From: Alienimonas californiensis
Lineage (GTDB): Bacteria > Planctomycetota > Planctomycetia > Planctomycetales > Planctomycetaceae
Direction of reading: 5' to 3'
DNA length: 64,000 nucleotides
NCBI RefSeq assembly: GCF_007743815.1
Contig: NZ_CP036265.1
Span: forward strand, 2,932,823-2,996,822
A program made the translations under genes and the position numbers. Shown in pieces: positions 1 to 64,000 of the stretch. Numbering within the stretch: the first letter of the stretch is position 1; each line of letters begins with the position of its first letter. The notes under the pieces are model-generated. The model saw only the letters and a list, made by a program, of their open reading frames with translations. It ran no database searches and was not told the DNA's origin.

Positions 1-2
1 TC

Positions 3-1106
3 CCGGACCAGGCCGGCCGCGACTACGCCCTCTCGCCCTATCTGAAGACGCTCGAAGCCCACCGGGAGGACTTCACCGTGTTCAGCGGGCTGTCCCACCC
101 GGAGGTGGACGGCGGCCACCAGGCGGACATGTGCTTCCTCACCGGCGCCCCGCACCCCCGCAGCGCGGGCTTCCGCAACACGATCTCGCTGGACCAGTAC
201 GCGGCCCAGTTCGTCGGGCACCACACCCGGTTCCCCTCGCTCGCCCTGCGGGTCGGGCCGAACAACAAGTCGCTGTCCTACACGGCGGACGGGGTCCGCA
301 TCCCGGCGGAGGTGACGCCGTCGAAGGTGTACCGACAGCTGTTCGTGAACGGCTCCCCGCGTGAGGTGCGGGCCCAGCTGCGGCGGTTGCGGGAGGGACA
401 GAGCCTGATGGACTCCTTCGGTGGGGAGATCGACGGTCTGAGGAAGCAGGTCGGCGGGGCGGACCGGGATCGGCTGGATCAGTACCTCACCGCCGTGCGG
501 GACGTCGAACGTCGTCTGCACGCCGGGGAGCAGTGGGAAGCCCGGCCCAAACCGGCCGTCGACGCCCCGGTTCCCAAAGACGACCTCGACCCCACGAAGC
601 TCGTCACCCGGACCCGCACGATGTACGACCTCGCCCGGCTGGCGCTGGAGACGGACTCCACGCGGCTGGTGACGATCTTCGTCTCGCAGCAGTTCAATCC
701 CAAGGTCGACCTGCCCGGCGTGGAGCTGCCGCACCACGCCCTCACCCACCAGAGTCAGCAGAAGGACTCCCGGGCCCAATTGCACGCGGTGGAGACGGCT
801 CAGATGGGCGAGTTGGCCCGCCTGCTGGCCGGCCTCGCCGGGGTGGAGGAGGGCGGGGACCGCCTGCTGGACCGCACGATGGTAATGCAGGGCTCGAACC
901 TCGGGCACGCCAACCGGCACACGACCACGAACCTGCCGATTCTGCTGGCCGGCGGCGGCTTCCGGCACGGCGCCCACCTGGCGTTCGACCGGGAGAAGAA
1001 CCGCCCGCTGGCGGACCTGTACGTCAGCATGCTCCAACGGCTGGGCGTGGAGGCGGACCGGTTCTCCTCCGGCACGACGACGCTGCCCGGCCTTGAGATG
1101 GCGTGA
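3..1106 (+). CDS. DUF1552 family protein, 5' end outside the window
   Basis: Reading frame is open from the first bases, so the N-terminus (expected Tat-like leader) lies upstream of the window. The visible part begins [23 protein letters not shown], cited here by key residues Y-L-P-Y-L, and aligns with the middle of the complete DUF1552 protein at 4882-6225 (shared LSPxLxxLxxHRxDFTV block, SLALR/SLQLA segment, [11 protein letters not shown] and late HPPMANL-like [20 protein letters not shown]). DUF1552 proteins are exported planctomycete proteins, usually encoded next to DUF1592/DUF1588 cytochrome proteins; their biochemical role is not known to me. Ends 71 bases before the preferred start of the potassium transporter. 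Family call is firm, function is not. Confidence 0.85.
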
Positions 1107-1176
1107 CGGCGTTGCGATCGTCCGCCATGGCCGTCTCCCCCGCCCGCTGCCCGACGGCTCGCCGACCGGTCGCCGC

Positions 1177-2547
1177 GTGGCACTGACCTCCCGATCCCGC
1201 CGGAAGCTCTCGGCGCCGGAGGCGTTCGTGGGCTCGTTCCTGGGCCTGATCGTCGCGGGTACGCTGGCCCTGCGCTGGCTGCCGGGGCTCTACACCGGCG
1301 AACCGCTGGGCTGGACGGACGCCGCCTTCACCGCGACCAGCGCCGTCTGCGTGACCGGGCTGATCGTGGAGGACACGGCGACCTACTTCACGTTTGAGGG
1401 GCAACTGCTCCTGCTGGCGCTGATCCAGTTGGGCGGACTGGGGATGCTGACGCTCACCAGCATGGTGATCGCCGCGATCGGGGGACGGCTTTCGCTGCGG
1501 TCGGAGGCGGTCGCCTCCAGCGCGCAGGAGGCGGTGCCGAACGTTCCCACCCGCAGGCTGATCTTCGGGATCGTGCGGTTCACCCTGCTGTTCGAGGCGG
1601 CCGGGGCGCTCCTGCTGTACGTCGCCTGGGCTCCCAGCATGGGTTGGCGCGAGGCGGCGTGGCCGGCGGCGTTTCACTCCGTCAGCGCGTTCTGCAACGC
1701 GGGGTTCTCCACGAACGCCGATTCGCTGATGAGCTTCCAGCGCTCGCCGTTCACCCTCGGGATCGTCTCGCTCCTGATCGTCGCCGGCGGGCTGGGATTC
1801 GTGGTGGTCGAGGAGTTGCTCGGCCGGTACCGCGACCGCTCCGCCGGCCGGCGGCGGCGGCGGCTGTCGACCCACACGCAGCTCGTTCTGTCCGTCAGCG
1901 CGGCGCTGCTGGCGGGCGGCTGGGTTCTGTTCGCCGTGTTCGAGTGGCACGGCGTGCTGGCGGACCTCGGTGTGGGGCACAAGCTAACAAACTCGTTGTT
2001 CATGAGCGTCACCGCCCGCACGGCGGGGTTCAACACGATCGACTACGCCGCGGCGACCGACAGCGCCAATCTGCTGACGATCCTGCTGATGATGGTGGGC
2101 GGCTCGCCCGGCTCCACCGCCGGGGGAATGAAGACGACGACCTTCGCCCTGCTGGGCCTGCTGGCCTGGTCGCGGCTGCGGTCGCAGGCCAGCGTGACGG
2201 TCGCGAACCGCTCCGTGCCGGAGGAGACCGTCCAGCGGGCCGTGGGTCTGGCGGTGCTCGCCACCGCCGTGGTGATGGCGGGGATCTTCCTGCTGGCCTC
2301 CTTCGGGGATCTGCTCCACAAGGGGGATCCGTTTCTGGGCCGGGCGTTCGAGGTGGTCAGCGCCGTTAATACCGTCGGGCTGTCGATGAACGTCACGCCG
2401 CACCTCTCGCCGGGCGCCCGCTGGCTGATCATCGTGCTGATGTTCGTGGGCCGTGTCGGCCCGCTGTCGCTGGCCGCCGCCCTGCGGGCGCGGCTCGCCC
2501 GGCCGGGCAAGTACCGACTGGCGCATGAGGACGTGGTCGTCGGCTGA
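1177..2547 (+). CDS. ktrB: KtrB/TrkH-family potassium uptake membrane subunit
   Basis: Ion-conducting subunit of a Ktr-type K+ uptake system in the inner membrane. About 456 residues from the GTG at 1177; the frame also has an ATG at 1093 overlapping the previous gene, but that adds an Arg/Pro-rich stretch with no membrane character, so 1177 is preferred. Four pore-loop motifs with the conserved filter glycine are visible in order: [27 protein letters not shown] and SAVNTVGLS. The [13 protein letters not shown] block after the third loop is typical of the TrkH/KtrB superfamily. It is followed 63 bases later on the same strand by its cytoplasmic regulatory partner KtrA, so the two probably form an operon. 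Length near 450 favours KtrB over the longer TrkH/TrkG. Confidence 0.93.
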
Positions 2548-2610
2548 CGGCCGGCCGCCCGCCCCCGCGTCCCGCCCCCGTTCCCCCCACCCCCGCCGAC
2601 AGGCTTTGAG

Positions 2611-3267
2611 ATGAAACGCTTCGTGATCGTGGGCCTGGGGAACTTCGGGTTCACCGTGGCCCTCAAGCTGGCCGACGGCGGGCACGACGTGATCGCCGTG
2701 GACCGCAACGGCGAGGTCGTGGACCGACTCGGGGCGCACGTGGCCCGGGCGGCGGTCGGCGACGGCACTGACCTGGACACCCTGCGGCGGATCGGCGCCG
2801 GCGACGCCGACGCGGCGATCATCTCCACCGGCGACAACATCACCGCCAGCGTCCTGGCGGTGATGGCCCTGCACGACCTCAAGGTGCGGGACATCTACGT
2901 GAAGGTCATCTCCGCGGAGCACGCCCGCATCGCGGACCGGCTGGGCGTGACGGAAACGATCTTTCCCGAACGCGACACCGCCGTCGACCTGGCGACCCGC
3001 CTCAACGAGACCCGCCTGCTGAAGTACGTGAAGCTCGGCCCGGACTTCAGCGTGCAGGAGATGGGCGTGCCGGACGCCTGGACCGGCCACACGCTGCGGG
3101 GGTTGAAGCTCCGGCAAACGAGCGACGTGACGGTCGTCGCCCTGCACGACCACCTGAGCGGCCGCTTCGTTCCCAACCCCGACCCGGACTACCGCCTGAC
3201 GCACTCCGACTCCCTGCTGGTGGCCGGCAGCGACGCGGCGCTGGCCAAGGTGGCAAAGCGCCGCTGA
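2611..3267 (+). CDS. ktrA: KtrA-type RCK regulatory subunit of potassium uptake
   Basis: Peripheral cytoplasmic protein of 218 residues that gates KtrB in response to nucleotides. N-terminal RCK_N Rossmann fold begins [10 protein letters not shown] with the GxGxxG nucleotide motif at residues 8-13, then the acidic end of beta-2 (VDRN) expected for NAD/ATP ribose binding. RCK_C (TrkA-C) covers roughly residues 140-215 and ends in the DSLLVAGS strand. A single RCK_N plus RCK_C unit is the KtrA arrangement, unlike the duplicated TrkA. Directly downstream of the KtrB gene with no terminator between, so co-expression is likely. Confidence 0.93.
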
Positions 3268-3365
3268 GCCGTGCGTCGGGGGAGGCGCCCGCCGAGCGGG
3301 GGCGTTCGCTCGCGAGCGGCGGGAGCGGGTACGGTGCGGGCCCTGTTCCGACTGTGGATTTCGCC

Positions 3366-4817
3366 ATGCAACGCCCGACGCTTCTTCGCCGCCCCGCCGC
3401 CGCCCCGCTGTCCGCGGCGCTCGCGATGGCGGCGCTCGCGTTCGCCGCTGGCCCCGCAGCGGCGGGTTCGCGGGAACGACCGAACGTCGTGATCCTGCTG
3501 GCCGACGACCTGGGGTATCGGGACGTCGGCTGCTACGACGGCCCGGTCCGCACTCCGGCGATCGACTCCCTCGCCGCCGGCGGGGCTCGGTTCACCGACT
3601 TTCACTCCGGCTGCGCGGTCTGCTCCCCCTCCCGGGCCACGTTGCTGACCGGCCGGCACCACATCCGCACGGGCGTTTACAGTTGGATCGCCGACGGGAG
3701 TCAGCGATCCCACCTGCTCCGCCGGGAGGTCACCCTGGCGGAAGTCCTGCGGACGCACGGCTACGCCACCGCCCATGCGGGCAAGTGGCACCTCGGCCTG
3801 CCGACGTTCGGGGGCGGGAAGGGCGGCGGCGAAGCGGGGGCGGAGAAGCCGACGCCGGCCGAACACGGCTTCGACTACTGGTTCGCCACCGCAAACAACG
3901 CCGAACCGTCGCACGAGGATCCGACGAACTTTGTGCGGAACGGGACGCCGGTGGGCCGGCTCGAAGGGTACTCCTGCGATCTGGTGGTCGACGAAGCCGT
4001 CGGATGGCTCGACGGGCGACGAGGCGACCGCGACGCGGACGCCCCGTTCTTCTTGAACGTCTGGTTCCACGAGCCGCACGCCCCCCTCGCGGCGCCGGCT
4101 GAACTGGTCCGGGAGTACGGCGAACCGGGCGACCGCGGCGCCCTCTACTCCGCCACGATCGACAACACCGATCGGGCGATCGCCCGGCTGCTCGCCAGGC
4201 TGGCGGAGATCGACGATCCCGGGCACACCCTCGTCCTTTACGCCTCCGACAATGGCAGCTACCGGGCGGACCGCACTGGCGTGCTGCGGGGGACGAAGGG
4301 CACGAACTGGGAGGGAGGGCTGCGGGTGCCGGGGATCTTCCACTGGCCCGGCGTGATTCCCGCCGGCACGGTCGTGGACGAGCCGGCCGGATTGGTCGAC
4401 GTGCTGCCGACCGTCTGCGGCCTGCTGGGCGTCGACCCGCCGGCGGACGTGCATCTGGACGGGGCCGATCTGACCCCGCTGCTGACCGGCCGACCGGACG
4501 GGATCTCGCGGCCGCAACCGCTGTTCTGGCACCTGCAAAAGGCGCGACCGATCGTCGCCCTGCGGGACGGCCGGTACTCGCTGGTCGCCGATCCGGATTA
4601 CGAACTGTCCCGCGACAACATGTTCCGCGAGGCATGGATCCCGGCGATCCGCTCCGGCGGGTACACGAACTATCGGCTGTACGACCTCGAGACCGATCCG
4701 TCGCAGTCTGTCGACCTCGCGGCCGAACGGCCGGAGGTGTTGGAACGCCTGAAGGCGGACCTGCTGCAAATCAACGCCGGCGTGATGGCCGACGGCGTCG
4801 ACTGGCATCTGAAATGA
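3366..4817 (+). CDS. secreted arylsulfatase-type sulfatase
   Basis: Exported type I sulfatase of about 483 residues, hydrolysing an unidentified sulfate ester, probably on an algal or other polysaccharide as is common in Planctomycetota. A GTG lies four codons upstream, but the ATG at 3366 gives a clean signal peptide (Arg-rich start, Ala/Leu core, AAAGS cleavage region). The family start NVVILLADDLGYRDVGCYD carries the metal-binding Asp pair. The CSPSR motif at about residues 86-90 holds the cysteine converted to formylglycine. GKWHLG and the late ASDNGS block supply other catalytic residues. It stands alone between ktrA and the convergent DUF1552 gene, and no sulfatase-modifying enzyme is visible here. 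Substrate cannot be inferred. Confidence 0.92.
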   Translation: MQRPTLLRRPAAAPLSAALAMAALAFAAGPAAAGSRERPNVVILLADDLGYRDVGCYDGPVRTPAIDSLAAGGARFTDFHSGCAVCSPSRATLLTGRHHIRTGVYSWIADGSQRSHLLRREVTLAEVLRTHGYATAHAGKWHLGLPTFGGGKGGGEAGAEKPTPAEHGFDYWFATANNAEPSHEDPTNFVRNGTPVGRLEGYSCDLVVDEAVGWLDGRRGDRDADAPFFLNVWFHEPHAPLAAPAELVREYGEPGDRGALYSATIDNTDRAIARLLARLAEIDDPGHTLVLYASDNGSYRADRTGVLRGTKGTNWEGGLRVPGIFHWPGVIPAGTVVDEPAGLVDVLPTVCGLLGVDPPADVHLDGADLTPLLTGRPDGISRPQPLFWHLQKARPIVALRDGRYSLVADPDYELSRDNMFREAWIPAIRSGGYTNYRLYDLETDPSQSVDLAAERPEVLERLKADLLQINAGVMADGVDWHLK

Positions 4818-4881
4818 GGCGGGCGCCGGCCCCCGGGAGGTCGGCGGTCCGGAGGCCACTCCGCCGGGGCGCCGTGAACGC

Positions 4882-6225
4882 TCAGGTTAGGCCGGTGAGG
4901 GTGCCGGTGGCGTCGGCGAACCGGTCCGTCTCCACGCCCATCGCCTGGGCGACCGAGAGCAGCAGGTTCGCCATCGGCGGGTGGGCGTCGACGTCGTGCG
5001 CCAGGTGCTGGCCGTGCTTCAAACCGAGCCGCCGTCCGCCGGCGACCAGCGTGGGCAGGTTCTTGGGGGAGTGCTCGCCGCCCTCGCCGGAGTTCATCCC
5101 GGAGCCGAAGAGGATCGCCGTACCGTCCAGCATCGTCCCGTCGCCCTCCTGCGTCGCCTTGAGGAAGTCCATGAAGCGGGCGAGCCGCGACAGGTGGAAG
5201 CGGTCGATCGCGGCGAGTTGCTTCAGCATCCCGGCGTCGCCGCCGTGGTGGGACAGTTCGTGGTGGTTCTCCCCGCCGCCGCCGAACCCGCCGGCCTCGC
5301 GGGACCACTCGAAGGTGACCACCCGGGTCGCGTCGGTCTGGAAGGCGAGGTAGGACAGCTCCAGCATCACGTCGAGCCACATCGGCCGGTCGTGCTTGTT
5401 GCCGGGCTGGCTGGCGAGTTGCAGGTCCTTCGGATCGACCGCGGGCTTGGGCACGTCGACCCAATCGACCAGCCGTTCCACCCGGTCCTCGGTCTGCCGG
5501 ACGGAGGAGAGGTACTCGTCGAGCTTCTGCCGGTCGTCGCGGCCGAGGCGGCGATCGAGGGCCTGCGCCTCGCCCAGCACGCTGTCGAGGATGCTTTTGC
5601 GTTCGGCGTAGCGGCGGAGGGTCGCTTCGCGGTCGGCGGCGGTCTCCGGGACGAACAGCCGCTCGAACAGCCGTTTCGGGGAGTTCTCGGCCGGTAGCGG
5701 GGTGCCGCCAGCGTCGAAGGAGAGCGTGTGGCTGTGTCCGGCCGAGCCGGTGCCGGAGCCGTCCGCCAGTTGCAGCGAGGGGAACCGCGTCTGCTTACCG
5801 TGCACGCCGGCGACGAGTTGGTCGACGGAGATCCGGTTCGAATAGTCGCTGCCGGGCACGGCCTTGAGGTCGGCGGCGGTCAGCCAGGTGTCGGCCCCGC
5901 TGTGGCCGCCCTCGCTCGCCGGGTGGCCGCAGCCGGTGACGACCGTGAAGTCGTCGCGGTGATCCTTCAGCATCTCCAACGTCGGCGAGAGCGTGTAATC
6001 GGCGCCGGAGCCGGTGGGCATCCATGCGAGGATGTTCACGCCGTTCGGCACGTAGCAGCAGATCATCCGCGGCTGCACGGCCAGCGACGCCGCCCGCGGG
6101 GTGAACTTGGAGGGCGCCCCGAAGGCCAGCTTCGGCCCCATCGCATCGAGCAGCGGCAGTGTCAGCGCCGCGCCGAGGCCGCGGAGGACGTGGCGACGCG
6201 ACAGCGAGCCGTTCGGGAAAGTCAT
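4882..6225 (-). CDS. DUF1552 family exported protein
   Basis: Complete DUF1552 protein of 447 residues. The N-terminus SRRHVLRGLGAALTLPLLDAM is a twin-arginine-type leader (RRHVLRG followed by a hydrophobic stretch). The conserved CCYVPNGVN, GHPASEGGHSGADTWLTA and HHELSHHGGD segments are present. The last has several His/Asp residues that may bind metal, which is inference. It lies 128 bases downstream of the DUF1592-type cytochrome gene on the same strand, the usual planctomycete gene pair, and is separated from it only by a perfect inverted repeat. It is a paralogue of the partial protein at the left edge of the window. Function unknown. Confidence 0.9.
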   Translation of the reverse strand: MTFPNGSLSRRHVLRGLGAALTLPLLDAMGPKLAFGAPSKFTPRAASLAVQPRMICCYVPNGVNILAWMPTGSGADYTLSPTLEMLKDHRDDFTVVTGCGHPASEGGHSGADTWLTAADLKAVPGSDYSNRISVDQLVAGVHGKQTRFPSLQLADGSGTGSAGHSHTLSFDAGGTPLPAENSPKRLFERLFVPETAADREATLRRYAERKSILDSVLGEAQALDRRLGRDDRQKLDEYLSSVRQTEDRVERLVDWVDVPKPAVDPKDLQLASQPGNKHDRPMWLDVMLELSYLAFQTDATRVVTFEWSREAGGFGGGGENHHELSHHGGDAGMLKQLAAIDRFHLSRLARFMDFLKATQEGDGTMLDGTAILFGSGMNSGEGGEHSPKNLPTLVAGGRRLGLKHGQHLAHDVDAHPPMANLLLSVAQAMGVETDRFADATGTLTGLT

Positions 6226-6265
6226 CGGGGGCGTCGTGAAGAAGGGCTTGAAACGCGCATTTACT

Positions 6266-6337
6266 AACCCGAAGCGTCAGCGAGGGAGGCGGCTGGAAGC
6301 CGACCCCGTGGGGAAGCCCTCGCTGACGCTTCGGGTT
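6266..6337. repeat. intergenic palindromic repeat, family A
   Basis: Two perfect 21-base arms (6266-6286 and 6317-6337; core GAAGCGTCAGCGAGGG and its complement) flank a 30-base spacer that itself holds a short hairpin (CGGCTggaAGCCG). It sits between the DUF1592-type gene and its downstream DUF1552 partner, so it would be transcribed in the operon and could act as an mRNA processing or attenuation structure. Single copy in this window. Confidence 0.8.
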
Positions 6338-6353
6338 GGTGTTCTTGGCGGCG

Positions 6354-9278
6354 TCACTTGGTGCGGAAGGGTTCCGACGCGGCGACGTGGTGGATTAGCG
6401 CACGCAGCGTGCCGCCCTCGGCCCGCATCTGGGCGACGGCCGCGTCGACGGCGGGCCGGTCGGAGACGCCGAGTTCCCGGCCGAGGGCGTAGGTCAGCAG
6501 CTTGCCGGCGAGGCACTTCAGGAACAGGTCTTCCTGTTGCATCAGGGCATTCTGCAAACCCTCGACGCCGACGAACGCCGTGCCGTCGGGCAGCGTGGCG
6601 GAGGCGTCGATGTCCGGGTCGCTGCTCCCGATCCGGCCCTTGTAGCCGAAGCCCTCTTTCTCGCGCCACGAGCCGGAGGCGTCATAGTTCTCGAGGGCGA
6701 AGCCGAGCGGGTCGATTTTGTCGTGGCAGCGGGCGCACTGGGGCAGGGAGCGGTGAATCTCCAGCCGCTGCCGGACCGTCGCCTTGTCCACGCCCGGCAC
6801 CTTGGGGGCGATGTCGCCGGCGTTGGCGACCGGCAGGCCGGGGTCGGTGCCGAGCACGTTCTTCAGCACCCACGTCCCCCGCTTCACCGGCGAGGTGCGG
6901 GTGCCGTTGGAGGTAATCGTCAGCACCGAGGCCTGCGTGACGACCCCGCCGCGACGCACGCCCTCCGGCACGGTCACGCGGCGGAAGGCGTCCCCCTCCA
7001 CCCCCGGGATGCCGTAGTAGCGGCCGAGCCGTTCGTTGATCACCACGAAGTCCGACGACACCAGGTTCGTCGCCGGCAGGTCGTGCCGCAGGATCTCCTC
7101 GAAGAAGGCCTCGGACTCGCGGACGATAGAGACCTCCAGGTGCCGGTCGTACCGCGGGTAGAGGTCTTCGGCCGGCGGGTTCGCCCCGACCTCCCGCAGC
7201 CCGAGCCACTGCCCGGCGAAGTTCCGGACGAACGCCGCGGACTTCGGATCGGCCAGCATCCGGTCGACCTGCTCCGCCGTTACGGCCGGGTCGGACAGGC
7301 GGCCCTCGTCCGCCAGGTCCGATAGTGCCTCGTCCGGCATGCTCGACCAGAGGAAGTAGGACAGCCGGCTGGCCAGTTCGTGCCCGTCCAGTGTCCGCGG
7401 CGCCGCCGGCCTCCCGTCGGCGGGTTCGGTCGGCTCGGCGAGGTAGAGGAAGTGCGGCGAGACGAGCGTGGCGATCAGCGGCGTCTTGATCGCCTGCACG
7501 AAGGAGGCCGCGTCCGGCCGGACGGCGTCGTACAGGGCGAGCTTGGCGTCGATCTCCGCGTCCGCCACCGGCCGGCGGTAGGCCCGCCGCAGGAACCGGG
7601 CCAACATGTCCCGGGCGTACTCCCGTTCGTCCGCCTCCCGCAGGGGCGACTCGGGCAGCAGGTTCGTGTGGCTCTCCGGCGGCCAAGACTCGTAGAGCGG
7701 GCCCTCGATCTCGATCCAGTCGACCAGCAACTCCGGCCGGGCGAACTCGTCCTTGCCCTGCATCCAGAAGTTCTCCAGCACGCTGGGCACGCTGTAGTCG
7801 TAGTGGACCGTCACGCCGGCGCTCTCGGTCGTCATCCGGGTGCGGGTCTCGAAGACCTGCGGGTCGGCCGGGCTAGCCTCAACGTCGTATTCGTCCACCG
7901 TCGCCGGCTGGCCGCCGAGCGTTTTGACGAGCTTCAGCCGCGGCGGGCCGTAGTCGTACATGCGGTCCGCTTCGAAGTGTTTCAGGTCCCGCTCCATCTC
8001 CTCGCGGAAGTACTTCTCGCCCTTCGGATTATCCTTCATCCGCTCCTGCAAACGGCCGGCGTGGATCTGGCGGGCGGACGCCACGACCGCCGCCCGGTCC
8101 GGCACCCGACCGGCGGCCCGCACCCGGATGGAGTACTCGCCAGCGTGCGGCAGTTTGAAGTCGCGGGCGTTCAGGTTTTTGTTCCACGACTCGTGATGCA
8201 GGACCTTGAACGGCCCCTCGACCGGGTTCTGCCCGCCGTTCACGATCACCCGCTGGCCGTCGTATTCGACGCGGTTCGAATCACCGTCCCCCGTCTCCGG
8301 CTCGAACCGCCACCGCAGCGACGGCGGCCGTTCGCCCTCGACCAGGGCCAGATCGAGCGCCTCCCGGGCGGCGCCGAGGTACAGCTCGACCAGCAACGGC
8401 GAGAGCGTCAGGGCCCGGCCGTTGTTGTCGAACCCGCCGGAGGCCGGGTCCTGCGGGAAGCCGGAGACGTCGATCCCCACGCCCAGCAGGTCGCGGATCG
8501 TGTTCTGATACTCGTCCCGGTTGAGCCGCCGCAGCACGATCGCGGTGTCCCGCCGCAGCAACTCCGCCCGGGCGGACTGCTCAACGATCCAGTCCACCAC
8601 GCGGGCCACCTCCTCCGCCGACGGCTGAGGCATGTCCTCCGGGGGCATCTCGTGGCTGTTCAATACGTTGATGACCTCGCCCCACTTTTCCTTGGCGGAG
8701 AGATCGAGGAACGCGTTCGGCAGGTGCTCGTCGACGCGGAAGTTCCCCTCGTTCAGGTCCGGCCCGTGGCAGTTCACGCAGTGCTTCGTCAGGAACGGCG
8801 AGACGACCTCCCGGAAGCCCGCGGCGTCCGGTTCCCACTGCGGTTCGTCGCCGGCCGCGGGGGCGCCGGGGGGCGGGGCGGTGGCCGGGGTGAGGTCCGC
8901 GACCCGCCGCACCACCGGCCGGACGACGACCGGCGGATCGGCGGCGGCCGCCGGGGACGCGACGGGGGCGGGTTCGTGCGCGGGCGCCGGGGCGACGGCG
9001 AGGGCCAGGGCGTCCGGGAGCAGGGCGACCGCCATGGCGACCGCGGCGAGCGCCGCCCCGCCGAGCCCGGCGCCCAGCATGAGCGGCCGGCGATTCCGCG
9101 TGCCCTTGCGGTTCCCCCGACCGGCCCGCGGCGGCGGGGCGACCGTCTGCCGATCCCGCGGGGCGCGGACGGTCAGCCGGGCCGAGCACTTCGGGCAGGC
9201 GATCGTCCGGTCGGCGCTCGGCGCCGTCTTGAAGACGATCGCCGCCTCGCAGGAGGTGCAGCGGACTTTGAGGGGCAC
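6354..9278 (-). CDS. zinc-ribbon/cytochrome c DUF1587-DUF1592-DUF1588-DUF1585 protein
   Basis: About 974 residues from the GTG at 9278, which gives the zinc-ribbon start [10 protein letters not shown]; a TTG at 9284 with GGAAGG six bases upstream is an alternative. Order of parts: zinc ribbon with C7xxC10 and C28xxC31; basic linker; one membrane segment near 66-92; Pro/Ala-rich linker; cytochrome c motif CVNCH near 165-169; then the planctomycete blocks DUF1587 ([15 protein letters not shown]), DUF1595 ([10 protein letters not shown]), DUF1592 ([16 protein letters not shown]), DUF1588 ([24 protein letters not shown]) and DUF1585 at the end. A second CARCH motif near residue 845 could bind heme or metal. 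The topology puts the ribbon in the cytoplasm and the cytochrome part outside. Upstream of and probably co-transcribed with the DUF1552 gene. Molecular function is unknown; a redox role is inferred. Confidence 0.9.
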
Positions 9279-9591
9279 GTGCAAAGCGGACCTTCCGGCG
9301 GGCAGGGCCGGGAGCAGGAGGCGAGAACCGGCCGGCGGCGGGGGCAGATCCCGCCCCACGCCGCCGTGGCGGCGAACCGTGAACGCGGGCAGTATCGCAC
9401 ACCTCCGATCGGAAGTCAGTGATCCATCACGCACCGTCCGGGAAGCGCCCGGGTCGCGGGGGCGTCGGCTTGGAGGGGCCGCCCCGTTCCGTCGCGGATA
9501 GGATGGCCCGTGCGGCCTGCCGCCCCGCCGCGACATGGCTCGCGTCTCCCCGTTCGCCCCCTTCCGATTCGCCCCCGCCGAGGCCCGCCCG
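9279..9591. other. divergent intergenic region
   Basis: About 310 bases between the leftward cytochrome gene and the rightward beta-propeller gene. In-frame upstream extensions exist on both sides but encode Arg/Pro/Ala-rich sequence without domain character, so I treat it as a shared promoter region. I see no confident promoter box or repeat in it. Confidence 0.4.
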
Positions 9592-10923
9592 ATGAGATTG
9601 CCCGTATCCTGCGTCGCCCTGCTTTGCCTCGCGGCTCCGGCGGTCGGGGCCGAGAAGTTCGATTGGCCCCAGTGGCAGGGGCCGGACCGTGACGCCGTCT
9701 CCCAGGAGACCGGCCTGCTGCAGGAATGGCCGGAGGGCGGCCCGCCGCTGGCCTGGCGGGTCGAGGGGCTCGGCGGCGGCGACTCCGCCCCCGCCGTGGC
9801 CGACGGCCGCGTCGTCGGCATGAGCGCCCGGGACGGCAAGGAGATCGTTTGGGCGCTGTCCGAAGCGGACGGCAGCGAACTCTGGGCGACGCCGCTGGGC
9901 TCGGCGGTCGATCAGGACGCCCGGCAGTCCCAGGAGGGACCGGGCGGCACACCGACGATCGACGGCGACAAGCTGTACGCGATCGGCATGGGCGGCGCCG
10001 TCGCCTGCCTGAACGTCGCCGACGGCAAGATCCTCTGGCAACGCAGCATGACTGAGGACTTCGGCGGCGTCGTCCCGCGGTGGAGCTACCGGGAGAGCCC
10101 GCTGATCGACGGCGACAAAGTCTTCTGCACGCCCGGCGGCCCGGAGGCCCTGATGGTCGCGCTCGACAAGAACACCGGCGAGACCGTCTGGACGACCCCG
10201 CCGCCGCCCGCCGCCGCGCCGGCGGACGACGACACTGCCCCGCAAGGTCGCCGGGGCCGCCGGGGCGGCGGCGGGCCGAGTTCCGGGGCGGCGTACGCCT
10301 CCCCGATTCTGGTCGAAGCGGCCGGCCGGCGGCAGGTGGTTCAGCTCGCCGCGGAGGCCCTCGTCGGCGTCGCCGTCGACACCGGCGAACTGCTCTGGCA
10401 GTACGCGGCCCCGGCCAACCGGAACAAGATTAACTGCTCCACGCCCCTCTACGAGGGCGGCCTCGTGTTCGCCTCCAGCGCCTACGGCAACGGCGGCGGG
10501 GCGGCGAAGCTGACGGAAGAACCGGGCGGCGGCGTCCAAGCCGAGGAAGTCTACTTCGCCCGGGAAATGCAGAACCACCACGGCGGCATGGTGGTCGCCG
10601 GCGGAGCCCTGTACGGAGCAAACGGCGGCAACGAGGGCGGCTTCCTGACCTGCCTCGACTTCGCCACCGGCGAGATCCTCTGGCGGGACCGTGACGCGCC
10701 CAAGGGCTCCCTGATGATGGCCGGGGGGCGGATCTACCTCCGGGCCGAGGGCGGCGAGCTGCTCCTAATCGAACCGTCGCGGGAGAACTTGATCGTGAAG
10801 GGCCGGTTCGACCAGCCGGACCGCACCTCCTCCCCCGCCTGGGCCCACCCGGTGGTGGCGAACGGGACGCTGTACGTCCGCGACCAGGACACGCTGTTCG
10901 CCTACGACGTGACGGCGAATTGA
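9592..10923 (+). CDS. secreted PQQ-like beta-propeller repeat protein
   Basis: About 443 residues from the ATG at 9592; an ATG at 9535 exists but adds 19 residues in front of an obvious signal peptide ([21 protein letters not shown]). The mature protein starts [14 protein letters not shown], the typical opening of planctomycete PQQ-like (BamB-like) propellers. Blade motifs of the type [37 protein letters not shown] and GEILWRD recur along the chain. An insertion near residue 205-225 is rich in Arg, Gly and Asp. Many such proteins do not bind PQQ. No alcohol dehydrogenase signature is seen, so a structural or assembly role is as likely as an enzymatic one. Confidence 0.85.
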
Positions 10924-10991
10924 GCGCGGCGTGAACCGAGGACCGCGGCGTCGGACGTCGTGCCGCCGCCGCGGTCCCGTCGGCAGCCAAC

Positions 10992-11020
10992 AAAAAAGGC
11001 CCCGCCGTGCGGCGGGGCCT
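10992..11020 (-). terminator. rho-independent terminator of tRNA-Phe
   Basis: On the minus strand a GC-rich stem (AGGCCCCGCC / GGCGGGGCCT, four-base loop) is followed at once by six T residues. It starts two bases past the tRNA 3' end. Confidence 0.85.
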
Positions 11021-11022
11021 AA

Positions 11023-11095
11023 TGGTTCGGGTGGGAATCGAACCCACGACACCAGGATTTTCAGTCCTGTGCTCTACCAACTGAGCTACCGAACC
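11023..11095 (-). tRNA. tRNA-Phe (anticodon GAA)
   Basis: A 73-base cloverleaf folds cleanly on the minus strand. The acceptor pairs GGTTCGG with CCGAACC and the discriminator is A. The D arm is GCTC/GAGC and the anticodon stem CAGGA/TCCTG carries loop CTGAAAA, with GAA as the anticodon. The T arm is GTGGG/CCCAC with loop TTCGATT. The 3' CCA is not encoded, so it must be added by tRNA nucleotidyltransferase. Confidence 0.97.
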
Positions 11096-11150
11096 CCGGT
11101 TTACTCAACCAGGTCCGACACCGACCCGGGTGGGGCGGTTCGGGGAGGGA

Positions 11151-11179
11151 AATCTAGAACCGGCGCCCGCAAATCGCAA
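11151..11179 (-). promoter_or_regulatory. sigma-70-type promoter for tRNA-Phe
   Basis: Reading the minus strand, TTGCGA (-35, at 11179-11174) and TAGATT (-10, at 11156-11151) are separated by exactly 17 bases. Initiation would fall near 11144, about 50 bases before the mature tRNA 5' end. Close matches to consensus in a very GC-rich background make this credible. Confidence 0.6.
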
Positions 11180-11301
11180 GCCGGGGACTGAGTTCGAAAC
11201 CCAACGGCCTGGGGCGAGCCGGCCGGGCGAAGCCGCGGCGCGACGCTAAGATGCTCCGCCGCCGCCGAATACTGCCCCCGCGACCCCCCGTCTGTCGGAA
11301 G

Positions 11302-11706
11302 ATGCGCCGCACGCTGCTGAACGCCAAAATCCACCGGGCCACCGTCACTGACGCCGACCTTCACTACGAAGGCAGCCTCACGATCGACGTCGCCCTGTTG
11401 GAAGCCGCGGACATCCTCCCGCACGAACGGGTGGAGGTCTACAACGTGACCCGCGGCACCCGCTTCGCCACCTACGCGATCCCCGGGCCGGCCGGGCGGG
11501 GCGACATCTGCGCCAACGGCGCCGCCGCCCACCTCGCCGTGACCGGGGACCTCGTCATCGTCTGCACCTACGCGGAGTTCGAGGAGGCCGAGGCCCGCGC
11601 GCATCACCCGACCGTGGTGCTGGTCGACGAACGCAACCGCGCCCGGCAGTCGCTGGACACCTCGCCCTCCGAGGCGGGCGTCGTCGACGGTCATCACCAC
11701 CTCTAA
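11302..11706 (+). CDS. panD: aspartate 1-decarboxylase
   Basis: Converts L-aspartate to beta-alanine for pantothenate and coenzyme A synthesis in the cytosol. It is made as a pro-enzyme that self-cleaves to give a pyruvoyl cofactor. The ATG at 11302 gives 134 residues with Gly24-Ser25 in the YEGS motif, exactly the canonical cleavage position. The catalytic region ([17 protein letters not shown]), Tyr and the NGAAAH segment at about residues 72-77 are intact. An upstream in-frame start at 11251 would move the cleavage site and is rejected. The gene is monocistronic, with no other pan gene nearby, and ends in a hairpin shared with the convergent DUF1559 gene. Confidence 0.96.
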
Positions 11707-11735
11707 CGCCGAGGCCCCGCGGGACCTCGGCGTTA
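11704..11735. terminator. bidirectional hairpin between panD and a DUF1559 gene
   Basis: Perfect 11-base stem TAACGCCGAGG / CCTCGGCGTTA with a ten-base loop, starting at the panD stop codon and placed between two convergent genes. No long T run follows, so termination may be weak or rho-assisted. Confidence 0.6.
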
Positions 11736-11742
11736 AGGCTGC

Positions 11743-12762
11743 TCAGAAATCCTTGAGAACTTCGCCGCCGGCGATCGTGCCGGCGCCGGCGAAGGTTTCC
11801 TCGTCGATCGACTCCGTCACGAACCGCACGCTGCCGTCGCCCAGCAAGACGTTCGCCCCGCCGGGGTGATGGCTGGAGAGGTCCTCGGGATGCTCGCCGG
11901 CGTTGGGGGAGTGATCGGTGAGGGCCAGCACCCGCGTGATCGCCTCTTCGCCGCCGGGCACCACGCCGGCCCAGCAGGAGGGGAAGATCTCCAGTTGCGG
12001 GCCGGTGGGGGTGTAGGCCTGCGTGACCCGCTCGCCGACGGCGACGGTGTGGGTGGTCCCGTCGCGGAGGTCGCGGAAGCGGGTGGCGCTGTTCTGGTAG
12101 AACATCCCGTCACCCTTCCGCTGGACGTTCTCGGCCCAGTCCTCCATGGCGTGCAGATCGGTGAAGCCGCCGAAGATCGCCGCGTAGTTGGAGGACCCCA
12201 GCACGACGTGCTCCTCGCCGTGGTCATGGCCGTCCTCGTCCTCGTCCTCGTCGTGGCCGTGCTCGCCGAGTTCCAGCTCGAAGGTCTCCGGGCCGTCGTC
12301 GGAGGGGCAGCGGAAGAGCCCCAGCGGGTGGGCGATCAGTTCGAGGTTGCTGCCCTCGCCGATCGCGTGTTCGTCGTCGTCATGGTCGTGGCCCTCGTGC
12401 TCCTCGTCGTCGGTCAGCATGTGGCCGAAGTCGAGGGACCGGTGCAGCGGTTCCTGATCGAGTTCCGGCAGGAGGAACGCGGCCCAGCCGAAGCCGTTGT
12501 TGCCGTCCAGGTGATGCCGACCGGCGGCGTCCACGGCCAGGAAGCCCGGCGGGAAGGCGTTCGCCCGGCTGTGATAGTTGTGCAGGGCGAGGCCGATCTG
12601 CTTGAGGTTGTTGGTGCATTGGGCCCGCCGGGCCGCCTCGCGGGCCTGCTGCACCGCGGGGAGCAGCAGGCTGACCAGCACAGCAATGATCGCGATCACC
12701 ACCAGCAGTTCGATGAGCGTAAAGCCCCGCCGCGTCGGGCGGGGAAGCGAGAAATGAGTCAT
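11743..12762 (-). CDS. DUF1559 pseudopilin-like protein with His/Asp-rich insertions
   Basis: 339 residues. The N-terminus has the type IV prepilin pattern, a short basic leader then [34 protein letters not shown], cited by position 13-47; cleavage is expected after Gly13 and Glu18 is the fifth mature residue. The DUF1559 body ([16 protein letters not shown]) and the C-terminal [16 protein letters not shown] motif follow. Unusual for the family are two stretches dominated by His, Asp and Glu at about 114-132 and 163-186, which look like surface metal-binding segments. The neighbouring gene upstream on the same strand also encodes a His-rich protein. Metal scavenging is inference. Confidence 0.9.
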
Positions 12763-12907
12763 GGGTGGGGGAGAAGCTCCGCCGGGCGGGCGCGGGGTGC
12801 CGTTCGCTCCGGGCGGAGCGGGAACGGAGCCACGTCGCAGTCCGCCGGGCAGCGGGGAACGCGGGCCGGCGCTCAGCGGCGCCGGGAGAGGGGGAGGGCG
12901 GGTCGCC

Positions 12908-13462
12908 TCAGACCCGCGGCGGTCCCCGCGCGTGCTTCGTCCGCAGAAAGACGGCCCGACGATCCGGCGCCGTCGGGATTTGGAGCGTCGGCAGCGCCGC
13001 CCCCAGATCGCACACGGCCGGTGCCGTCACCGGCGTCGCGGCCGTGGCGAGCAATTCGCAAATCGGACAGGTGTGGTGGCCGTGCGGCGCCTCGTCCGCC
13101 CGCTCCCCGCACGCCGACGGCGCCTCCGAGGGTTCGTCCCCGGTGTGGTCATGCCCGTGAGGCTGATGGCCGGCGTGTTCGGGCCCGGCGTGTTCGTGTC
13201 CGTGCCCGCAGCAGCCCGCGGGCGTTGCCGCGGCGTGCTGGTGGCTGGCGTGGTCGTCATGATCGTGGCCCGCGTGATCGTGGTGGTGCCACGCCGGGGC
13301 GGTGACGACGACGAGCAGATACGCCGCCAGGGCCGCCAGCGAGGTGGACCCGCGGCGGTCAGGCCGCGACAGGCCGAGGCGCCGACTCCAGCCGAAGCGC
13401 AGTCCGCGGGCGAACCGGCGGCGACCGGGGCGGGCGGCGGCGGCGGTGCGGGCTGGGGACAC
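12908..13462 (-). CDS. His-rich membrane protein with CPIC motif
   Basis: 184 residues from the GTG at 13462; the frame is open further upstream, but that part overlaps the divergent ParA start. A basic N-terminus leads into one membrane segment near 41-57, then a His-rich domain (about 58-130, many HDH, GHDH, GHEH units, with a CC pair near 84). [10 protein letters not shown] follows near 130-138, and the C-terminus ends in an RGPP motif. The CPIC plus terminal RGPP layout recalls DUF2946-like metal-associated proteins, though that match is from memory and uncertain. It lies 145 bases upstream of the His/Asp-rich DUF1559 gene on the same strand. Probable role: extracytoplasmic metal binding or buffering. 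Confidence 0.65.
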
Positions 13463-13616
13463 GCGGCGAAGTTTACCGCCGAAACCGGACGGAACGAGGG
13501 CGGGGAACGCTTTGTGGTACGTCGTAAGGTCGCGGCGCGTGGGATTCAATCTGAATCGGCCGTCGGCCGATGCCCTCGTTCGCCGCCGGACGGAACCGGC
13601 CCCCCCACCGCCACGG

Positions 13617-14546
13617 ATGCGCCCCCGCATGACGGCTCCTTCCGAGTTCGCCCCCGCCGCCCCCGCCACGATCCCGTTCGGCCGGCCGCACGCGGCCCGG
13701 TCGGCGGGGGGGCCGCGAATTCTGGCGTTGATGAATCAGAAGGGCGGCGTCGGCAAAACCACGACCGCCGTGAACCTCGCCGCCGGCCTCGCCGAGGAGG
13801 GGGCCCGCGTGTTGCTGGTGGACCTCGACCCGCAGGGCCACGCCAGCCTGCACCTGGGCCTGGAACCGGTGGGCAGCGAACCGACGGTCTACGACGTGTT
13901 TCGCGGCGATCTGGAGGTGGAGCGCTGCGTGCGGCCCGTCGATCGCAATCTGCACGTGCTGCCGGCGAATTTGGACCTCGCCGCCGCGGAACTGGAACTG
14001 GTCGACGCCCCGAACCGGGAGACCGTCCTCCGCACCGCCCTCACTCGGCACTCCAATCAGGCGACCGCCGACGGACTGCCGTACGACTTCATTCTGTTCG
14101 ACTGTCCGCCGAGCCTCGGCGTGCTGACGATCAACGCCTTGGTCGCCGCCACGGAAGTCATCATCCCCCTCCAGCCGCACTTCTTCGCGCTGCAGGGCCT
14201 GTCCAAGCTATTCCAGACGACGGCGCTGGTCGCCCGCCGGCTGAACCGGGGGTTGGTCGTCTCCGGCGTGGCCCTCTGCCTGTACGAACGCGGCACCCGC
14301 CTGGCCGCGGACGTCTGCGAAGACCTGACTGCGTTCCTGGAGGACGCCGACCCGAGCGCCCCCTGGGCGAACACGCAGATCTTCAGCACCCGCATCCGGC
14401 GGAACATCAAGCTGGCGGAGGCGCCGAGTTTCGGCCAGCCGATCTTCAAGTACGCCCGCGCCTGCCCCGGGGCCAAGGACTACGCCGCCCTCACCCGCGA
14501 AGTGATTGCGATGGGCGCCCAGGCGCAACTGCGGGCCGCGGCGTAA
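13617..14546 (+). CDS. ParA/Soj-family ATPase
   Basis: About 309 residues. The deviant Walker A motif [14 protein letters not shown] sits near residues 42-55 after the strand ILALMNQ, followed by [14 protein letters not shown] (Walker A') and [18 protein letters not shown] (Walker B region), all diagnostic of ParA-type MinD-fold ATPases. Start could be the ATG at 13617 or the one at 13629. No parB gene or obvious parS array is adjacent, so this may be an orphan ParA positioning another cargo rather than the chromosome segregation protein. It is followed after 4 bases by a long inverted repeat and then by convergent gpsA. Confidence 0.88.
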
Positions 14547-14550
14547 CGGA

Positions 14551-14626
14551 GGCGAGCGGGGGGCGTCAGCCCCCCGTGTGTTCGCACGCCCCCGAGAACA
14601 CGGAGGGCTGACGCCCACCGCTCGCC
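14551..14626. repeat. intergenic palindromic repeat, family B copy 1
   Basis: Left arm 14551-14583 and right arm 14596-14626 pair over about 30 bases with few mismatches (core GGGCGTCAGCCC). It fills the space between the parA stop and the gpsA stop, so it may act as a bidirectional terminator. A second copy is at 44884-44956. Confidence 0.85.
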
Positions 14627-14627
14627 T

Positions 14628-15659
14628 TCACTCCCCGCCCGGCGGACGCGTCATCAACGCGTCGACGGTGTCCGCGGCGGGTTTGCCCTCGAACAGCACG
14701 GCGTGCACTTCCCGGCAGACGGGCATCCGCACGCCCCGTTCTTTGGCCAGCGGGAGCACGCTGCGGACGGTGTTCACGCCCTCGGCGACCTTCGGCTGAT
14801 CCTCGGTCACGGCGGAGGCCGGCTCGCCGCGGCCCAGTCGTTCGCCGACGGCCCGGTTGCGGCCGTGCTGGGACACGCAACTGGTGATGAGGTCTCCGAT
14901 CCCCGCCAGCCCGGCGAACGTCTGCGGGTCCGCCCCGAAGGCGGCCCCGAACCGGGCGATCTCCGCGGCGCCGCGGGTGATGAGGGCGCTCTTCGAGTTG
15001 TCCCCCAGCCCCAGCCCGTCGCAGATGCCGGCGGCGACGGCGATCACGTTCTTCAACGCCCCGGCCAGTTCCACGCCGACGAGGTCGTCGTTCGTGTAGA
15101 CCCGGAAACGGTCGGAGTTCATCAACCATTGCACGGCCTCGGCGTCGCCGGGCGTGTCGGAGGCGGCGACGACGCTCGCCGGCAGGCGCTTCGCCGCTTC
15201 CTCCGCATGGCATGGCCCGCCCAGCGCGGTGATCGGCCGCTCGCCGAGCGTTTCGCGGATGATCTCCGAGGGGCGGCGGAAGGAACCGAACTCGATCCCC
15301 TTGACCACGCTCAGCGCCGGCACGCCGGCCGGCAGGTGGGGGGCGAGTTCGGTCAGGCACTCGCGGAGGTACTTCGTCGGCACCGCGATCAGCAGGCGGT
15401 CGGCCCCGGTGCTGGCCTCGGCCGGGTCGGCGGTGACGACGAGGCCGTCAGGAATCGTCACGCCGGGCAGCAGCCGGCGGTTCTCCCGATCCCGCCGGAT
15501 CGCGTCGGCCTGATCGGGATCGCGGGCCCACAGCCGCACCCGGTGGCCGTTCTCCGCGATCAGCTTCGCGCAGCAGGTCCCCATCGCCCCGGCCCCGATG
15601 ACGGCGACGGTTTCGGTGACGGGGCGGTCGCGGGAGCGGGGCGGGGCGGGGGCGGTCAT
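14628..15659 (-). CDS. gpsA: NAD(P)-dependent glycerol-3-phosphate dehydrogenase
   Basis: Reduces dihydroxyacetone phosphate to sn-glycerol 3-phosphate for phospholipid synthesis in the cytosol. 343 residues from the ATG at 15659; the much longer open frame upstream is low-complexity and rejected. The N-terminal Rossmann motif is VAVIGAGAMGTCCAKL. The central blocks SVVKGIE and LGGPCHAEE follow, the latter usually GPS/NxAxE. The catalytic lysine block is GVELAGALKNVIAVAAGICDGLGLGDNSKSALITRG, cited by its LKN and ALITRG elements, and AGIGDLITSC completes the C-terminal domain. Monocistronic on the minus strand. Confidence 0.95.
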   Translation of the reverse strand: MTAPAPPRSRDRPVTETVAVIGAGAMGTCCAKLIAENGHRVRLWARDPDQADAIRRDRENRRLLPGVTIPDGLVVTADPAEASTGADRLLIAVPTKYLRECLTELAPHLPAGVPALSVVKGIEFGSFRRPSEIIRETLGERPITALGGPCHAEEAAKRLPASVVAASDTPGDAEAVQWLMNSDRFRVYTNDDLVGVELAGALKNVIAVAAGICDGLGLGDNSKSALITRGAAEIARFGAAFGADPQTFAGLAGIGDLITSCVSQHGRNRAVGERLGRGEPASAVTEDQPKVAEGVNTVRSVLPLAKERGVRMPVCREVHAVLFEGKPAADTVDALMTRPPGGE

Positions 15660-15875
15660 GGCGTTCTCCGGCGGCGAGGCGAGCGGCGGGGGCGAAACGG
15701 TAGGCGATTGCGGTCCGCGGAGCCCGCACGGCGCCCGCACGAACCGCGAAACCCGCGGGGAACGCCCCGTTCCCGCGGGCGCGGAGGGATTTTCGGCCCC
15801 GCCGCCCGCCCGGCGGCCCGGGGCGGGGCAGGGTGGAAACGTCCGTCCGCCCCGCCCCCCGACCGGTCCGGTTTC

Positions 15876-16142
15876 ATGTCCGCCCTCATCGACGCCCCGA
15901 CCGTCGCCCCGCCGCCGATCTTCCCCGTGACGACCGCGTCCCGAGACCGTCGCCGCGACGACTCCGGCCCGCAGGGTGGATCGGAGCGTCGGCAGTTCGG
16001 CTCCTCCCAGGACTCCGGCCGTCCCGAGGTGGACGAACTCGCCGCCGCCGTGGACCGCTACAAGCTGGAAAATCGCCGCCGGTTCATCACCTACGCGGAG
16101 CTGTACGACGTGGTGACCTCCCTGGGTTACGAACGTCCGTAG
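15876..16142 (+). CDS. small conserved-looking protein of unknown function
   Basis: 88 residues from the ATG at 15876. The first half is disordered (Pro, Ser, Arg-rich). The second half is a compact helical segment, DELAAAVDRYKLENRRRF then ITYAELYDVVTSLGYERP, with a regular hydrophobic pattern typical of a folded motif. I do not recognise the family but think similar short proteins occur in planctomycetes. It sits alone between gpsA (divergent) and the outer-membrane barrel gene. The codon usage and the conserved-looking end support coding; a longer frame starting inside antisense gpsA is rejected. Confidence 0.6.
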   Translation: MSALIDAPTVAPPPIFPVTTASRDRRRDDSGPQGGSERRQFGSSQDSGRPEVDELAAAVDRYKLENRRRFITYAELYDVVTSLGYERP

Positions 16143-16264
16143 GCCGTCCGCCGGGTGGTCGAAGAGCGCCCGCGGCTCCCGTTGACCGGGGCGGTGTGTG
16201 AAATCTACAACGCCGCCCCGCGAACGCTTCGCGGGCGAAGGATCGTGCGTTTCGAGAGCCACGG

Positions 16265-17494
16265 ATGACCGCACCGGCCGCCCTGTTGCTCGCCGCGCTT
16301 GCCATGGGACCGGGCGCCGCCGGACCGGGCGCCGCGCCCGCGGAACTGATCGCGCCGCCGGAACTCGCCCCGGTTCTGCCTGCGACGCTGACCGGCTTCA
16401 GAGCGGCGCCCCCGGCGCCGCTCGTCGTCCCCCTGGCGCTGCCGCCGGCAGGTTCCGGCTCCGTAATCCGCGGGCAGTCGCCCAGCGGCTGGGGCGCCGC
16501 GACGCCGGCCGGCCCGGCGTACGGTGTCGGCCCCGGCTACGGCGGCGTCCCCGAATACGGGGGCGGCCCGGCGTACGGGGCGCCGGTCGGGCCGCCGCCG
16601 TCGTTCGGTCCCACCATGCCGGTCGGGCCGGAGTTCGCTCCGCCGCAGTTTCAGGAGACCTACGGGGTGAACGGCCCGCAGCCGTACGACTTCGCCCCAG
16701 AGTTTCGCTTCGACGCCGGCTACCTGTTTCCCGCCGACGCCGAGGGGCGGGGCGATCGCCTCGCGGTGACGGAAGTGGACGCCCAGTACGAGGCGGATTC
16801 GCCGGGGCCGTTCGGGACCGTCTTTACCATCGCCCCGAACTACCGATTGCGGCTGCTGGACGGGCCGTCGGCGGACGTCGCCGCCGGCCAGCCGCGGCTG
16901 CCGGGGGCGCTGCATCGGCTGGGCAGCGACTTCTCCCTGATGACACCGAAGTACGGCCGGTTCAGCGCCACGGTCGGGTTCGCGCCGTCCACCAACACCG
17001 ACTTTGAAGACGGCCTGACGGAGCTCGGGCGCCAGTACGACGGCCGGGCGGCGCTGTTCTACGACGTGGCCCCGGACCTCACGCTGGTCGCCGGGGCAAA
17101 GTATTACGACCGGGTCGACGACCTGCTCCTGCCGTGGGCCGGGTTCGTCTGGCGGCCCGGCGACCGCTGGGAGATCCGGGCGGTCTTCCCGGAGCCGCGG
17201 GTGGAATACTTCTACGGCCCCGTCCTGGGCAAACCGATGTGGCTCTACGCCGAGGGGCAGTTCCGGCGGGAATCCTGGCAGTTCTCCCCGGACGTTCCGG
17301 GGGGGCCGGAGATCGACGAGGTGCAGTTCGACGACCTGCGGCTGCTCGTCGGCGCCCGCAAGGAGCAGGGCTGGGGCCGCACCTTCCTGGAGGCCGGCGT
17401 GGTCTTCAACCGGGAGGTCTCCTTCAAAAAGCAGCCGGATCAGAACTTCGACGTGGGCGAAGCGTTGATCTTCCGCGGCGGCGTGCGGTTCTGA
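16265..17494 (+). CDS. DUF6268-like outer-membrane beta-barrel protein
   Basis: 409 residues with a signal peptide (hydrophobic LLLAALAMG core, cleavage near 20-27). A Gly/Pro/Tyr-rich spacer follows near 75-125 (repeated PAYG and PEYG units). From about residue 130 there are alternating amphipathic strands with aromatic ends: FRFDAGYLFP, TVFTIAPNYRLRLL, LTLVAGAKYYDRVDDLLLPWAGFVWRPGDRWEIRAVFPEPRVEYF by its key elements GAKYYDR and VFPEPRVEY, and a terminal strand ending in Phe (FRGGVRF). This pattern resembles DUF6268 outer-membrane barrels known from planctomycetes. Function is unknown. Confidence 0.7.
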   Translation: MTAPAALLLAALAMGPGAAGPGAAPAELIAPPELAPVLPATLTGFRAAPPAPLVVPLALPPAGSGSVIRGQSPSGWGAATPAGPAYGVGPGYGGVPEYGGGPAYGAPVGPPPSFGPTMPVGPEFAPPQFQETYGVNGPQPYDFAPEFRFDAGYLFPADAEGRGDRLAVTEVDAQYEADSPGPFGTVFTIAPNYRLRLLDGPSADVAAGQPRLPGALHRLGSDFSLMTPKYGRFSATVGFAPSTNTDFEDGLTELGRQYDGRAALFYDVAPDLTLVAGAKYYDRVDDLLLPWAGFVWRPGDRWEIRAVFPEPRVEYFYGPVLGKPMWLYAEGQFRRESWQFSPDVPGGPEIDEVQFDDLRLLVGARKEQGWGRTFLEAGVVFNREVSFKKQPDQNFDVGEALIFRGGVRF

Positions 17495-17512
17495 TTCGCA
17501 ACGCCTAACCTG

Positions 17513-17534
17513 AGCCGGACGCAGGCGTCCGGCT
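17513..17534. terminator. GC-rich hairpin after the barrel gene
   Basis: Perfect ten-base stem AGCCGGACGC / GCGTCCGGCT with a two-base loop, 18 bases after the stop codon. A few T residues follow (GTTCGTTTC). Likely terminator or transcript stabiliser. Confidence 0.5.
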
Positions 17535-17574
17535 TGGGCGCGTTCGTTTCCGCCGCACTTCTCTCTGCCGATCG

Positions 17575-18330
17575 ATGTCGACCGCCGCCGTAATCCTCGC
17601 CGCCGGGAAGGGCACCCGGATGAACAGCGAACTGCCCAAAGTCGCGCATGAGGCGGCCGGCAAGCCGCTGGTGCGGCACGTCGTCGACGCCGCCCGGGCG
17701 GCCGGCTGCGACAAGCTGATCGTGGTGGTCGGCTACGGCGCCGGCTTCGTGAAGGGCCTGTTGCTGGACGAGCCCGGCGTGGAGTTCGCCGTGCAGACTG
17801 AACAGAAGGGGACCGGCCACGCCGTCCTGATGGCGGAGCCGAACCTGCGCAACCACACCGGCCCCGTGCTGGTGCTTTACGGCGACATGCCGCTGGTGAC
17901 CGCGTCGAGCCTCAAGAGCCTGCTGGACGCCCGCGAAGCAGCGGACGCCGCCTGCGTCGTCGGGTCCGCCGTCACGGAAAACAACCACGGCCTCGGCCGG
18001 GTGATCCGCAATGCGGACGGCGACTTCCTCCGCATCGTGGAGGAGAAGGACGCCACCGACGAGGAACGGGCCGTCACCGAGATCAACACCGGCTGCTACG
18101 CCTTCGCCGGCCCGGCACTGCTGAGTTCGCTAGCCGAACTGGCGCCGAACAACGCCCAGCGCGAGTACTACCTGACCGACTGCCCCGCCATCCTGAAGGA
18201 CCGCGGCGAAACCGTCACCGCGGAGACCGCCCTCACGATTGAGGAAGCCCTCGGCGTCAACACGCCGGAGCAACTGGCTGAGGTCGAGCGCGTTCTCGCC
18301 GGCCGGTCGTCAGAAAATTCCAAGCCATAA
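17575..18330 (+). CDS. GlmU-type sugar-1-phosphate nucleotidyltransferase (N-terminal domain only)
   Basis: 251 residues, matching only the uridyltransferase half of GlmU, which makes UDP-N-acetylglucosamine from GlcNAc-1-phosphate and UTP. The signature VILAAGKGTRMNSELPKV is at residues 6-23, and EQKGTGHAV, LYGDMPLV and EINTGCYAF supply nucleotide, metal and sugar contacts. The left-handed beta-helix acetyltransferase domain of full-length GlmU (about 450 residues) is absent. The frame ends at a normal stop followed by a strong hairpin, so this is not a frameshift fragment. Either the acetyltransferase is encoded elsewhere or this enzyme has a related sugar substrate. Confidence 0.88.
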   Translation: MSTAAVILAAGKGTRMNSELPKVAHEAAGKPLVRHVVDAARAAGCDKLIVVVGYGAGFVKGLLLDEPGVEFAVQTEQKGTGHAVLMAEPNLRNHTGPVLVLYGDMPLVTASSLKSLLDAREAADAACVVGSAVTENNHGLGRVIRNADGDFLRIVEEKDATDEERAVTEINTGCYAFAGPALLSSLAELAPNNAQREYYLTDCPAILKDRGETVTAETALTIEEALGVNTPEQLAEVERVLAGRSSENSKP

Positions 18331-18381
18331 GAGACGAGAACCAAAGCCGGCTGATGGAGCCGCTTTGGTTCTTGCCTCTTA
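18328..18381. terminator. bidirectional terminator between the nucleotidyltransferase and small basic protein genes
   Basis: Long imperfect stem starting at the TAA stop codon: TAAGAG-AGAACCAAAGC pairs with GCTTTGGTTCT-CTCTTA around a short loop. It lies between two convergent genes and its arms are A/T-rich enough to serve both directions. Confidence 0.7.
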
Positions 18382-18410
18382 GTATTTGGAGCTTCCCGCC
18401 GCAGGCGGGC

Positions 18411-18614
18411 TCAGTCTTCCCCGTCCTTGGTCTTCTTCTTCTTCTTGCGACCGGCGACGGTGCGGACGATGCGGACTTTGGGCAGGCCGATGGGGCTCTG
18501 GCCTTCGTCCCAGCGTTCGATGGCCTGCAGGCGGAGGATACGTTCCTCACGGCTGTAGACGTTCCGCGCCCGGACGAGGCGGCTTTTCCGGCGGAGGCTT
18601 TTGTCGAGGGACAT
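18411..18614 (-). CDS. small basic protein of Planctomycetes/Verrucomicrobia/Chlamydiae type
   Basis: 67 residues from the ATG at 18614 ([19 protein letters not shown] by its first residues). The N-terminal MSLDKSL, central [10 protein letters not shown] and [14 protein letters not shown] segments match the small basic protein family restricted to the PVC bacteria (TIGR04137 as I recall it). The C-terminus is a Lys run (KKKKK) with an acidic end. Such proteins are thought to be associated with the ribosome or rRNA, which is family knowledge and not shown here. An upstream start at 18701 would add non-conserved sequence and is rejected. Confidence 0.85.
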
Positions 18615-18983
18615 AACGACGGGCCGCGAAGGGCGAACGGCGGTGCGAGGATCGGCCCCGCAGCTTAGAGGCTTGCCGCCCGCCCCGCAACGGCGCCGCA
18701 CCCGGCGTGAGCGAACCGATACGCATTAACAGTGGTGAACGCGCCGTTAATGAACGCGCGTTCGGTGGACCGGCGTACGCCGGTTAATTTCCCTAAGTCC
18801 CGCTCTGACAAGGGGCTGGGAAAGCGCGAACGCGCCCCGTACGCTATTCTCTCCCATCGCGCCAGCCGCGCCAAATCGTGAGATCGCGCCAGTCGCGCCG
18901 ACGACCGCCCGGGCCGGCAGGTCGCTCGCCGCCGCGTGTGGCCCCCTCGCCCGTCGCACCGTTCCCGCTCGGATCGCCCCCGG
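18615..18983. promoter_or_regulatory. divergent regulatory region with palindromes and direct repeats
   Basis: Between the leftward small basic protein gene and rightward nrdR. Seen directly: palindromes GAACGCGCGTTC (18752-18763) and ACCGGCGTACGCCGGT (18769-18784). TGAACGCGC occurs twice with a 15-base period (18736, 18751), and a related GCGCGAACGCGC lies at 18824-18835. A 16-base direct repeat with one mismatch is at 18857-18872 and 18884-18899. These look like operator sites. No NrdR-box-like AT-rich motif is recognised. Confidence 0.45.
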
Positions 18984-19439
18984 ATGAACTGCCCGTTCTG
19001 CCGCGACAACGACACCAAGGTGATCGATTCCCGCCCCTCTGGCCCGGAGGCGATTCGTCGGCGGCGGGAATGCCTCGGGTGCGGCAAGCGGTTCACGACC
19101 TACGAGAAGATCGAGACCACGCCCTTGCGGGTCATCAAACGGGACCACTCCCGCGAGCCGTTCGACCGTGAGAAGGTGCGGGCTGGGGTGCTGATGGCCT
19201 GCCGCAAACGGCCCGTCACCAGCCTGCAGATCGACGCGCTGATCAACGATCTCGAAGCGGATCTGCTGGAAGAATACGAACGCGGCGACGTGCCGAGCCG
19301 GTTCATCGGCGATCAGGTATTGGATGCCCTGAAGGAGCTGGACGACGTCGCCGCGGTCCGGTTCGCCAGCGTGCTGCACGGCTATGAGGACGCCCGCGAC
19401 TTCGCCCAGAGCCTCGAATTGACGCGGCGCAGCCGCTGA
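18984..19439 (+). CDS. nrdR: transcriptional repressor NrdR
   Basis: Cytosolic ATP/dATP-sensing repressor of ribonucleotide reductase genes. 151 residues from the ATG at 18984, the usual NrdR length. The N-terminal zinc ribbon uses CPFC (residues 3-6) and CLGCGKRF (near 31-38). VIDSRPS follows the first Cys pair as in all NrdR proteins. The ATP-cone starts at RVIKRDHSREPFDREKV near 49-65. C-terminal RFASVLHGYEDARDF is the usual YRxFxD-like block (normally VAYIRFASVYR.F.D). Upstream in-frame starts would add Arg/Pro-rich sequence. No ribonucleotide reductase gene is in this window. Confidence 0.95.
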   Translation: MNCPFCRDNDTKVIDSRPSGPEAIRRRRECLGCGKRFTTYEKIETTPLRVIKRDHSREPFDREKVRAGVLMACRKRPVTSLQIDALINDLEADLLEEYERGDVPSRFIGDQVLDALKELDDVAAVRFASVLHGYEDARDFAQSLELTRRSR

Positions 19440-19513
19440 ACGGCGCCGCTCCGGCTTCGGGTGCGGCGTCGGGGCGGTGTTGCCGGGGGCGTGAAACGGT
19501 CGATGCTGACGGG

Positions 19514-20020
19514 GTGAACGATTTGCCCGCCCACCCCGTCGACGCCGCGTTCGCCGAACGCGATCCGTTTGCGGACGCCCGTGCCGTCCGTGAGCTGAAC
19601 TGGAGCGACCACCCCGCCCAGCGGCACCCGTGGTCGCTGGCGTTCCTCGCCGCGGCGACGCTGACGGTGGCCGTCGGGGCCGCGGAGATCTTCGATTCGA
19701 AATGGGCCGGCGTCGCGGCGGCGGTCGCCGCGGGGGTCGTCTTCCGCGGGTTCCTGCTGAAAACGAGCTTCACCCTCGACGACTCCGGCGCCGAAGCCCG
19801 CGGCACGCTGGGCGCCCATGTGCTGGCCTGGTCCGAAGTGACGCGGTTCCGGCACGACCCCGCCGGGGCCACGTTCAGCACCGCGGCCCGGCCGGGCCTG
19901 TGGGACAAGCTGACGGCGATGCGGGTCTCCTTCCCGCACAGCGGCGCCCGCCGCGACGTCGTCCGGTTCGTCCTCCCCCGCCTCCCGCCGGGCACGCCGG
20001 TGGTGGAAGAGGAGGAGTGA
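19514..20020 (+). CDS. membrane protein of unknown function, PH-like tail
   Basis: 168 residues from a GTG. An acidic soluble start is followed by two closely spaced membrane segments near 43-60 and 65-82. A C-terminal domain of strands follows (TSFTLDDSGAEARGT, VLAWSEVTRFRHD, VSFPHSG), which resembles the bacterial PH (YdbT/YcxB-like) domains that follow membrane hairpins. It ends in VVEEEE. The start codon lies 74 bases after nrdR on the same strand, so the two may be co-transcribed. The family assignment is tentative and the function unknown. Confidence 0.6.
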   Translation: MNDLPAHPVDAAFAERDPFADARAVRELNWSDHPAQRHPWSLAFLAAATLTVAVGAAEIFDSKWAGVAAAVAAGVVFRGFLLKTSFTLDDSGAEARGTLGAHVLAWSEVTRFRHDPAGATFSTAARPGLWDKLTAMRVSFPHSGARRDVVRFVLPRLPPGTPVVEEEE

Positions 20021-20030
20021 TTAGCTCACG

Positions 20031-20208
20031 GTCTCCCCTCGCCCCCTTTTGGGGGAGAGGGGCCGGGGGTGAGGGGGCAGCGGCTCCCACACGCTCTTCA
20101 CCGTCCGCCTCGCTCGCCCTTCGTTGGCGTCGGCACTGCATGGGCGGAGACGGGTGAACCGTGCGTCACCCTCACCCCCGACCCCTCTCCCTCAAGGGAG
20201 AGGGGGAA
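20031..20208. repeat. MITE-like composite repeat, family D copy 1
   Basis: About 178 bases beginning GTCTCCCCTCGCCCCC and ending AAGGGAGAGGGGG. The ends form a long imperfect inverted repeat (the CCCTCACCCCCGACCCC block near the right end complements GGCCGGGGGTGAGGG near the left end), with a less conserved core. It is located between the PH-like membrane gene and convergent hflX. Other copies are at 24405 and 49630, the latter inverted. Confidence 0.85.
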
Positions 20209-20223
20209 CCGGTCTGCCGCCGC

Positions 20224-21600
20224 TCACCCCGCCGCGGCGAGGGGGGCGGCGGCGTTCTCCTCCACCCGCTCCGGCCCGCCGGGGACCAGCCGCAGCACGC
20301 TGGTGCCGCTGAGCAGGTCGGCGTCGTGGGCCAGCTTGTCCGCCCAGCGGCGGCTCAGCCGGCAGCGGACGGTCACCCGGTCGCCGGCTTCGGCCCAGTC
20401 CTCGCCGTGGACGTCGGCGTGCTCCTGCAGGAAGGAGAGCAGCCGGCCGTTCGCCGGGGTGGTGTCCACCGCGGCTTCGACATACCCGCCGGCCAAACGG
20501 CGGGCGACCGCTTCCTCCAGGTCCGCCAGCCCCTCGCCCTCGGTGGCGGAGACCACGACGGCCTCCGGGTGATCGTGCACCAACCCGTCGAGGATGCTGC
20601 GGTCGTTCGCCCGGGCGGCGTCCGCCTTGTTGAGGACCAGCAACATGTTGTCAGTCGGTACGCCGATCTCTTCGAGTACCTCGTAGACCGTTTCGATGTG
20701 CTGCTCGGCCTCGGCGTCGCTGCTGTCCACGACATGCAGGAGCAGGTCGGCCCGACGGGCTTCCTCCAGCGTGCTGCGGAAGGAGGCGACGAGGTGGTGC
20801 GGCAGATCGCGGACGAAGCCGACCGTGTCGCTCAGCAGCACGGTGTCGAAATCCGGAATCGTCCAACGCCGGGTGCGGGTGTCGAGCGTGGCGAACAGTT
20901 TGTCGGCGACGTACACGTCCGCCCCGGTCAGGGCCCGGGTCAGCGTGCTTTTGCCGGCGTTGGTGTAGCCGACCATGCCGACAGTCGTTTGCAGTTCGGT
21001 CCGGCGGTCGGCCTCCCGCTCGCGGCGGCCCTCGATCTCGGTGAGTTTCTTTTTCAATTCCGCGATCCGCTTCTCGACGAGCCGGCGGTCGGTTTCGAGC
21101 TGCTTTTCACCCGGGCCGCGGCCGGAGCCGATGCCGCCCTCGATCCGCTCGAGGTGGGTCCACAGCCGTTTGAGGCGGGGCTTGAAGTAGAGGAGCTGGG
21201 CGAGTTCGACCTGAAGCTTTGCCTCGTGGGTCCGGGCGGTGCCGGCGAAAATGTCGAGGATCAGCTCGGAGCGGTCCACGATGATCGATTCGGTTTCCTT
21301 CTCCAGATTGCGGCCCTGGGCCGGGGAGAGGTTGTTGTCGAACACGATCAGATCGCAGCCGGTCGACTTGGCCAGCGTGGTGAGTTCCTGAACCTTGCCG
21401 GTGCCCAGACAGAGCCCCGGGTGGGGGTTCGGGCGGGACTGCGTGAGTTCGCCGACCACCTTGACGCCGGCGGTCTTGGCGAGCCCCTTCAGTTCGTCCA
21501 GCCGCCGATCGACGGGGCGGGCGTCGTCGGGGTCGTAAACTCCGACCAGCACCGCCTTACGGGCGCGGACACGGAGGTTGTCACGTTTCGGATCGGACAA
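20224..21600 (-). CDS. hflX: GTPase HflX
   Basis: Ribosome-associated GTPase that binds the 50S subunit and helps to rescue or split stalled ribosomes. 458 residues. The N-terminal HflX domain ends in the glycine-rich GGIGSGRGPGEKQLETDRR linker, cited by GSGRGPGEKQ. The coiled linker RIAELKKKL follows, then the G domain with P-loop GYTNAGKST, switch II DTVGFVRDLPHHL and NKAD. The C-terminal domain is acidic. The ATG at 21600 gives the normal family length. Monocistronic; converges on repeat D1. Confidence 0.95.
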   Translation of the reverse strand: MSDPKRDNLRVRARKAVLVGVYDPDDARPVDRRLDELKGLAKTAGVKVVGELTQSRPNPHPGLCLGTGKVQELTTLAKSTGCDLIVFDNNLSPAQGRNLEKETESIIVDRSELILDIFAGTARTHEAKLQVELAQLLYFKPRLKRLWTHLERIEGGIGSGRGPGEKQLETDRRLVEKRIAELKKKLTEIEGRREREADRRTELQTTVGMVGYTNAGKSTLTRALTGADVYVADKLFATLDTRTRRWTIPDFDTVLLSDTVGFVRDLPHHLVASFRSTLEEARRADLLLHVVDSSDAEAEQHIETVYEVLEEIGVPTDNMLLVLNKADAARANDRSILDGLVHDHPEAVVVSATEGEGLADLEEAVARRLAGGYVEAAVDTTPANGRLLSFLQEHADVHGEDWAEAGDRVTVRCRLSRRWADKLAHDADLLSGTSVLRLVPGGPERVEENAAAPLAAAG

Positions 21601-22205
21601 GCGGCGGTTTCAGTTCGAATACGACATGGGGAACGCGAGCATTCTACGCTCCGCGGACCCGGCAGACACGGGGGATCGCCGATGCGTTCGCCCGGGGCCC
21701 CATCGCCTGTCGGCGACGGCGAAGCGGGGGACCGAGCGCGAGACGGAGCCACGACGAGGCCGGCGCAGAGAAACGGCCCGGTCGCCGAGGGGCGAGCCGG
21801 GCCGGTGCGGTAACGCGGGGGGGGAAGGGGTCGGCAGGCGGGATGGGTCGAGGGGCGGCGCCGAGTCGCCCCACCGGTCTCAATGACGCTCTGCGGTTCC
21901 CTCGAAACCGTGTTGCGGAGCGTCGGGTGTCACTCTCCGCCAGACCGAAATGCAGCGGACGTGCCAGTTCGATGGGAAATGTCGTTGCATTGACGGAAGT
22001 CCTTACCGCGTCGCAGGATCCGGGCTCAAGTTTCCGCGGTGGCGAACCGGGGGGCCGGGTCGGATTGTCGATCTTGCAAGCCCTTCGCCCCGCCGCCGGC
22101 GGTTTTTGCCGACCGAAGTCCGCCGTGATCCGGCGGCTCGCGGCGCCCGTTCCGGGGGCGCGGGGGATACAATCTCCCGCCCCGGCACCCGTTGGATGAA
22201 TCGCC
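21601..22205. other. 605-base gene-free stretch between hflX and the NfeD-class gene
   Basis: Several frames are open but give Arg/Ser-rich translations without domains. A long-range hairpin is possible around 21888-21930 (GACGCTC pairs with GAGCGTC). The part from about 21890 to 22040 is visibly less GC-rich than its surroundings. A GCCGCCGGCGG stem followed by TTTTT at about 22092-22107 could terminate an unseen short transcript. I could not match any known RNA family. Confidence 0.35.
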
Positions 22206-24383
22206 ATGCGCTCCCGCCTGCTCGCCGCCGCCCTGCTGCTTTCGGGACTGGGCGCCGGGACCGCCGCCGCCCGGGCGCAGGAGGCGGCCCCCGCCGCCGA
22301 CGCCACCAAGGCGCCGCCCGCGGCGCTGGTGAAGGTCGGCAGCCCGGTAGACGAGGCCGTCGTCGGCACCGTGCAGAACGCTGCCCTTAAGCTCCAACGA
22401 CAGAGCGAAGACGCCGGCGTCCGCGGCGTGCTGGTGCTCGAACTCACTCCCGGCTCCAGCCGCTTCGGCCCGGTGCGGGACCTCGCCCAGTTCCTCACCT
22501 CCGCCGAACTGTCCGACGTGCGGACTGTCGCCTGGGTCCCGGAGAGCGTGGACGGCAACAACGCGATCGTGGCCCTGGCCTGCGAGGAGATCGTCCTGCA
22601 CCCGGACGCCGAACTGGGCGATCTGGGCCGCGGCCGGGCGCTCGAACCGGCGGACGAGGCGTTCGTGCTGGCGTTGGCGGAGAAGCGGCACAACCGGCTG
22701 GTCTCCCCGGCGCTGGTCCGCGGGCTGGCGGACCCGGGGCAGGCCGTGTTGAAGGTCACGCTGGGCGAGGGGGCGAACGCGGAGACGCGGCTCGTCACCC
22801 CCGCGGAGCTGAAGGAGATCCGCGAGTCCGCCCCCGGCGACGTGCAGGTGGACCGCATCAAAGAGGAGGGCGTGCCCGGCCGCTTCAGCGGGGAGCGGGC
22901 CCGGGCGCTGGGGATTCTCGCCGCCGCCACGGCCGAAACCAAGAACGACGTGGCCCGGCTGTACGACCTGCCCACGCTCCGCACCGCGGCGGCGGCCGGC
23001 GGCGTGCCGGACGTCGCCTACATTCGCATCGACGAACCGATCGAGCCGATCATCGGCGAGTTCGTCAAACGGCAGATCGACCGCAGCGTCGCCCGTGGGG
23101 CGAACCTGATCGTGTTCGAACTGACCAGCCGCAGCGGCTCGCTGGTGACGGCCCAGGACCTCGCCACGCGGATCGCGGACCTGTCCGAGCGGAACGTGCA
23201 CACCGTCGCGTTTGTCCCGCAGGAGGCCTTCGGCACCGCGGCGATGGTCGCGTTGGCCTGCGACGAGTTGTACATGGAAACCGGCGCCCGCATTGGCCGC
23301 GTCGGCCGGCTGACCGAGGCCGACGGGGAGGCCGCCGCCGAAGACGTGGCTCTCGCCCGGCAGGAATTGAAGTTCCTCGCGGAGCAGAAGGGCCGCCCGC
23401 CCGCGATCGCCGAGGCCCTCGCCGACCCGGCGTTGGAAGTCTTCGCCGTCACCAACGCCCGCACCGGCCGGGAGTGGTACCTCACCGACGCGGAGATCCA
23501 CGCCCAGGGCGACGAATGGCGCCGCGGCCCGCTCGTGCCGGAAACGCGGGCCGGCGAGGCGGTCGTCCTCACCGCGGACCGGGCGGAGGAACTGGGGCTG
23601 GCCCGTCCGCCAGTGGCCGATCTGGACGAACTCAAGCAGCGCCTCGGCGTGCCGGCGGACGTCGCGCTGAATCCGGTCGGCAAGACGTGGATGGACACCC
23701 TCGTCTTCGTGCTGAACACCAGCGCGGCGGTCTGGTTCCTGCTGTTCGCCGGGGCGGCGCTGCTCTATCTGGAGCTGCACTTTTTCACCGGGATCCTGGG
23801 GATCCTGTCGGTCACCTGTTTCGCCCTGTTCTTCTGGAGCCAGTTCCTCGGCGGGACGGCCGGCTGGCTGGAAATCACCCTGGCTCTGCTGGGGCTGGCC
23901 TGCCTCGCCATCGAGGCGTTCGTGATCCCCGGGTTCGGGGTGTTCGGCGTCACGGGCGGCCTGTTGGTGCTGGCCTCGTTGGTGATGGCGATGCAGACCT
24001 TCGGCGTGGGCTTCTCGACCGATCGCATGGCGACGTCGCTGGCCACGGTGGTCGCGGCGCTGGGCGGGGTGATTGTCTTCGGGATCGTTTCGAACCGCTT
24101 CCTGCCGCGGATGCCGTTGTTCAATCAGATGATCCTCGCCCCGCCGGGCATGGAAGTCGCCGGCCCGGCCCTGCGGCCGGACCTGTTGGAGGAAGTGGAA
24201 CGCCCCGTCGGCCCGCGGGTCGGCGACGAGGGCGTCACCCGCACCGCCCTGCGGCCCAGCGGGAAGGCGGAGATCGGCGGCGATTACCTCGACGTCGTCA
24301 GTGACGGCCCCTTCGTCGATCCGGACACCCCCGTCCGCATCACGAAGCTCGAAGGCCCCCGCGTCTTCGTCCGGGCGACCTGA
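22206..24383 (+). CDS. NfeD-class membrane protein with two ClpP/SppA-like domains
   Basis: 725 residues: signal peptide (about 1-25), two tandem crotonase/SppA-like domains (about 40-250 and 258-470), four or five membrane segments (about 500-642) and a C-terminal NfeD OB-fold (about 655-725, with GDEGVTRTALRPSGKAEI). The family is envelope-located and its single-domain homologues are serine proteases acting on membrane proteins such as stomatins. Here the positions that align with the nucleophile Ser carry Gly in both domains (DGNNAIVALAC and AFGTAAMVALAC), so proteolysis is doubtful. No stomatin gene is next to it. The alpha-2-macroglobulin gene follows on the same strand after repeat D2. 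Confidence 0.88.
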   Translation: MRSRLLAAALLLSGLGAGTAAARAQEAAPAADATKAPPAALVKVGSPVDEAVVGTVQNAALKLQRQSEDAGVRGVLVLELTPGSSRFGPVRDLAQFLTSAELSDVRTVAWVPESVDGNNAIVALACEEIVLHPDAELGDLGRGRALEPADEAFVLALAEKRHNRLVSPALVRGLADPGQAVLKVTLGEGANAETRLVTPAELKEIRESAPGDVQVDRIKEEGVPGRFSGERARALGILAAATAETKNDVARLYDLPTLRTAAAAGGVPDVAYIRIDEPIEPIIGEFVKRQIDRSVARGANLIVFELTSRSGSLVTAQDLATRIADLSERNVHTVAFVPQEAFGTAAMVALACDELYMETGARIGRVGRLTEADGEAAAEDVALARQELKFLAEQKGRPPAIAEALADPALEVFAVTNARTGREWYLTDAEIHAQGDEWRRGPLVPETRAGEAVVLTADRAEELGLARPPVADLDELKQRLGVPADVALNPVGKTWMDTLVFVLNTSAAVWFLLFAGAALLYLELHFFTGILGILSVTCFALFFWSQFLGGTAGWLEITLALLGLACLAIEAFVIPGFGVFGVTGGLLVLASLVMAMQTFGVGFSTDRMATSLATVVAALGGVIVFGIVSNRFLPRMPLFNQMILAPPGMEVAGPALRPDLLEEVERPVGPRVGDEGVTRTALRPSGKAEIGGDYLDVVSDGPFVDPDTPVRITKLEGPRVFVRAT

Positions 24384-24404
24384 GCACGGACTTGGCCGGG
24401 CAGC

Positions 24405-24581
24405 GTCTCCCCTCGCCCCCCTTTTTGGGCAGCGGCGCCGGGGGTGAGGGGGCAACGGCGCCCGAAGGCTCTTCAATGCTTCATTCTCCCTCTCCGCCGG
24501 GGCGAGACAGGCTGAGCGGACCCCGGCGAACCGTGCTTCGGCCGCTCGCCCCCGACCCCTCTCTCTTGAGGGAGAGGGGGG
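24405..24581. repeat. MITE-like composite repeat, family D copy 2
   Basis: Same orientation as copy 1: starts GTCTCCCCTCGCCCCCC and ends GAGGGAGAGGGGG about 177 bases later, with matching GGCGAACCGTGC and CGCCCCCGACCCCTCTC blocks. It is the most diverged of the three copies. It occupies half of the 349-base space before the alpha-2-macroglobulin gene; the remaining ~150 bases show no other feature. Confidence 0.8.
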
Positions 24582-24732
24582 AAGAAAATCTCCGAATCCG
24601 CTCTCGACGACCGGCGCGGGAAATGCGTGGCGGCGGATCGTTGCCCTCTGCGGAAAAACCGGGAACGGTGCGGCCGTTCGCGGCGTCCGTATCGCGACCG
24701 TCCGCGTTCCCCCCGCCCCCCGGTATTTCGCC

Positions 24733-27700
24733 GTGTCTCGCCCGATTCTTGCCGTCGCCGCGCTGCTGGGCGCGTCGCTCGGACTGCTCGCCATGACCTC
24801 CGCCGCCCAACCCCCGGACCCGGCCGGCCCCCGTGAGCGGGCCGCGGCGCTGTTGAAAAAAGGCGACTACGCCGACGCCCTCAAGCTGTACGAGCAACTC
24901 CTCAAAAGCGGCGAGGCGAAGGGCCAGGTCGCCGCGGACGATCTGCGGGCCGCGCTGCGGGCGACGGACCAGCTCGGCCGGCAGGAACTGCAGGACGGCC
25001 TCCGCGAGACCGCGTTGGCGGCCCGTCCGAACGACCCATTCCTCATCCGGGCCGCGGCCGAGTCGCTGCTGAACGGCTTCCACTACGGGTACGTCATCGA
25101 CGGCGAGTTCACCCGCGGGCAGCAGCGCCGGGGCGGGAACTGGACGCAGGTCTTCGACTGGGACCGCGTGCGGGCCCTGCAATTGCTGGTGGGCGGCCTG
25201 CCTCACGCGACCGCGGAGGCGATGGGCGGCGACGGCGCGGCCGGCAGCTACCGCGTGACGCTCGCCGATGCCGTGATGAACGGCCGCGAGGGCAACTCCG
25301 CCTGGTTGCTCCAGACCCTCACCGACCTAGAAACCCTGCCGGACCGAGCCGATCCGGACCCGATCCGCCAAGCCGCCGACCCCTCCGGCGCCCCGGTGAC
25401 GGCGGACGGTGACCCGGTGTTCTACGGTGTGCCGGCCGCCTGGGAGGCGGCAAGCAGCGACGGCGAACGCTGGCGTTGGGCCTTGGCCGAGGCCGCGAAG
25501 TTCGGGCCGGACTGGGCCGCCGCCGCCGACCTGAACCGGGCGCAGTTCCTCGAAACGCAGTTCGGCGTCGGCACGCTCTCCGGCCAGTTGGACGGTCTGC
25601 TGGGTGAGGACGGCACCGAGGACGCCGGCCCTTGGGCGCTCTCCACGCTGAAGGACACGGAGACGATCGCCCGCCTCGCCACCGGTCCCAAGCGGTTCCC
25701 GCTGCCGGAGGAGCACAACCATCTGGCCCTCTATCAGCAGGTCGGCGGGGGCGAAACGGATTCCGCTGTCACGGCGCTGAACGGACTCGCCGGCGTCTAT
25801 CAGAACCGCCGCCAGTATCCCGCCGCGGTGAAGGTCTGGGATCGGGTGATCGAACATCCGAAGGCCGCCCCGGCGGAGAAGCGGAGCGCCGAGATTGCCC
25901 GGGAGCAGATCGTCGGCGCCTACGCCGCTTTCGAGCCGGAACCCGTCGGCCCCGCCGGGACCGAGGCGTCCGTCGCGCTCACCTACAAGAACGCGGAGAA
26001 GGCCACCCTGCGGGCCTACCGCGTGAACGAGCGCAAGTGGTTCGAACAGACCATGCGCGAACTGACGAAGGCGGCCGGCACGGACTTTCAGAACGAGATG
26101 TCCGGCGATCTGCTCAACCTGTGGTGGGCCGGAAAAGAGGCCTACACCGAGGGGCCGATCGGCGAATGGACGATCGAACTGGACCCGCCGGCGGACCACA
26201 CCCCCGCCCGGAAGACGATCGAGACCCCGCTGAAGGAGGCCGGGCTGTACTTCGTCGCGGCGGAACTGCCCAACGGGCGGACCTACGGCGTCTCCGTGCA
26301 GCGGGCCGATCTGGCGATCGCAGTCAAGCCGCTGGTCGGCAGTCGGGCCCTGTGGATCGTCACCGACGCTGCCACCGGCGCCCCGGTCGAGGGGGTGAAG
26401 CTCGATCTGCTGGGCTACGGCTACGAGTGGATTCGCCCCCCCGGCCGCCGGGCGCTGAAGACGATCCGCCGCACCGCCGTCACCGGCCCCGACGGCGCCG
26501 CGACGGTGCCGGAAGGCAACGATTCGCAGCAGATCTACCAGTGGTTCGCCACCGCGTCGAAACCGGCCGGCGGGGACGAACCGGCCCGCTTCGGCGCCTT
26601 CGGGTTCTCCGACCGCACCTTCGGGGCGGAGCAGATCGGCGGCCCGCTCGGCGACGTGCAGATGAAGGCCTACGCCGTCAGCGATCGCCCCGCCTACCGC
26701 CCCGGCGACACGGTGAACCTGAAGGGCTGGTACCGCCGGGCCGGCTACGCCCTGCCGACCGACGCCCAGGAGCCGCAGCGCCGGCTCAAGGTGGTGATCA
26801 ACGACCCGCGGGGCGAGGAGCTGCTGTCGCAGGAAGTTGAGGCGGACGAGTTCGGGGCGTTCCAGGTCTCGCTGGAACTCGGTGGGGAGGCCACGCTGGG
26901 CCAGTACCACGCCAGCGTCGGCGAGGCTCGGAACTTCCCCAGCACCCAGCAGCACGCGCTGAACTTCCGCGTCGAGGAGTACCGCAAACCGGAGTTCGAG
27001 GTCACCGTCGACGCCCCCGCCGAGCCGATCGTGCTGGGCGAGGAGTTCACCGCGACCGTGCGGGCGGAGTACCTGTTCGGCGGCCCGGTCGCCGGCGGCG
27101 TGCTGAGCTACAAGGTGACCCGCACCGTCGAGGACGCCGGCTGGCATCCCTACGACCCGTGGGAGTGGCTGTACGGCCCGGCCTACTGGAGCTGGGCGCC
27201 CGGCTATCAGCAGCCGGACCCCTACGGTTACGGCCGCATGGGGGGGCCGTGGCGGGGGAACGACCCAGAGGAGGTCGTCGCCGAGGGCGACGCCGCGCTG
27301 GGCGAGGACGGGACCTTCAAGATCCCGCTGGACAGCTCTCTCGCCAAGGCCCTGAACGCCGACGCCGACCATCGCTACACGATCACCGCCGAGGTGACGG
27401 ACGCCAGCCGCCGCACGGAGACCGGCGGGGGTTCGGTGCTCGCCGCCGCCGTGCCCTTCCGCGTGTACGGCTACGCCGACTACGGCTACGCGGTCGCCGG
27501 GGAACCAATCGGCGTGAACTTCACCGCCCGCACCGCCGGCGGGGAACCGCTGCGTCAGGTGGGCGAACTGGCCGCGTTCCGCCTCACCGGCGGACCCGAC
27601 GGCAAGACCGTCGCCACCCCGCTGGAACAGACCCCCGAACCGGCAATCGACGCCGACGGCGTCGTCTCCGCCCGCTTCCTGTTCCCAACCCCCGGCCAGT

Positions 27701-30700
27701 ACCGAGTGGACTACCAGGTGACCGCCGACGGCCACACCGGCAAGGAATCGGTCGTGCTGAACGTCGTCGGGGCGAACGGCGAAGCCGGCGCCGCGACCGT
27801 GGCCGACGGCCTCGAACTGATCCCGAACCGCAAGACCTACGCCCCCGGCGACACGGCGAAACTGCTGCTGAAAACGGAGGCGGAGGTCGTCTACCTCTTC
27901 CCCCGGGCCGAGAACGGCACCGTGCCGGAGCCGGTCCTGCTGCGTCCGAAGGGCGGGGCGGTCGTGTACGACCTGCCGATCGGCGACGCCGACGCCCCCA
28001 ACATCTGGGTGGAGGCGCTGGCCGTCTCCGGCGGGCGGCTGCACTCGGTCTCGCTGAGGATCGTCGTGCCCCCGACCGAACGGCTGCTGACCGTCGAAGC
28101 GAAGCCCTCCGCCGACCGCTACGAACCCGGCGAGGAGGCCGAGGTGACGGTCACCGTCACCGACGCCACCGGCGAGCCGGTGCAGGGCGACGTGGCGCTG
28201 ACGGTCTACGACCGGGCGATCGACGCCCTCGTCGGCGGCCCGAACGCCCCGGACATCCGCAAACACTTCACCGATCTGCTGCGGTATCACAACGTTCAAG
28301 TCGCCCACAACCTGTCCGGCGTCGCCTACGGCCAGGTGAAGCAGGACGACGACCGCATGCCCACCGTCGGCCTGTTCGGCGGCCTCGTGCTGAGCGACGA
28401 CTCCGAGATGGAGATGCTGGCGTTGGAAGGGACGATGTATTTCGGCACCGTCGGCGGGGGTATGGGCGGCTTCGGCGGCGGCGCGATGGCGGAGCCGCAG
28501 ATGGCGAAGACGTTTAGTCGGAGTGGGGGCGCCCCCGCCGCGCCTATGGCGGCGGCCGCCTTGGAACTGGACGCCGGGGTTGGCGATCGGGCGGAGAAGC
28601 TGGAGGCACTGGCCGACGGCGGCGCCGCCGCCCCGGCCCCGCAGGTCCGCGAGAACTTCGCCGACACCGCCCTTTGGACCGCCAACCTCGACCTGAAAAA
28701 CGGCGTCGGCACGGCCCGGTTTGCGCTGCCGGACGACCTCACCGGCTGGCAGATCCGCACCTGGGCGGTCGGCCCCGGCTCGGCGGTCGGCTCCGCGGAC
28801 GGCCGATTCGTCACCAAGAAGAGCCTGCTGGTCCGCCTGCAAACGCCGCGGTTCCTCACGGAGACGGACGAGATCGTGCTCTCCGCCCTCGTCCGCAGCG
28901 AACTGGAACAGGCCGTCGAGGCCGAGGTGCGGTTCGACTTTGGCGAAGGCAGCCCGCTGGCGAACCCGAACCTCGGCGACCTGACGCAGACCGTCGCCGT
29001 GCCCGCCGGTAAGGAGGTGCGGGTGGACCTCCGCGTCGCCGCGACCGGGACCGGCGAGGCGAACGTCACCGCCGTCGCCACCACCACGCTGCCGGACGGG
29101 ACTCCCGGCCCCGGGGACGCGGTCAAGCAGACGTTCCCCGTGCTGGAGCACGGCACCCTGCGGACCGAAAGCTTCGCCGGCACCGTCGAGCCGGGCCAGA
29201 CCGATTCGACCGTCAACTTCACGGTGACCGAGCAGCGGGACCCGCAGCGCAGCGCACTGGCCGTGCGGTTCAGCCCCTCGCTGGCCGTCGCCGCCGTCGA
29301 CGCGTTGCCGTATCTCGCCCACTACCCCTACGGCTGCGCCGAGCAGACCCTCAACCGGTTCCTGCCCGTGCTGACGATGCGGCATCGGCTGGAAGAGGCC
29401 GGCGTCACGCTGCCGACGCCGGAGGAGGTCACGGCGAACCTGAACGCCTCCCGCCGCGGCCGGCCCTTCGCCGAATGGGAGGAGAAGCCGAACCCGGTGT
29501 TCGACCGGGAGCAGGTGTTCGAGATGACCCAGGAGGGCGTCGACCGGCTGGCGACCTTCGCCCGGCCGGACGGCGGCTTCGGCTGGTTCCCCGGCGCCCG
29601 CAGTTCCGACGTCTATATGACGACCCTCGTCACGCACGGCCTCTGGCTGGCCAGCCAGCGCGGGGCCGACGTGCCGCAGGACCTGATCGCCGGCGGCCAG
29701 CGGATCCTCGCCCAGCATCAGGCCCGGGAGGTCGCCGAACTGAAGCGGGGCGAACTGCCGGAGAAACAGCGTGAGGGCGCGAACTACAAGCTGGTTGCCG
29801 ACAGTCTGGACGCCCAGATCTTCCGCGTGCTCAGCGACCTCGGCGCCGACCCGGACGACGCGACCCACGCCGCGATGGCCGGCTACCTGTTCCGCGACCG
29901 GCTCAAGCTGCCGATCAAGGCTCAGGCCCTGCTCGGCCTCGCCTTCGCCGCCCTGCAGGACGGCCGGCTGGAGACCAGCCTGTCGAACCTCCGGCAGTAC
30001 TTGGTAAACGACGAGGAGAACCAGACTGCCTACCTCCGCCTGCCGAACGACGGCGGGTGGTGGTACTGGTGGAACAACGACCTCGAAGCGAACGCCCTCT
30101 ATCTGGAGCTGCTCTCGACGGTCGGCCAGACGGACGGGGCGGCCCCGAAGCTGGTCAAGTACCTGTTGAACAACCGGCAGAGCGGCTCCCGCTGGGCGAG
30201 CACCCGGGACACGGCCCACGTGATCGAGGCGTTCGCCGCCTACCTCAAGGCGACCGGCGAGGCCGCCCCCACCGCCGACGTGATGATCACGCTGGATGGC
30301 AAGCGGCTGCACACGGTCTCCATCACCCCGGAAAACCTGTTCACCTTCGACGGCACGGCCATTCTGGAAGGCGAGGCCGTGACCGCCGGCGAGCACGTCC
30401 TCAGCGTGCAGCGGGCGACCCCGGAGGGGGCGAAGCCGGCGCCGCTCTACTTCACGGCCCGCGTCACGACCTTCGACAAACGTCCCTTCATCCCCGCCGC
30501 GGGGCTGGAGATCAAAGTCACCCGCAGCGTCCGCCGGATCACCGACGTGGACGAGACCCGCGCCTTCGCCAACGATGACGGCAACGTGGACGAGCGGGAG
30601 GTCGATCAGAACGCCCGCGAAGACCTCGCCGCCGCCCCCGGCGCCCCGGCCGAGGCGACCAGCGGCGACCTGATCGAGGTGGAGCTGATTCTCGAAGCGA

Positions 30701-31026
30701 AGAACGACTACACCTACGTGATTCTCTCTGACGCGAAGGCCGCCGGGTTCGAGCCGGTCGGCAGCCAGCCGGGGACCGGCCCGCTGAGCGGCTGGGTCTG
30801 GGACGGACTGCACGCCTACCGCGAGTTCCGCGACGAGCGGACGGACTTCTTCCTGCCGAACCTGCCCCGCGGCCGGCACTCGCTGCGGTACCGCCTGCGG
30901 GCGGAGGCCCCCGGCACGCTGCACGCCCTGCCGGCGGTCGCCGAGGGCATGTACGCCCCGGAACTCCGCGGCAACAGCGACGAATGGACCGCCATCGTCG
31001 CCGACCGGGAGGACCTCACCCCGTAG
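24733..31026 (+). CDS. bacterial alpha-2-macroglobulin family protein
   Basis: 2097 residues from a GTG that gives a clear signal peptide (LAVAALLGASLGLLAMTSAAQ). The family traps proteases in the periplasm or at the cell surface. After the signal there is a helical, TPR-like region (about 30-350). MG-type beta domains follow, including an MG2-like block near 530-700 (VSDRPAYRPGDTVNLKGWYR). The low-complexity bait-like segment near 1236-1276 is rich in Gly, Ala and Met. The A2M domain is near 1310-1365 (FADTALWTANLDL, LPDDLTGW). The thioester domain carries YGCAEQTLNRF with the reactive Cys at about 1535 and Gln three residues later. The receptor-like end is near 1900-2090. Unlike enterobacterial systems there is no PBP1C gene beside it. 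Monocistronic, ends at a strong hairpin. Confidence 0.92.
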   Translation: MSRPILAVAALLGASLGLLAMTSAAQPPDPAGPRERAAALLKKGDYADALKLYEQLLKSGEAKGQVAADDLRAALRATDQLGRQELQDGLRETALAARPNDPFLIRAAAESLLNGFHYGYVIDGEFTRGQQRRGGNWTQVFDWDRVRALQLLVGGLPHATAEAMGGDGAAGSYRVTLADAVMNGREGNSAWLLQTLTDLETLPDRADPDPIRQAADPSGAPVTADGDPVFYGVPAAWEAASSDGERWRWALAEAAKFGPDWAAAADLNRAQFLETQFGVGTLSGQLDGLLGEDGTEDAGPWALSTLKDTETIARLATGPKRFPLPEEHNHLALYQQVGGGETDSAVTALNGLAGVYQNRRQYPAAVKVWDRVIEHPKAAPAEKRSAEIAREQIVGAYAAFEPEPVGPAGTEASVALTYKNAEKATLRAYRVNERKWFEQTMRELTKAAGTDFQNEMSGDLLNLWWAGKEAYTEGPIGEWTIELDPPADHTPARKTIETPLKEAGLYFVAAELPNGRTYGVSVQRADLAIAVKPLVGSRALWIVTDAATGAPVEGVKLDLLGYGYEWIRPPGRRALKTIRRTAVTGPDGAATVPEGNDSQQIYQWFATASKPAGGDEPARFGAFGFSDRTFGAEQIGGPLGDVQMKAYAVSDRPAYRPGDTVNLKGWYRRAGYALPTDAQEPQRRLKVVINDPRGEELLSQEVEADEFGAFQVSLELGGEATLGQYHASVGEARNFPSTQQHALNFRVEEYRKPEFEVTVDAPAEPIVLGEEFTATVRAEYLFGGPVAGGVLSYKVTRTVEDAGWHPYDPWEWLYGPAYWSWAPGYQQPDPYGYGRMGGPWRGNDPEEVVAEGDAALGEDGTFKIPLDSSLAKALNADADHRYTITAEVTDASRRTETGGGSVLAAAVPFRVYGYADYGYAVAGEPIGVNFTARTAGGEPLRQVGELAAFRLTGGPDGKTVATPLEQTPEPAIDADGVVSARFLFPTPGQYRVDYQVTADGHTGKESVVLNVVGANGEAGAATVADGLELIPNRKTYAPGDTAKLLLKTEAEVVYLFPRAENGTVPEPVLLRPKGGAVVYDLPIGDADAPNIWVEALAVSGGRLHSVSLRIVVPPTERLLTVEAKPSADRYEPGEEAEVTVTVTDATGEPVQGDVALTVYDRAIDALVGGPNAPDIRKHFTDLLRYHNVQVAHNLSGVAYGQVKQDDDRMPTVGLFGGLVLSDDSEMEMLALEGTMYFGTVGGGMGGFGGGAMAEPQMAKTFSRSGGAPAAPMAAAALELDAGVGDRAEKLEALADGGAAAPAPQVRENFADTALWTANLDLKNGVGTARFALPDDLTGWQIRTWAVGPGSAVGSADGRFVTKKSLLVRLQTPRFLTETDEIVLSALVRSELEQAVEAEVRFDFGEGSPLANPNLGDLTQTVAVPAGKEVRVDLRVAATGTGEANVTAVATTTLPDGTPGPGDAVKQTFPVLEHGTLRTESFAGTVEPGQTDSTVNFTVTEQRDPQRSALAVRFSPSLAVAAVDALPYLAHYPYGCAEQTLNRFLPVLTMRHRLEEAGVTLPTPEEVTANLNASRRGRPFAEWEEKPNPVFDREQVFEMTQEGVDRLATFARPDGGFGWFPGARSSDVYMTTLVTHGLWLASQRGADVPQDLIAGGQRILAQHQAREVAELKRGELPEKQREGANYKLVADSLDAQIFRVLSDLGADPDDATHAAMAGYLFRDRLKLPIKAQALLGLAFAALQDGRLETSLSNLRQYLVNDEENQTAYLRLPNDGGWWYWWNNDLEANALYLELLSTVGQTDGAAPKLVKYLLNNRQSGSRWASTRDTAHVIEAFAAYLKATGEAAPTADVMITLDGKRLHTVSITPENLFTFDGTAILEGEAVTAGEHVLSVQRATPEGAKPAPLYFTARVTTFDKRPFIPAAGLEIKVTRSVRRITDVDETRAFANDDGNVDEREVDQNAREDLAAAPGAPAEATSGDLIEVELILEAKNDYTYVILSDAKAAGFEPVGSQPGTGPLSGWVWDGLHAYREFRDERTDFFLPNLPRGRHSLRYRLRAEAPGTLHALPAVAEGMYAPELRGNSDEWTAIVADREDLTP

Positions 31027-31060
31027 GCGCTGACCGCATCTGACGCCGTCGAGCCGTTGA

Positions 31061-31095
31061 GCGACCCGGACGCTTGAAGCGTCCGGGTCGCTTTG
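31061..31095. terminator. near-perfect palindromic terminator
   Basis: Fifteen-base arms GCGACCCGGACGCTT / AAGCGTCCGGGTCGC around a single G, followed by CTTTGCGTT. It lies between the convergent alpha-2-macroglobulin and TPR lipoprotein genes, 35 bases after the first stop. Confidence 0.75.
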
Positions 31096-31119
31096 CGTTC
31101 GCGTCCAGCCGGACAGCCC

Positions 31120-32427
31120 TCACCGAGCCGCGGAGAACCCGCCGACCGGCGGCCACAGCGGCATGTCCGCGGACGACTTGGGGCCGGCCGCGGCGGGCAC
31201 GAACGTGCCGCCGTCGCCGATCCCCGGCTCGAAGTGCAACTCCTCCGCGGCGCCCGAAGCCGGGGCGCCCGAGGCCGGGGCGCCGCCGAGGCCCTGCCAT
31301 GTCGTCAGGTCGCCGGTCGGCGGGGCGGGGGGCGGCACGTGGGGCGGTTCGATCTCCTGCGGCACGGAGCGGGCCTCGGCGGTCCGCACCGCCGCGGGGC
31401 CGCCGACCGCCGCGGCGGGCGTCACGGCGGGCGTCACCGGGGAGACCGGCGTCATCAGCAGGGAAATCGGCCGTTCGCCCGGCGACGCGACGGCCGCAGC
31501 CCGCACGCTGCCGGAGTACTTCGCGGCGACGGGGGGCGCGGCAGAGGGGGCGGCGGCGACGGTGGGCACAGGAGTGTCCGGCGTCAGGCCCGCCCACAGC
31601 GGGGCGTCGGTCGGCACGACCGGGCCGCGGCTCGGGGGCTTCGAGGGGAACAGCACGGCCAGCTTCGCCTCCACCTCCGCCTTCGTTCCGGTGCGGGCCA
31701 GCACCGCGGCGGCGCGGGTGCGGTCGCCTTGCTTGGCGTACAGCAGGCCGAGGTTTTCCAGGCACCGCAGGTGATCCGGCTCCTGGGCCAGGGCGGTGCG
31801 GAAGCGGTCCTCCGCTTCGGCGACGCGGCCTTGCAGGAGGAACGAATAGCCCACGTCGCACAGTAGATCGACGTCCCCCGGCCGGGCGGCCAGGGCGGCC
31901 TCGTAGTGCTGTTCCGCGGCCGCGTAGCTGCTGGTCTGATCCAACAGCACGGCGAGCCGGTGGTGGGCCTCGACCGCGGACGGGTCGCTCCGGAGCGCCC
32001 GGCGGTAGTGGTCCTGGGCGAGGTCGGGGCGGTTCGCCCGCTCGGCGGCGTGGCCGGATTCGATCGCCCGCCGGGCCACCAGCGCCGGGCCGGACGTCGG
32101 TCGGTTCGCTGCGGCCAGCGGACAGCCGGCGCCGCACCCGCCGGGGCCGCAACTCGGGCAGCCGGCGCCCGCCTCAAGGGCGGGGGAGCCGGGCAGGAAC
32201 GTGCCGGCCTCGGGACCGTAGAGGAAGACGTCGTCCGCCAGTTCGCCCGGCGCCGCGATCCCTTCGCTGCGGCCGAGGGCCCGCGTCATCGGGTCGAAGC
32301 TCTCCCCGGAAAGGCAGCCCTGTTCCCGGAGGTGGGTGCAGCCCGTCCCCAGCGTGCCCAGCGCCCCGGCGGCGCAGCACAGGCGGGCCGCGATCAGCAG
32401 GCGACGGGCGGCGGGGGTGGGGCGCAT
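31120..32427 (-). CDS. TPR repeat lipoprotein with Pro/Ala-rich tail
   Basis: 435 residues. A basic start and hydrophobic core end in LGTLGTGC, a plausible lipobox with the acylated Cys near residue 30. A Cys/Gly-rich stretch (GCPSCGPGGCGAGC) lies near 88-101. Three or four TPR units span about 115-245 (AQDHYRRALRSDPSAVEAHHRLA, AEQHYEAALAARPGDVDLLCDVG, AEDRFRTALAQEPDHLRCLENLG by their A-x-x-Y/F patterns). The last 170 residues are Pro/Ala/Val-rich and probably disordered. TPRs imply protein-protein scaffolding at the envelope; the partner is not indicated. It converges on the alpha-2-macroglobulin gene and is divergent from a tiny lipoprotein gene. Confidence 0.8.
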   Translation of the reverse strand: MRPTPAARRLLIAARLCCAAGALGTLGTGCTHLREQGCLSGESFDPMTRALGRSEGIAAPGELADDVFLYGPEAGTFLPGSPALEAGAGCPSCGPGGCGAGCPLAAANRPTSGPALVARRAIESGHAAERANRPDLAQDHYRRALRSDPSAVEAHHRLAVLLDQTSSYAAAEQHYEAALAARPGDVDLLCDVGYSFLLQGRVAEAEDRFRTALAQEPDHLRCLENLGLLYAKQGDRTRAAAVLARTGTKAEVEAKLAVLFPSKPPSRGPVVPTDAPLWAGLTPDTPVPTVAAAPSAAPPVAAKYSGSVRAAAVASPGERPISLLMTPVSPVTPAVTPAAAVGGPAAVRTAEARSVPQEIEPPHVPPPAPPTGDLTTWQGLGGAPASGAPASGAAEELHFEPGIGDGGTFVPAAAGPKSSADMPLWPPVGGFSAAR

Positions 32428-32628
32428 CGGCAGCGGTCCGGTCGGTACGAGACTGCCGGCGCTATCGGTCGGGACGAAGCCGCGGGTTCAAAGCAGAGGC
32501 GCCGCTCAGGGTGATTTTGTCGAATCGGGCGAGAATGCCGGTCGCGGGGCGGGTTTCGGTGATGCCGGCGCCGCCGGCGGGCCGATGCTCGATCACGGAC
32601 CTCCCCGATCCGCCGTGGGATTCTCCTG

Positions 32629-32826
32629 ATGAGCCTTGCCGTGCCCCGTTCGATCCGCCGTTTCGCCCTGTTCGCCCTGCTGGCCGGGACGCTGTCGCAG
32701 GCGGTCGGCTGTCACAACCTGCAGGAGCACCGCCGCGCCCGCTGGAACTACGGCCCCGGCATGAGCGCCGGCAGCGATCCGTACGCCGGCATGCTCGAAC
32801 TGGACGCGGTGAAGGACCTCGTCTGA
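32629..32826 (+). CDS. small putative lipoprotein
   Basis: 65 residues with a basic start (RSIRR), a hydrophobic core LFALLAGTLSQAV and a Cys in QAVGC at residue 28 that fits a relaxed lipobox. The mature part is only 38 residues and contains HRRARWNYGPGMSAGSDPYAG. I do not recognise the family, but the layout is typical of tiny planctomycete lipoproteins. It is divergent from the TPR lipoprotein across a 200-base promoter region and followed by repeat C1. Confidence 0.6.
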   Translation: MSLAVPRSIRRFALFALLAGTLSQAVGCHNLQEHRRARWNYGPGMSAGSDPYAGMLELDAVKDLV

Positions 32827-32837
32827 GGCCCCGTCGC

Positions 32838-32891
32838 CGCTTGCGGGTTCGCGGCGGCCGAAAGCTGACGGTCCCCGCGAAACCGCAAGCG
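32838..32891. repeat. intergenic palindromic repeat, family C copy 1
   Basis: Left arm 32838-32854 (CGCTTGCGGGTTCGCGG) and right arm 32875-32891 (CCGCGAAACCGCAAGCG) pair with one mismatch around a 20-base loop. Lies between convergent small lipoprotein and hemC genes. Confidence 0.85.
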
Positions 32892-32932
32892 TGGCGGGGC
32901 GCCGTACAAAGCGCGCGGGACGGCCCCGGCCG

Positions 32933-33907
32933 TTACAGCAGCGCCGAGCCGCCGCGTTCCAGCAGGCTCTCCGCCACGGCGACGCCGACCGCGCGGGCGT
33001 CCGGGCCGGTCGCGTTCGCCTGCAAACAGGTCTCGCCGTCCAGCGAGAGCAGCGCCGCCGTCAGTTCGATCGCGTTGGGATTCTCCCCCCGCCCCCGCAC
33101 GCCCACCGGGGCGTGGCAGCCGGCGCCCAGACGGTGCAGGCAGGCCCGTTCGGCGTCAGCCTCGGCCCGGGCAATCAAGTGGTTGAGGGGCGCGAGCAAG
33201 TCGACGGCCGGGTCGTCGGCCCGGCATTCGATCCCCAACGCCCCCTGACCGACGGCCGGCAGGATTTCAGTGTCCAGCCGCTTCGAGATGCGCCCGGACA
33301 GCCCCAGCCGGTCCAGCCCGGCTTCGGCGAGGATCAGGGCGTGAAAATCCCCCGCGTCCAGCTTGGCGAGGCGGGTCTCGACGTTCCCGCGGGCCTCGGC
33401 GAAGGACAGATCGGGCCGTAATCGCAGGAGTTGCGCCCGCCGCCGCGGCGAGCCGGTGCCGACCGTCGCCCCCTCCGGCAGATCGTCCAGCGAGCCCGCC
33501 CCGGCCCCGTCCGGCAGGACGAGGGCGTCCCAGCGGCTGGCCCGTTTCGGCACGGCGGCGAGCGTCAGCCCCGGCACGGGGCCGGTCGGCAGGTCCTTGA
33601 GCGAATGCACGGCCACATCGGCCCGCCCGTCCAGCACCGCCCGCTGGACCTCCTTGGTGAACAGCCCCACGCCGTTCGCCCCGCCGCCCGGCGTGCCGTC
33701 CTCCAGCGCCCGGGCCATCGTCGGCAGCGGGTCGACACGGTTCCGGTCGCCGGTCGTTTTCACCTCGACCAGTTCCACCCGCAGCCCGGGGTGGGCCTCG
33801 CGCAGCAGTCCGGCGACATGGTTCGCCTGCCAGAGGGCCAGCGGGCTGTCGCGGGTGGCGATCCGCAACGTCTGGCCCTCGGTGGAGGAAGCGGGGCCGT
33901 CAGTCAC
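32933..33907 (-). CDS. hemC: hydroxymethylbilane synthase (porphobilinogen deaminase)
   Basis: Polymerises four porphobilinogen units to hydroxymethylbilane in heme and siroheme synthesis, in the cytosol. 324 residues. The start is RIATRDSPLALWQA and the substrate-binding blocks are VELVEVKTTGDR, AVHSLKDLPT and GTGSPRRRAQL. The dipyrromethane cofactor is attached to Cys in the LGAGCHAPVG motif near residue 263. A short Gly-rich insertion (DGTPGGGANG) precedes GLFTKEV. The start overlaps the end of the DUF502 gene by 8 bases, implying translational coupling. No other hem gene is adjacent. Confidence 0.96.
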   Translation of the reverse strand: MTDGPASSTEGQTLRIATRDSPLALWQANHVAGLLREAHPGLRVELVEVKTTGDRNRVDPLPTMARALEDGTPGGGANGVGLFTKEVQRAVLDGRADVAVHSLKDLPTGPVPGLTLAAVPKRASRWDALVLPDGAGAGSLDDLPEGATVGTGSPRRRAQLLRLRPDLSFAEARGNVETRLAKLDAGDFHALILAEAGLDRLGLSGRISKRLDTEILPAVGQGALGIECRADDPAVDLLAPLNHLIARAEADAERACLHRLGAGCHAPVGVRGRGENPNAIELTAALLSLDGETCLQANATGPDARAVGVAVAESLLERGGSALL

Positions 33908-34982
33908 GCGCCGCCCCCATCAACTCCATGGGGGCGGGGATCGTCTGCGGGGCGGCGGAGCCCGGCGGGGTGCCGTTGATGCGCGCCTGCGGCCCGAGGG
34001 CCTGCTGCGGGGGGACGAGCACGCCGCAGCTCAGGCAGAACTGGAAGGCCTGTTCGACGGTCAGGTCTAGTTCCCGCACCTTGCTGCGGGGGGCGGAGAT
34101 CGTGAAGCCGGTCATCGGCATCGGGGAGGTGGGCATCAGGATCGAGTACAGCGGTTCGCCCGCCGCCTCGACCGTCTCCCGCATGCCCTCGCCGGTGACG
34201 AAGCCGATCGACCACACGCCTTCCAGCGGGTACTCGACGGCGACGACGCTGTTGTATTCGATCTGCCGCTCAGCGAAGAGGAAGTCCGTCACCTGCTTGA
34301 CGGAGCCGTACACCCGGCTGACGACCGGCAGCTTGCCGAGTACGTCGTCCTCGATCTTCTTCACGAACCACGCCCCCAGCCGCACGCCGACCAACCGACC
34401 GATGAAGTAGATCGCCAGCAGCGCCAACGCCACGGCGAGGGCGCTGAGCAGGAAACTGCTGCGGAAGTAGCGTTCGGTGGCGAGTTCGGCGTACAGCCCG
34501 GTGGCGGAGCCGGGCATCTCGTCGGCGGGCAGGCCGCGGGCGACCAGTTCGTAGTCCCGGTAGGGCACCGCCCGGCGGCGGCTCATCCGGACGAACACGT
34601 CGTCCGCCAGACCGGCGGCCGCCAGGTCCCGGGTCGTGAGGACTCGGCCGTCGACGTCCAACGCGGCGAGCTTCTCCACGGCGTCGGGACGCACCACGTA
34701 GCTCGTCCCAGCGAAGTCCAGTTCCGGCCGGTCCGCCGGCCGGATCAGCCCCTCGGCCGGGACGTCCGCCCGAATCGCCTGGCCGATCGAGTACCGCACC
34801 GCGGCGCTGACGGGGTTCACGACGTAATCCATCACCGTGCCGGCGGCCCACAGCAGGATGGCGACGGTCAGGATGCTGGGCAGCGTAATCGCCAGCCCGC
34901 GCAGGAAGATGGCGCCCACGCCCCGGCGGTGCGGGGGCGAGGCGACGGGCGTCTCGGGGCGGGACGAAGCGGGGTGAGACAC
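33900..34982 (-). CDS. DUF502 family membrane protein
   Basis: 360 residues with two membrane segments, one near 26-50 (ITLPSILTVAILLWAAG) and one near 175-200. The C-terminal cytoplasmic DUF502 domain carries LPVVSRVYGSVKQVTDFLF, VAVEYPLEGVWSIGFVTGEG and TSPMPMTGFTISAPRSKV as key landmarks. The loop between the membrane segments is about 120 residues, longer than in typical DUF502 proteins of about 200-250 residues. The molecular function is not established. It is the first gene of a two-gene unit with hemC, overlapping it by 8 bases. Confidence 0.88.
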   Translation of the reverse strand: MSHPASSRPETPVASPPHRRGVGAIFLRGLAITLPSILTVAILLWAAGTVMDYVVNPVSAAVRYSIGQAIRADVPAEGLIRPADRPELDFAGTSYVVRPDAVEKLAALDVDGRVLTTRDLAAAGLADDVFVRMSRRRAVPYRDYELVARGLPADEMPGSATGLYAELATERYFRSSFLLSALAVALALLAIYFIGRLVGVRLGAWFVKKIEDDVLGKLPVVSRVYGSVKQVTDFLFAERQIEYNSVVAVEYPLEGVWSIGFVTGEGMRETVEAAGEPLYSILMPTSPMPMTGFTISAPRSKVRELDLTVEQAFQFCLSCGVLVPPQQALGPQARINGTPPGSAAPQTIPAPMELMGAARD

Positions 34983-35112
34983 GGCGGAGGGGGCGGGCGG
35001 AACGGCCAGGGAGGGGCAGGATACGAGGCGACCGGCGCCCGGCTACCGACACGGAGCCCGTTCTCCCCGGTTCGCGGCGTTCTTCCCGCCGAGCCGGCCG
35101 CGGGAAGCGTCC

Positions 35113-35913
35113 TCACCGCCCGCCGACGCCCCGGGCGAAGACGGCGACGGCCACCTCCCGCGCCCCGGCGGCCCGCAGCGCCGCGGTCACCCGGCGGGCG
35201 GTGGCGCCGGTCGTCAGCACGTCGTCGCACAGCAGGACCCGCCGCCCGGCCGCCGCGGCGGGCCGCGGCACGACGAACGCCCCCCGCAGGTTCGCCCGGC
35301 GGTCGGTGGGGGTCAGGTCCGTCTGCTTTTCTGTCCGGCGAACCTTCCGCACCAGCCGCGGGCGGCCCGGCAGGTGCAGACCGCGGGCCAGCGTCGCGCA
35401 CAGTTCCGCCGCCGGGTCGTGGGCAGTGCGCAGACGGTCCGTCCAGTGGTGCGGCACGGCGGCGACGAGGTCGAACCCCGTCAGCCGCTCCGCCCAGCGG
35501 TCGAGTAGGTCCTCGCCCAGCGCCCGGGCCGTCGGGCGGCCGCCGTCGGCTTTGGCGTACAGCACCGCATCCCGCAGGCGCCCCTCGTGCAGGCCCAGGG
35601 AGACGGCCCCGGCGAAGGGGAACGGGTCCTCCCGGCGGCAGTGGGGGCAGTCGTCGCAGTCCGGCACGTGCGGCCCCGTCGGCGCCCCGCAGGCCCGGCA
35701 CCACCCGCAGGCCGGATCGGCAAAGGCGGTTCGGCAGTCGCAGCGCGGTGTCAGCCGGGGCGGGTCGAGCGTCCCGTCCGCCCCGCACAGCGGGCAGGCC
35801 GGCGGCACGCAGAGATCCAGCAGCGAACGCCCGAACCGCTTTGCCCCCTCCCATCCGACGCCCCTTCGGCGTGAAGCGCCGGGGAAGGACGGCTCGGCGG
35901 GGGCGATCGACAC
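35113..35913 (-). CDS. ComF family phosphoribosyltransferase-like protein
   Basis: 266 residues. The N-terminal half is a zinc-binding region with repeated Cys pairs (CPLC, CDC, CGWCRAC, CDDCPHC). The C-terminal half is a PRTase fold with the PRPP-binding motif VLLCDDVLTTGATARR at about 225-240. In competent bacteria ComF assists DNA uptake; in others its role is unclear, and no competence gene is next to this one. The start lies 24 bases from the divergent hpnE gene, so the two must share a very compact promoter region. Confidence 0.9.
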   Translation of the reverse strand: MSIAPAEPSFPGASRRRGVGWEGAKRFGRSLLDLCVPPACPLCGADGTLDPPRLTPRCDCRTAFADPACGWCRACGAPTGPHVPDCDDCPHCRREDPFPFAGAVSLGLHEGRLRDAVLYAKADGGRPTARALGEDLLDRWAERLTGFDLVAAVPHHWTDRLRTAHDPAAELCATLARGLHLPGRPRLVRKVRRTEKQTDLTPTDRRANLRGAFVVPRPAAAAGRRVLLCDDVLTTGATARRVTAALRAAGAREVAVAVFARGVGGR

Positions 35914-35937
35914 GGCGGCGCCTAGGATGCCGCTCCG

Positions 35938-37428
35938 ATGACCGCCCCCGCAACAGACAACGCCGATGCCCGTTCAAGCGACCGGCGCCCCCGCGTGCTG
36001 ATCGTCGGCGGCGGGCTGGCCGGGCTCGCGGCGGCGGCGGCGCTGGCACCGCGGGGCTGCGACGTGACGGTACTGGAAAGCCGCCCGCGGCTGGGCGGCC
36101 GGGCCAGTTCCTTCCTCGACAAAACGACCGGCGAACGCGTCGACAACTGCCAGCACGTCGCCATGGGGTGCTGCACGAATTTTCTGGCGCTCTGCGACGA
36201 CGCGGGCCTTACGCCGTATCTCGCGGAGCAGGGCGAGGTGACGTTCCTGCTGCCGGACGGCACCGTCAGCCGGCTGAGCGAACTGCGGCCCGGGGGGCGT
36301 TCGCTGCCGGCGCCGCTGCATCTGGCGGCCTCCTTCGCCGGGCTGAAACACTTCACCCCGGCAGAGAAGCGCCGGCTGGCCGCCGGGGTCCGGGCCTTGG
36401 CGAAGACGCGGAGCGGGGAGGCGGAGGACTTCGCCGGCTGGCTCGCGGCGAACGGGCAGACGGAGTGCCTCACGACCCGGTTCTGGGAGCCGGTGCTGGT
36501 CAGCGCCCTGTCGGAGACGCCGGACCGCATGAACGTGGCGGACGCCCGCAAGGTGATCGTCGACGGCTTTCTGACCCACCCGGCGGCGTGGCGGGTGTTC
36601 GTGCCGACGGTCCCGCTGGACGTGCTGTACGGCGAAAAGTTGCTCGGCTGGCTGCGGTCGCTGGGCGTGACCGTCCGCACCGGCTCCGGCGTGCGGTACG
36701 TGAAACCGGGTCGCGAGGGGGAGCCCGCCCGGGTGGTTCTGCGAGACGGTGGGGAGGTCGAAGCCGATCACGTCGTGCCCGCCGTGCCGCATCACCGGGC
36801 GGCGGGGCTGTTTTCGGAGGAACTCGCCGAGGCTCTGGGGCTGAACGCCGCCGCCAGGCTGGAGACCGCGGCGATCAGCAGCGTGCACGTCTGGTTCGAC
36901 CGGGAGATCACCCCGCTGCCGCACGCCGTTCTGCCGGAACGCACCAGCCAGTGGGTGTTCAACCGCACGCGGTTGCACGAAACGGGGGGTGAGGAGGGAG
37001 GAGGGAGGAGTGAGGGGTGGTACTTTCAGGTGGTCATCAGCGCGAGCGACGCGCTGAAGGAACGGCCGCAGACGGAGGTGATCGATGAGGTGCTGAACGA
37101 ACTCCGCGACGCCTTCCCCGCGGCCCGGGAGGCGACGGTGCAGCACGTCCGCATGGTGACGGAGCACAAAGCCGTGTTCGCCCCGCTGCCGGGGCATCAC
37201 GCCTTACGGCCGACTTCCCGCACGCCGCATCCGCGGGTGCATCTGGCGGGGGACTACACGGCGACCGGGTGGCCGGCGACGATGGAGGGCGCCGTCCGCA
37301 GCGGATTCGCCGCCGCCGAGAGCGTCTTACAGACGGAAAAGCGGCCGGAGCGAATCATGCGGCCCGACCTCCCGAGCGGGCGGCTGGCCCGCTGGCTGGG
37401 GTTCGCATCGGGGTCGGGATTCGCATAG
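35938..37428 (+). CDS. hpnE: hydroxysqualene dehydroxylase
   Basis: FAD-dependent enzyme reducing hydroxysqualene to squalene in hopanoid and sterol precursor synthesis. 496 residues. The dinucleotide motif VLIVGGGLAGLAAAAAL is at about 20-36, followed by LESRPRLGGRASSF and the HpnE-specific DNCQHVAMGCCTNF block. The C-terminal FAD block is RVHLAGDYTATGWPATMEGAVRSG by its AGDYT and EGAVRSG elements. A Gly/Glu-rich insertion (about 345-360) is encoded by a purine-only tract at 36984-37020. No hpnC/hpnD or squalene-hopene cyclase gene is in the window. It is followed 47 bases later by the channel gene. Confidence 0.92.
   Translation: MTAPATDNADARSSDRRPRVLIVGGGLAGLAAAAALAPRGCDVTVLESRPRLGGRASSFLDKTTGERVDNCQHVAMGCCTNFLALCDDAGLTPYLAEQGEVTFLLPDGTVSRLSELRPGGRSLPAPLHLAASFAGLKHFTPAEKRRLAAGVRALAKTRSGEAEDFAGWLAANGQTECLTTRFWEPVLVSALSETPDRMNVADARKVIVDGFLTHPAAWRVFVPTVPLDVLYGEKLLGWLRSLGVTVRTGSGVRYVKPGREGEPARVVLRDGGEVEADHVVPAVPHHRAAGLFSEELAEALGLNAAARLETAAISSVHVWFDREITPLPHAVLPERTSQWVFNRTRLHETGGEEGGGRSEGWYFQVVISASDALKERPQTEVIDEVLNELRDAFPAAREATVQHVRMVTEHKAVFAPLPGHHALRPTSRTPHPRVHLAGDYTATGWPATMEGAVRSGFAAAESVLQTEKRPERIMRPDLPSGRLARWLGFASGSGFA
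36984..37020 (+). repeat. G-rich purine tract inside hpnE
   Basis: Almost pure G/A on the plus strand except for three T residues, with six runs of three or more G (GGGGGG, GAGGGAGGAGGGAGGAG, GAGGGG). It encodes a Gly/Glu/Arg loop. It could form a G-quadruplex, and slippage would cause frameshifts. Confidence 0.6.
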
Positions 37429-37475
37429 GGGCAGGGGAGCGGTCACACTGCTTCGCCGTCCCCCGCGACCCCGCC

Positions 37476-38588
37476 GTGCCGAAGCTCCCCGTCCGCCTGT
37501 CGCCCACCGTCCGTCAGTTGACGGCCGCCGCGGCGATGCTGGTCCTGCTGACGGCCGCCGGGATCGTCGGCTTCCGGGTGACGGAGTCCTCCAGCTGGCT
37601 CGATTCGGCGTGGCTGGCGGTGGTCACGCTGACGACGCTGGGAGCCGACAGCCCCTCGACCGCCGCCGGCAAGCTGTTCGCGATGGGCTACCTGCTCTGC
37701 GGGCTGGGGGTGGCGTCGTACAGTCTGTTCGCGCTGGGCCAGATGGTCGTCAGCACGGAGTTCCGTCGGATGTGGGAGCAGAGAAAAATGGACGAAGCCA
37801 TCTCCGGGCTATCCGGCCACAACGTGATCTGCGGGCTCGGCCGGATCGGGCAGGGCGTGTGCGGGTACCTCTCCGACCGGCAGCGGCCGTTCGTGGTGAT
37901 CGATCAGGACCGCGAATTGTTGGAGCGGGTCTGCGACGGCCGTGGTTGGCTGTACGTGGTCGGCGACGCCGCCGACGACGCGGTGCTGAAAAAGGCCGGC
38001 GTGGACCGGGCCGCGTCCCTCAACACGGCCCTGCCGACCGACGCGGAGAACATCTACGTCGTCCTCAGCGCCCGGGGCCTGAGCGATCGCCTGCAGATCG
38101 TCGCCCGCGCCACCGAGGAGCGAGCGATCGGCAAGCTGGAGCGGGCCGGCGCCGACCGCGTCGTCAGCCCGCTGGCCAGCGGGGCGGTGAAGATGGCCCG
38201 GGTCATGTTGAACCCGCACGTGGAGGACTTCCTCGCGATCGCCGACGGCCGGGAGAGCGACCTCGAACTGGCCGACGTGCAGATCGCCGAGGGCAGCGCC
38301 CTGTGCGGCAAAACCCTGAAGGACAGCGGGCTGTCCGGGAAGGGGCTGATGATCGTGGGCATCCGCCGCGGCGACGGGAAACGCATCATGCCGCCCGCGC
38401 CGGACGCGGTGATCCAGGCCGGCGACTGCCTGTTCACCTTCGGCAAACGGGAGACGATCGCCGCCCTCACCCACGAGGACGGCGTGCGGGACGCCTCCCA
38501 CCCAGACGCCGTCGTCCACGCCTTGCGGGGTAAAGAGGGGACGCGGGGCCACGACAGCACGTCGCCGGGCTCCCGAGCGTCCGGCTGA
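37476..38588 (+). CDS. two-TM potassium-channel-like protein with RCK domain
   Basis: About 370 residues from the GTG at 37476. TM1 lies near 17-34 and a pore helix near 43-52. A selectivity-filter-like segment TTLGAD (53-58) comes before TM2 near 66-92. RCK_N starts NVICGLGRIGQGVC near 112-125. The acidic ribose-binding residues are in VVIDQDREL, and a TrkA-C domain lies near 270-350 (SALCGKTLKDSGL, QAGDCLFTFGK). The architecture is MthK-like, a ligand-gated K+ channel in the inner membrane. The filter is one residue shorter than TTVGYGD and lacks the second Gly, so selectivity is uncertain. Downstream of hpnE with a short gap. Confidence 0.85.
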   Translation: MPKLPVRLSPTVRQLTAAAAMLVLLTAAGIVGFRVTESSSWLDSAWLAVVTLTTLGADSPSTAAGKLFAMGYLLCGLGVASYSLFALGQMVVSTEFRRMWEQRKMDEAISGLSGHNVICGLGRIGQGVCGYLSDRQRPFVVIDQDRELLERVCDGRGWLYVVGDAADDAVLKKAGVDRAASLNTALPTDAENIYVVLSARGLSDRLQIVARATEERAIGKLERAGADRVVSPLASGAVKMARVMLNPHVEDFLAIADGRESDLELADVQIAEGSALCGKTLKDSGLSGKGLMIVGIRRGDGKRIMPPAPDAVIQAGDCLFTFGKRETIAALTHEDGVRDASHPDAVVHALRGKEGTRGHDSTSPGSRASG

Positions 38589-38628
38589 ACGAAGCCCCCG
38601 TGTCTGCGGGCCTCTGTGTCTGTGAGAG

Positions 38629-38684
38629 ACGCTTGCGGTTTCGCGGGGCCAGAGAGCCGTCGGGCGCCGCGAAACCGCAAGCGT
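38629..38684. repeat. intergenic palindromic repeat, family C copy 2
   Basis: Perfect 18-base arms 38629-38646 (ACGCTTGCGGTTTCGCGG) and 38667-38684 around a 20-base loop, between convergent channel and PspA-like genes. Likely acts as a bidirectional terminator. Confidence 0.9.
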
Positions 38685-38739
38685 GTGAACGGAACTCGGA
38701 GCGTGCGCGAGCGCCCGCCGAAGTTCTGACGTCGCGCCG

Positions 38740-39279
38740 CTACGCCTCCAGTTCCGCCCGCAGGGCGGCAAGTTCGAGTTCGATGTCGTCGTCCGGTCGG
38801 GCGGCGGCGGGGGCCGTTTCGACGAACGGCCGGGGGGCGTCGGCCCCGGACGCGCCGGCGGCGAGGGCGGCCCGTTTGCGTTTCGCGTCGTTCAGCCGGG
38901 CCTCCAGCGCCCGGGCGGTCGTTTGCAGATGGCGGTGCAACTCCTCCGCGCTGGAAAGTTCCTGCCGGAGCCCCGCGATCACGTCGGCGGCGTCGCGGCG
39001 TCGCAGCAGCGCCGTGCGGGCCTCCGCCTCGCGGCCGGCGGCCAGTTCCCGCTTCGCCTCAGATTGCCAGCGGTCGGCCGCGGCCTGCTGTTCGGCGATC
39101 TCCCGGCTCAGGCGGGCCGCGGTGTCCGCGGCAGTCGCCACGCTGCGGGCGGCGCCCCTGCGGCCGAGTTCCATCTCCGCGATGATTTCCCCCAGCGCGG
39201 CGTCAGGATCGTCCACGCCCGCCAGCAGGTCGGACAGCGAACAGGTGACGATATCCGTCAGGCGGCTGAAAAACGGCAT
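38740..39279 (-). CDS. PspA/IM30 family protein
   Basis: 179 residues, somewhat shorter than typical PspA (about 220). It begins MPFFSRLTDIVTCSLSDLLAGVDDP, cited by FxRLxDIV and DDPxAAL, the amphipathic helix and start of the PspA/Vipp1 coiled coil. A long heptad-rich helix with many Ala, Glu and Arg follows to about 130, then a short disordered linker and an acidic end (DDDIELELAALRAELEA). The family forms membrane-remodelling rods that protect envelope integrity under stress. It lies 66 bases downstream of an ECF sigma factor gene on the same strand, suggesting an envelope-stress operon. Confidence 0.82.
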   Translation of the reverse strand: MPFFSRLTDIVTCSLSDLLAGVDDPDAALGEIIAEMELGRRGAARSVATAADTAARLSREIAEQQAAADRWQSEAKRELAAGREAEARTALLRRRDAADVIAGLRQELSSAEELHRHLQTTARALEARLNDAKRKRAALAAGASGADAPRPFVETAPAAARPDDDIELELAALRAELEA

Positions 39280-39345
39280 CGGGGGGCTCGGAAGGGGACT
39301 TGCGGGGTCATCCTAGGCGGCCCCGGGCGTGCGGCGGCAGGGGGG

Positions 39346-40053
39346 CTAACTCTCGTCCGGCTCGAACGGATCACGGACGCCCCGCTCCGCCAGCTTGGCC
39401 CGCAGCTTTTCCCGGGCCAACCGCAGCCGACTTTTCGCCGTCGACGTGCTCACCCCCATCGCCTGCCCGACCTCCGGCAGCGGCACGTGGGCGAAGTGGT
39501 GCAGGGTGAACGTCTCCCGCTGATCGTCCGGCAACTCCGCGAGCAGTTCGTCCACCAGCTCCGCGAAGATCCGGCGTTCGGCGACCGCGGCCGGGCCGTC
39601 GCCCTCCGCGGCGATGCGGTCCAGCGGGGAGCCGTCCCCGTCGGCGTTCGCCCGCACGCTGCGAACCAGCGCGTCGCGGCGGGAGCGGCGGGCGGCGTCG
39701 ATCATCAGGTTCCGGCCGATCCGGTACAGCCAGCCGCGGAAGCGGCCGGTGGGCAGGTAGTCCCAGTTCTTACGATAGACCTTCAGCAGGGTGTCCTGCA
39801 CGAGGTCCTCGGCGAGGGCCCGGTTGCGGACGTTCTTCAGGAAGAACCCGAACAGCGGGCCCTCATGCCGGGTCACCAGTTCGTCGAACGCCGCCCGGTC
39901 GCCGCCCTGCAGGCGGATCATCAGCGTGTCGTCCTCGTCGAAGTCCTCCGGCGGGCCGACGCCCTCGCCGGCGGTCTGCAGGGAATCGGCGTCCGCGGTG
40001 ACGGCGGCGACCGCCTCGGCGACGGGGGCGTCGGCGAGGGGGACGGGAATCAC
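39346..40053 (-). CDS. ECF-type RNA polymerase sigma factor
   Basis: 235 residues. An acidic N-terminal extension (about 1-45) precedes sigma region 2 (DRAAFDELVTRHEGPLFGFF, AEDLVQDTLLKVYRKNWDY, GRFRGWLYRIGRNLMIDAAR as landmarks, about 50-125). Region 4 contains LPDDQRETFTLHHFAHVPLPEVGQAMGVSTSTAKSRLRLAREKL by its DQRE and STSTAKSR elements (about 180-222). No anti-sigma factor gene is adjacent. The next gene downstream encodes a PspA/IM30-like protein, so control of membrane stress is a reasonable guess. Divergent from the LarA-like gene. Confidence 0.93.
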   Translation of the reverse strand: MIPVPLADAPVAEAVAAVTADADSLQTAGEGVGPPEDFDEDDTLMIRLQGGDRAAFDELVTRHEGPLFGFFLKNVRNRALAEDLVQDTLLKVYRKNWDYLPTGRFRGWLYRIGRNLMIDAARRSRRDALVRSVRANADGDGSPLDRIAAEGDGPAAVAERRIFAELVDELLAELPDDQRETFTLHHFAHVPLPEVGQAMGVSTSTAKSRLRLAREKLRAKLAERGVRDPFEPDES

Positions 40054-40184
40054 GGCGGGCGGTGCGGGCTGCGTGGGGCGGGGACGTTGAACGACCGACG
40101 GGGCCCCCTACGATAGCGGCCCTCCGCCGCGCGTTCGCGGCCCGTTCGCCCTCCGTCTGTTTCCCGATCCGGTTCGCCCCGCCC

Positions 40185-41435
40185 GTGCCCGAAGCTCCCG
40201 CCGCCACTGCGCTGACCTTCGCGGCCGGGGCCGACGGCGCCTTTCCCCTGTCGGCGGGCGCCTCGCTGACCGTCTGCCGCCCCGGCCCGCCGTCGGTCGC
40301 CGACCCGGTCGCCGCCGTCCGCGACGCGTTGGCGAACCCGATCGAATTCCCCAGCCTGTCCCGGTCCGTCATTCCGGACGACCGCGTGACGCTGGCCCTG
40401 TCCCCGGACCTGACCGATCCCGCGGCGGTCGTCGGCGGGGTGTGGGGCGAACTGGCGAAGGCGGGCGTCGACCCGCAGCGGCTGGCCCTGATCCGCGGGG
40501 CCGGGCCGGGCTACGGCGGCGCCGCCGACGGCCGCTTCGGCGGCGACCCCCGCGGCGGTCTGCCCCGAGTCGCCGCGGAGGCGGCGAGCTTCACCCGGCA
40601 CGACCCCGAGGAGAAGGAGGCCTGCGGCTACCTCGCCAGCACCGCGGCCGGCGACCGGGTCTACCTCGCCCGGCCGGTGCTGGAGGCGGACGTGGTCGTC
40701 TCCTGCGGCGCCCTGCGGTTCGACCCGCTGCTGGGCGTGGCGGGCGCCAACAGCGTCTTCGTCCCCGGCCTGTCCGACGAAGACGCCGTGCTGAAGGCCC
40801 GCGGGCAGGGGCACGCGGAGCTTGGCCCGGAGGACGACCGCCCGCTGCGGCAACTCGCCGACGAGGTCGGCTGGCTGCTGGGCACGCAGTTCACCGTGCA
40901 GACGATCCCCGCGGCCGACGGCGGCACCGCCGTGGCGTTGGCCGGCGGGACCGAGGCGGTGCTCCGCCGCGGCCGGGAACTGCTGGACGAACTGTGGCGG
41001 GTGCGGGCGCCGGTCCGCAGCGAAGTGGTGCTGGTCGCGGTGGCGCCGGGCTCGCCGGACCGCTGGGCCGCCACCGCCCGGGCGCTGGACGCCGCCCGCC
41101 GACTGGTGGAACGCGGGGGGAAGATCGTGGTGCTCACGGACCTCGCCGGCTCGCCGCCGCCGGGGCTGGCGGAGCTGTCCCGGGCCGAGGAGCCGGCCGA
41201 CGTGTTGCGTCCCCTGCGGCAGTTCCGCCCGCCGGACCTGCTGGCGGCGACCGCCTGGGCGAACGCCGCGGACCGCGCCCGGATCTATCTGCTGAGCGGC
41301 TTGGAGGACAATCTGGCCGAAGACCTGTTCACCGTGCCGCTGTCCGAACCGGGCGAGGCGGCCCGCGTCGTCGCCGCGGCGAGCAGCGTGGCGGCGGTCG
41401 GCGGCGCCCAGTACGCCTGGTGCGAAGCGGCCTGA
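40185..41435 (+). CDS. LarA-like (DUF2088) protein with degenerate active site
   Basis: About 416 residues from the GTG at 40185, close to LarA length; the ATG at 40062 would add an Arg-rich leader. The N-terminal domain fold is recognisable (PDDRVTLALSPDLTDPAAVVGGVWGELAKAGVDPQRLALIRG by its VTLALSPDLTDP and GVDPQRLALI elements), as is the later GGKIVVLTDL strand. LarA is a nickel-pincer lactate racemase. The GTHR-type stretch that carries its first catalytic His reads RGAG here, and the expected later His/Lys sites are not evident. It may use another chemistry or be a binding protein. No larB, larC or larE gene is nearby. Confidence 0.7.
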   Translation: MPEAPAATALTFAAGADGAFPLSAGASLTVCRPGPPSVADPVAAVRDALANPIEFPSLSRSVIPDDRVTLALSPDLTDPAAVVGGVWGELAKAGVDPQRLALIRGAGPGYGGAADGRFGGDPRGGLPRVAAEAASFTRHDPEEKEACGYLASTAAGDRVYLARPVLEADVVVSCGALRFDPLLGVAGANSVFVPGLSDEDAVLKARGQGHAELGPEDDRPLRQLADEVGWLLGTQFTVQTIPAADGGTAVALAGGTEAVLRRGRELLDELWRVRAPVRSEVVLVAVAPGSPDRWAATARALDAARRLVERGGKIVVLTDLAGSPPPGLAELSRAEEPADVLRPLRQFRPPDLLAATAWANAADRARIYLLSGLEDNLAEDLFTVPLSEPGEAARVVAAASSVAAVGGAQYAWCEAA

Positions 41436-41467
41436 GGGCCCCGGTTCGATTGAGCCGGGGCGGGGCG

Positions 41468-41523
41468 TCGCTGGCGGTTTCGCGGTGCCCGAGAGCCCTC
41501 CGACGCCGCGAAACCGCAAGCGA
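41468..41523. repeat. intergenic palindromic repeat, family C copy 3
   Basis: Left arm 41468-41485 (TCGCTGGCGGTTTCGCGG) and right arm 41506-41523 (CCGCGAAACCGCAAGCGA) pair with one mismatch around a 20-base loop. It follows the LarA-like gene by 32 bases; the next gene is on the same strand. Confidence 0.88.
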
Positions 41524-41642
41524 CCGTTGTAGGCGTCATCTTCCAACGCTTCCCCGGTCACCGTCGCCCCGTCGGCCCATTGATCGGGCTTGATTCGTCG
41601 GGGTACGATGGCCCGTTCTCATTCCCGCGCCCGGAATCCTTG

Positions 41643-43145
41643 ATGTCGCTGCCGAACGCTTCCCGTCGGTCCTTCCTCCAGACGGCGTCCGTGGCCGCCG
41701 CGGCGGCGGCCGTGGCTCCTTACGCCGCCTACGGCGCCCGGGCGCCCCAGGGGCCGAACGAGACCCTCCGCGTCGCCGTGCTGGGCCTGCGGAACCGCGG
41801 TTCGGACTCGCACATCGCCAGCTACCTGCGGGCCGGCGAGCGGGACGGCAACGTGGAGGTCGCCGCCGTCGTCGACCCGGACTCCGCCCTGCTGCAAACG
41901 CACGGCGTGAAGCGGGTTCAGGACAAGACCGGCAAGAAGCCCACCGCTTATGCGGATTACCGCGAAGCGTTGGCCGATCCGACGATCGACGCGATCTCCG
42001 TCGCCACGCCGAACCACTGGCACGCGCTGCAGAGCATCCACGCGATCCAGGCGGGCAAGGACGTTTACGTCGAAAAGCCGGTCTCCCACAACGTGGTGGA
42101 GGGCCGTCGGATCGTGCAGGCCGCCCGCAAGTACAACAAAATCTGCCAGTACGGCGCCCAGTGCCGCACGATGCAGGGCACCCGGGAGATGGTCGAGGCC
42201 GTCCTCGGCGGCGAAATCGGCGAGGTGAAGCTCGCCCGGGGCCTCTGTTACAAGCGTCGGCCGAGCATCGGCAAGTCGGCCACGCCGCTCAAATGGCCGA
42301 AGCAGCTCGACCGGAACCTCTGGGTCGGCCCCGCCGCCGACGAGGAGCTCTACCGCCCGGAGAAGAGCAGCATGGGCATCTACAACCCGCACTACGACTG
42401 GCACTGGGACTTCAACACCGGCAACGGCGACCTGGGCAACCAGGGGATCCATCAGATGGACGTCTGCCGCTGGGGCCTCGGCGTCGACGGCCTGGGCGAC
42501 GGCGTGATCTCCTACGGCGGCCGCCTCGGCTACGAGGACGCCGGCAACACGCCCAACACGCAGGTCTCCGTGCATGACTACGGCGACAAGCGAATCATCT
42601 TCGAAACCCGCGGTCTGGAGATCCACGGCCCGGACGGCAAGAAGAGCGGCAACCGCATCGGCGTCGTCTTCTACGGCACCGAGGGCACCGCGATTCAGCA
42701 CGGCTACAACTCCAGCTCGATCCTGGACCCGGACGGCAGGCTCGTCCGCAGCATTAAGGGCGGGTCGGACCAGGACCACTACGACAACTTCCTCGACGCG
42801 GTCCGGGCCGGCGACGCCTCCAAGCTGACGGCGGACATCGAGGACGGCCACCTCTCCAGCGCCCTGTGCCACCTCGGCAACATCTCCTACCTGCTGGGTC
42901 AGCAGACCTCGCTGGAGGAGATCGCCGCCGCCCAGCGGGACGCCACCGAACGCGAAACGCTGGCGGACACCGTCGAGCACCTGAAGTACAACGGCGTGAC
43001 GATCGCCTCCTCGCCGATGCGGCTTGGCCCGATGCTTTCGCTGGCCGGCGAAACCTTCACCGGCGCCCGGGCCGACGAGGCGAACGGCCTGCTGACCCGC
43101 GAGTACCGGGCACCGTTCCTGCTGCCCAGCGAGTCGGAACTGTAG
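41643..43145 (+). CDS. Tat-exported Gfo/Idh/MocA family oxidoreductase
   Basis: About 500 residues from the ATG at 41643. Twin-arginine leader SRRSFLQTASVAAAAAAVAP, so the enzyme works outside the cytoplasm, as is common in planctomycetes. The Rossmann start is LRVAVLGLRNRGSDSHI. The pyridine-nucleotide and catalytic EKP motif is in VYVEKPVSHN near residue 145. The C-terminal substrate domain has the conserved HYDWHWDFNTGNGDLGNQG block, cited by WHWDF and GNGD. It probably oxidises or rearranges a sugar using a tightly bound NAD(P). Paralogue at 53513-54973. A terminator-like hairpin follows. Confidence 0.93.
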   Translation: MSLPNASRRSFLQTASVAAAAAAVAPYAAYGARAPQGPNETLRVAVLGLRNRGSDSHIASYLRAGERDGNVEVAAVVDPDSALLQTHGVKRVQDKTGKKPTAYADYREALADPTIDAISVATPNHWHALQSIHAIQAGKDVYVEKPVSHNVVEGRRIVQAARKYNKICQYGAQCRTMQGTREMVEAVLGGEIGEVKLARGLCYKRRPSIGKSATPLKWPKQLDRNLWVGPAADEELYRPEKSSMGIYNPHYDWHWDFNTGNGDLGNQGIHQMDVCRWGLGVDGLGDGVISYGGRLGYEDAGNTPNTQVSVHDYGDKRIIFETRGLEIHGPDGKKSGNRIGVVFYGTEGTAIQHGYNSSSILDPDGRLVRSIKGGSDQDHYDNFLDAVRAGDASKLTADIEDGHLSSALCHLGNISYLLGQQTSLEEIAAAQRDATERETLADTVEHLKYNGVTIASSPMRLGPMLSLAGETFTGARADEANGLLTREYRAPFLLPSESEL

Positions 43146-43184
43146 TCGTCGGTCCCTCTGGGCGTTCGCGCCCGATGTTGCTAA

Positions 43185-43220
43185 CACCCCGGGCGGTTCC
43201 CACGCCGTCCGGGGTCTTTT
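43185..43220 (+). terminator. rho-independent terminator after the oxidoreductase gene
   Basis: Stem ACCCCGGGCGG / CCGTCCGGGGT (one mismatch, eight-base loop) followed by CTTTT. The T run ends one base before the GTG start of the DUF1573 gene, so it may also attenuate that gene. Confidence 0.7.
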
Positions 43221-43221
43221 C

Positions 43222-44100
43222 GTGTTCGTGCCGTCGCCCGTGTTCGCCCGCCGTCTCCGCCGCTGCGCCCCGCTTCTGGCCGCGGCGCCGCTGTGCCTCG
43301 CCGGGGCCGCCGCGGCGTTGCCCGTCGCCCCGCGGGAGGCCGCGGCGATCGAGCGTTCGCCGCTGGGCGTCAGCGGTCACGTCGCCGCCAACCCCGCCGT
43401 CCCCGGCGGGCGGCACATTCACGCGCCGTTTCACCTGACGAACAGCGGGAACGAACCGCTGACGATCACCGCCGTCCAGCCGGACTGCGGCTGCCTCACC
43501 CCGCTGCTGAACCGCGAACTGTTCGACCCGGCCGCCCCGCCGACGATCGAACCGGGCGGGGCCGTGGAACTGATCGTCCGGGCCGACACTGCCCGCGAGG
43601 CCGAGGGCCCGCACGAACATGAGGTGACCGTCGTCTGCGCCACGCCGGCCGGCGAGTCCCTGCGTCAGACCGTCAAGCTGCGGTACGGCGTCGACCCGCA
43701 CGAGATTCGCATCGAACCGCCCGCGGTAATGGTCTACCAGCGGGAAGGGCAGACCACGACGGCGACCGTCACGGTCACGGATCGTCGCCTCGACCCGCTG
43801 ACGGTGCTCGCCGTCCGCAGCCCCACCGACCGCGTGCACGTCGCGGAACTCGACCCGGTCGAACGGGCCGACGGCGGCTGGGACTACCCGTTCGAGGTCT
43901 CCGTGATCGGCTGCGAGGGCGGCGGGAACGAGGTGGTCGTCGCCTTGGAGGTGGACGACCCGGCGGGGCGGTATCGCCTGCTCAAGATCCCGGTGACGGT
44001 GCAGTCGCCCGACCGCCTGCAACAGGCGGCGCTGGAACGGGTCGCCGCCTTGCCGCGGGAGTCTTCCGGAGACAAAAGTGGCGAGCGTGACTCCCGCTGA
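43222..44100 (+). CDS. DUF1573 domain exported protein
   Basis: 292 residues from a GTG (a second GTG two codons later is equally possible). Signal peptide near 12-32 with AAA cleavage region. The DUF1573 beta-sandwich follows from about 50, with FHLTNSGNEPLTITAVQPDCGCLTP by its FxLxNxGxxPLxI and CGC landmarks. A second Ig-like domain (about 155-270) has YVxREGQTT-type strands. DUF1573 proteins are periplasmic or surface Ig-like proteins of unknown specific function, abundant in planctomycetes. The last 23 bases overlap the next gene. Confidence 0.87.
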   Translation: MFVPSPVFARRLRRCAPLLAAAPLCLAGAAAALPVAPREAAAIERSPLGVSGHVAANPAVPGGRHIHAPFHLTNSGNEPLTITAVQPDCGCLTPLLNRELFDPAAPPTIEPGGAVELIVRADTAREAEGPHEHEVTVVCATPAGESLRQTVKLRYGVDPHEIRIEPPAVMVYQREGQTTTATVTVTDRRLDPLTVLAVRSPTDRVHVAELDPVERADGGWDYPFEVSVIGCEGGGNEVVVALEVDDPAGRYRLLKIPVTVQSPDRLQQAALERVAALPRESSGDKSGERDSR

Positions 44101-44959
44101 CTCTTTCGCAACGCCCTTGCCGTGGCCGAGCCGCTGGCGGCGGCGGGGGGCGGGGTGGGCGTCGCTGTTGCGGGTGCCGGTCTGCCCGGTGGGGCGACTG
44201 ATCCGGGGGCGGGCGCCGGCGTTGGACGACCCGGCCGCCCAACGGCAGGGGCTGACGATCGTGCTGCCGGGCATTCAGGGCCGCAGCTTCGCCGAGTACG
44301 ACCTCGCCGTCGGGCTGGCGCAGGGCGGCGTGCCGGGGCGGATCACGGTGGTCGACTGGACCAGCGGGTGGTTCTTCCGGGCGTTCTGGCACCTGCGGGA
44401 CGTGGCGATGCACGAAGCGGGCGGGGAAGAGGTGGCGAACTTGGTGGCGGAGCACCGCCGGCTCTACCCGCACGCCCCGGTGTACGTCGTGGGCTACAGC
44501 GGCGGGGCGTCGGTCGCGTTGCACGGGCTGGCCCGGCTGCCGGCGGGAACGACGGCGACCCGCACGTTGCTGCTCGCTCCGGCCTGCTCGCCCCCGATCG
44601 ACGCCGCCGCGCTGGCCGACCGCTGCGACCACGGCATCGACGCCGTGTGCAGCCGGCTGGACGTGCCGATTCTCGTCGGGCTGCTGACCACCTTGGGGAC
44701 CACGGACGGCCGCCACCGTCCCGGCGCCGGCTGGGGCGGCTTTGAACGGACCGACGTGCCCGCCTTCCGCGAGCACCACTGGCGGCCGGGGTGGGTCCGC
44801 CGGTTCCACTACGGCGGACACTTCGGAGCGGTGAACCGCGTCTTCGCCGCGGAGGCCCTGGCCCCGCTGCTGCTTTCCCACAGGGCGAGCGAGGGGGCGC
44901 CAGCCCCCCGTGCGAATAACCTTCCGGCACGGGGGGCTGACGCCCCCTCGCTCGCCTGA
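44078..44959 (+). CDS. alpha/beta-hydrolase-like protein with repeat-derived C-terminus
   Basis: 293 residues from the GTG at 44078, which has GGAG six bases upstream inside the end of the DUF1573 gene, so translation is probably coupled. The chain has LTIVLPGIQG (oxyanion strand), then YVVGYSGGASVALHGLA with the GxSxG nucleophile elbow at about 143-147. RTLLLAPACSP and a late FHYGGHFGAVN supply a candidate catalytic His. This fits a serine hydrolase of unknown substrate. The final ~25 residues (SEGAPAP...GADAPSLA) are encoded entirely by repeat B2, so they are probably not part of the ancestral fold. Confidence 0.72.
   Translation: MASVTPADSFATPLPWPSRWRRRGAGWASLLRVPVCPVGRLIRGRAPALDDPAAQRQGLTIVLPGIQGRSFAEYDLAVGLAQGGVPGRITVVDWTSGWFFRAFWHLRDVAMHEAGGEEVANLVAEHRRLYPHAPVYVVGYSGGASVALHGLARLPAGTTATRTLLLAPACSPPIDAAALADRCDHGIDAVCSRLDVPILVGLLTTLGTTDGRHRPGAGWGGFERTDVPAFREHHWRPGWVRRFHYGGHFGAVNRVFAAEALAPLLLSHRASEGAPAPRANNLPARGADAPSLA
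44884..44956. repeat. palindromic repeat, family B copy 2, inside a coding frame
   Basis: Arms 44884-44913 and 44927-44956 are about 30 bases and nearly perfect (core GGGGGCGCCAGCCCC / GGGGCTGACGCCCCC). The stop codon of the hydrolase gene follows the right arm immediately. Related to the copy at 14551-14626. Confidence 0.85.
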
Positions 44960-45128
44960 GACCGCCATCGGGACGCCGCCGAGGGCGGTCTGGGGGAATC
45001 CCGTTGCAAATCCTGCAAATCGGTCTTCCCGGCGCGCGAAGGTTCGTCTACCGTGGCCCCGTCAGCCGCGGCGTCGCTCTCCAAGACACCTCGGCGTTGC
45101 AACCACTGTGCCAGGCAAGGATGCCGCG

Positions 45129-46589
45129 ATGTCGAACGCCACCCCCGGTCCTGCCCCGCTGCGCGTGCTGTGCGTGGACGACGAACCGGGCATTCGGTTC
45201 GTTTACGAAAACGAAGTCCCGCTGATCGCGGAAGGGTCCGTGACCGTCGTGGCCGACGGGGTGAAGGCGATCGCCGCCCTAGACGCCGCCGTCGCCGAGG
45301 GCAAGCCCTACGACGCGGCCCTGATCGACCTCCGCATGCCCGGCGGCGTGGACGGCTGGGGCGTGGCCGACCACCTGAACAACGTTTCGCCGAACACCAA
45401 GTTCGTCATCTGCACCGGCCACGGCGATCTGCCGGAGGCGAAGCGGGCGATGGAGTACGGCGCCCTGCGGTTTCTCGAAAAGCCGCTCCAGATGCCGGAG
45501 CTGGGCGAGGCCTTCGCCCACATCCGCGAACTGAAGGCCCTCGAGCAGTGGCCCGAGGAGGACCGTCCCAAGCCGGTCAAGCTGAAGACCGACGACCGCG
45601 ACTTCATCGGCTCGACGCCGGCGATGCTCGCGCTGAAGAAGAAGATCGCCAAGTTCGCCCCGACCGACGCCAGCGTGCTGATTCTGGGCGAAACCGGCAC
45701 CGGGAAAGAGGTCGTCGCCAAGGCGATCCACGCCAGCAGCAAGCGGGCCGGCGGGCCGTTCGTCGCGGTCAACTGCGGCGCCCTGCCGGAGCACCTCGTC
45801 GAAAGCGAGTTCTTCGGCCACCGCAAGGGCGCCTTCACCGGCGCCGATCAGCCCCGCAAGGGCCTGTTCGAAGCGGCCGACGGCGGCACGCTGTTCCTCG
45901 ACGAGTTGGGCGAACTGCCCAAGCCGATGCAGGTCAAACTGCTGCGGTTCCTCGAAAGCAGCGAGATCCGCCGCGTCGGCGAGAACGAAACCTTCACCGT
46001 CGACGTCCGGATCGTCTGCGCGACGAACAAGGACCTGGACGAGATGGCCCGCGACGGCGAGTTCCGCGAGGACCTCATCTACCGGGTCAACACCTTCGAA
46101 CTGGACCTGCCCCCGCTGCGGGAACGGGCCGAGGACATCCCGGCCCTCTGCTCCTTCCTGCTCTCCCGGCTGGCCGGCAAGCGGGTGGGCGAGGAGGCGA
46201 TCTCCCCGCGGGCGATGGACCTGCTGCAGTCCCACGAGTGGAGCGGCAACGTCCGCGAACTGGCGAACGCCCTGGAGCACGCCTCGATCCTCGCCGAGGG
46301 CCAGATTCAACCCGAGGACCTGCCCACGCCGGTCACCCGCCGCAGCGTCGCCGGCAACGTGGGGCTGAAGCTGGCGAACACCGGCGACTTCGAGGGCTAC
46401 GCCAACGCCCCGGCCCCCACCTACGGCGACGTGCCGAAAACGCTGCGGGAGATCGAGCAGGAAGTGATCCTGCACACCCTCGACCGGCACGACGGCGACA
46501 AACCGGCGACCGCCAAGGAACTCGGCATCGCCCTCAAGACGCTCTACAACAAGCTGAACGCCTACGAGGCCAAGCGGGCCGCCGGCTGA
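45129..46589 (+). CDS. NtrC-type sigma-54-dependent response regulator
   Basis: 486 residues from the ATG at 45129, which has AAGGA upstream. The receiver domain (about 12-130) has the acidic pair in CVDDEPG, phospho-acceptor Asp in LIDLRMPGG and Lys in LEKPL. The AAA+ domain (about 160-390) has Walker A GETGTGKE, the sigma-54-contacting GAFTGA loop, Walker B GTLFLDELGE and RVxxATNKDL. The C-terminal Fis-like HTH is KPATAKELGIALKTLYNKL by its key residues. It activates transcription from -24/-12 promoters after phosphorylation. No sensor kinase gene is adjacent, so it is an orphan here and its stimulus is unknown. Confidence 0.95.
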   Translation: MSNATPGPAPLRVLCVDDEPGIRFVYENEVPLIAEGSVTVVADGVKAIAALDAAVAEGKPYDAALIDLRMPGGVDGWGVADHLNNVSPNTKFVICTGHGDLPEAKRAMEYGALRFLEKPLQMPELGEAFAHIRELKALEQWPEEDRPKPVKLKTDDRDFIGSTPAMLALKKKIAKFAPTDASVLILGETGTGKEVVAKAIHASSKRAGGPFVAVNCGALPEHLVESEFFGHRKGAFTGADQPRKGLFEAADGGTLFLDELGELPKPMQVKLLRFLESSEIRRVGENETFTVDVRIVCATNKDLDEMARDGEFREDLIYRVNTFELDLPPLRERAEDIPALCSFLLSRLAGKRVGEEAISPRAMDLLQSHEWSGNVRELANALEHASILAEGQIQPEDLPTPVTRRSVAGNVGLKLANTGDFEGYANAPAPTYGDVPKTLREIEQEVILHTLDRHDGDKPATAKELGIALKTLYNKLNAYEAKRAAG

Positions 46590-46616
46590 GCCCCGGAGCG
46601 GATCGGGTTCGTGCGT

Positions 46617-46673
46617 CGCTTGCGGTTTCGCGGGGGGCGGGAGACTCTTTCCCCACCCGCGAAACCGCCAGCG
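46617..46673. repeat. intergenic palindromic repeat, family C copy 4
   Basis: Left arm 46617-46633 (CGCTTGCGGTTTCGCGG) and right arm 46657-46673 (CCGCGAAACCGCCAGCG), one mismatch, 23-base loop. It lies between the response regulator and the ABC ATPase gene, both on the plus strand. Confidence 0.88.
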
Positions 46674-46703
46674 GACGTTCGCCCCCGTGCCCTCGCTCCG
46701 TCG

Positions 46704-47483
46704 ATGATCGAACTCCGCGACCTCCAGCGGAGTTTCGGCCACGGTCCGGCCGCGGTGCACGCGGTGCGGGGGCTCTCGCTGCGGGTCGAACCGGGCGAGG
46801 TCTACGGCTTGATGGGCCCCAACGGTGCCGGCAAGACGACCGCCCTGCGGATGGTGCTCGGTCTGCTCAAACCGACGAGCGGCGACGCGGTCATCGACGG
46901 CGTCAGCGTGACCGAGAACCCGAACGAGGTGAAGCGGCGGATCGGCTTGGTCAGCGCCAGCGCGGGGCTGTACCCGTGGCTCACCCCGCGGGAAACGCTG
47001 CGGTTCTTCGCCGACCTGTACGGCGTGCCGAGCGACGTCGCCGAAGCCCGGGCCTTAGATCTGGCGGAGCGGTTCGGCCTCACGGCGTTCCTCGACCGCC
47101 GCTGCGCCGGGCTCTCCACGGGGCAGACCCAGCGGGTGAACCTCGCCCGGGCGGTGATGCACCGGCCGCCGGCGATGCTACTTGACGAACCGACCCGCGG
47201 GCTGGACGTGGTCGGCACCCAGCGGGTGTTCGAGTTCGTCCGCCACCTGCGGGACGAACGCCGGGCGGTGATCCTCTGCACGCACCGGTTGGCGGAGGCC
47301 GAGCGCTTCTGCGACCGCTTCGGCCTGCTGCACCGCGGCACCCTGCGGCACGAGGGCACGTTGGCGGAACTGCAATCCGCCACCGGACGGGAGACGCTGA
47401 CGGAGATGTTCGTCGACCTGCTGGCCGAGGACGAAGGGTTCTTGGAACGACCCGCGAAACCGCAAGCGGGGGCGCCGACGTGA
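46704..47483 (+). CDS. ABC transporter ATP-binding protein (NatA-like)
   Basis: 259 residues from the ATG at 46704. Walker A GPNGAGKT is near 36-43. The Q-loop region is followed by signature LSTGQTQRV near 136-144 and Walker [13 protein letters not shown] near 155-166. The switch His is in CTHRLAEAE. It is the cytoplasmic ATPase of the exporter whose membrane part is the next gene; GTGA overlaps the stop, so the two are translationally coupled. The last residues ([11 protein letters not shown]) are encoded by half of a family C repeat and are unlikely to be conserved. Confidence 0.93.
47452..47468. repeat. family C half-repeat inside the ABC ATPase gene
   Basis: Seventeen bases CCGCGAAACCGCAAGCG, identical to the right arm of copy C1, without a matching left arm nearby. 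Translated as part of the ATPase C-terminus, just before the permease start. Confidence 0.85.
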
Positions 47484-49609
47484 GCGATTTCCGTCCCCCG
47501 AACCCGCTGCCGCGGATCGCCCTGAAGGAACTGCGGGAGAGCCTGCGGGACCGTCGCACGACGATCACGCTGGTCCTCATGCCGCTGCTGGTTTACCCGC
47601 TGCTGGGGGCGCTGTTCCGCAACGTGCTGATCGCCACCAACCCGGCCGAGGCCGGGCCGGTCTCGGTCGTGTTCGAGTCCGAAGCCGACGCGGAAGCCTT
47701 TCAAGAGGTCTTTCAGGAAGGCACCGCCCTGTTGGAGCGGGCCGGGGTCGTCGATCGCAGTTCGGGGTTGCTCGAACTGAATCTGACGATGCCCAAGCGG
47801 GCGAACGATTCACTGGAGGCCGTCGTCGCCCGCGGCGAGGCGGAACTGGGGCTGCGCGTCGCAGAAGGGGGCGAGGTCGACGACACGGACGGCGAGCCGG
47901 CGCCGCGGTACACGATTCTCACCCGCTCCGGCTCGCCGCTGTCGGTCGAATCCGGCCGGCGGATCATCGCCCGGCTGCGAGCAGTGAACGAGGCGGCGAT
48001 CGAAGCCCGCCTGCGGGAGGCCGGCCTCAGCGCCGACGTGCCCGCCGACTTCGTCACGGAGGCGATCGAACCGACCGGCGGCGGGGCGATCAGCCTCGCC
48101 ACCGTGGTGCCCCTCATCCTCCTGCTGATGACGGCGACCGGGGCGGTCTATCCCGCGATCGACACCACCGCCGGCGAGCGGGAACGCGGCACGCTCGAAA
48201 CGCTCGTTGCGGCCCCGGTGAGCCGTCTGCACGTGCTGCTGGGCAAGTTCGTGGCCGTCTGGGCCGTCGCGGTGCTGACGGCGGGGGCGAACCTGATCGC
48301 GATGACCGCCACGGTGTACGCCGTCGGGCTGGATCGAGAACTGTTCGGCGAGAACGTCCGCTGGTGGAGCCTGCCGGCGACCGCGGGGCTGCTGGCCCTG
48401 ACGGCGGGGTTCTTCGCCGCGGTGCTGCTGGCCGTCACCAGCGCCGCCCGCAGCTTCAAGGAGGCTCAGGCCTACCTGATCCCGCTGATGCTTTGCTGCC
48501 TGGCGCCCGGCGGGCTGGCCCTCACCCCGTCGATCGAACTGGACCTCGTCTGGGCCGCGGCGCCGTTGATGAACCTCGTGCTGCTGGCCCGGGAGGTGCT
48601 CAGCGGCACGGCCCCGCTGCTGCCGGCGCTGGTCGCAGTGGTCTCGACCGTCTGCTACGCCGGGCTGGCGCTGAGCGTGGCGGCCCGCATCTTCGGGACG
48701 GACGCCATCCTCTACGGCGGCCCCGGCGGGTGGAGCGAGTTCCTCAAACCGCCCCCCCGCCCGAACGGCGTTCCCCCGCTGGGGGCGGTCCTGCTGGGCA
48801 CGCTGGCCTGCGTCGCCGCGTTTCTGGTGCTGGGCGGCGTGCCGGGCAAGCTGGCGGGGCTTACGAACGAAGAGAGCCTCGCCAACGTCGATCTGCCCAC
48901 GCTGCTGATCGCCAACGCGGCGGTCTCCGTGCTGGTGTTCGTCGGCCTGCCCTGGGCGATCGCCCGCTGGGCCGGCGGATCGACCCGGCGGACCTTCGCC
49001 CTACGGACACCCACGCTGTTGGGGCTGCTCGGCGGTCTGCTGTTGGGGCTGGGGGCCTGGGCGGGGGTGTTCGAAATCCTGCTGGCCCTCGGCGCCGCGG
49101 ACCGCATCGGCGACGCCGGCCGGCTGGCGGAGTTCGGCGAGCGGATCGAAACCCTGCCGTTGCCGCTCGTCCTGGCCTGTCTGGCGATCGTGCCCGCGCT
49201 CAGTGAGGAGTTCGCCTTCCGCGGCTTCGTGCTGACCGGCCTGAAGGTCCCGTTCGGCGCCGTGTCGGCCGTGGTCGCCAGCGGGCTGATCTTCGGCGTG
49301 TTCCACGTCATCAAAGACTTCGGCCTGTTCGACCGCCTGATCGGCACGACGCTGCTGGGCCTGCTGCTCGGCTGGGTGCGAATCCGCACCGGCAGCCTGT
49401 GGCCGGGCATGCTGCTGCACGCCGTCAGCAACGCCGCCCTGCTGACGATCGCCAGCTACAAGCAGGAGCTGAGCGAACGGTTCGACATTGAGGTCTCCGA
49501 GACGACCCACCTCCCGGCGGAAGTCCTCGCCGCCGCGACGGCCTGCGTGCTGATTGGGGCCGCCTGCGTGTGGTTCGCCGGCCGGCGGAGCGGGGAAGTC
49601 GAGGCGTAA
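47480..49609 (+). CDS. ABC-2 permease fused to a CPBP intramembrane protease
   Basis: 709 residues from a GTG overlapping the ATPase stop by 4 bases. The N-terminal part (about 1-430) resembles NatB/ABC-2 permeases: [28 protein letters not shown] at the start, a large extracytoplasmic loop, then a membrane bundle with [25 protein letters not shown] by its [11 protein letters not shown] motif. The C-terminal part (about 450-700) is a CPBP/CAAX-like domain with the paired Glu motif [20 protein letters not shown] and HAVSNAALL supplying metal or catalytic His and Asn. The complex likely exports ions or a small molecule; the protease may process a partner or a peptide. The fusion recurs in planctomycetes to my knowledge. 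Confidence 0.9.
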
Positions 49610-49629
49610 CGGAAAGGGCGGTCGGAGCG

Positions 49630-49805
49630 GTCTCCCCTCTCCCTCAGGGAGAGGGGCCGGGGGTGAGGGTGACGCCCGGTTCACCCGCATCCGTCCTAGT
49701 AGTGACGAGCCGACCGGCCGGTGAGGGACCGGACCGTGAGCGGTATTTGGGAGTCGCTGCCCCCTCACCCCCGACCCCTCTCCCCCAAAAGGGGGCGAGG
49801 GGAGA
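49630..49805. repeat. MITE-like composite repeat, family D copy 3 (inverted)
   Basis: Opposite orientation to copies 1 and 2. Read on the minus strand it starts ATCTCCCCTCGCCCCCTTTT and ends CTGAGGGAGAGGGGAGACC, about 176 bases. The minus strand also carries the GGGTGAACCGGGCGTCACCC block seen in copy 1 as GGGTGAACCGTGCGTCACCC. Located between convergent permease and hypothetical genes. Confidence 0.85.
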
Positions 49806-49844
49806 TCCGGGCTTCGGACCCGGACCGAGTGCCGCCCACCGGCC

Positions 49845-50162
49845 TCACTCCAGTCCGACGTCGCGGTCCGGGACGACGCGGATCTCTGTCGGCTTCGCCT
49901 CCCGCTGCCAGTGCTGGCGGTCGGTGGTCAGCACGCCGGTGCGGACGGCGCAGTTCAGACAGAGCTGCGACTCGCCGTCGTCGAGGTAAATCTCACCGCC
50001 GGTGAGCAGGTGGTAGTAGTCCTCGCCGGGCATCTTGGCGTGGCAGTAGAGCTTGGCGAAGTCCTGCTTGACGACGGCCTTCCAGTTCTGCATCTCGCGG
50101 ACGTACAGCCGGCCGTCGAGGTGGAACGACGGCGGGCCGGGCGGGTCGGCGGAATCGCTCAT
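49845..50162 (-). CDS. short cytosolic protein of unknown function
   Basis: 105 residues. Starts with an Asp/Pro-rich stretch, then a compact sequence (LYVREMQNWKAVVKQDF, LYCHAKMPGEDYYHLLTGGEIYLDD by its YCHAK and GEDYYHLL elements). It contains three Cys residues (YCHAK and CLNCA), which could bind metal or lie close in space. No signal peptide or membrane segment. I do not recognise the family. The clear folded character and standard codon usage support a real gene. Confidence 0.65.
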   Translation of the reverse strand: MSDSADPPGPPSFHLDGRLYVREMQNWKAVVKQDFAKLYCHAKMPGEDYYHLLTGGEIYLDDGESQLCLNCAVRTGVLTTDRQHWQREAKPTEIRVVPDRDVGLE

Positions 50163-50304
50163 GCGTCAATCTTAGCGGCTCGACCCGGCGCCGGGCGACG
50201 GTTCTGCCGACGGCGCCGGTCGGCGGCGTGGCGCCGCTTCGTGCGGCGTTGACGGGAACGCGGCCCGCCGGCGGTTCGCCCCACCGGACGCCGTTCGTCG
50301 GCCG

Positions 50305-50646
50305 ATGCGGGCGTTCGTGCCCGACGCCCCCGCTCCCGCCGCCCCGACGCCCAAGCCTTCAGTGCCGAAGGCCGCGGCGCCGCGCACGCCGGAGCAACTG
50401 CACGCCTACGTGCACGAGACGCTGTGCGCCCGGGAGAATCTGCTGTCGAACCAGTTCCGCACGGTCGCCGCCCCGCTGACCCGGGCCGGCAAGCCCTGCG
50501 GCTGCCAGTACACGCTGCTCGGCCCGCGGAGCGTGCGGCTGACCGCCGTCTGGGACGCCGTCCGCAACTGCCTGTTCCTGTTCGACGCGACCGGCGCCCG
50601 CATCGAAAAGCGGATGCTCCCCCAGCGGATTCGCCTCGCCTCCTGA
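50305..50646 (+). CDS. short protein of unknown function
   Basis: 113 residues. A Pro/Ala-rich leader (about 1-27) is followed by a folded segment: TPEQLHAYVHETLCARENLL, a GKPCGCQYTLLGPRSVRLTAVWD sheet-like region by its CGCQYTLLGP core, and FLFDATGARIEKRML. Two Cys in PCGC. No export signal. Divergent from the 105-residue gene across 142 bases and followed by palindrome E. Family not recognised. Confidence 0.65.
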   Translation: MRAFVPDAPAPAAPTPKPSVPKAAAPRTPEQLHAYVHETLCARENLLSNQFRTVAAPLTRAGKPCGCQYTLLGPRSVRLTAVWDAVRNCLFLFDATGARIEKRMLPQRIRLAS

Positions 50647-50653
50647 CGCCGTA

Positions 50654-50725
50654 AGCCCGGAGCGCAAGCTCCGGCCGCGCGTTTCACGCCGGCTGCGCCG
50701 ACGGCCGGAGCTTGCGCTCCGGGCT
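50654..50725. repeat. intergenic palindromic repeat, family E
   Basis: Perfect 24-base arms 50654-50677 and 50702-50725 (core CCCGGAGCGCAAGCTCCGG) around a 24-base loop. Each arm contains a shorter palindrome, GGAGCGCAAGCTCC, so alternative cruciforms are possible. It lies between convergent genes. Single copy here. Confidence 0.88.
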
Positions 50726-50744
50726 CACGGAGCCGCGCCGGCTC

Positions 50745-52301
50745 TCACCCCAGCCCGTACAGCGCCCCGTACTTGGCGTTGAGGTGGGCCAGCAGCGGGG
50801 CCGGGGTGGGCGGGGAACCGGCGGCGCGGGCGATCAGGTCGGTCGGGGCATAGCGGCGGCCGTGGCGGTAGACCTTTTCCGTCAGCCAGTCCCGCAGCGG
50901 GGTGAAGTTTCCGGCGGCGAGTTGGCCCTCCAGATCGCCCAACTCGGCCAGCGCCGCGTCCCAGAGCATCGCCGCGTAGACGTTGCCGAGGGCGTAGGTC
51001 GGGAAGTAGCCGATCAGCCCCGCGGCCCAGTGGATGTCCTGCAGACAGCCGTCCGCGGCGCTCGGCGGGCGGAAACCGAACATCGCTTCAAACTTCTCGT
51101 CCCAGGCGTCGCAGACGTCCCCCGCCGGCAGGTCGCCGGAGATCAGCGGCTGTTCCAACTCGAACCGGAGCAGGACGTGCAGGTTGTAGGTCACTTCGTC
51201 GGCCTCCACGCGGATCAGCGTCGGCCGCACGTCGTTGACCGCCCGGTACAACTCCTCCGCGGAGGCCTTGCCGAGAGCCTCGGGGAAGAAGGCCCGGGCC
51301 TCGGGGGCGGCGTGCTCCCAGTAGGACCGCGAGCGGCCGACGAAGTTCTCCCACAGCCGGCTCTGGGATTCGTGCACCCCCAGCCCGCAGGCTTCGCCTA
51401 AGGGGGCGCCGAACCACTCGGCGGGCAGGTTCTGCTCGTAGATGCCGTGCCCGGCCTCGTGCAGCACGCCGAAGTAGGACTGCGAGAAGTCGTTGGGGTG
51501 ATAGCGGGTCGTCAGGCGGCAGTCCGCCGGCCCCAGCGTGGTGCAGAACGGGTGGGCGGCGGTGTCGAGCCGGCCGGAATCGAACCGAAACCCGAGCCGC
51601 TCCGCCCCGGATCGGCAGAACTCGTATTGAGCGGCGACCGGATAGTTCCGCGTCAGCAACGAACGATCCGGCGTCACGCCCGCTTCGGAGATCGCGGCGA
51701 CCAGCGGGACGAGCCCGGCCCGCAGTTCGGCGAAAACCGCCGACACCTGATCGCTTTTCGCCCCCGGTTCGTAGTCGTCCAGCAGGGCGTCGTACGGGGC
51801 GGCGGCGGCGAGGTCCTCCCGACCGGCGGCGACCGCGGCGGCCTCCTCCCGCTTCAGGGTCACCACCGCTTCGAGGTGCGGACGGAACGCGGCGAAATCG
51901 GAGCGTTTCCGCGCCTCCGCCCAGTTCTGCTGGGCGAGCGTCGTCACTCGTGACAGTTCCTCCACCAACCGACGCGGCAGCGTGGTGCGGCGGTCGAAGT
52001 CCCGCCGGGCCTCCTGCACGCAGGCCGCCGCGGCGGAGTCCGCGGGGCGCACTTCCGCCTCGGCGGCGAGCAGCGCGTCGCGCAGCTCCGGGCCGGTCAG
52101 CCGGTCGTGCGTCAGACCGGCGAGCGCGGCGAGTTGGTCCGCCCGAAACTCCCCGCCGCGGGGGGGCAGATAAGTTTGCTCGTCCCAGGCCAGCACGTCG
52201 GCCGCGGTTTTCAGGGCCGCGGCCTCCCGCAGCACGGCGAGCAGATCGGCCAGTGGCCCTTCGGGGGGCGGGCCGTCGGGGCCGGGGGTGGGGGCGGTCA
52301 T
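50745..52301 (-). CDS. M32 family metallocarboxypeptidase
   Basis: 518 residues, normal for the M32 (Taq carboxypeptidase) family, which removes C-terminal residues from peptides in the cytosol. It has the LAWDEQTYLPPRGG start block typical of the family. The zinc site is HEAGH (near 270), with the third ligand in the downstream GVHESQSRLWEN motif. FGFRPPSAADGCLQDIHWA by its DIHW element and LGNVYAAMLW complete the conserved C-terminal regions. No signal peptide. Monocistronic, convergent on repeat E. Confidence 0.95.
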   Translation of the reverse strand: MTAPTPGPDGPPPEGPLADLLAVLREAAALKTAADVLAWDEQTYLPPRGGEFRADQLAALAGLTHDRLTGPELRDALLAAEAEVRPADSAAAACVQEARRDFDRRTTLPRRLVEELSRVTTLAQQNWAEARKRSDFAAFRPHLEAVVTLKREEAAAVAAGREDLAAAAPYDALLDDYEPGAKSDQVSAVFAELRAGLVPLVAAISEAGVTPDRSLLTRNYPVAAQYEFCRSGAERLGFRFDSGRLDTAAHPFCTTLGPADCRLTTRYHPNDFSQSYFGVLHEAGHGIYEQNLPAEWFGAPLGEACGLGVHESQSRLWENFVGRSRSYWEHAAPEARAFFPEALGKASAEELYRAVNDVRPTLIRVEADEVTYNLHVLLRFELEQPLISGDLPAGDVCDAWDEKFEAMFGFRPPSAADGCLQDIHWAAGLIGYFPTYALGNVYAAMLWDAALAELGDLEGQLAAGNFTPLRDWLTEKVYRHGRRYAPTDLIARAAGSPPTPAPLLAHLNAKYGALYGLG

Positions 52302-52650
52302 CAGGCGCAGCTCCGTCGGCGGGGGGACGCGGCCATCGTTCCGTGCGAGCCGGCGGGGCGAAAGTCAGCCCGGGGTCCCCGCCTCCCGCCCGCGGCCGAG
52401 ATGGGCGTTGTCGGTTTGTCGACAGGGAATCGCGGGGTGTGTTGTCGATCTGTTCGATCCGCCGGACAGGATGCTGGTGAAAATGACACGGTCCCGCCTT
52501 GGGCGCCCGCGGGCGGTTCTGCCCGAACCGCTTGCGGCACAGAGGTTCGGGAGCGTACCCGCCGCGGCGGGCGCAGCGATTGCGTCACGGATTAATCGGA
52601 CCGGCCGCTGGCCGTTCCGCCTTTCCGAACCCCCTGATGCGAGTCGCACG
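52302..52650. other. divergent intergenic region upstream of a His-rich protein gene
   Basis: About 350 bases between the M32 gene and the His-rich secreted protein gene. A less GC-rich patch near 52420-52495 (with TTTGTCGACAG and GTTGTCGATC repeats of TTGTCGA) is the most likely regulatory part. No RNA gene or known box recognised. Confidence 0.35.
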
Positions 52651-53319
52651 ATGAAGACCTTCGTTCTTTCCACCGCCGCCGGCCTGCTGCTGGCCGCGGG
52701 CGCCTCCGCCCAGGGCCCCGCCAGCCACGACCATGTCGGGCACGACCACGCCGGACATGATCACGACGGGCACGATCATGCCGGTGATGAACGTCCCCGA
52801 CTGATCGGGGCCGACTTCGCCGCGGACGATCACGCTGGGCACGAGCATGCGGGGCTGGTCGCGGACGAGCACGCCGGGCACCGGCACGGGCCGCACGGGG
52901 GGGAGGTCGATTCGTTCCCCGAGGTGCGGGTCGAAACGCTAATCGACCGCGACGGGCTGCGGTTCTGGCTGACGGACCCCGCCGGTCGCCCGCTGGCCTC
53001 GCGGGGACTCGGCGGCCAAGCAGTGATGCGGGTCGAAGGGGCGGAGAAACGCTACTCCTACGACCTCGCACCCCCGGCGGCCCCGACCGTGCGGGATCGG
53101 GAGGCGCCGGGCGTGCGCAGCGGCGAGGCGGACGCGGCGACGCTCGCGGTGCCGCTGGCGTTGTCCAAGGTTGCCGGGCGGCGGGTGGCCGTCGCGGTGC
53201 GGCTGACGGGCGTCTCCGGAACCGGGGCGGACGGGGTGATCGTGCGGCAGATCGCCCGCATCCCGGCCCCGTCAGGGTTGGAGGCCCCGGCGATTCAGAC
53301 CCTGCGGCCGGTACGCTGA
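52651..53319 (+). CDS. secreted His-rich protein with HGGEV domain
   Basis: 222 residues from the ATG at 52651, which begins a signal peptide (KTFVLSTAAGLLLAAGASAQ). The mature N-terminus is a metal-binding-like region (about 27-85) of repeated GHDH and GHEH units. HGPHGGEVDSFPEVRVETLIDRDGLRFWL follows (by its HGPHGGEV core), and the rest is a beta-rich domain with LTDPAGRPL. Proteins with HGGEV-type domains commonly accompany copper, zinc or nickel resistance systems; that is family knowledge. No transporter is adjacent. Candidate periplasmic or surface metal buffer. Confidence 0.75.
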   Translation: MKTFVLSTAAGLLLAAGASAQGPASHDHVGHDHAGHDHDGHDHAGDERPRLIGADFAADDHAGHEHAGLVADEHAGHRHGPHGGEVDSFPEVRVETLIDRDGLRFWLTDPAGRPLASRGLGGQAVMRVEGAEKRYSYDLAPPAAPTVRDREAPGVRSGEADAATLAVPLALSKVAGRRVAVAVRLTGVSGTGADGVIVRQIARIPAPSGLEAPAIQTLRPVR

Positions 53320-53416
53320 AGGAGGCGGCGAGGGCGGACCGACTTCGGCAGGCGTCCGGAGCGTGCGGGGGTCCGGTTTGCCCGGACGGCGCGGGGAGCG
53401 ATGGGCCGGATCGGTG

Positions 53417-53455
53417 AAACAACAACGCCCCCCGCGTCCGGGGACGCGGGGGGCG
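53417..53455 (-). terminator. rho-independent terminator of the minus-strand oxidoreductase gene
   Basis: Minus-strand stem CGCCCCCCGCGTCC / GGACGCGGGGGGCG with a three-base loop, followed by TTGTTGTTT. It lies 58 bases beyond the stop codon. Confidence 0.8.
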
Positions 53456-53512
53456 AGGGCGAGAGCGGCGGCGTGCGCCGGCGCCGCACCGCGGTCGTGG
53501 CTGGACGCCGTG

Positions 53513-54973
53513 TCAGACGGCGTCGGCGGCGGGGATTTCGAAGCCCTTCCGCTGCGGGTCCTGGAGCAGCCGGTTGGCCTCCTCGGCCCGTTCGCCGGTG
53601 AAGCGTTCGGTGTCGGGGTCGAACTGCAGCATCGGGCCGACGGTGTACTGGGTATCGGCGTCGGCCAGCCCCACGCCGTCCCGCATGATCGCGTGCAGGC
53701 GTTCGAAGTGCTCCGTGGCGTCCGAGTTGGCGAACTCGATCTTCTCGACCGGGGCCGGCTCGCCCAGGCGGTAGGAGTTGTTCATCACGTGGCCCAGCAC
53801 GCAGCCGTAGTGGGCTTCGAGGGCGTTGCCGTTGGCCATGTTCGGGTCGTTCGCCCGCACGGCCCGGATGAAGCTGCCCCAGTTGCCGCCGGGGGTGACG
53901 GCGCCGCGTTCGATCTTTAGCGGCTCCGCCTTGTCGCTGCCGGGGCGGTAGATCTTGTAGTTACCCTCGCCGACGATCCGGCTGCCGTCCTCTAGGTAGT
54001 ACTCGTTATAGACTTGGTGCTCGTAGCCTTTGTAGTTCACGTTGCGAACGTCGAACATCACCATTTGGCCGTTGGGGTATTCGGCCACGGAGAACATGGT
54101 GTTGGGCGTTTCGCCCTGGTCGTCCCACTTGAAGCGCCCGCCGACGGCGGTGGTGCGGACCGGGTGGGTCTGATCCGGGTCGATCGCCCAGCGGGCGACG
54201 TCCAGCTGGTGGGTGCCCTGGTTGTTGAGGTCGCCGTTGCCGGTCTCCCAGAACCAGTGCCAGTCGTAGTGGACGAGGTTGTCGTGGTACTCGTCGATGA
54301 CGGCCGGGCCCTGCCAGAGGTTCCAGTCGAGGTTCTTCGGCGGATTTTCCGGCTTGGCCGTGCCGATGCTGCCGCGGGGTTTACAGCAGTAGCCGTAGGC
54401 GATTTTGAGCCGGGGCAGCTTACCCGCGTGCAGGGCCTCGTGCAGGCCGGCGACGCCGGAATCGCTCCGCCGCTGGGTGCCGTGTTGGACGACCACGCCG
54501 TATTTCTTCTGCGCCTCCACGGCGACGCGGCCCTCCGCGATGTCGTGGCTCATTGGCTTTTCCACGTAAACGTGCTTGCCGGCCTGACAGGCCCAGATCG
54601 TGATCAGCGAGTGCCAGTGGTTCGGCGTCGCCACGCTGATGGCGTCCAGGGTCGGGTCGTCCAAGGCCTCCCGGACGTCGGCGACCCCCTTCACGTTCTT
54701 GGCGGCCTCTTTCCCCTCGAGCTTTTTCAGCGTCTTGGCGAGGACGTTGGCGTCCGGGTCGATGACGTAGGCGATCTCGACGTTGTCCTGGCCCATAAAG
54801 CCGGACAGGTGGGCGTTGCCGCGGCCGTTCAGGCCGGCGACGGCAATCCGCACGCGGTCGTTGGCCCCCTGAACCGCCCCGGAGGCCCGGGTGCCGGCGA
54901 GGATCAATCCGCCCCCGGCCGCGGCCGACGCGGCGAGGAAGGAGCGACGTTGCATCGAAGCGTGATCGGGCAT
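53513..54973 (-). CDS. Tat-exported Gfo/Idh/MocA family oxidoreductase
   Basis: 486 residues (480 if the ATG at 54955, directly before QRRSF, is used). Leader QRRSFLAASAAAGGGLILAG is twin-arginine-like. Rossmann start RIAVAGLNGRGNAHL. EKP catalytic motif in VYVEKPMSHD near residue 145. Substrate-domain block HYDWHWFWETGNGDLNNQGTHQ by its DWHWFW and GNGD elements. It is clearly paralogous to the enzyme at 41643-43145, and both share ATPNHWHSL-like and GNGDL motifs. Extracytoplasmic sugar oxidoreductase is the best guess. It has its own terminator downstream and a separate terminator upstream. Confidence 0.93.
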   Translation of the reverse strand: MPDHASMQRRSFLAASAAAGGGLILAGTRASGAVQGANDRVRIAVAGLNGRGNAHLSGFMGQDNVEIAYVIDPDANVLAKTLKKLEGKEAAKNVKGVADVREALDDPTLDAISVATPNHWHSLITIWACQAGKHVYVEKPMSHDIAEGRVAVEAQKKYGVVVQHGTQRRSDSGVAGLHEALHAGKLPRLKIAYGYCCKPRGSIGTAKPENPPKNLDWNLWQGPAVIDEYHDNLVHYDWHWFWETGNGDLNNQGTHQLDVARWAIDPDQTHPVRTTAVGGRFKWDDQGETPNTMFSVAEYPNGQMVMFDVRNVNYKGYEHQVYNEYYLEDGSRIVGEGNYKIYRPGSDKAEPLKIERGAVTPGGNWGSFIRAVRANDPNMANGNALEAHYGCVLGHVMNNSYRLGEPAPVEKIEFANSDATEHFERLHAIMRDGVGLADADTQYTVGPMLQFDPDTERFTGERAEEANRLLQDPQRKGFEIPAADAV

Positions 54974-55109
54974 CGCAGTGAGCAGAGTGTGCAGAAACGG
55001 CGGCGAGGACTCAGCCCCTGCAATCTAACGTCGCCGACAGGTTGGATCAACAACCGCCAATGTCTGCCCCCTCGGCGCCGTCGCGGGCGCGGCATTGCCT
55101 GCGGCGCAC

Positions 55110-55140
55110 GAAAAACCGCACCGGGTCGCCCCGGTGCGGC
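55110..55140 (-). terminator. rho-independent terminator of DUF1559 gene A
   Basis: Minus-strand stem CCGCACCGGG / CCCGGTGCGG with loop GCGA, followed at once by TTTTT. Textbook form, 28 bases past the stop codon. Confidence 0.9.
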
Positions 55141-55168
55141 GTCGAACGGTCCGGGATCAGGCCGGGGT

Positions 55169-56269
55169 TCAGAAGGCGTCTTCCACCACCTCGTTGCCGG
55201 CCCGGCTGCCCAGGGCGCCCCAGACGCCGTAGCGGGACTTCCCACGGGTCATGCGAGTGCCGTCCTGCTTGTAGTTGCCGCAGTCGATCGTGTCGCTGAT
55301 GAACTTGACGGCGCCGTCCCCCAGCACGACCTGCACGCCGCCGGTGTGGTAGCTGCCGGCGGAGATGATGGAGTCGCCGGAGTCGTCGCCGCCCTCCATG
55401 CAGTTCGGGCCGTTCGGCGGCATCTGCGTGTTGAACCCGGAGTGCGGGGCGGCGCCGTCGGCCCAGCGACTGCCGCGGCTGAACAGCGTCACACTGGTGT
55501 TGTAATAGCCCGGGTTCTCCGGATCCTCGACGGCCTGCCAGCAGTTGACGTAGGGGTTGTTGTGGATCGCGTCGCCCTGGCTGCGGGCGACCCGCCCCTG
55601 GAAGGCGCCGTCGCCGGCGCTCCGGCCGATCTCCGCCATCAGCAAGGTGCTCGTGGTGCCGTCACGCATGTCGCGCATCCCGGTGCTGTTGGTGCGGGCG
55701 AACATGCCGCGGGTGTCCGAGTGGGTGCCGATGCCCTCGTTGTTGCCGTTGCCGTTGTCGCCCCAGTTAAAGCCGTAATTCGTATCGCCTTCGTCCCTGA
55801 CTTGGGCGCCGTCGGAGGGGCACAGCAGGGACGAAATCTGCGTGGCCCAAGGCGTGTACTCTTCCCGCCACGGATGAGCTCCCATCGCCGGGAACTCTGT
55901 GGGGGTGCCGCCGACGTCGATCGTCAGCGGCCTGGAGATCTGGTTCCACAGAGCCGTCTGATCGAGGTACGGCGTCAGACCCACCATGGCGCTGAGACGA
56001 CCGGAGTTGTTCTCGAAATCGTCGCCGCTGCCGGTGCCGTCCGTGCCGGCCCGACCGATTGGGAAACTCTTGTACGTGCTGTGGTAGTTGTGCAGAGCCA
56101 ACCCGAGCTGCTTGAGGTTGTTCTGGCACTGACTCCGCCGAGCCGCTTCCCGCGCCTGCTGGACCGCCGGGAGGAGCAGCGAAACCAGGATCGCAATGAT
56201 CGCGATCACGACCAGCAGTTCGATCAGCGTGAAGCCGGACCGGACCGGTCGACGAAGGGGCGTCTGCAT
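55169..56269 (-). CDS. DUF1559 pseudopilin-like protein (copy A)
   Basis: About 366 residues from the ATG at 56269; the ATG at 56305 would lengthen the leader by 12 residues and is less likely. Prepilin-type N-terminus: basic leader, then [17 protein letters not shown] (Glu five residues after the cleavage Gly) and the helical [27 protein letters not shown] region. Large Gly/Asn/Asp-rich mature body. C-terminal [18 protein letters not shown] motif (H-x8-DG type). The family is expanded in planctomycetes and is thought to be surface-exposed. It is closely similar to copy B at 57245-58324, and both are divergent from a tiny lipoprotein gene. Confidence 0.92.
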
Positions 56270-56761
56270 TGAAACAGGTTGTGAGTTGAGGATTGTGCGA
56301 TGCAAGAGAGCCGTCGAACGACGAGCATCGGTTCGAACTGATGGGACGAACGCCCACTGGAGTTATCGAACCGGACCATTGTGTCCCATTTTCAGACGCC
56401 GGGCAACACAGGACTGGCCGCGAAGTAATGCGGATTTCTGGTAGAATCTGGATTTCTCGGGGGAACGCAGATTCTCGCCTTGCGAAAAGGACGAGATTAG
56501 GAAGTTGCCCCCACCGGCCGGCTGGCATTTATCCCGGGGGAGCTGAGAGCGGAACCCTGCAACGGGCCGACTTCACCGCGACCCCGCCGCTTGCCACACT
56601 GCAAACGGCCCCGCCGCGTCAGCCCTCTCAGGAGGCGCCAATGCCGACGGCGGCCGTTTTTCATGACTCGGCGGGACGTTTGTCTCGCAAGCTCGTTCGA
56701 GCTTGAGGCGTCCCCGCGGATTCTCCTTCACCCTGTCTCGACTCAACCGCGTAGGCCTTCC
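56270..56761. promoter_or_regulatory. AT-richer divergent region between DUF1559 A and small lipoprotein A
   Basis: About 490 bases, noticeably lower in GC than the rest of the window. Seen: GGTTCGAAC palindromic core near 56334, TTGTGTCCCATT near 56380 (compare ATTGTCCCATC near 58401 in the paralogous region) and GGATTTCT repeated twice near 56432 and 56450. No convincing ORF. Probable promoters and operators for both genes. Confidence 0.4.
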
Positions 56762-56971
56762 ATGTTTTCACGCTCCGGTTCCCGTGCCGTTCCCGGCCGC
56801 CTCGCCTTGGCGGCGGCGGCGTTCTGTCTGTCGTTCCCCCTCGGCCTGACCGGTTGCTCCGACGATCGCGGCGGCGTGATCGAACAGGAACCAAAGACCG
56901 CCGAGGAAATCGCGGCCGACGAGGCCTACAGCGAGGAGGCGGACGCCGCCGCTGATCAGATGGGCGACTGA
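56762..56971 (+). CDS. small lipoprotein (copy A)
   Basis: 69 residues from the ATG at 56762. Basic start, hydrophobic stretch (LALAAAAFCLSFPLGLTG) and a good lipobox LTGC with Cys at about 32. The mature part is short and acidic (SDDRGGVIEQEPKTAEEI, then many Glu/Asp/Ala). Tiny acidic lipoproteins of this kind are usually found next to DUF1559 genes in planctomycetes, to my knowledge. Divergent from DUF1559 A and convergent with DUF1559 B. Confidence 0.75.
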   Translation: MFSRSGSRAVPGRLALAAAAFCLSFPLGLTGCSDDRGGVIEQEPKTAEEIAADEAYSEEADAAADQMGD

Positions 56972-57174
56972 CTCCCGGAACTGCCTGCAACAGGAAAAAG
57001 ACTCTCCTGCCGGTCGGTGGGGGAGCCTTCTCACGTTTAGGGCGGGACGTCGCGGGCCGGGGCAGGGGCTCAGGAGGCTCCCTCAGCGACGTCGCCGGCG
57101 GTTGCGGCGGTCGTTGAAGGAGGCGTCCAGTCCCGTGGCGGGAAGGCGTTCGGCGCCGTCGTCCGACGTCAACG

Positions 57175-57207
57175 AAAACGGCCCCCCGCCCAGGGGGCGG
57201 GGGGCCG
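57175..57207 (-). terminator. rho-independent terminator of DUF1559 gene B
   Basis: Minus-strand stem CGGCCCCCCGCCC / GGGCGGGGGGCCG followed by TTTTCGTT, 37 bases past the stop codon. Confidence 0.85.
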
Positions 57208-57244
57208 CAGAGCTTCTCCCGGATCGACGGATGCCGGCTCAGAA

Positions 57245-58324
57245 TCAGAACTCGTCGACGACTTCGCCGCCGTCGCGGCTGCCCAGTGCGCCCCAGATTC
57301 CGTAGGGGCTCCGGCCAAACGTCGGTGCCAAGGCGGTCTGGTCGCCGACGTCGATCGTCTCGTTGATCATGGAGACCGACCCGTCGCCGAAGACGACCTG
57401 AACCCCGCCGGAGTGGTAGCCGCCGGCGGACATGATCGAGTTGGCGGAGTCGCCGCCGCCTTCCATACAACTCGGGCCGTTCGGCGGGAGCATCGTGTTG
57501 AACCCGGTGAAGACGGTCGAACCGTCGGCCCAACGGGTGCCGCGCCACTGGTCGCCGCCGGTATCGACCCGGACGGTGGTGTTGTAGAAGCCCGGGTTCT
57601 GGGGATCGTTCACCACGTCCACACAGTTCTCCTGCGGGTTCTCGAAGATCTCCGTCAGGTCACGCGCAAACGCAGCCTGATAGTGCCGGGAGCTCCGACC
57701 GCGGCCGATCTCGCCCATCAGCAGGGTGGACGTCGTCCCGTCCCGCATGTCGGCCAGCGTCGAGGACCGCACCCGACCGAACATGCCGCGAACGCGCCCG
57801 TCGGTCCCGAAGTGGTCGTCGTTCCCGTCGCCGTTGTCGCCCCAGTTGACGGCGTAGTTCGTGTCCCCCTCAGCGATCACGGGGGCGGGGTCGGACGGGC
57901 ACAACAGGGTAGCGATCTGGGTCGCCCACGGGGGGTAGGCTTCGTCCCAGGGGTTCGGCCCCATCGCCGGCCACGGGTTGTCTGCGGCGCGGGTGGTGCC
58001 GTTAGAGTTGAGGAGCGACGGCTTGCTGATTTGGTTCCACAGGGCGGTCTGGTCGAGGTACGGGGTCAGCCCCACCAACGCACTCCACCGCCGGCCGCCG
58101 TCGTTGTCGCCCCGCCCAATGGGGAAGGCCTTATGGGTGCTGTGGTAGTTGTGCATCGCCAAGCCGAGTTGCTTCAGATTGTTCTGACACTGGCTGCGGC
58201 GAGCGGCTTCACGGGCCTGCTGAACGGCCGGGAGCAGTAGGCTCACGAGAATCGCGATGATCGCGATCACCACGAGTAGCTCAATCAGCGTGAAACCGGC
58301 ACGGAGTTTCGAAGGTCGCGACAT
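57245..58324 (-). CDS. DUF1559 pseudopilin-like protein (copy B)
   Basis: 359 residues starting [19 protein letters not shown]. Same plan as copy A: prepilin leader with cleavage Gly at residue 10, the hydrophobic helix, [27 protein letters not shown] and the late [18 protein letters not shown] motif. Aligned blocks NYGxNWGDNGxGN in A and [13 protein letters not shown] in B, and PNGPxCMEGGxDS in both, show recent common descent. No His-rich insertions, unlike the copy at 11743-12762. Prepilin peptidase and type II/IV secretion genes are not in this window. Confidence 0.92.
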
Positions 58325-58713
58325 AGGTCGGGCCTGAGATTAGGGGAGGGAATGAGGAAACGAAGCTGCGGACCGCGAAGGCGGCTGAGAACAGGGACGA
58401 TTGTCCCATCGGCGCAAACTTATCGTCTGATTGTACGCGATTCATCAGGAAAGTCATCGACGATTCGTTTGTCAACGAAATTTCTTGTAGGAAAACCGGG
58501 GCGCCGGACGGATTTGTTCGTCCAACCTCGACAGATCCCCACGGGGTTTTCGAATATCCGGACGGGATCAGGGGGCGGACCGGACGGCCGGGCGGACGGG
58601 ACAAGCGGTTGGAGGCGTGGCAGCCAGTCCATCCGCCCCGAGTGGTTGACAATCCCCGCCCGCGGTCTTCTGCTCTGTCACTTCCGATCCGAGTTCGACC
58701 GACGCTCGTCCCG
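58325..58713. promoter_or_regulatory. AT-richer divergent region between DUF1559 B and small lipoprotein B
   Basis: About 390 bases, lower in GC than surrounding genes. It contains a perfect 6-4-6 inverted repeat TTCGTT-TGTC-AACGAA at 58464-58479, a candidate operator, and CGATTGTCCCATCGG near 58399, similar to a segment in the paralogous region upstream of DUF1559 A. No convincing ORF. Confidence 0.45.
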
Positions 58714-58935
58714 ATGACCCTCCCGAAATTCGCCGTGATCAAACCCACCGCCGTTCGCTTCGCCGCGTTCTCCTCGATCTGCCTGCTCGCCGGGGCGTTG
58801 GCCGGGTGCGGCGGCGTCGAGTCCGGCCAGGTTCAGCTCGACCCGGCGACGGAACAGGAGCGGGCCGCCCAGAACGAGGAAAACGACCGGCTGTATGAGG
58901 AGCAGATGCGGCAGGAGGCGCGGGAGAACCGGTAG
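58714..58935 (+). CDS. small lipoprotein (copy B)
   Basis: 73 residues from the ATG at 58714. Hydrophobic core FAAFSSICLLAGALAG leads to lipobox LAGC with Cys at 32, followed by a Gly-rich start and a charged helix (ATEQERAAQNEENDRLYEEQ). The size, lipobox position and place relative to a DUF1559 gene match copy A, although the mature sequences share little. Its stop lies 43 bases from the convergent RNase D stop. Confidence 0.78.
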   Translation: MTLPKFAVIKPTAVRFAAFSSICLLAGALAGCGGVESGQVQLDPATEQERAAQNEENDRLYEEQMRQEARENR

Positions 58936-58978
58936 GCCGCGGGTCCGCGTGGGGCGGACCGCCCGCATCGGCCGCGGC

Positions 58979-60292
58979 TCACCCGCGCTCGAAGCTCAGC
59001 GGGTGGTCGCCCTTGGCGTCGGCGACGCGCATCGCGATCTCGCCGTCCAGCAGGTCGGTCAGCAACTGGCCGCACAGTTCCTTGCGCCAACCGGTGGCCA
59101 GCAGCGGGACCTCGACGCCCTCCGGCCGGCCGGCGGTGTGCCAGCGGACCAGTTCCCGCAGGTCCTTCGCCGTGCCGGCGATCGTGCGGGCGACCTCGTG
59201 CTCGTTGCACAGGCTGCTCAGGGCGATGCCGAGCAGCTGGCCTAGCACGTGCTCGTCCGGGTTCTTGTCCGGCCCCTCGCGGCGGACGCGTTCGGGCAGG
59301 TCGTCGTCGGACACCGCCTTGCCCCGCTCGATCGCGGCGAGGAGGTCCTCGGCGCTGCGGCGGATGTCGCCCCGGTTCATGTCCCGGGGGGCGAGCAGTT
59401 GCTCTTCGGTTTCCGGCTGCCGCTTGGCGATGTCGATGACGAGGTCGTCCCGCAGAATCCGGCGGACCGGGCGGTTCTTCTCCTCGGCTTCCGCCTGGCG
59501 CCAGATCGCGACCTCCCGCGCCACGGCGAGGTCCCGGCGGGAGAGCTTCGACAGGCCGGAGAGCCGCTCGTGCGGTTCGCGGCGATGATCTTCGGCCAGG
59601 CTGCGGACGAACCGCACGAACTCCGCCGCCGCCCAGGCGGTGCGACCGCGTTCCTGCAGATCCTTCCGCTGAATCTCCCAGATTTTCGGCAGGAACTCCG
59701 CATCCCGCAGGGCGTAGGAGAGCTGGTCCGCCGACAGCGGCCGGCGGCGCCAGTCGGTGCGGGTCTGGCTGCCCTTCGGCGCCCGCACGTTCAGCACCCG
59801 CTGCACGAGGGCGTCGTAGCCCAGCGGATAGCTGGTGGACCGCAATCCCTCGGCGAGCTGCACGTCGACCAACCGCCGCGGCGCCTGGCCGGTGGCCTCC
59901 AGGCAGAACTTCACCTCGGCCTGCCCGCCGTGCACGATCACGGTGGTGCGGTCGTCGGTCATCAGATCCCACCAGGGGGTGAGATCGGTCAGTTCAAACG
60001 GATCGACGCCGACGGTCTCCCCCGCGGCGCTGAACTGCATGAGGCACAGTTCGGGGCGGAAGGTGGATTCGGAGACGAACTCCGTATCGAAAGCGACGAG
60101 GCGGGCGTCGCGGGCCCGCTGGCAGAAGTCGTCGAACTCCGCCTGATCGGTGATGAGGGCGTCGTCGTCCGCCGGTCCGCCGGTGCCGACGCCGCGCCGG
60201 AAGCCCCCGCCGGGGCTTGAAGAGGAGGTCTCGGCGCCGCGGGCCGAATCGCCGCGGCTGTCGGAACGGGACGATCGGCGGGAGCGGGGCAT
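58979..60292 (-). CDS. rnd: ribonuclease D
   Basis: 3'-5' exoribonuclease that trims tRNA and other RNA 3' ends in the cytosol. About 437 residues from the ATG at 60292; the first 55 are Arg/Ser/Gly-rich and precede the fold. The DEDD domain has Exo I VAFDTEFVSE, Exo II VIVHGGQAEVKFC and Exo III LSYALRDAEFL. An HRDC domain follows from about residue 220 (LSRRDLAVAREVAIWR) and a second helical domain to the end. The Exo II position that is usually Asp appears to be Glu. The C-terminal ~100 residues exceed those of E. coli RNase D. Confidence 0.9.
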   Translation of the reverse strand: MPRSRRSSRSDSRGDSARGAETSSSSPGGGFRRGVGTGGPADDDALITDQAEFDDFCQRARDARLVAFDTEFVSESTFRPELCLMQFSAAGETVGVDPFELTDLTPWWDLMTDDRTTVIVHGGQAEVKFCLEATGQAPRRLVDVQLAEGLRSTSYPLGYDALVQRVLNVRAPKGSQTRTDWRRRPLSADQLSYALRDAEFLPKIWEIQRKDLQERGRTAWAAAEFVRFVRSLAEDHRREPHERLSGLSKLSRRDLAVAREVAIWRQAEAEEKNRPVRRILRDDLVIDIAKRQPETEEQLLAPRDMNRGDIRRSAEDLLAAIERGKAVSDDDLPERVRREGPDKNPDEHVLGQLLGIALSSLCNEHEVARTIAGTAKDLRELVRWHTAGRPEGVEVPLLATGWRKELCGQLLTDLLDGEIAMRVADAKGDHPLSFERG

Positions 60293-60626
60293 TCGGGGGA
60301 GCCGCGGCGGGCGTTTTGCGGAGTCGGCGGCGGGCCGGCCCCGGGGGGCGGTGGGCGGAGGTCGACGGAGCGCCGACGCGAGCGTTTGAGGGCGGGAAGG
60401 TTTGGATGGTCCACCCCCCGCGTTGCGACGCAACCGCCGTGCCGCCTACGGGAGACGGTCCGGTCGGAACGGTTCGCTCACGCCCCTTCAACCCGCACGG
60501 TCCGACGGGCCGATGCTGGCCGCGGACGCCGCGCCTTCTCCCGTCGCCTCGCCGCCCGCCCCCCGTCGCCTCGCCGCCGGCCGCGCTCCGCCGGCGCCGC
60601 CTTTTCCGCCTGCACCGAACCGCCCG
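60293..60626. other. divergent region between RNase D and the MotB-like gene
   Basis: About 330 bases. An in-frame ATG at 60513 could add 38 Ala/Pro-rich residues to the MotB-like protein, but the ATG at 60627 lies much closer to the family start. No repeat or RNA feature recognised. Confidence 0.35.
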
Positions 60627-61316
60627 ATGGACGACGACGCACCGCCCGGCGTGCCGGAATGGGTCGTCACCTACGGCGACATGATGAGCCTGCTGCTGAC
60701 CTTTTTTATCATGCTGGTGAGCATGTCGGAGATCAAGGAGAAGTCGAAGTACCGCGAGGTGCTGGCGAGTTTGCACGACCGGCTGGGCTACCCCGCCGGC
60801 GCGCTGTCCGCTCCGGGGGACGAGACGGCGGGGACGGTGTCGGACTCGATCGAGGCGGAGGCCGGCACCCCCCCGGTCGCCGAGCCGGGCGACGGGGGCA
60901 CCCCCCGTCCCACCAGCCCCGGGGCCGAGCCGATGTTGACCCGGGAGCCGGCCGGCCGACCGGTGCCGGCCGGGGCGCCGGCGCTGTTCGAACCGAACAC
61001 CGACCGCCTCGCCAAGGGGGAGGAGGCCCGGCTGGACGCCGTCGCCGACTCCATCGCCGGCAAGCTCCAGGTGGTGGAGCTCCGCGGCTTCGCCCCGGCG
61101 GACGAGGCGAACGACTTCGACACCCTCGCCTACCGGCGCGCCCGGATCGTACTGGGGGAACTCGTCCGGCGCGGCGTGCGGCCGGACCGCTTTCGGCTGC
61201 GAACCGGCGGCGTCCCCATGAGCCACGCGACCTTCGGCCCGGACGCCCCCCCGCCGGACCGCGTGGAGATCTGGGTGCTGGATCGCCTCGCCCCCGCCCC
61301 CCGCGGCGGCCGCTGA
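60627..61316 (+). CDS. MotB/OmpA-family protein, orphan
   Basis: 229 residues from the ATG at 60627. Starts DDAPPGVPEWVVTYGDMMSLLLTFFIMLVSM (by its W-V-V-T-Y-G-D-M-M element): one membrane helix preceded by the Asp (residue 18 or so) that conducts protons in MotB. A Pro/Gly-rich periplasmic linker follows (about 65-120). The OmpA-like peptidoglycan-binding domain runs from about 120 (LQVVELRGFAPADEA, AYRRARIVLGELVRRGV). No motA or flagellar gene is adjacent, so it may serve another proton-driven complex or pair with a distant MotA. Confidence 0.85.
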   Translation: MDDDAPPGVPEWVVTYGDMMSLLLTFFIMLVSMSEIKEKSKYREVLASLHDRLGYPAGALSAPGDETAGTVSDSIEAEAGTPPVAEPGDGGTPRPTSPGAEPMLTREPAGRPVPAGAPALFEPNTDRLAKGEEARLDAVADSIAGKLQVVELRGFAPADEANDFDTLAYRRARIVLGELVRRGVRPDRFRLRTGGVPMSHATFGPDAPPPDRVEIWVLDRLAPAPRGGR

Positions 61317-61335
61317 GCGGCCCGCCGGCCCGGCC

Positions 61336-62514
61336 TCAGTTCGCGTCCCAGCCGTTCGGCTGGCGGCGGCGCCAGGCGATCAGTCCCCAGATCGCCGCGA
61401 TCGTCAGCGCCCCGCCGACGCCCACCGCCACGTCGAGCGCCCACGACCGCTTCGCGGACCACTGCGCCTGCAGGCTGTTCGGCCTCGCCGAGGTGTCCCC
61501 CACCCGCAGCACGGCGACGCCGTACTTCTCCCGGAACCGGGCGTCCGGGTCGGGGGAGACGGCGACCCACAGCTCCTCATCCTCGCGGACCTTTTCGAAC
61601 CAAGCTTCGGTCTCGGCGAACTCGCGTTCGAGCCGTTGAGAGAAGTCTTCGAAGTCGATCCCCTTCCCGTCCTCGGACTGCCACGCCAGAGGGCGAACGG
61701 CGAGTTCGCGGTACTCCTCCCGCGCCTCCGGAGCGGCACGCCCCGCGGCGAGGTACGCCCGGCCCGCCAGCCGCCGCGGCAGTGACCCGTCAATCTCGCC
61801 TGATTTCCCCGAGGTCGACAGCAGATCGCCTAACGCCTCCAACAGCACGGGGCTGCGGTAGTCGCCGAACCGCATCATCCCCTCGACGCCTTTGCGCCCT
61901 TCCGCGATCGACACTCCCCGTTTGTGCAGGAAGACTGCGAAATTCGTCTCAGCGTCGGACGGAGCCAGCGGCAGCGGGACTTTCTCCGCGTCGCCTTTGC
62001 GCTCCAGCAGGTATTCGACCAGCAACTTCTGGATCCGCTCCCGGCCGAAGTGGGCGTCCGGGTTGAGGGCCAGCGCCCGGTCGATCTCCTTCAGCCCCTC
62101 CTCGTAGCGGCCGGCGTGGATGAGGACCGTTCCGCGGTTCGCCGCCGTTTCGTAGGCGCCGACTTCGCCCACGTCGGCCTGTTTGCGGTCCAGCGCCGCC
62201 AGCGCCTCGTCGCGGCGGCCGAGTTTGTCGAGGGCGACGGCGAGGTCGTCCCAGGCGGCGGCCCGCTGTTCCGGGGTCATCTCCTGCTCCCCCGCGGCGT
62301 GCAGGCGGAGCTTCGACTGCCGGTCCTTCACGCGGTGTTCGTAGAACTCGTCGGTGTGCCGGGGGAACTTACCGACGATCAACTCCAGCGTGCCGGGCCA
62401 TGCCTGACGTTCCTGCCAGAGGGTGTCGGTGTCCCATAGACAGGCGGACGCCGGGGGGACCAGCAGCAGCGCCGAGAGCGCCGCGAGGCCGGCGAGGGAA
62501 CGGGAGGCGAACAT
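61336..62514 (-). CDS. TPR-containing membrane protein
   Basis: 392 residues from the ATG at 62514, which begins a signal peptide (FASRSLAGLAALSALLLVPPASAC). Two TPR-like units lie near 75-150 (AWDDLAVALDKLGRRDEALAALDR and AANRGTVLIHAGRYEEGLKEIDRALALNP by their hydrophobic patterns). A helical middle region follows, and a C-terminal membrane segment near 362-382 is followed by RRRQPNGWDAN. Probably an extracytoplasmic scaffold anchored at its C-terminus. I do not know the family. Its stop is 20 bases from the convergent MotB-like stop. Confidence 0.78.
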   Translation of the reverse strand: MFASRSLAGLAALSALLLVPPASACLWDTDTLWQERQAWPGTLELIVGKFPRHTDEFYEHRVKDRQSKLRLHAAGEQEMTPEQRAAAWDDLAVALDKLGRRDEALAALDRKQADVGEVGAYETAANRGTVLIHAGRYEEGLKEIDRALALNPDAHFGRERIQKLLVEYLLERKGDAEKVPLPLAPSDAETNFAVFLHKRGVSIAEGRKGVEGMMRFGDYRSPVLLEALGDLLSTSGKSGEIDGSLPRRLAGRAYLAAGRAAPEAREEYRELAVRPLAWQSEDGKGIDFEDFSQRLEREFAETEAWFEKVREDEELWVAVSPDPDARFREKYGVAVLRVGDTSARPNSLQAQWSAKRSWALDVAVGVGGALTIAAIWGLIAWRRRQPNGWDAN

Positions 62515-62662
62515 GGCGGCAGGCGGGAGCGACGCGCGGGCGGCGGGGGAACGCCCCATCTTAACCGGCCCCGCGGGGCGCAAACCCCCCGGACGGTCGC
62601 ACCCCGCGGCGGACGCTCTTACCGTGCCGATTGCGTTCCTCTCACCGATCGAGTCTCCCGCA

Positions 62663-63550
62663 ATGTCGCGTCCCACTTCCATCCTCGGCCTGCTGCCCGC
62701 CGCCGCCCTGTTCGCCTGCCTCGCCCCGCTCGCCGCGGCCGCCCCGCTCGCCGCGGCCGCCCCCCAAGACGGCGACAACGCTCCCCAGGACGGGGACAAA
62801 GCTCCTCAGGACGTCGCCAATGAGGCCGCCCAGGACGCCAACCCCTACCGCAAGCCGACGATCGACGTCGGAGTGATCGTCTCCGACGGGGAGAAGTCCG
62901 AGAAGTTTTATGTGGACGTGCTCGGCTTTAAGAAGGCGCGGGAATTCCGCGTCGACAAAACCGTCGCCGGCGACAGCGGCCTGACGGACTACCGCCCGCT
63001 GCACGCCCGGGTGATGACCCTCGGCGAGGGCGAGGACGCCACCCAGATTAAGTTGGTCGCGGTGCCCGGCGCCCCGGCGGCCCGTCAGGACAGTCGGTTT
63101 ATCAACAGCACCTACGGGCCCAGCTACCTGACCCTGCACGTGCTGGACATGGATCCCATCCTCAAGGCCGCCGCCGGTCACAAGCTCAAGCCGCTGGCTA
63201 AGGGCCCGGTCGCCCTCGGCGGGGATCGCTACCTCGCCCTGCTCCGCGACCCGGACGGCAACTTCATTGAACTGGTCGGCGCCCGCCCGAATATGAAGGT
63301 CGAGGAACCGAAGGTCGAGGAACCGAAGGACGAGCCCAAAAAGGACGGCGATCAAGTCGAGATGAAAAAGGACGAGCCGAAAAAAGACGAGCCCAAGAAG
63401 GACGACGTGAAAAAGGACGAGGCGAAGCCGGATCAGCCCGCCGAGGAGGCCAAGGACGACGCCAAGGCGGCTGCCGAAAAGGCCGGCGACGCGGCGGCGA
63501 AGGCGACGGACGCCGTCGAGGAGGCTGCGAAGGACGCCGTCGACGAATAA
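62663..63550 (+). CDS. secreted VOC (glyoxalase-fold) protein with charged repetitive tail
   Basis: 295 residues from the ATG at 62663. Signal peptide with a duplicated PLAAAA unit, then an APQDGDxAPQDGD repeat. VOC domain about 60-205: IDVGVIVSDGEKSEKFYVDVLGFKKAREF by its SEKFYVDVLGF element, YLTLHVLDMDPIL and LLRDPDGNFIELV. The first metal ligand position of many VOC enzymes seems not to be His or Glu here. The last ~85 residues are a Lys/Asp/Glu/Pro tail (KKDEPKKDE repeats) ending in an Ala/Asp/Glu amphipathic segment. Function unknown. It lies before a bidirectional hairpin. Confidence 0.8.
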   Translation: MSRPTSILGLLPAAALFACLAPLAAAAPLAAAAPQDGDNAPQDGDKAPQDVANEAAQDANPYRKPTIDVGVIVSDGEKSEKFYVDVLGFKKAREFRVDKTVAGDSGLTDYRPLHARVMTLGEGEDATQIKLVAVPGAPAARQDSRFINSTYGPSYLTLHVLDMDPILKAAAGHKLKPLAKGPVALGGDRYLALLRDPDGNFIELVGARPNMKVEEPKVEEPKDEPKKDGDQVEMKKDEPKKDEPKKDDVKKDEAKPDQPAEEAKDDAKAAAEKAGDAAAKATDAVEEAAKDAVDE

Positions 63551-63578
63551 TCCGCCGACGAGGCTCGTCATATCAACA

Positions 63579-63607
63579 CGCCCCGGACGGGTCTCCCGTC
63601 CGGGGCG
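63579..63607. terminator. bidirectional hairpin between the VOC and Hsp20 genes
   Basis: Stem CGCCCCGGACGGG / CCCGTCCGGGGCG with a three-base loop between two convergent genes. No long T run on either side. Confidence 0.65.
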
Positions 63608-63633
63608 ATGTCGTTCACGACGGCTCCTGTCAA

Positions 63634-64000
63634 TCAGGCGACGGTCTTCACCGCGATGGTGCGGCGGAGCTGTTCCTTCGCCTTGGGCAGGGTGACGGTC
63701 AGGACGCCGCGGCTCAGTTCCGCCTCGACGCCGTCCCGGTCGACGGTCTGGCCGAGCCGGAAGGTCCGGTGCCAGTCGCCCTCGGGATAGCCGTTGCCGC
63801 GCGTCGTCAGCGAATCGCGGTCCCGCCTGGCGAGCGGGCCGTCGGGAACCTTGGCCCACAGCGTGAGCACGTCCTTTTCGACGGTCAGTTCCAGGCCGTC
63901 CTCGCTGGCGCCCGGCACGTCCGCGGTCAGGCGGAAGGCGTCCGGCGTTTCCAGCACGTCCACCCGCGGCAGATACCGCGACCGCAGGGCCTCGCCGTCC
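63634..64000 (-). CDS. Hsp20/alpha-crystallin small heat shock protein, 5' end outside the window
   Basis: Visible 122 codons read DGEALRSRYLPRVDVLETPDAF at the cut end (by its LPRVDV element) and continue through the alpha-crystallin domain: RLTADVPGASEDGLELTVEKDVLTLWA, WHRTFRLGQTVD, VEAELSRGVLTVTLPK by landmarks. The GVLTVTLPK motif is the family C-terminal signature. It ends IAVKTVA rather than with an IxI motif of the longer forms. Holdase chaperone for unfolding proteins. The frame stays open to the window edge, so the start is beyond 64000. Confidence 0.93.
   Translation of the reverse strand, partial: DGEALRSRYLPRVDVLETPDAFRLTADVPGASEDGLELTVEKDVLTLWAKVPDGPLARRDRDSLTTRGNGYPEGDWHRTFRLGQTVDRDGVEAELSRGVLTVTLPKAKEQLRRTIAVKTVA

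Follow-up and report, generated by a model that had tools for sequence, protein, structure and literature searches.

A REPIN-like palindromic repeat forms the predicted C-terminal tail of an alpha/beta-hydrolase in Alienimonas californiensis

The stretch of DNA analysed here (the window, 64,000 nucleotides of the Alienimonas californiensis genome) contains a 293-codon open reading frame that ends in a palindromic repeat (Table 1). An upstream ORF at 43222-44100 overlaps the start of this frame by 23 nt, which suggests translational coupling. Orthologues of its product are present in 24 of 59 related genomes, and an alignment of 26 sequences showed conservation of a GYSGG (G-Y-S-G-G) motif at Ser141 and of His248. 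Coding potential was scored with a home-made model, which, rather than curated annotation, also provided the gene ends reported here, and the score was positive in the hydrolase frame as far as the repeat edge. The orthologues, the conserved motif and histidine, and the coding score together indicate that the ORF is a real gene. Structure prediction from the single sequence gave a mean pLDDT of 34.7, and prediction from three sequences gave a partial fold with a mean pLDDT of 56.5. Foldseek with this modest three-sequence model matched cutinases (E about 1e-4) and lipases, and Pfam matches to the protein were below the cut-off. Scanning of the genome contigs with the single protein produced no match, and scanning with a three-row alignment detected A. 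chondri and one MAG. The nucleophile elbow GxSxG, the catalytic histidine and the modelled fold point to an alpha/beta-hydrolase.

Table 1. Positions in the window of the hydrolase gene, its terminal repeat and related features
Feature	Position	Strand	Evidence
alpha/beta-hydrolase gene, 293 codons, GTG start, TGA stop; core about residues 40-267	44078..44959	+	ORF; orthologues; alignment; Foldseek
Left REP arm GGCGAGCGAGGGGGCGCCAGCCCCCCGTGC	44884..44913	+	arm profile match; 29/30 complementary to right arm
REPIN spacer/loop, 13 nt	44914..44926	+	sequence and fold
Right inverted REP arm, reverse complement GGCGAGCGAGGGGGCGTCAGCCCCCCGTGC	44927..44956	-	arm profile match, 20.9 bits
Predicted repeat-encoded tail ASEGAPAPRANNLPARGADAPSLA, codons 270-293	44885..44956	+	translation; beyond conserved core
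TGA stop, adjoining last repeat base	44957..44959	+	sequence
Second hairpin AGACCGCC...GGCGGTCT	44959..44991	+	RNA fold; separate from repeat
Non-coding copy of same REPIN family, between convergent gene ends	14551..14626	.	sequence, profile, fold

Positions 44884-44956 form a 73-nt palindrome, GGCGAGC...GCTCGCC, composed of GGCGAGCGAGGGGGCGCCAGCCCCCCGTGC, 13 nt and GCACGGGGGGCTGACGCCCCCTCGCTCGCC, with its two 30-nt arms complementary at 29 of 30 positions. Read from the GTG, the palindrome keeps the frame of the hydrolase: its first base is the third base of codon 269 (AGG), the following 24 codons are wholly repeat-derived, and its last base directly precedes the TGA. An earlier note on this DNA had described the whole repeat as in frame and abutting the stop codon, as we also found; it had placed the start of the repeat correctly, but its end, 44959, took in the stop codon, and its estimate of about 25 repeat-encoded residues is reduced to 24. 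As single-stranded DNA the palindrome folds with -44.2 kcal/mol (z = -10), and an Rfam search with the repeat gave no family match at the gathering threshold. The second hairpin starts with the final base of the hydrolase TGA, a terminator-like position.

The repeat belongs to a family dispersed through the genome. The core pattern GNGGGGCGTNAGCCCCNC (one mismatch allowed) gave about 96 matches in the 5.48-Mb genome compared with 5 for the reversed control, indicating that the family is not due to chance, and BLAST with the repeat gave 79 genome matches. Copy statistics were obtained from 80 fetched stretches, chosen for holding a repeat, plus the window, in which an arm profile detected 135 arms, arranged as 40 inverted pairs and 55 singles (95 elements). 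The arm is 28-30 nt long with the core GGGGGCGTCAGCCCCC; nearly all arms carry the 5' foot GGCGAG, with an A just before it in 57%. Among these sampled loci the total length of the 40 pairs had its mode at 77-78 nt, and the sampled pairs folded with z of about -9 to -10. The copy at 14551-14626, held to be non-coding in the earlier note, indeed sits between two convergent genes, with the plus-strand gene ending in TAA at 14545-14547 and the minus-strand gene ending in TGA at the other edge. Matches to the repeat family were also found in the congener A. chondri (39) and in several further genomes of the same taxonomic family. The flanks of the 40 pairs were searched for a target-site duplication, and no consistent duplication was found. 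TGA and TAG triplets at the element edges had raised the possibility of a MITE mobilised by a DDE transposase that targets TNA or CTAG; this candidate was dropped because the left flanks differ from the right ones. Two further repeat families were seen in the window: a palindromic one of about 54 nt, CGCTTGCGGTTTCGCGG...CCGCGAAACCGCAAGCG, at 32838-32891, 38630-38683 and 41469-41522 with a half copy at 46604-46643, and a longer one with GGGGGAGAGGGGCCGGGGGTGAGGGGG-type arms at 20032-20206, 24417-24580 and 49636-49805, which includes inverted copies of 76-88 nt.

The genome contains five Y1_Tnp matches. One Y1 transposase gene (5144997-5145593, at 5.145 Mb) is preceded by a REP arm, and an inverted arm covers its 3' end; in the numbering of this locus (L010), arms at 1196-1224 and 1857-1885 surround the transposase ORF at 1264-1869. 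The TGA stop of this gene lies inside the downstream arm. Its product scored 26.2 bits against PF01797 (Y1_Tnp), over the cut-off of 23, and 36.5 bits (E = 4e-9) against NCBIfam NF047646 (REP-associated tyrosine transposase), which is below the curated cut-off of 80 bits for that family. Searching PDB sequences with the transposase returned nothing significant. The protein carries the motifs DHVH and YVRDQ (Y---Q), and this Y---Q motif is like that of IS200 and unlike the NP type of most RAYTs. Homologues in four genomes, including that of A. chondri, also have REP arms nearby. Three other Y1-like genes of the genome (L009, L011 and L012) have NHVH and a Y----Q spacing and are without this REP nearby. 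The family shows the features of REPs and REPINs: imperfectly palindromic hairpins of 20-40 nt in high copy, inverted doublets with a preferred spacing that fold into a longer hairpin, a mostly extragenic location near gene 3' ends, and a RAYT-like gene flanked by the same REP. Since the arms occur singly or as inverted pairs and are also found on either side of a Y1 (HUH) transposase gene, we classify the element as a REPIN and the product of that gene as its probable cognate RAYT. This RAYT-like Y1/HUH transposase, encoded at 5.145 Mb, probably mobilises the family in trans.

We compared the repeat-encoded tail with the ends of the orthologous proteins. The earlier note had predicted that orthologues without the repeat would stop near residue 268; in the 26-sequence alignment conservation ends at about residue 266, and the proteins of the 25 relatives end 2-30 residues past the conserved core (median 7), with unrelated tails. 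The C-terminal residues of the hydrolase were also sought in genomes lacking the repeat and were not seen there. In the three-sequence model, built from a shallow alignment, the last predicted helix spans residues 254-266, and the tail beyond it has a pLDDT of about 35. In the one congeneric genome on which the sister comparison rests, that of Alienimonas chondri LzC2, the orthologue (68-70% protein identity) ends with LAPLLMERQRGGTSAA (ERQRGGTSAA, then the stop), 10 residues unlike the repeat-encoded tail. A search of this orthologue with the arm profile found a best local score of 1.4 bits, compared with 10-20 bits for real arms, and in a DNA alignment the two species have the 11-base stretch AGCGAGGGGGG in common at the corresponding place. 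Since the A. chondri end is without a recognisable repeat and the 25 relatives have short, unrelated tails, the hydrolase tail, as predicted from the DNA, is a lineage-specific, repeat-derived C-terminus.

Removal of the repeat was carried out in silico. Deletion of 73 nt left no in-frame stop downstream as far as 45400, and deletion of 72 nt yielded a product ending in LLLSHR. Since the 73-nt removal does not restore a nearby stop, a simple and precise insertion into the present flanks does not account for the event, and the exact pre-insertion site cannot be recovered from these sequences.

To place the hydrolase among other genes, the gene ends pointing into elements were examined. In 93 sampled elements, 94 such gene ends were detected: 13 extend into an element by 3 nt or more, 9 more share their stop codon with an element edge, and 50 more stop 0-20 nt short of an element. 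Gene ends fell between -20 and +2 nt of the element edge in 59 of 94 cases, compared with 2 of 442 sides at random sites in the same stretches, a control that includes coding positions and shows location, not selection. Unrelated proteins, among them a GDSL-type esterase, a Hen1-like methyltransferase and an amino-acid kinase-like protein, also carry repeat-encoded tails, of 3-25 residues; these proteins were named from sequence and not by family search. For the two cases tested, the esterase and the methyltransferase, the A. chondri orthologues have other tails and no repeat; the sister match of the kinase (L072) runs off a contig end. At another locus (L077, 2993-3069), a REPIN lies between convergent genes whose TAG stops both overlap the element edges. 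Read-through of an entire REPIN was seen only in the hydrolase. Among sampled REPINs of up to about 100 nt, 117 of 198 frames are fully open, so that read-through needs no special explanation. Because repeat-encoded tails and stops recur at many copies, the hydrolase tail is a general side effect of where the elements lie. The earlier note had proposed that a repeat was captured as coding sequence, creating a lineage-specific tail; the differing orthologue ends bear this out, but nothing special about the capture survives, and the hydrolase is an ordinary, though well resolved, case that is not unique in the genome.

These findings suggest an origin for the tail. A REPIN, made of two inverted REP hairpin sequences around a short spacer, was probably mobilised in trans by the REP-flanked, RAYT-like transposase. 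One copy would have landed at or just before the hydrolase stop codon after the split from A. chondri. Because the insert contains no stop in that frame and a TGA comes immediately after it, the insert could have become the coding end of the gene, its last 24 codons replacing or displacing a short, unconserved native tail. The enzyme core would have been left untouched, and the tail, if translated, was presumably tolerated because native tails in this hydrolase family are short and unconserved; it is most likely neutral. As the whole explanation of the tail, insertion of a REPIN copy at the gene end has in our estimate a probability of about 0.9. Against it stand the missing stop after the 73-nt removal and the single congener at 68-70% identity, with which insertion in this lineage is not strictly separable from loss in A. 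chondri.

Another reading places the effect of the element in the mRNA, where the hairpin would stall or slow ribosomes or protect the 3' end and so set the amount of hydrolase, with the peptide being irrelevant. The RNA fold of 44864-45000 (-103.9 kcal/mol compared with a shuffle mean of -66.4; z = -9.3) is in keeping with this, as is the crowding of gene ends close to element edges, where such effects could act, and RNA-level roles of REPs have been proposed (PMC3733652). However, a neutral insertion predicts the hairpin equally well, and the control used random sites from the same loci, intergenic or not, and so does not demonstrate selection for position. We consider such a role rather unlikely, and it is compatible with insertion of a REPIN copy, not exclusive of it.

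The stretch AGCGAGGGGGG may be what remains of an arm that has decayed in A. chondri, in which case the repeat would be ancestral to both Alienimonas species and the tail would predate their split. The arm profile score at that place is not significant, however, no right arm was found in A. chondri, and the near-perfect arms in A. californiensis suggest a recent copy, which makes an ancestral repeat improbable. Still less probable is recruitment of the tail for hydrolase function, such as localisation, interaction or stability: the frame is intact and the arms match almost throughout, but a recent copy would also be expected to have near-perfect arms, the tail is unconserved across the hydrolase family and is a low-confidence coil in the shallow model, and unrelated proteins bear similar tails. 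It is scarcely credible that the ORF end is an artefact of annotation (an earlier end or another frame) or of a sequencing error that opened the repeat, since, error-prone as short GC hairpin-rich stretches are in sequencing, the hydrolase frame has no stop before 44957, the coding signal continues to the repeat edge, and open frames are unremarkable in REPINs.

The hydrolase case resolves how a mobile, non-coding repeat may turn into protein sequence, in a phylum for which few REP systems have been described and in a genome that also holds the probable mobilising gene. Several independent cases in one genome allow tail origins to be compared, namely a stop shared with the element edge, a stop inside an arm, and full read-through. 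For annotation, odd C-termini in Alienimonas can be repeat-derived and should not be taken for conserved domains. We tentatively raise the possibility, which we hold with less than even confidence, that in Planctomycetaceae an undescribed RAYT/REPIN lineage (DHVH, Y---Q, GGCGAG) repeatedly rewrites gene ends near stop codons; if true, such a lineage would supply the proteome with new C-terminal tails again and again.

The element was compared with known systems. It resembles the REPIN/REP and RAYT (TnpAREP) systems (Bertels & Rainey, PMC3116915; Di Nocera et al., PMC3733652) in its hairpin units with an unpaired 5' foot, in the dispersed occurrence of these units as singles or as inverted doublets forming a larger hairpin, and in their location near gene 3' ends and around a Y1/HUH transposase gene. 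REPs are also known to supply stop codons and coding ends: their termini often give TAG to flanking ORFs, and slightly more than 10% of intragenic REPs lie at a coding end (PMC3733652). The foot GGCGAG sets the family apart from the GTAG- and CGTC-tagged REP super-families (PMC3733652). Most RAYT classes described in PMC6006769 are of the Y---NP type, whereas the transposase here has Y---Q (YVRDQ). The TnpA-Y1 class 3 of Planctomycetes (PMC6006769) comes from the same phylum and likewise has HUH/Y1 proteins with high-copy REP-like hairpins beside the gene, but it is defined by NHVH, Y----Q and a CnGA foot, in contrast to DHVH, Y---Q and GGCGAG here; it is the three Y1-like genes without this REP nearby that resemble class 3. 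Judging from the foot GGCGAG and the Y---Q motif of the transposase, this may be a RAYT/REPIN lineage that is still undescribed.

Palindromic mobile repeats also enter proteins in other bacteria. Rickettsia palindromic elements are translated in frame within host genes (Ogata et al., as reviewed in PMC10969869) and are in this respect similar; as described there, they are about 150 bp long and lie inside genes, whereas the element here is 73 nt long, lies at the extreme gene end and, on length alone, falls outside the described families. The 3' end of the Erwinia carotovora amidase ECA3499 carries a fused ERIC (RU-1) sequence (Delihas 2007, PMC2759123); there, as here, a mobile palindromic repeat adds a C-terminal tail past the conserved domain, and homologues are uniformly shorter. 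That element differs in belonging to another repeat family, of 127 bp; in the amidase the normal stop has disappeared, and the stop in use stems from a point mutation within the repeat. Since C-termini encoded by REP and ERIC sequences have already been published (PMC3733652, PMC2759123), the hydrolase of A. californiensis is a further example.
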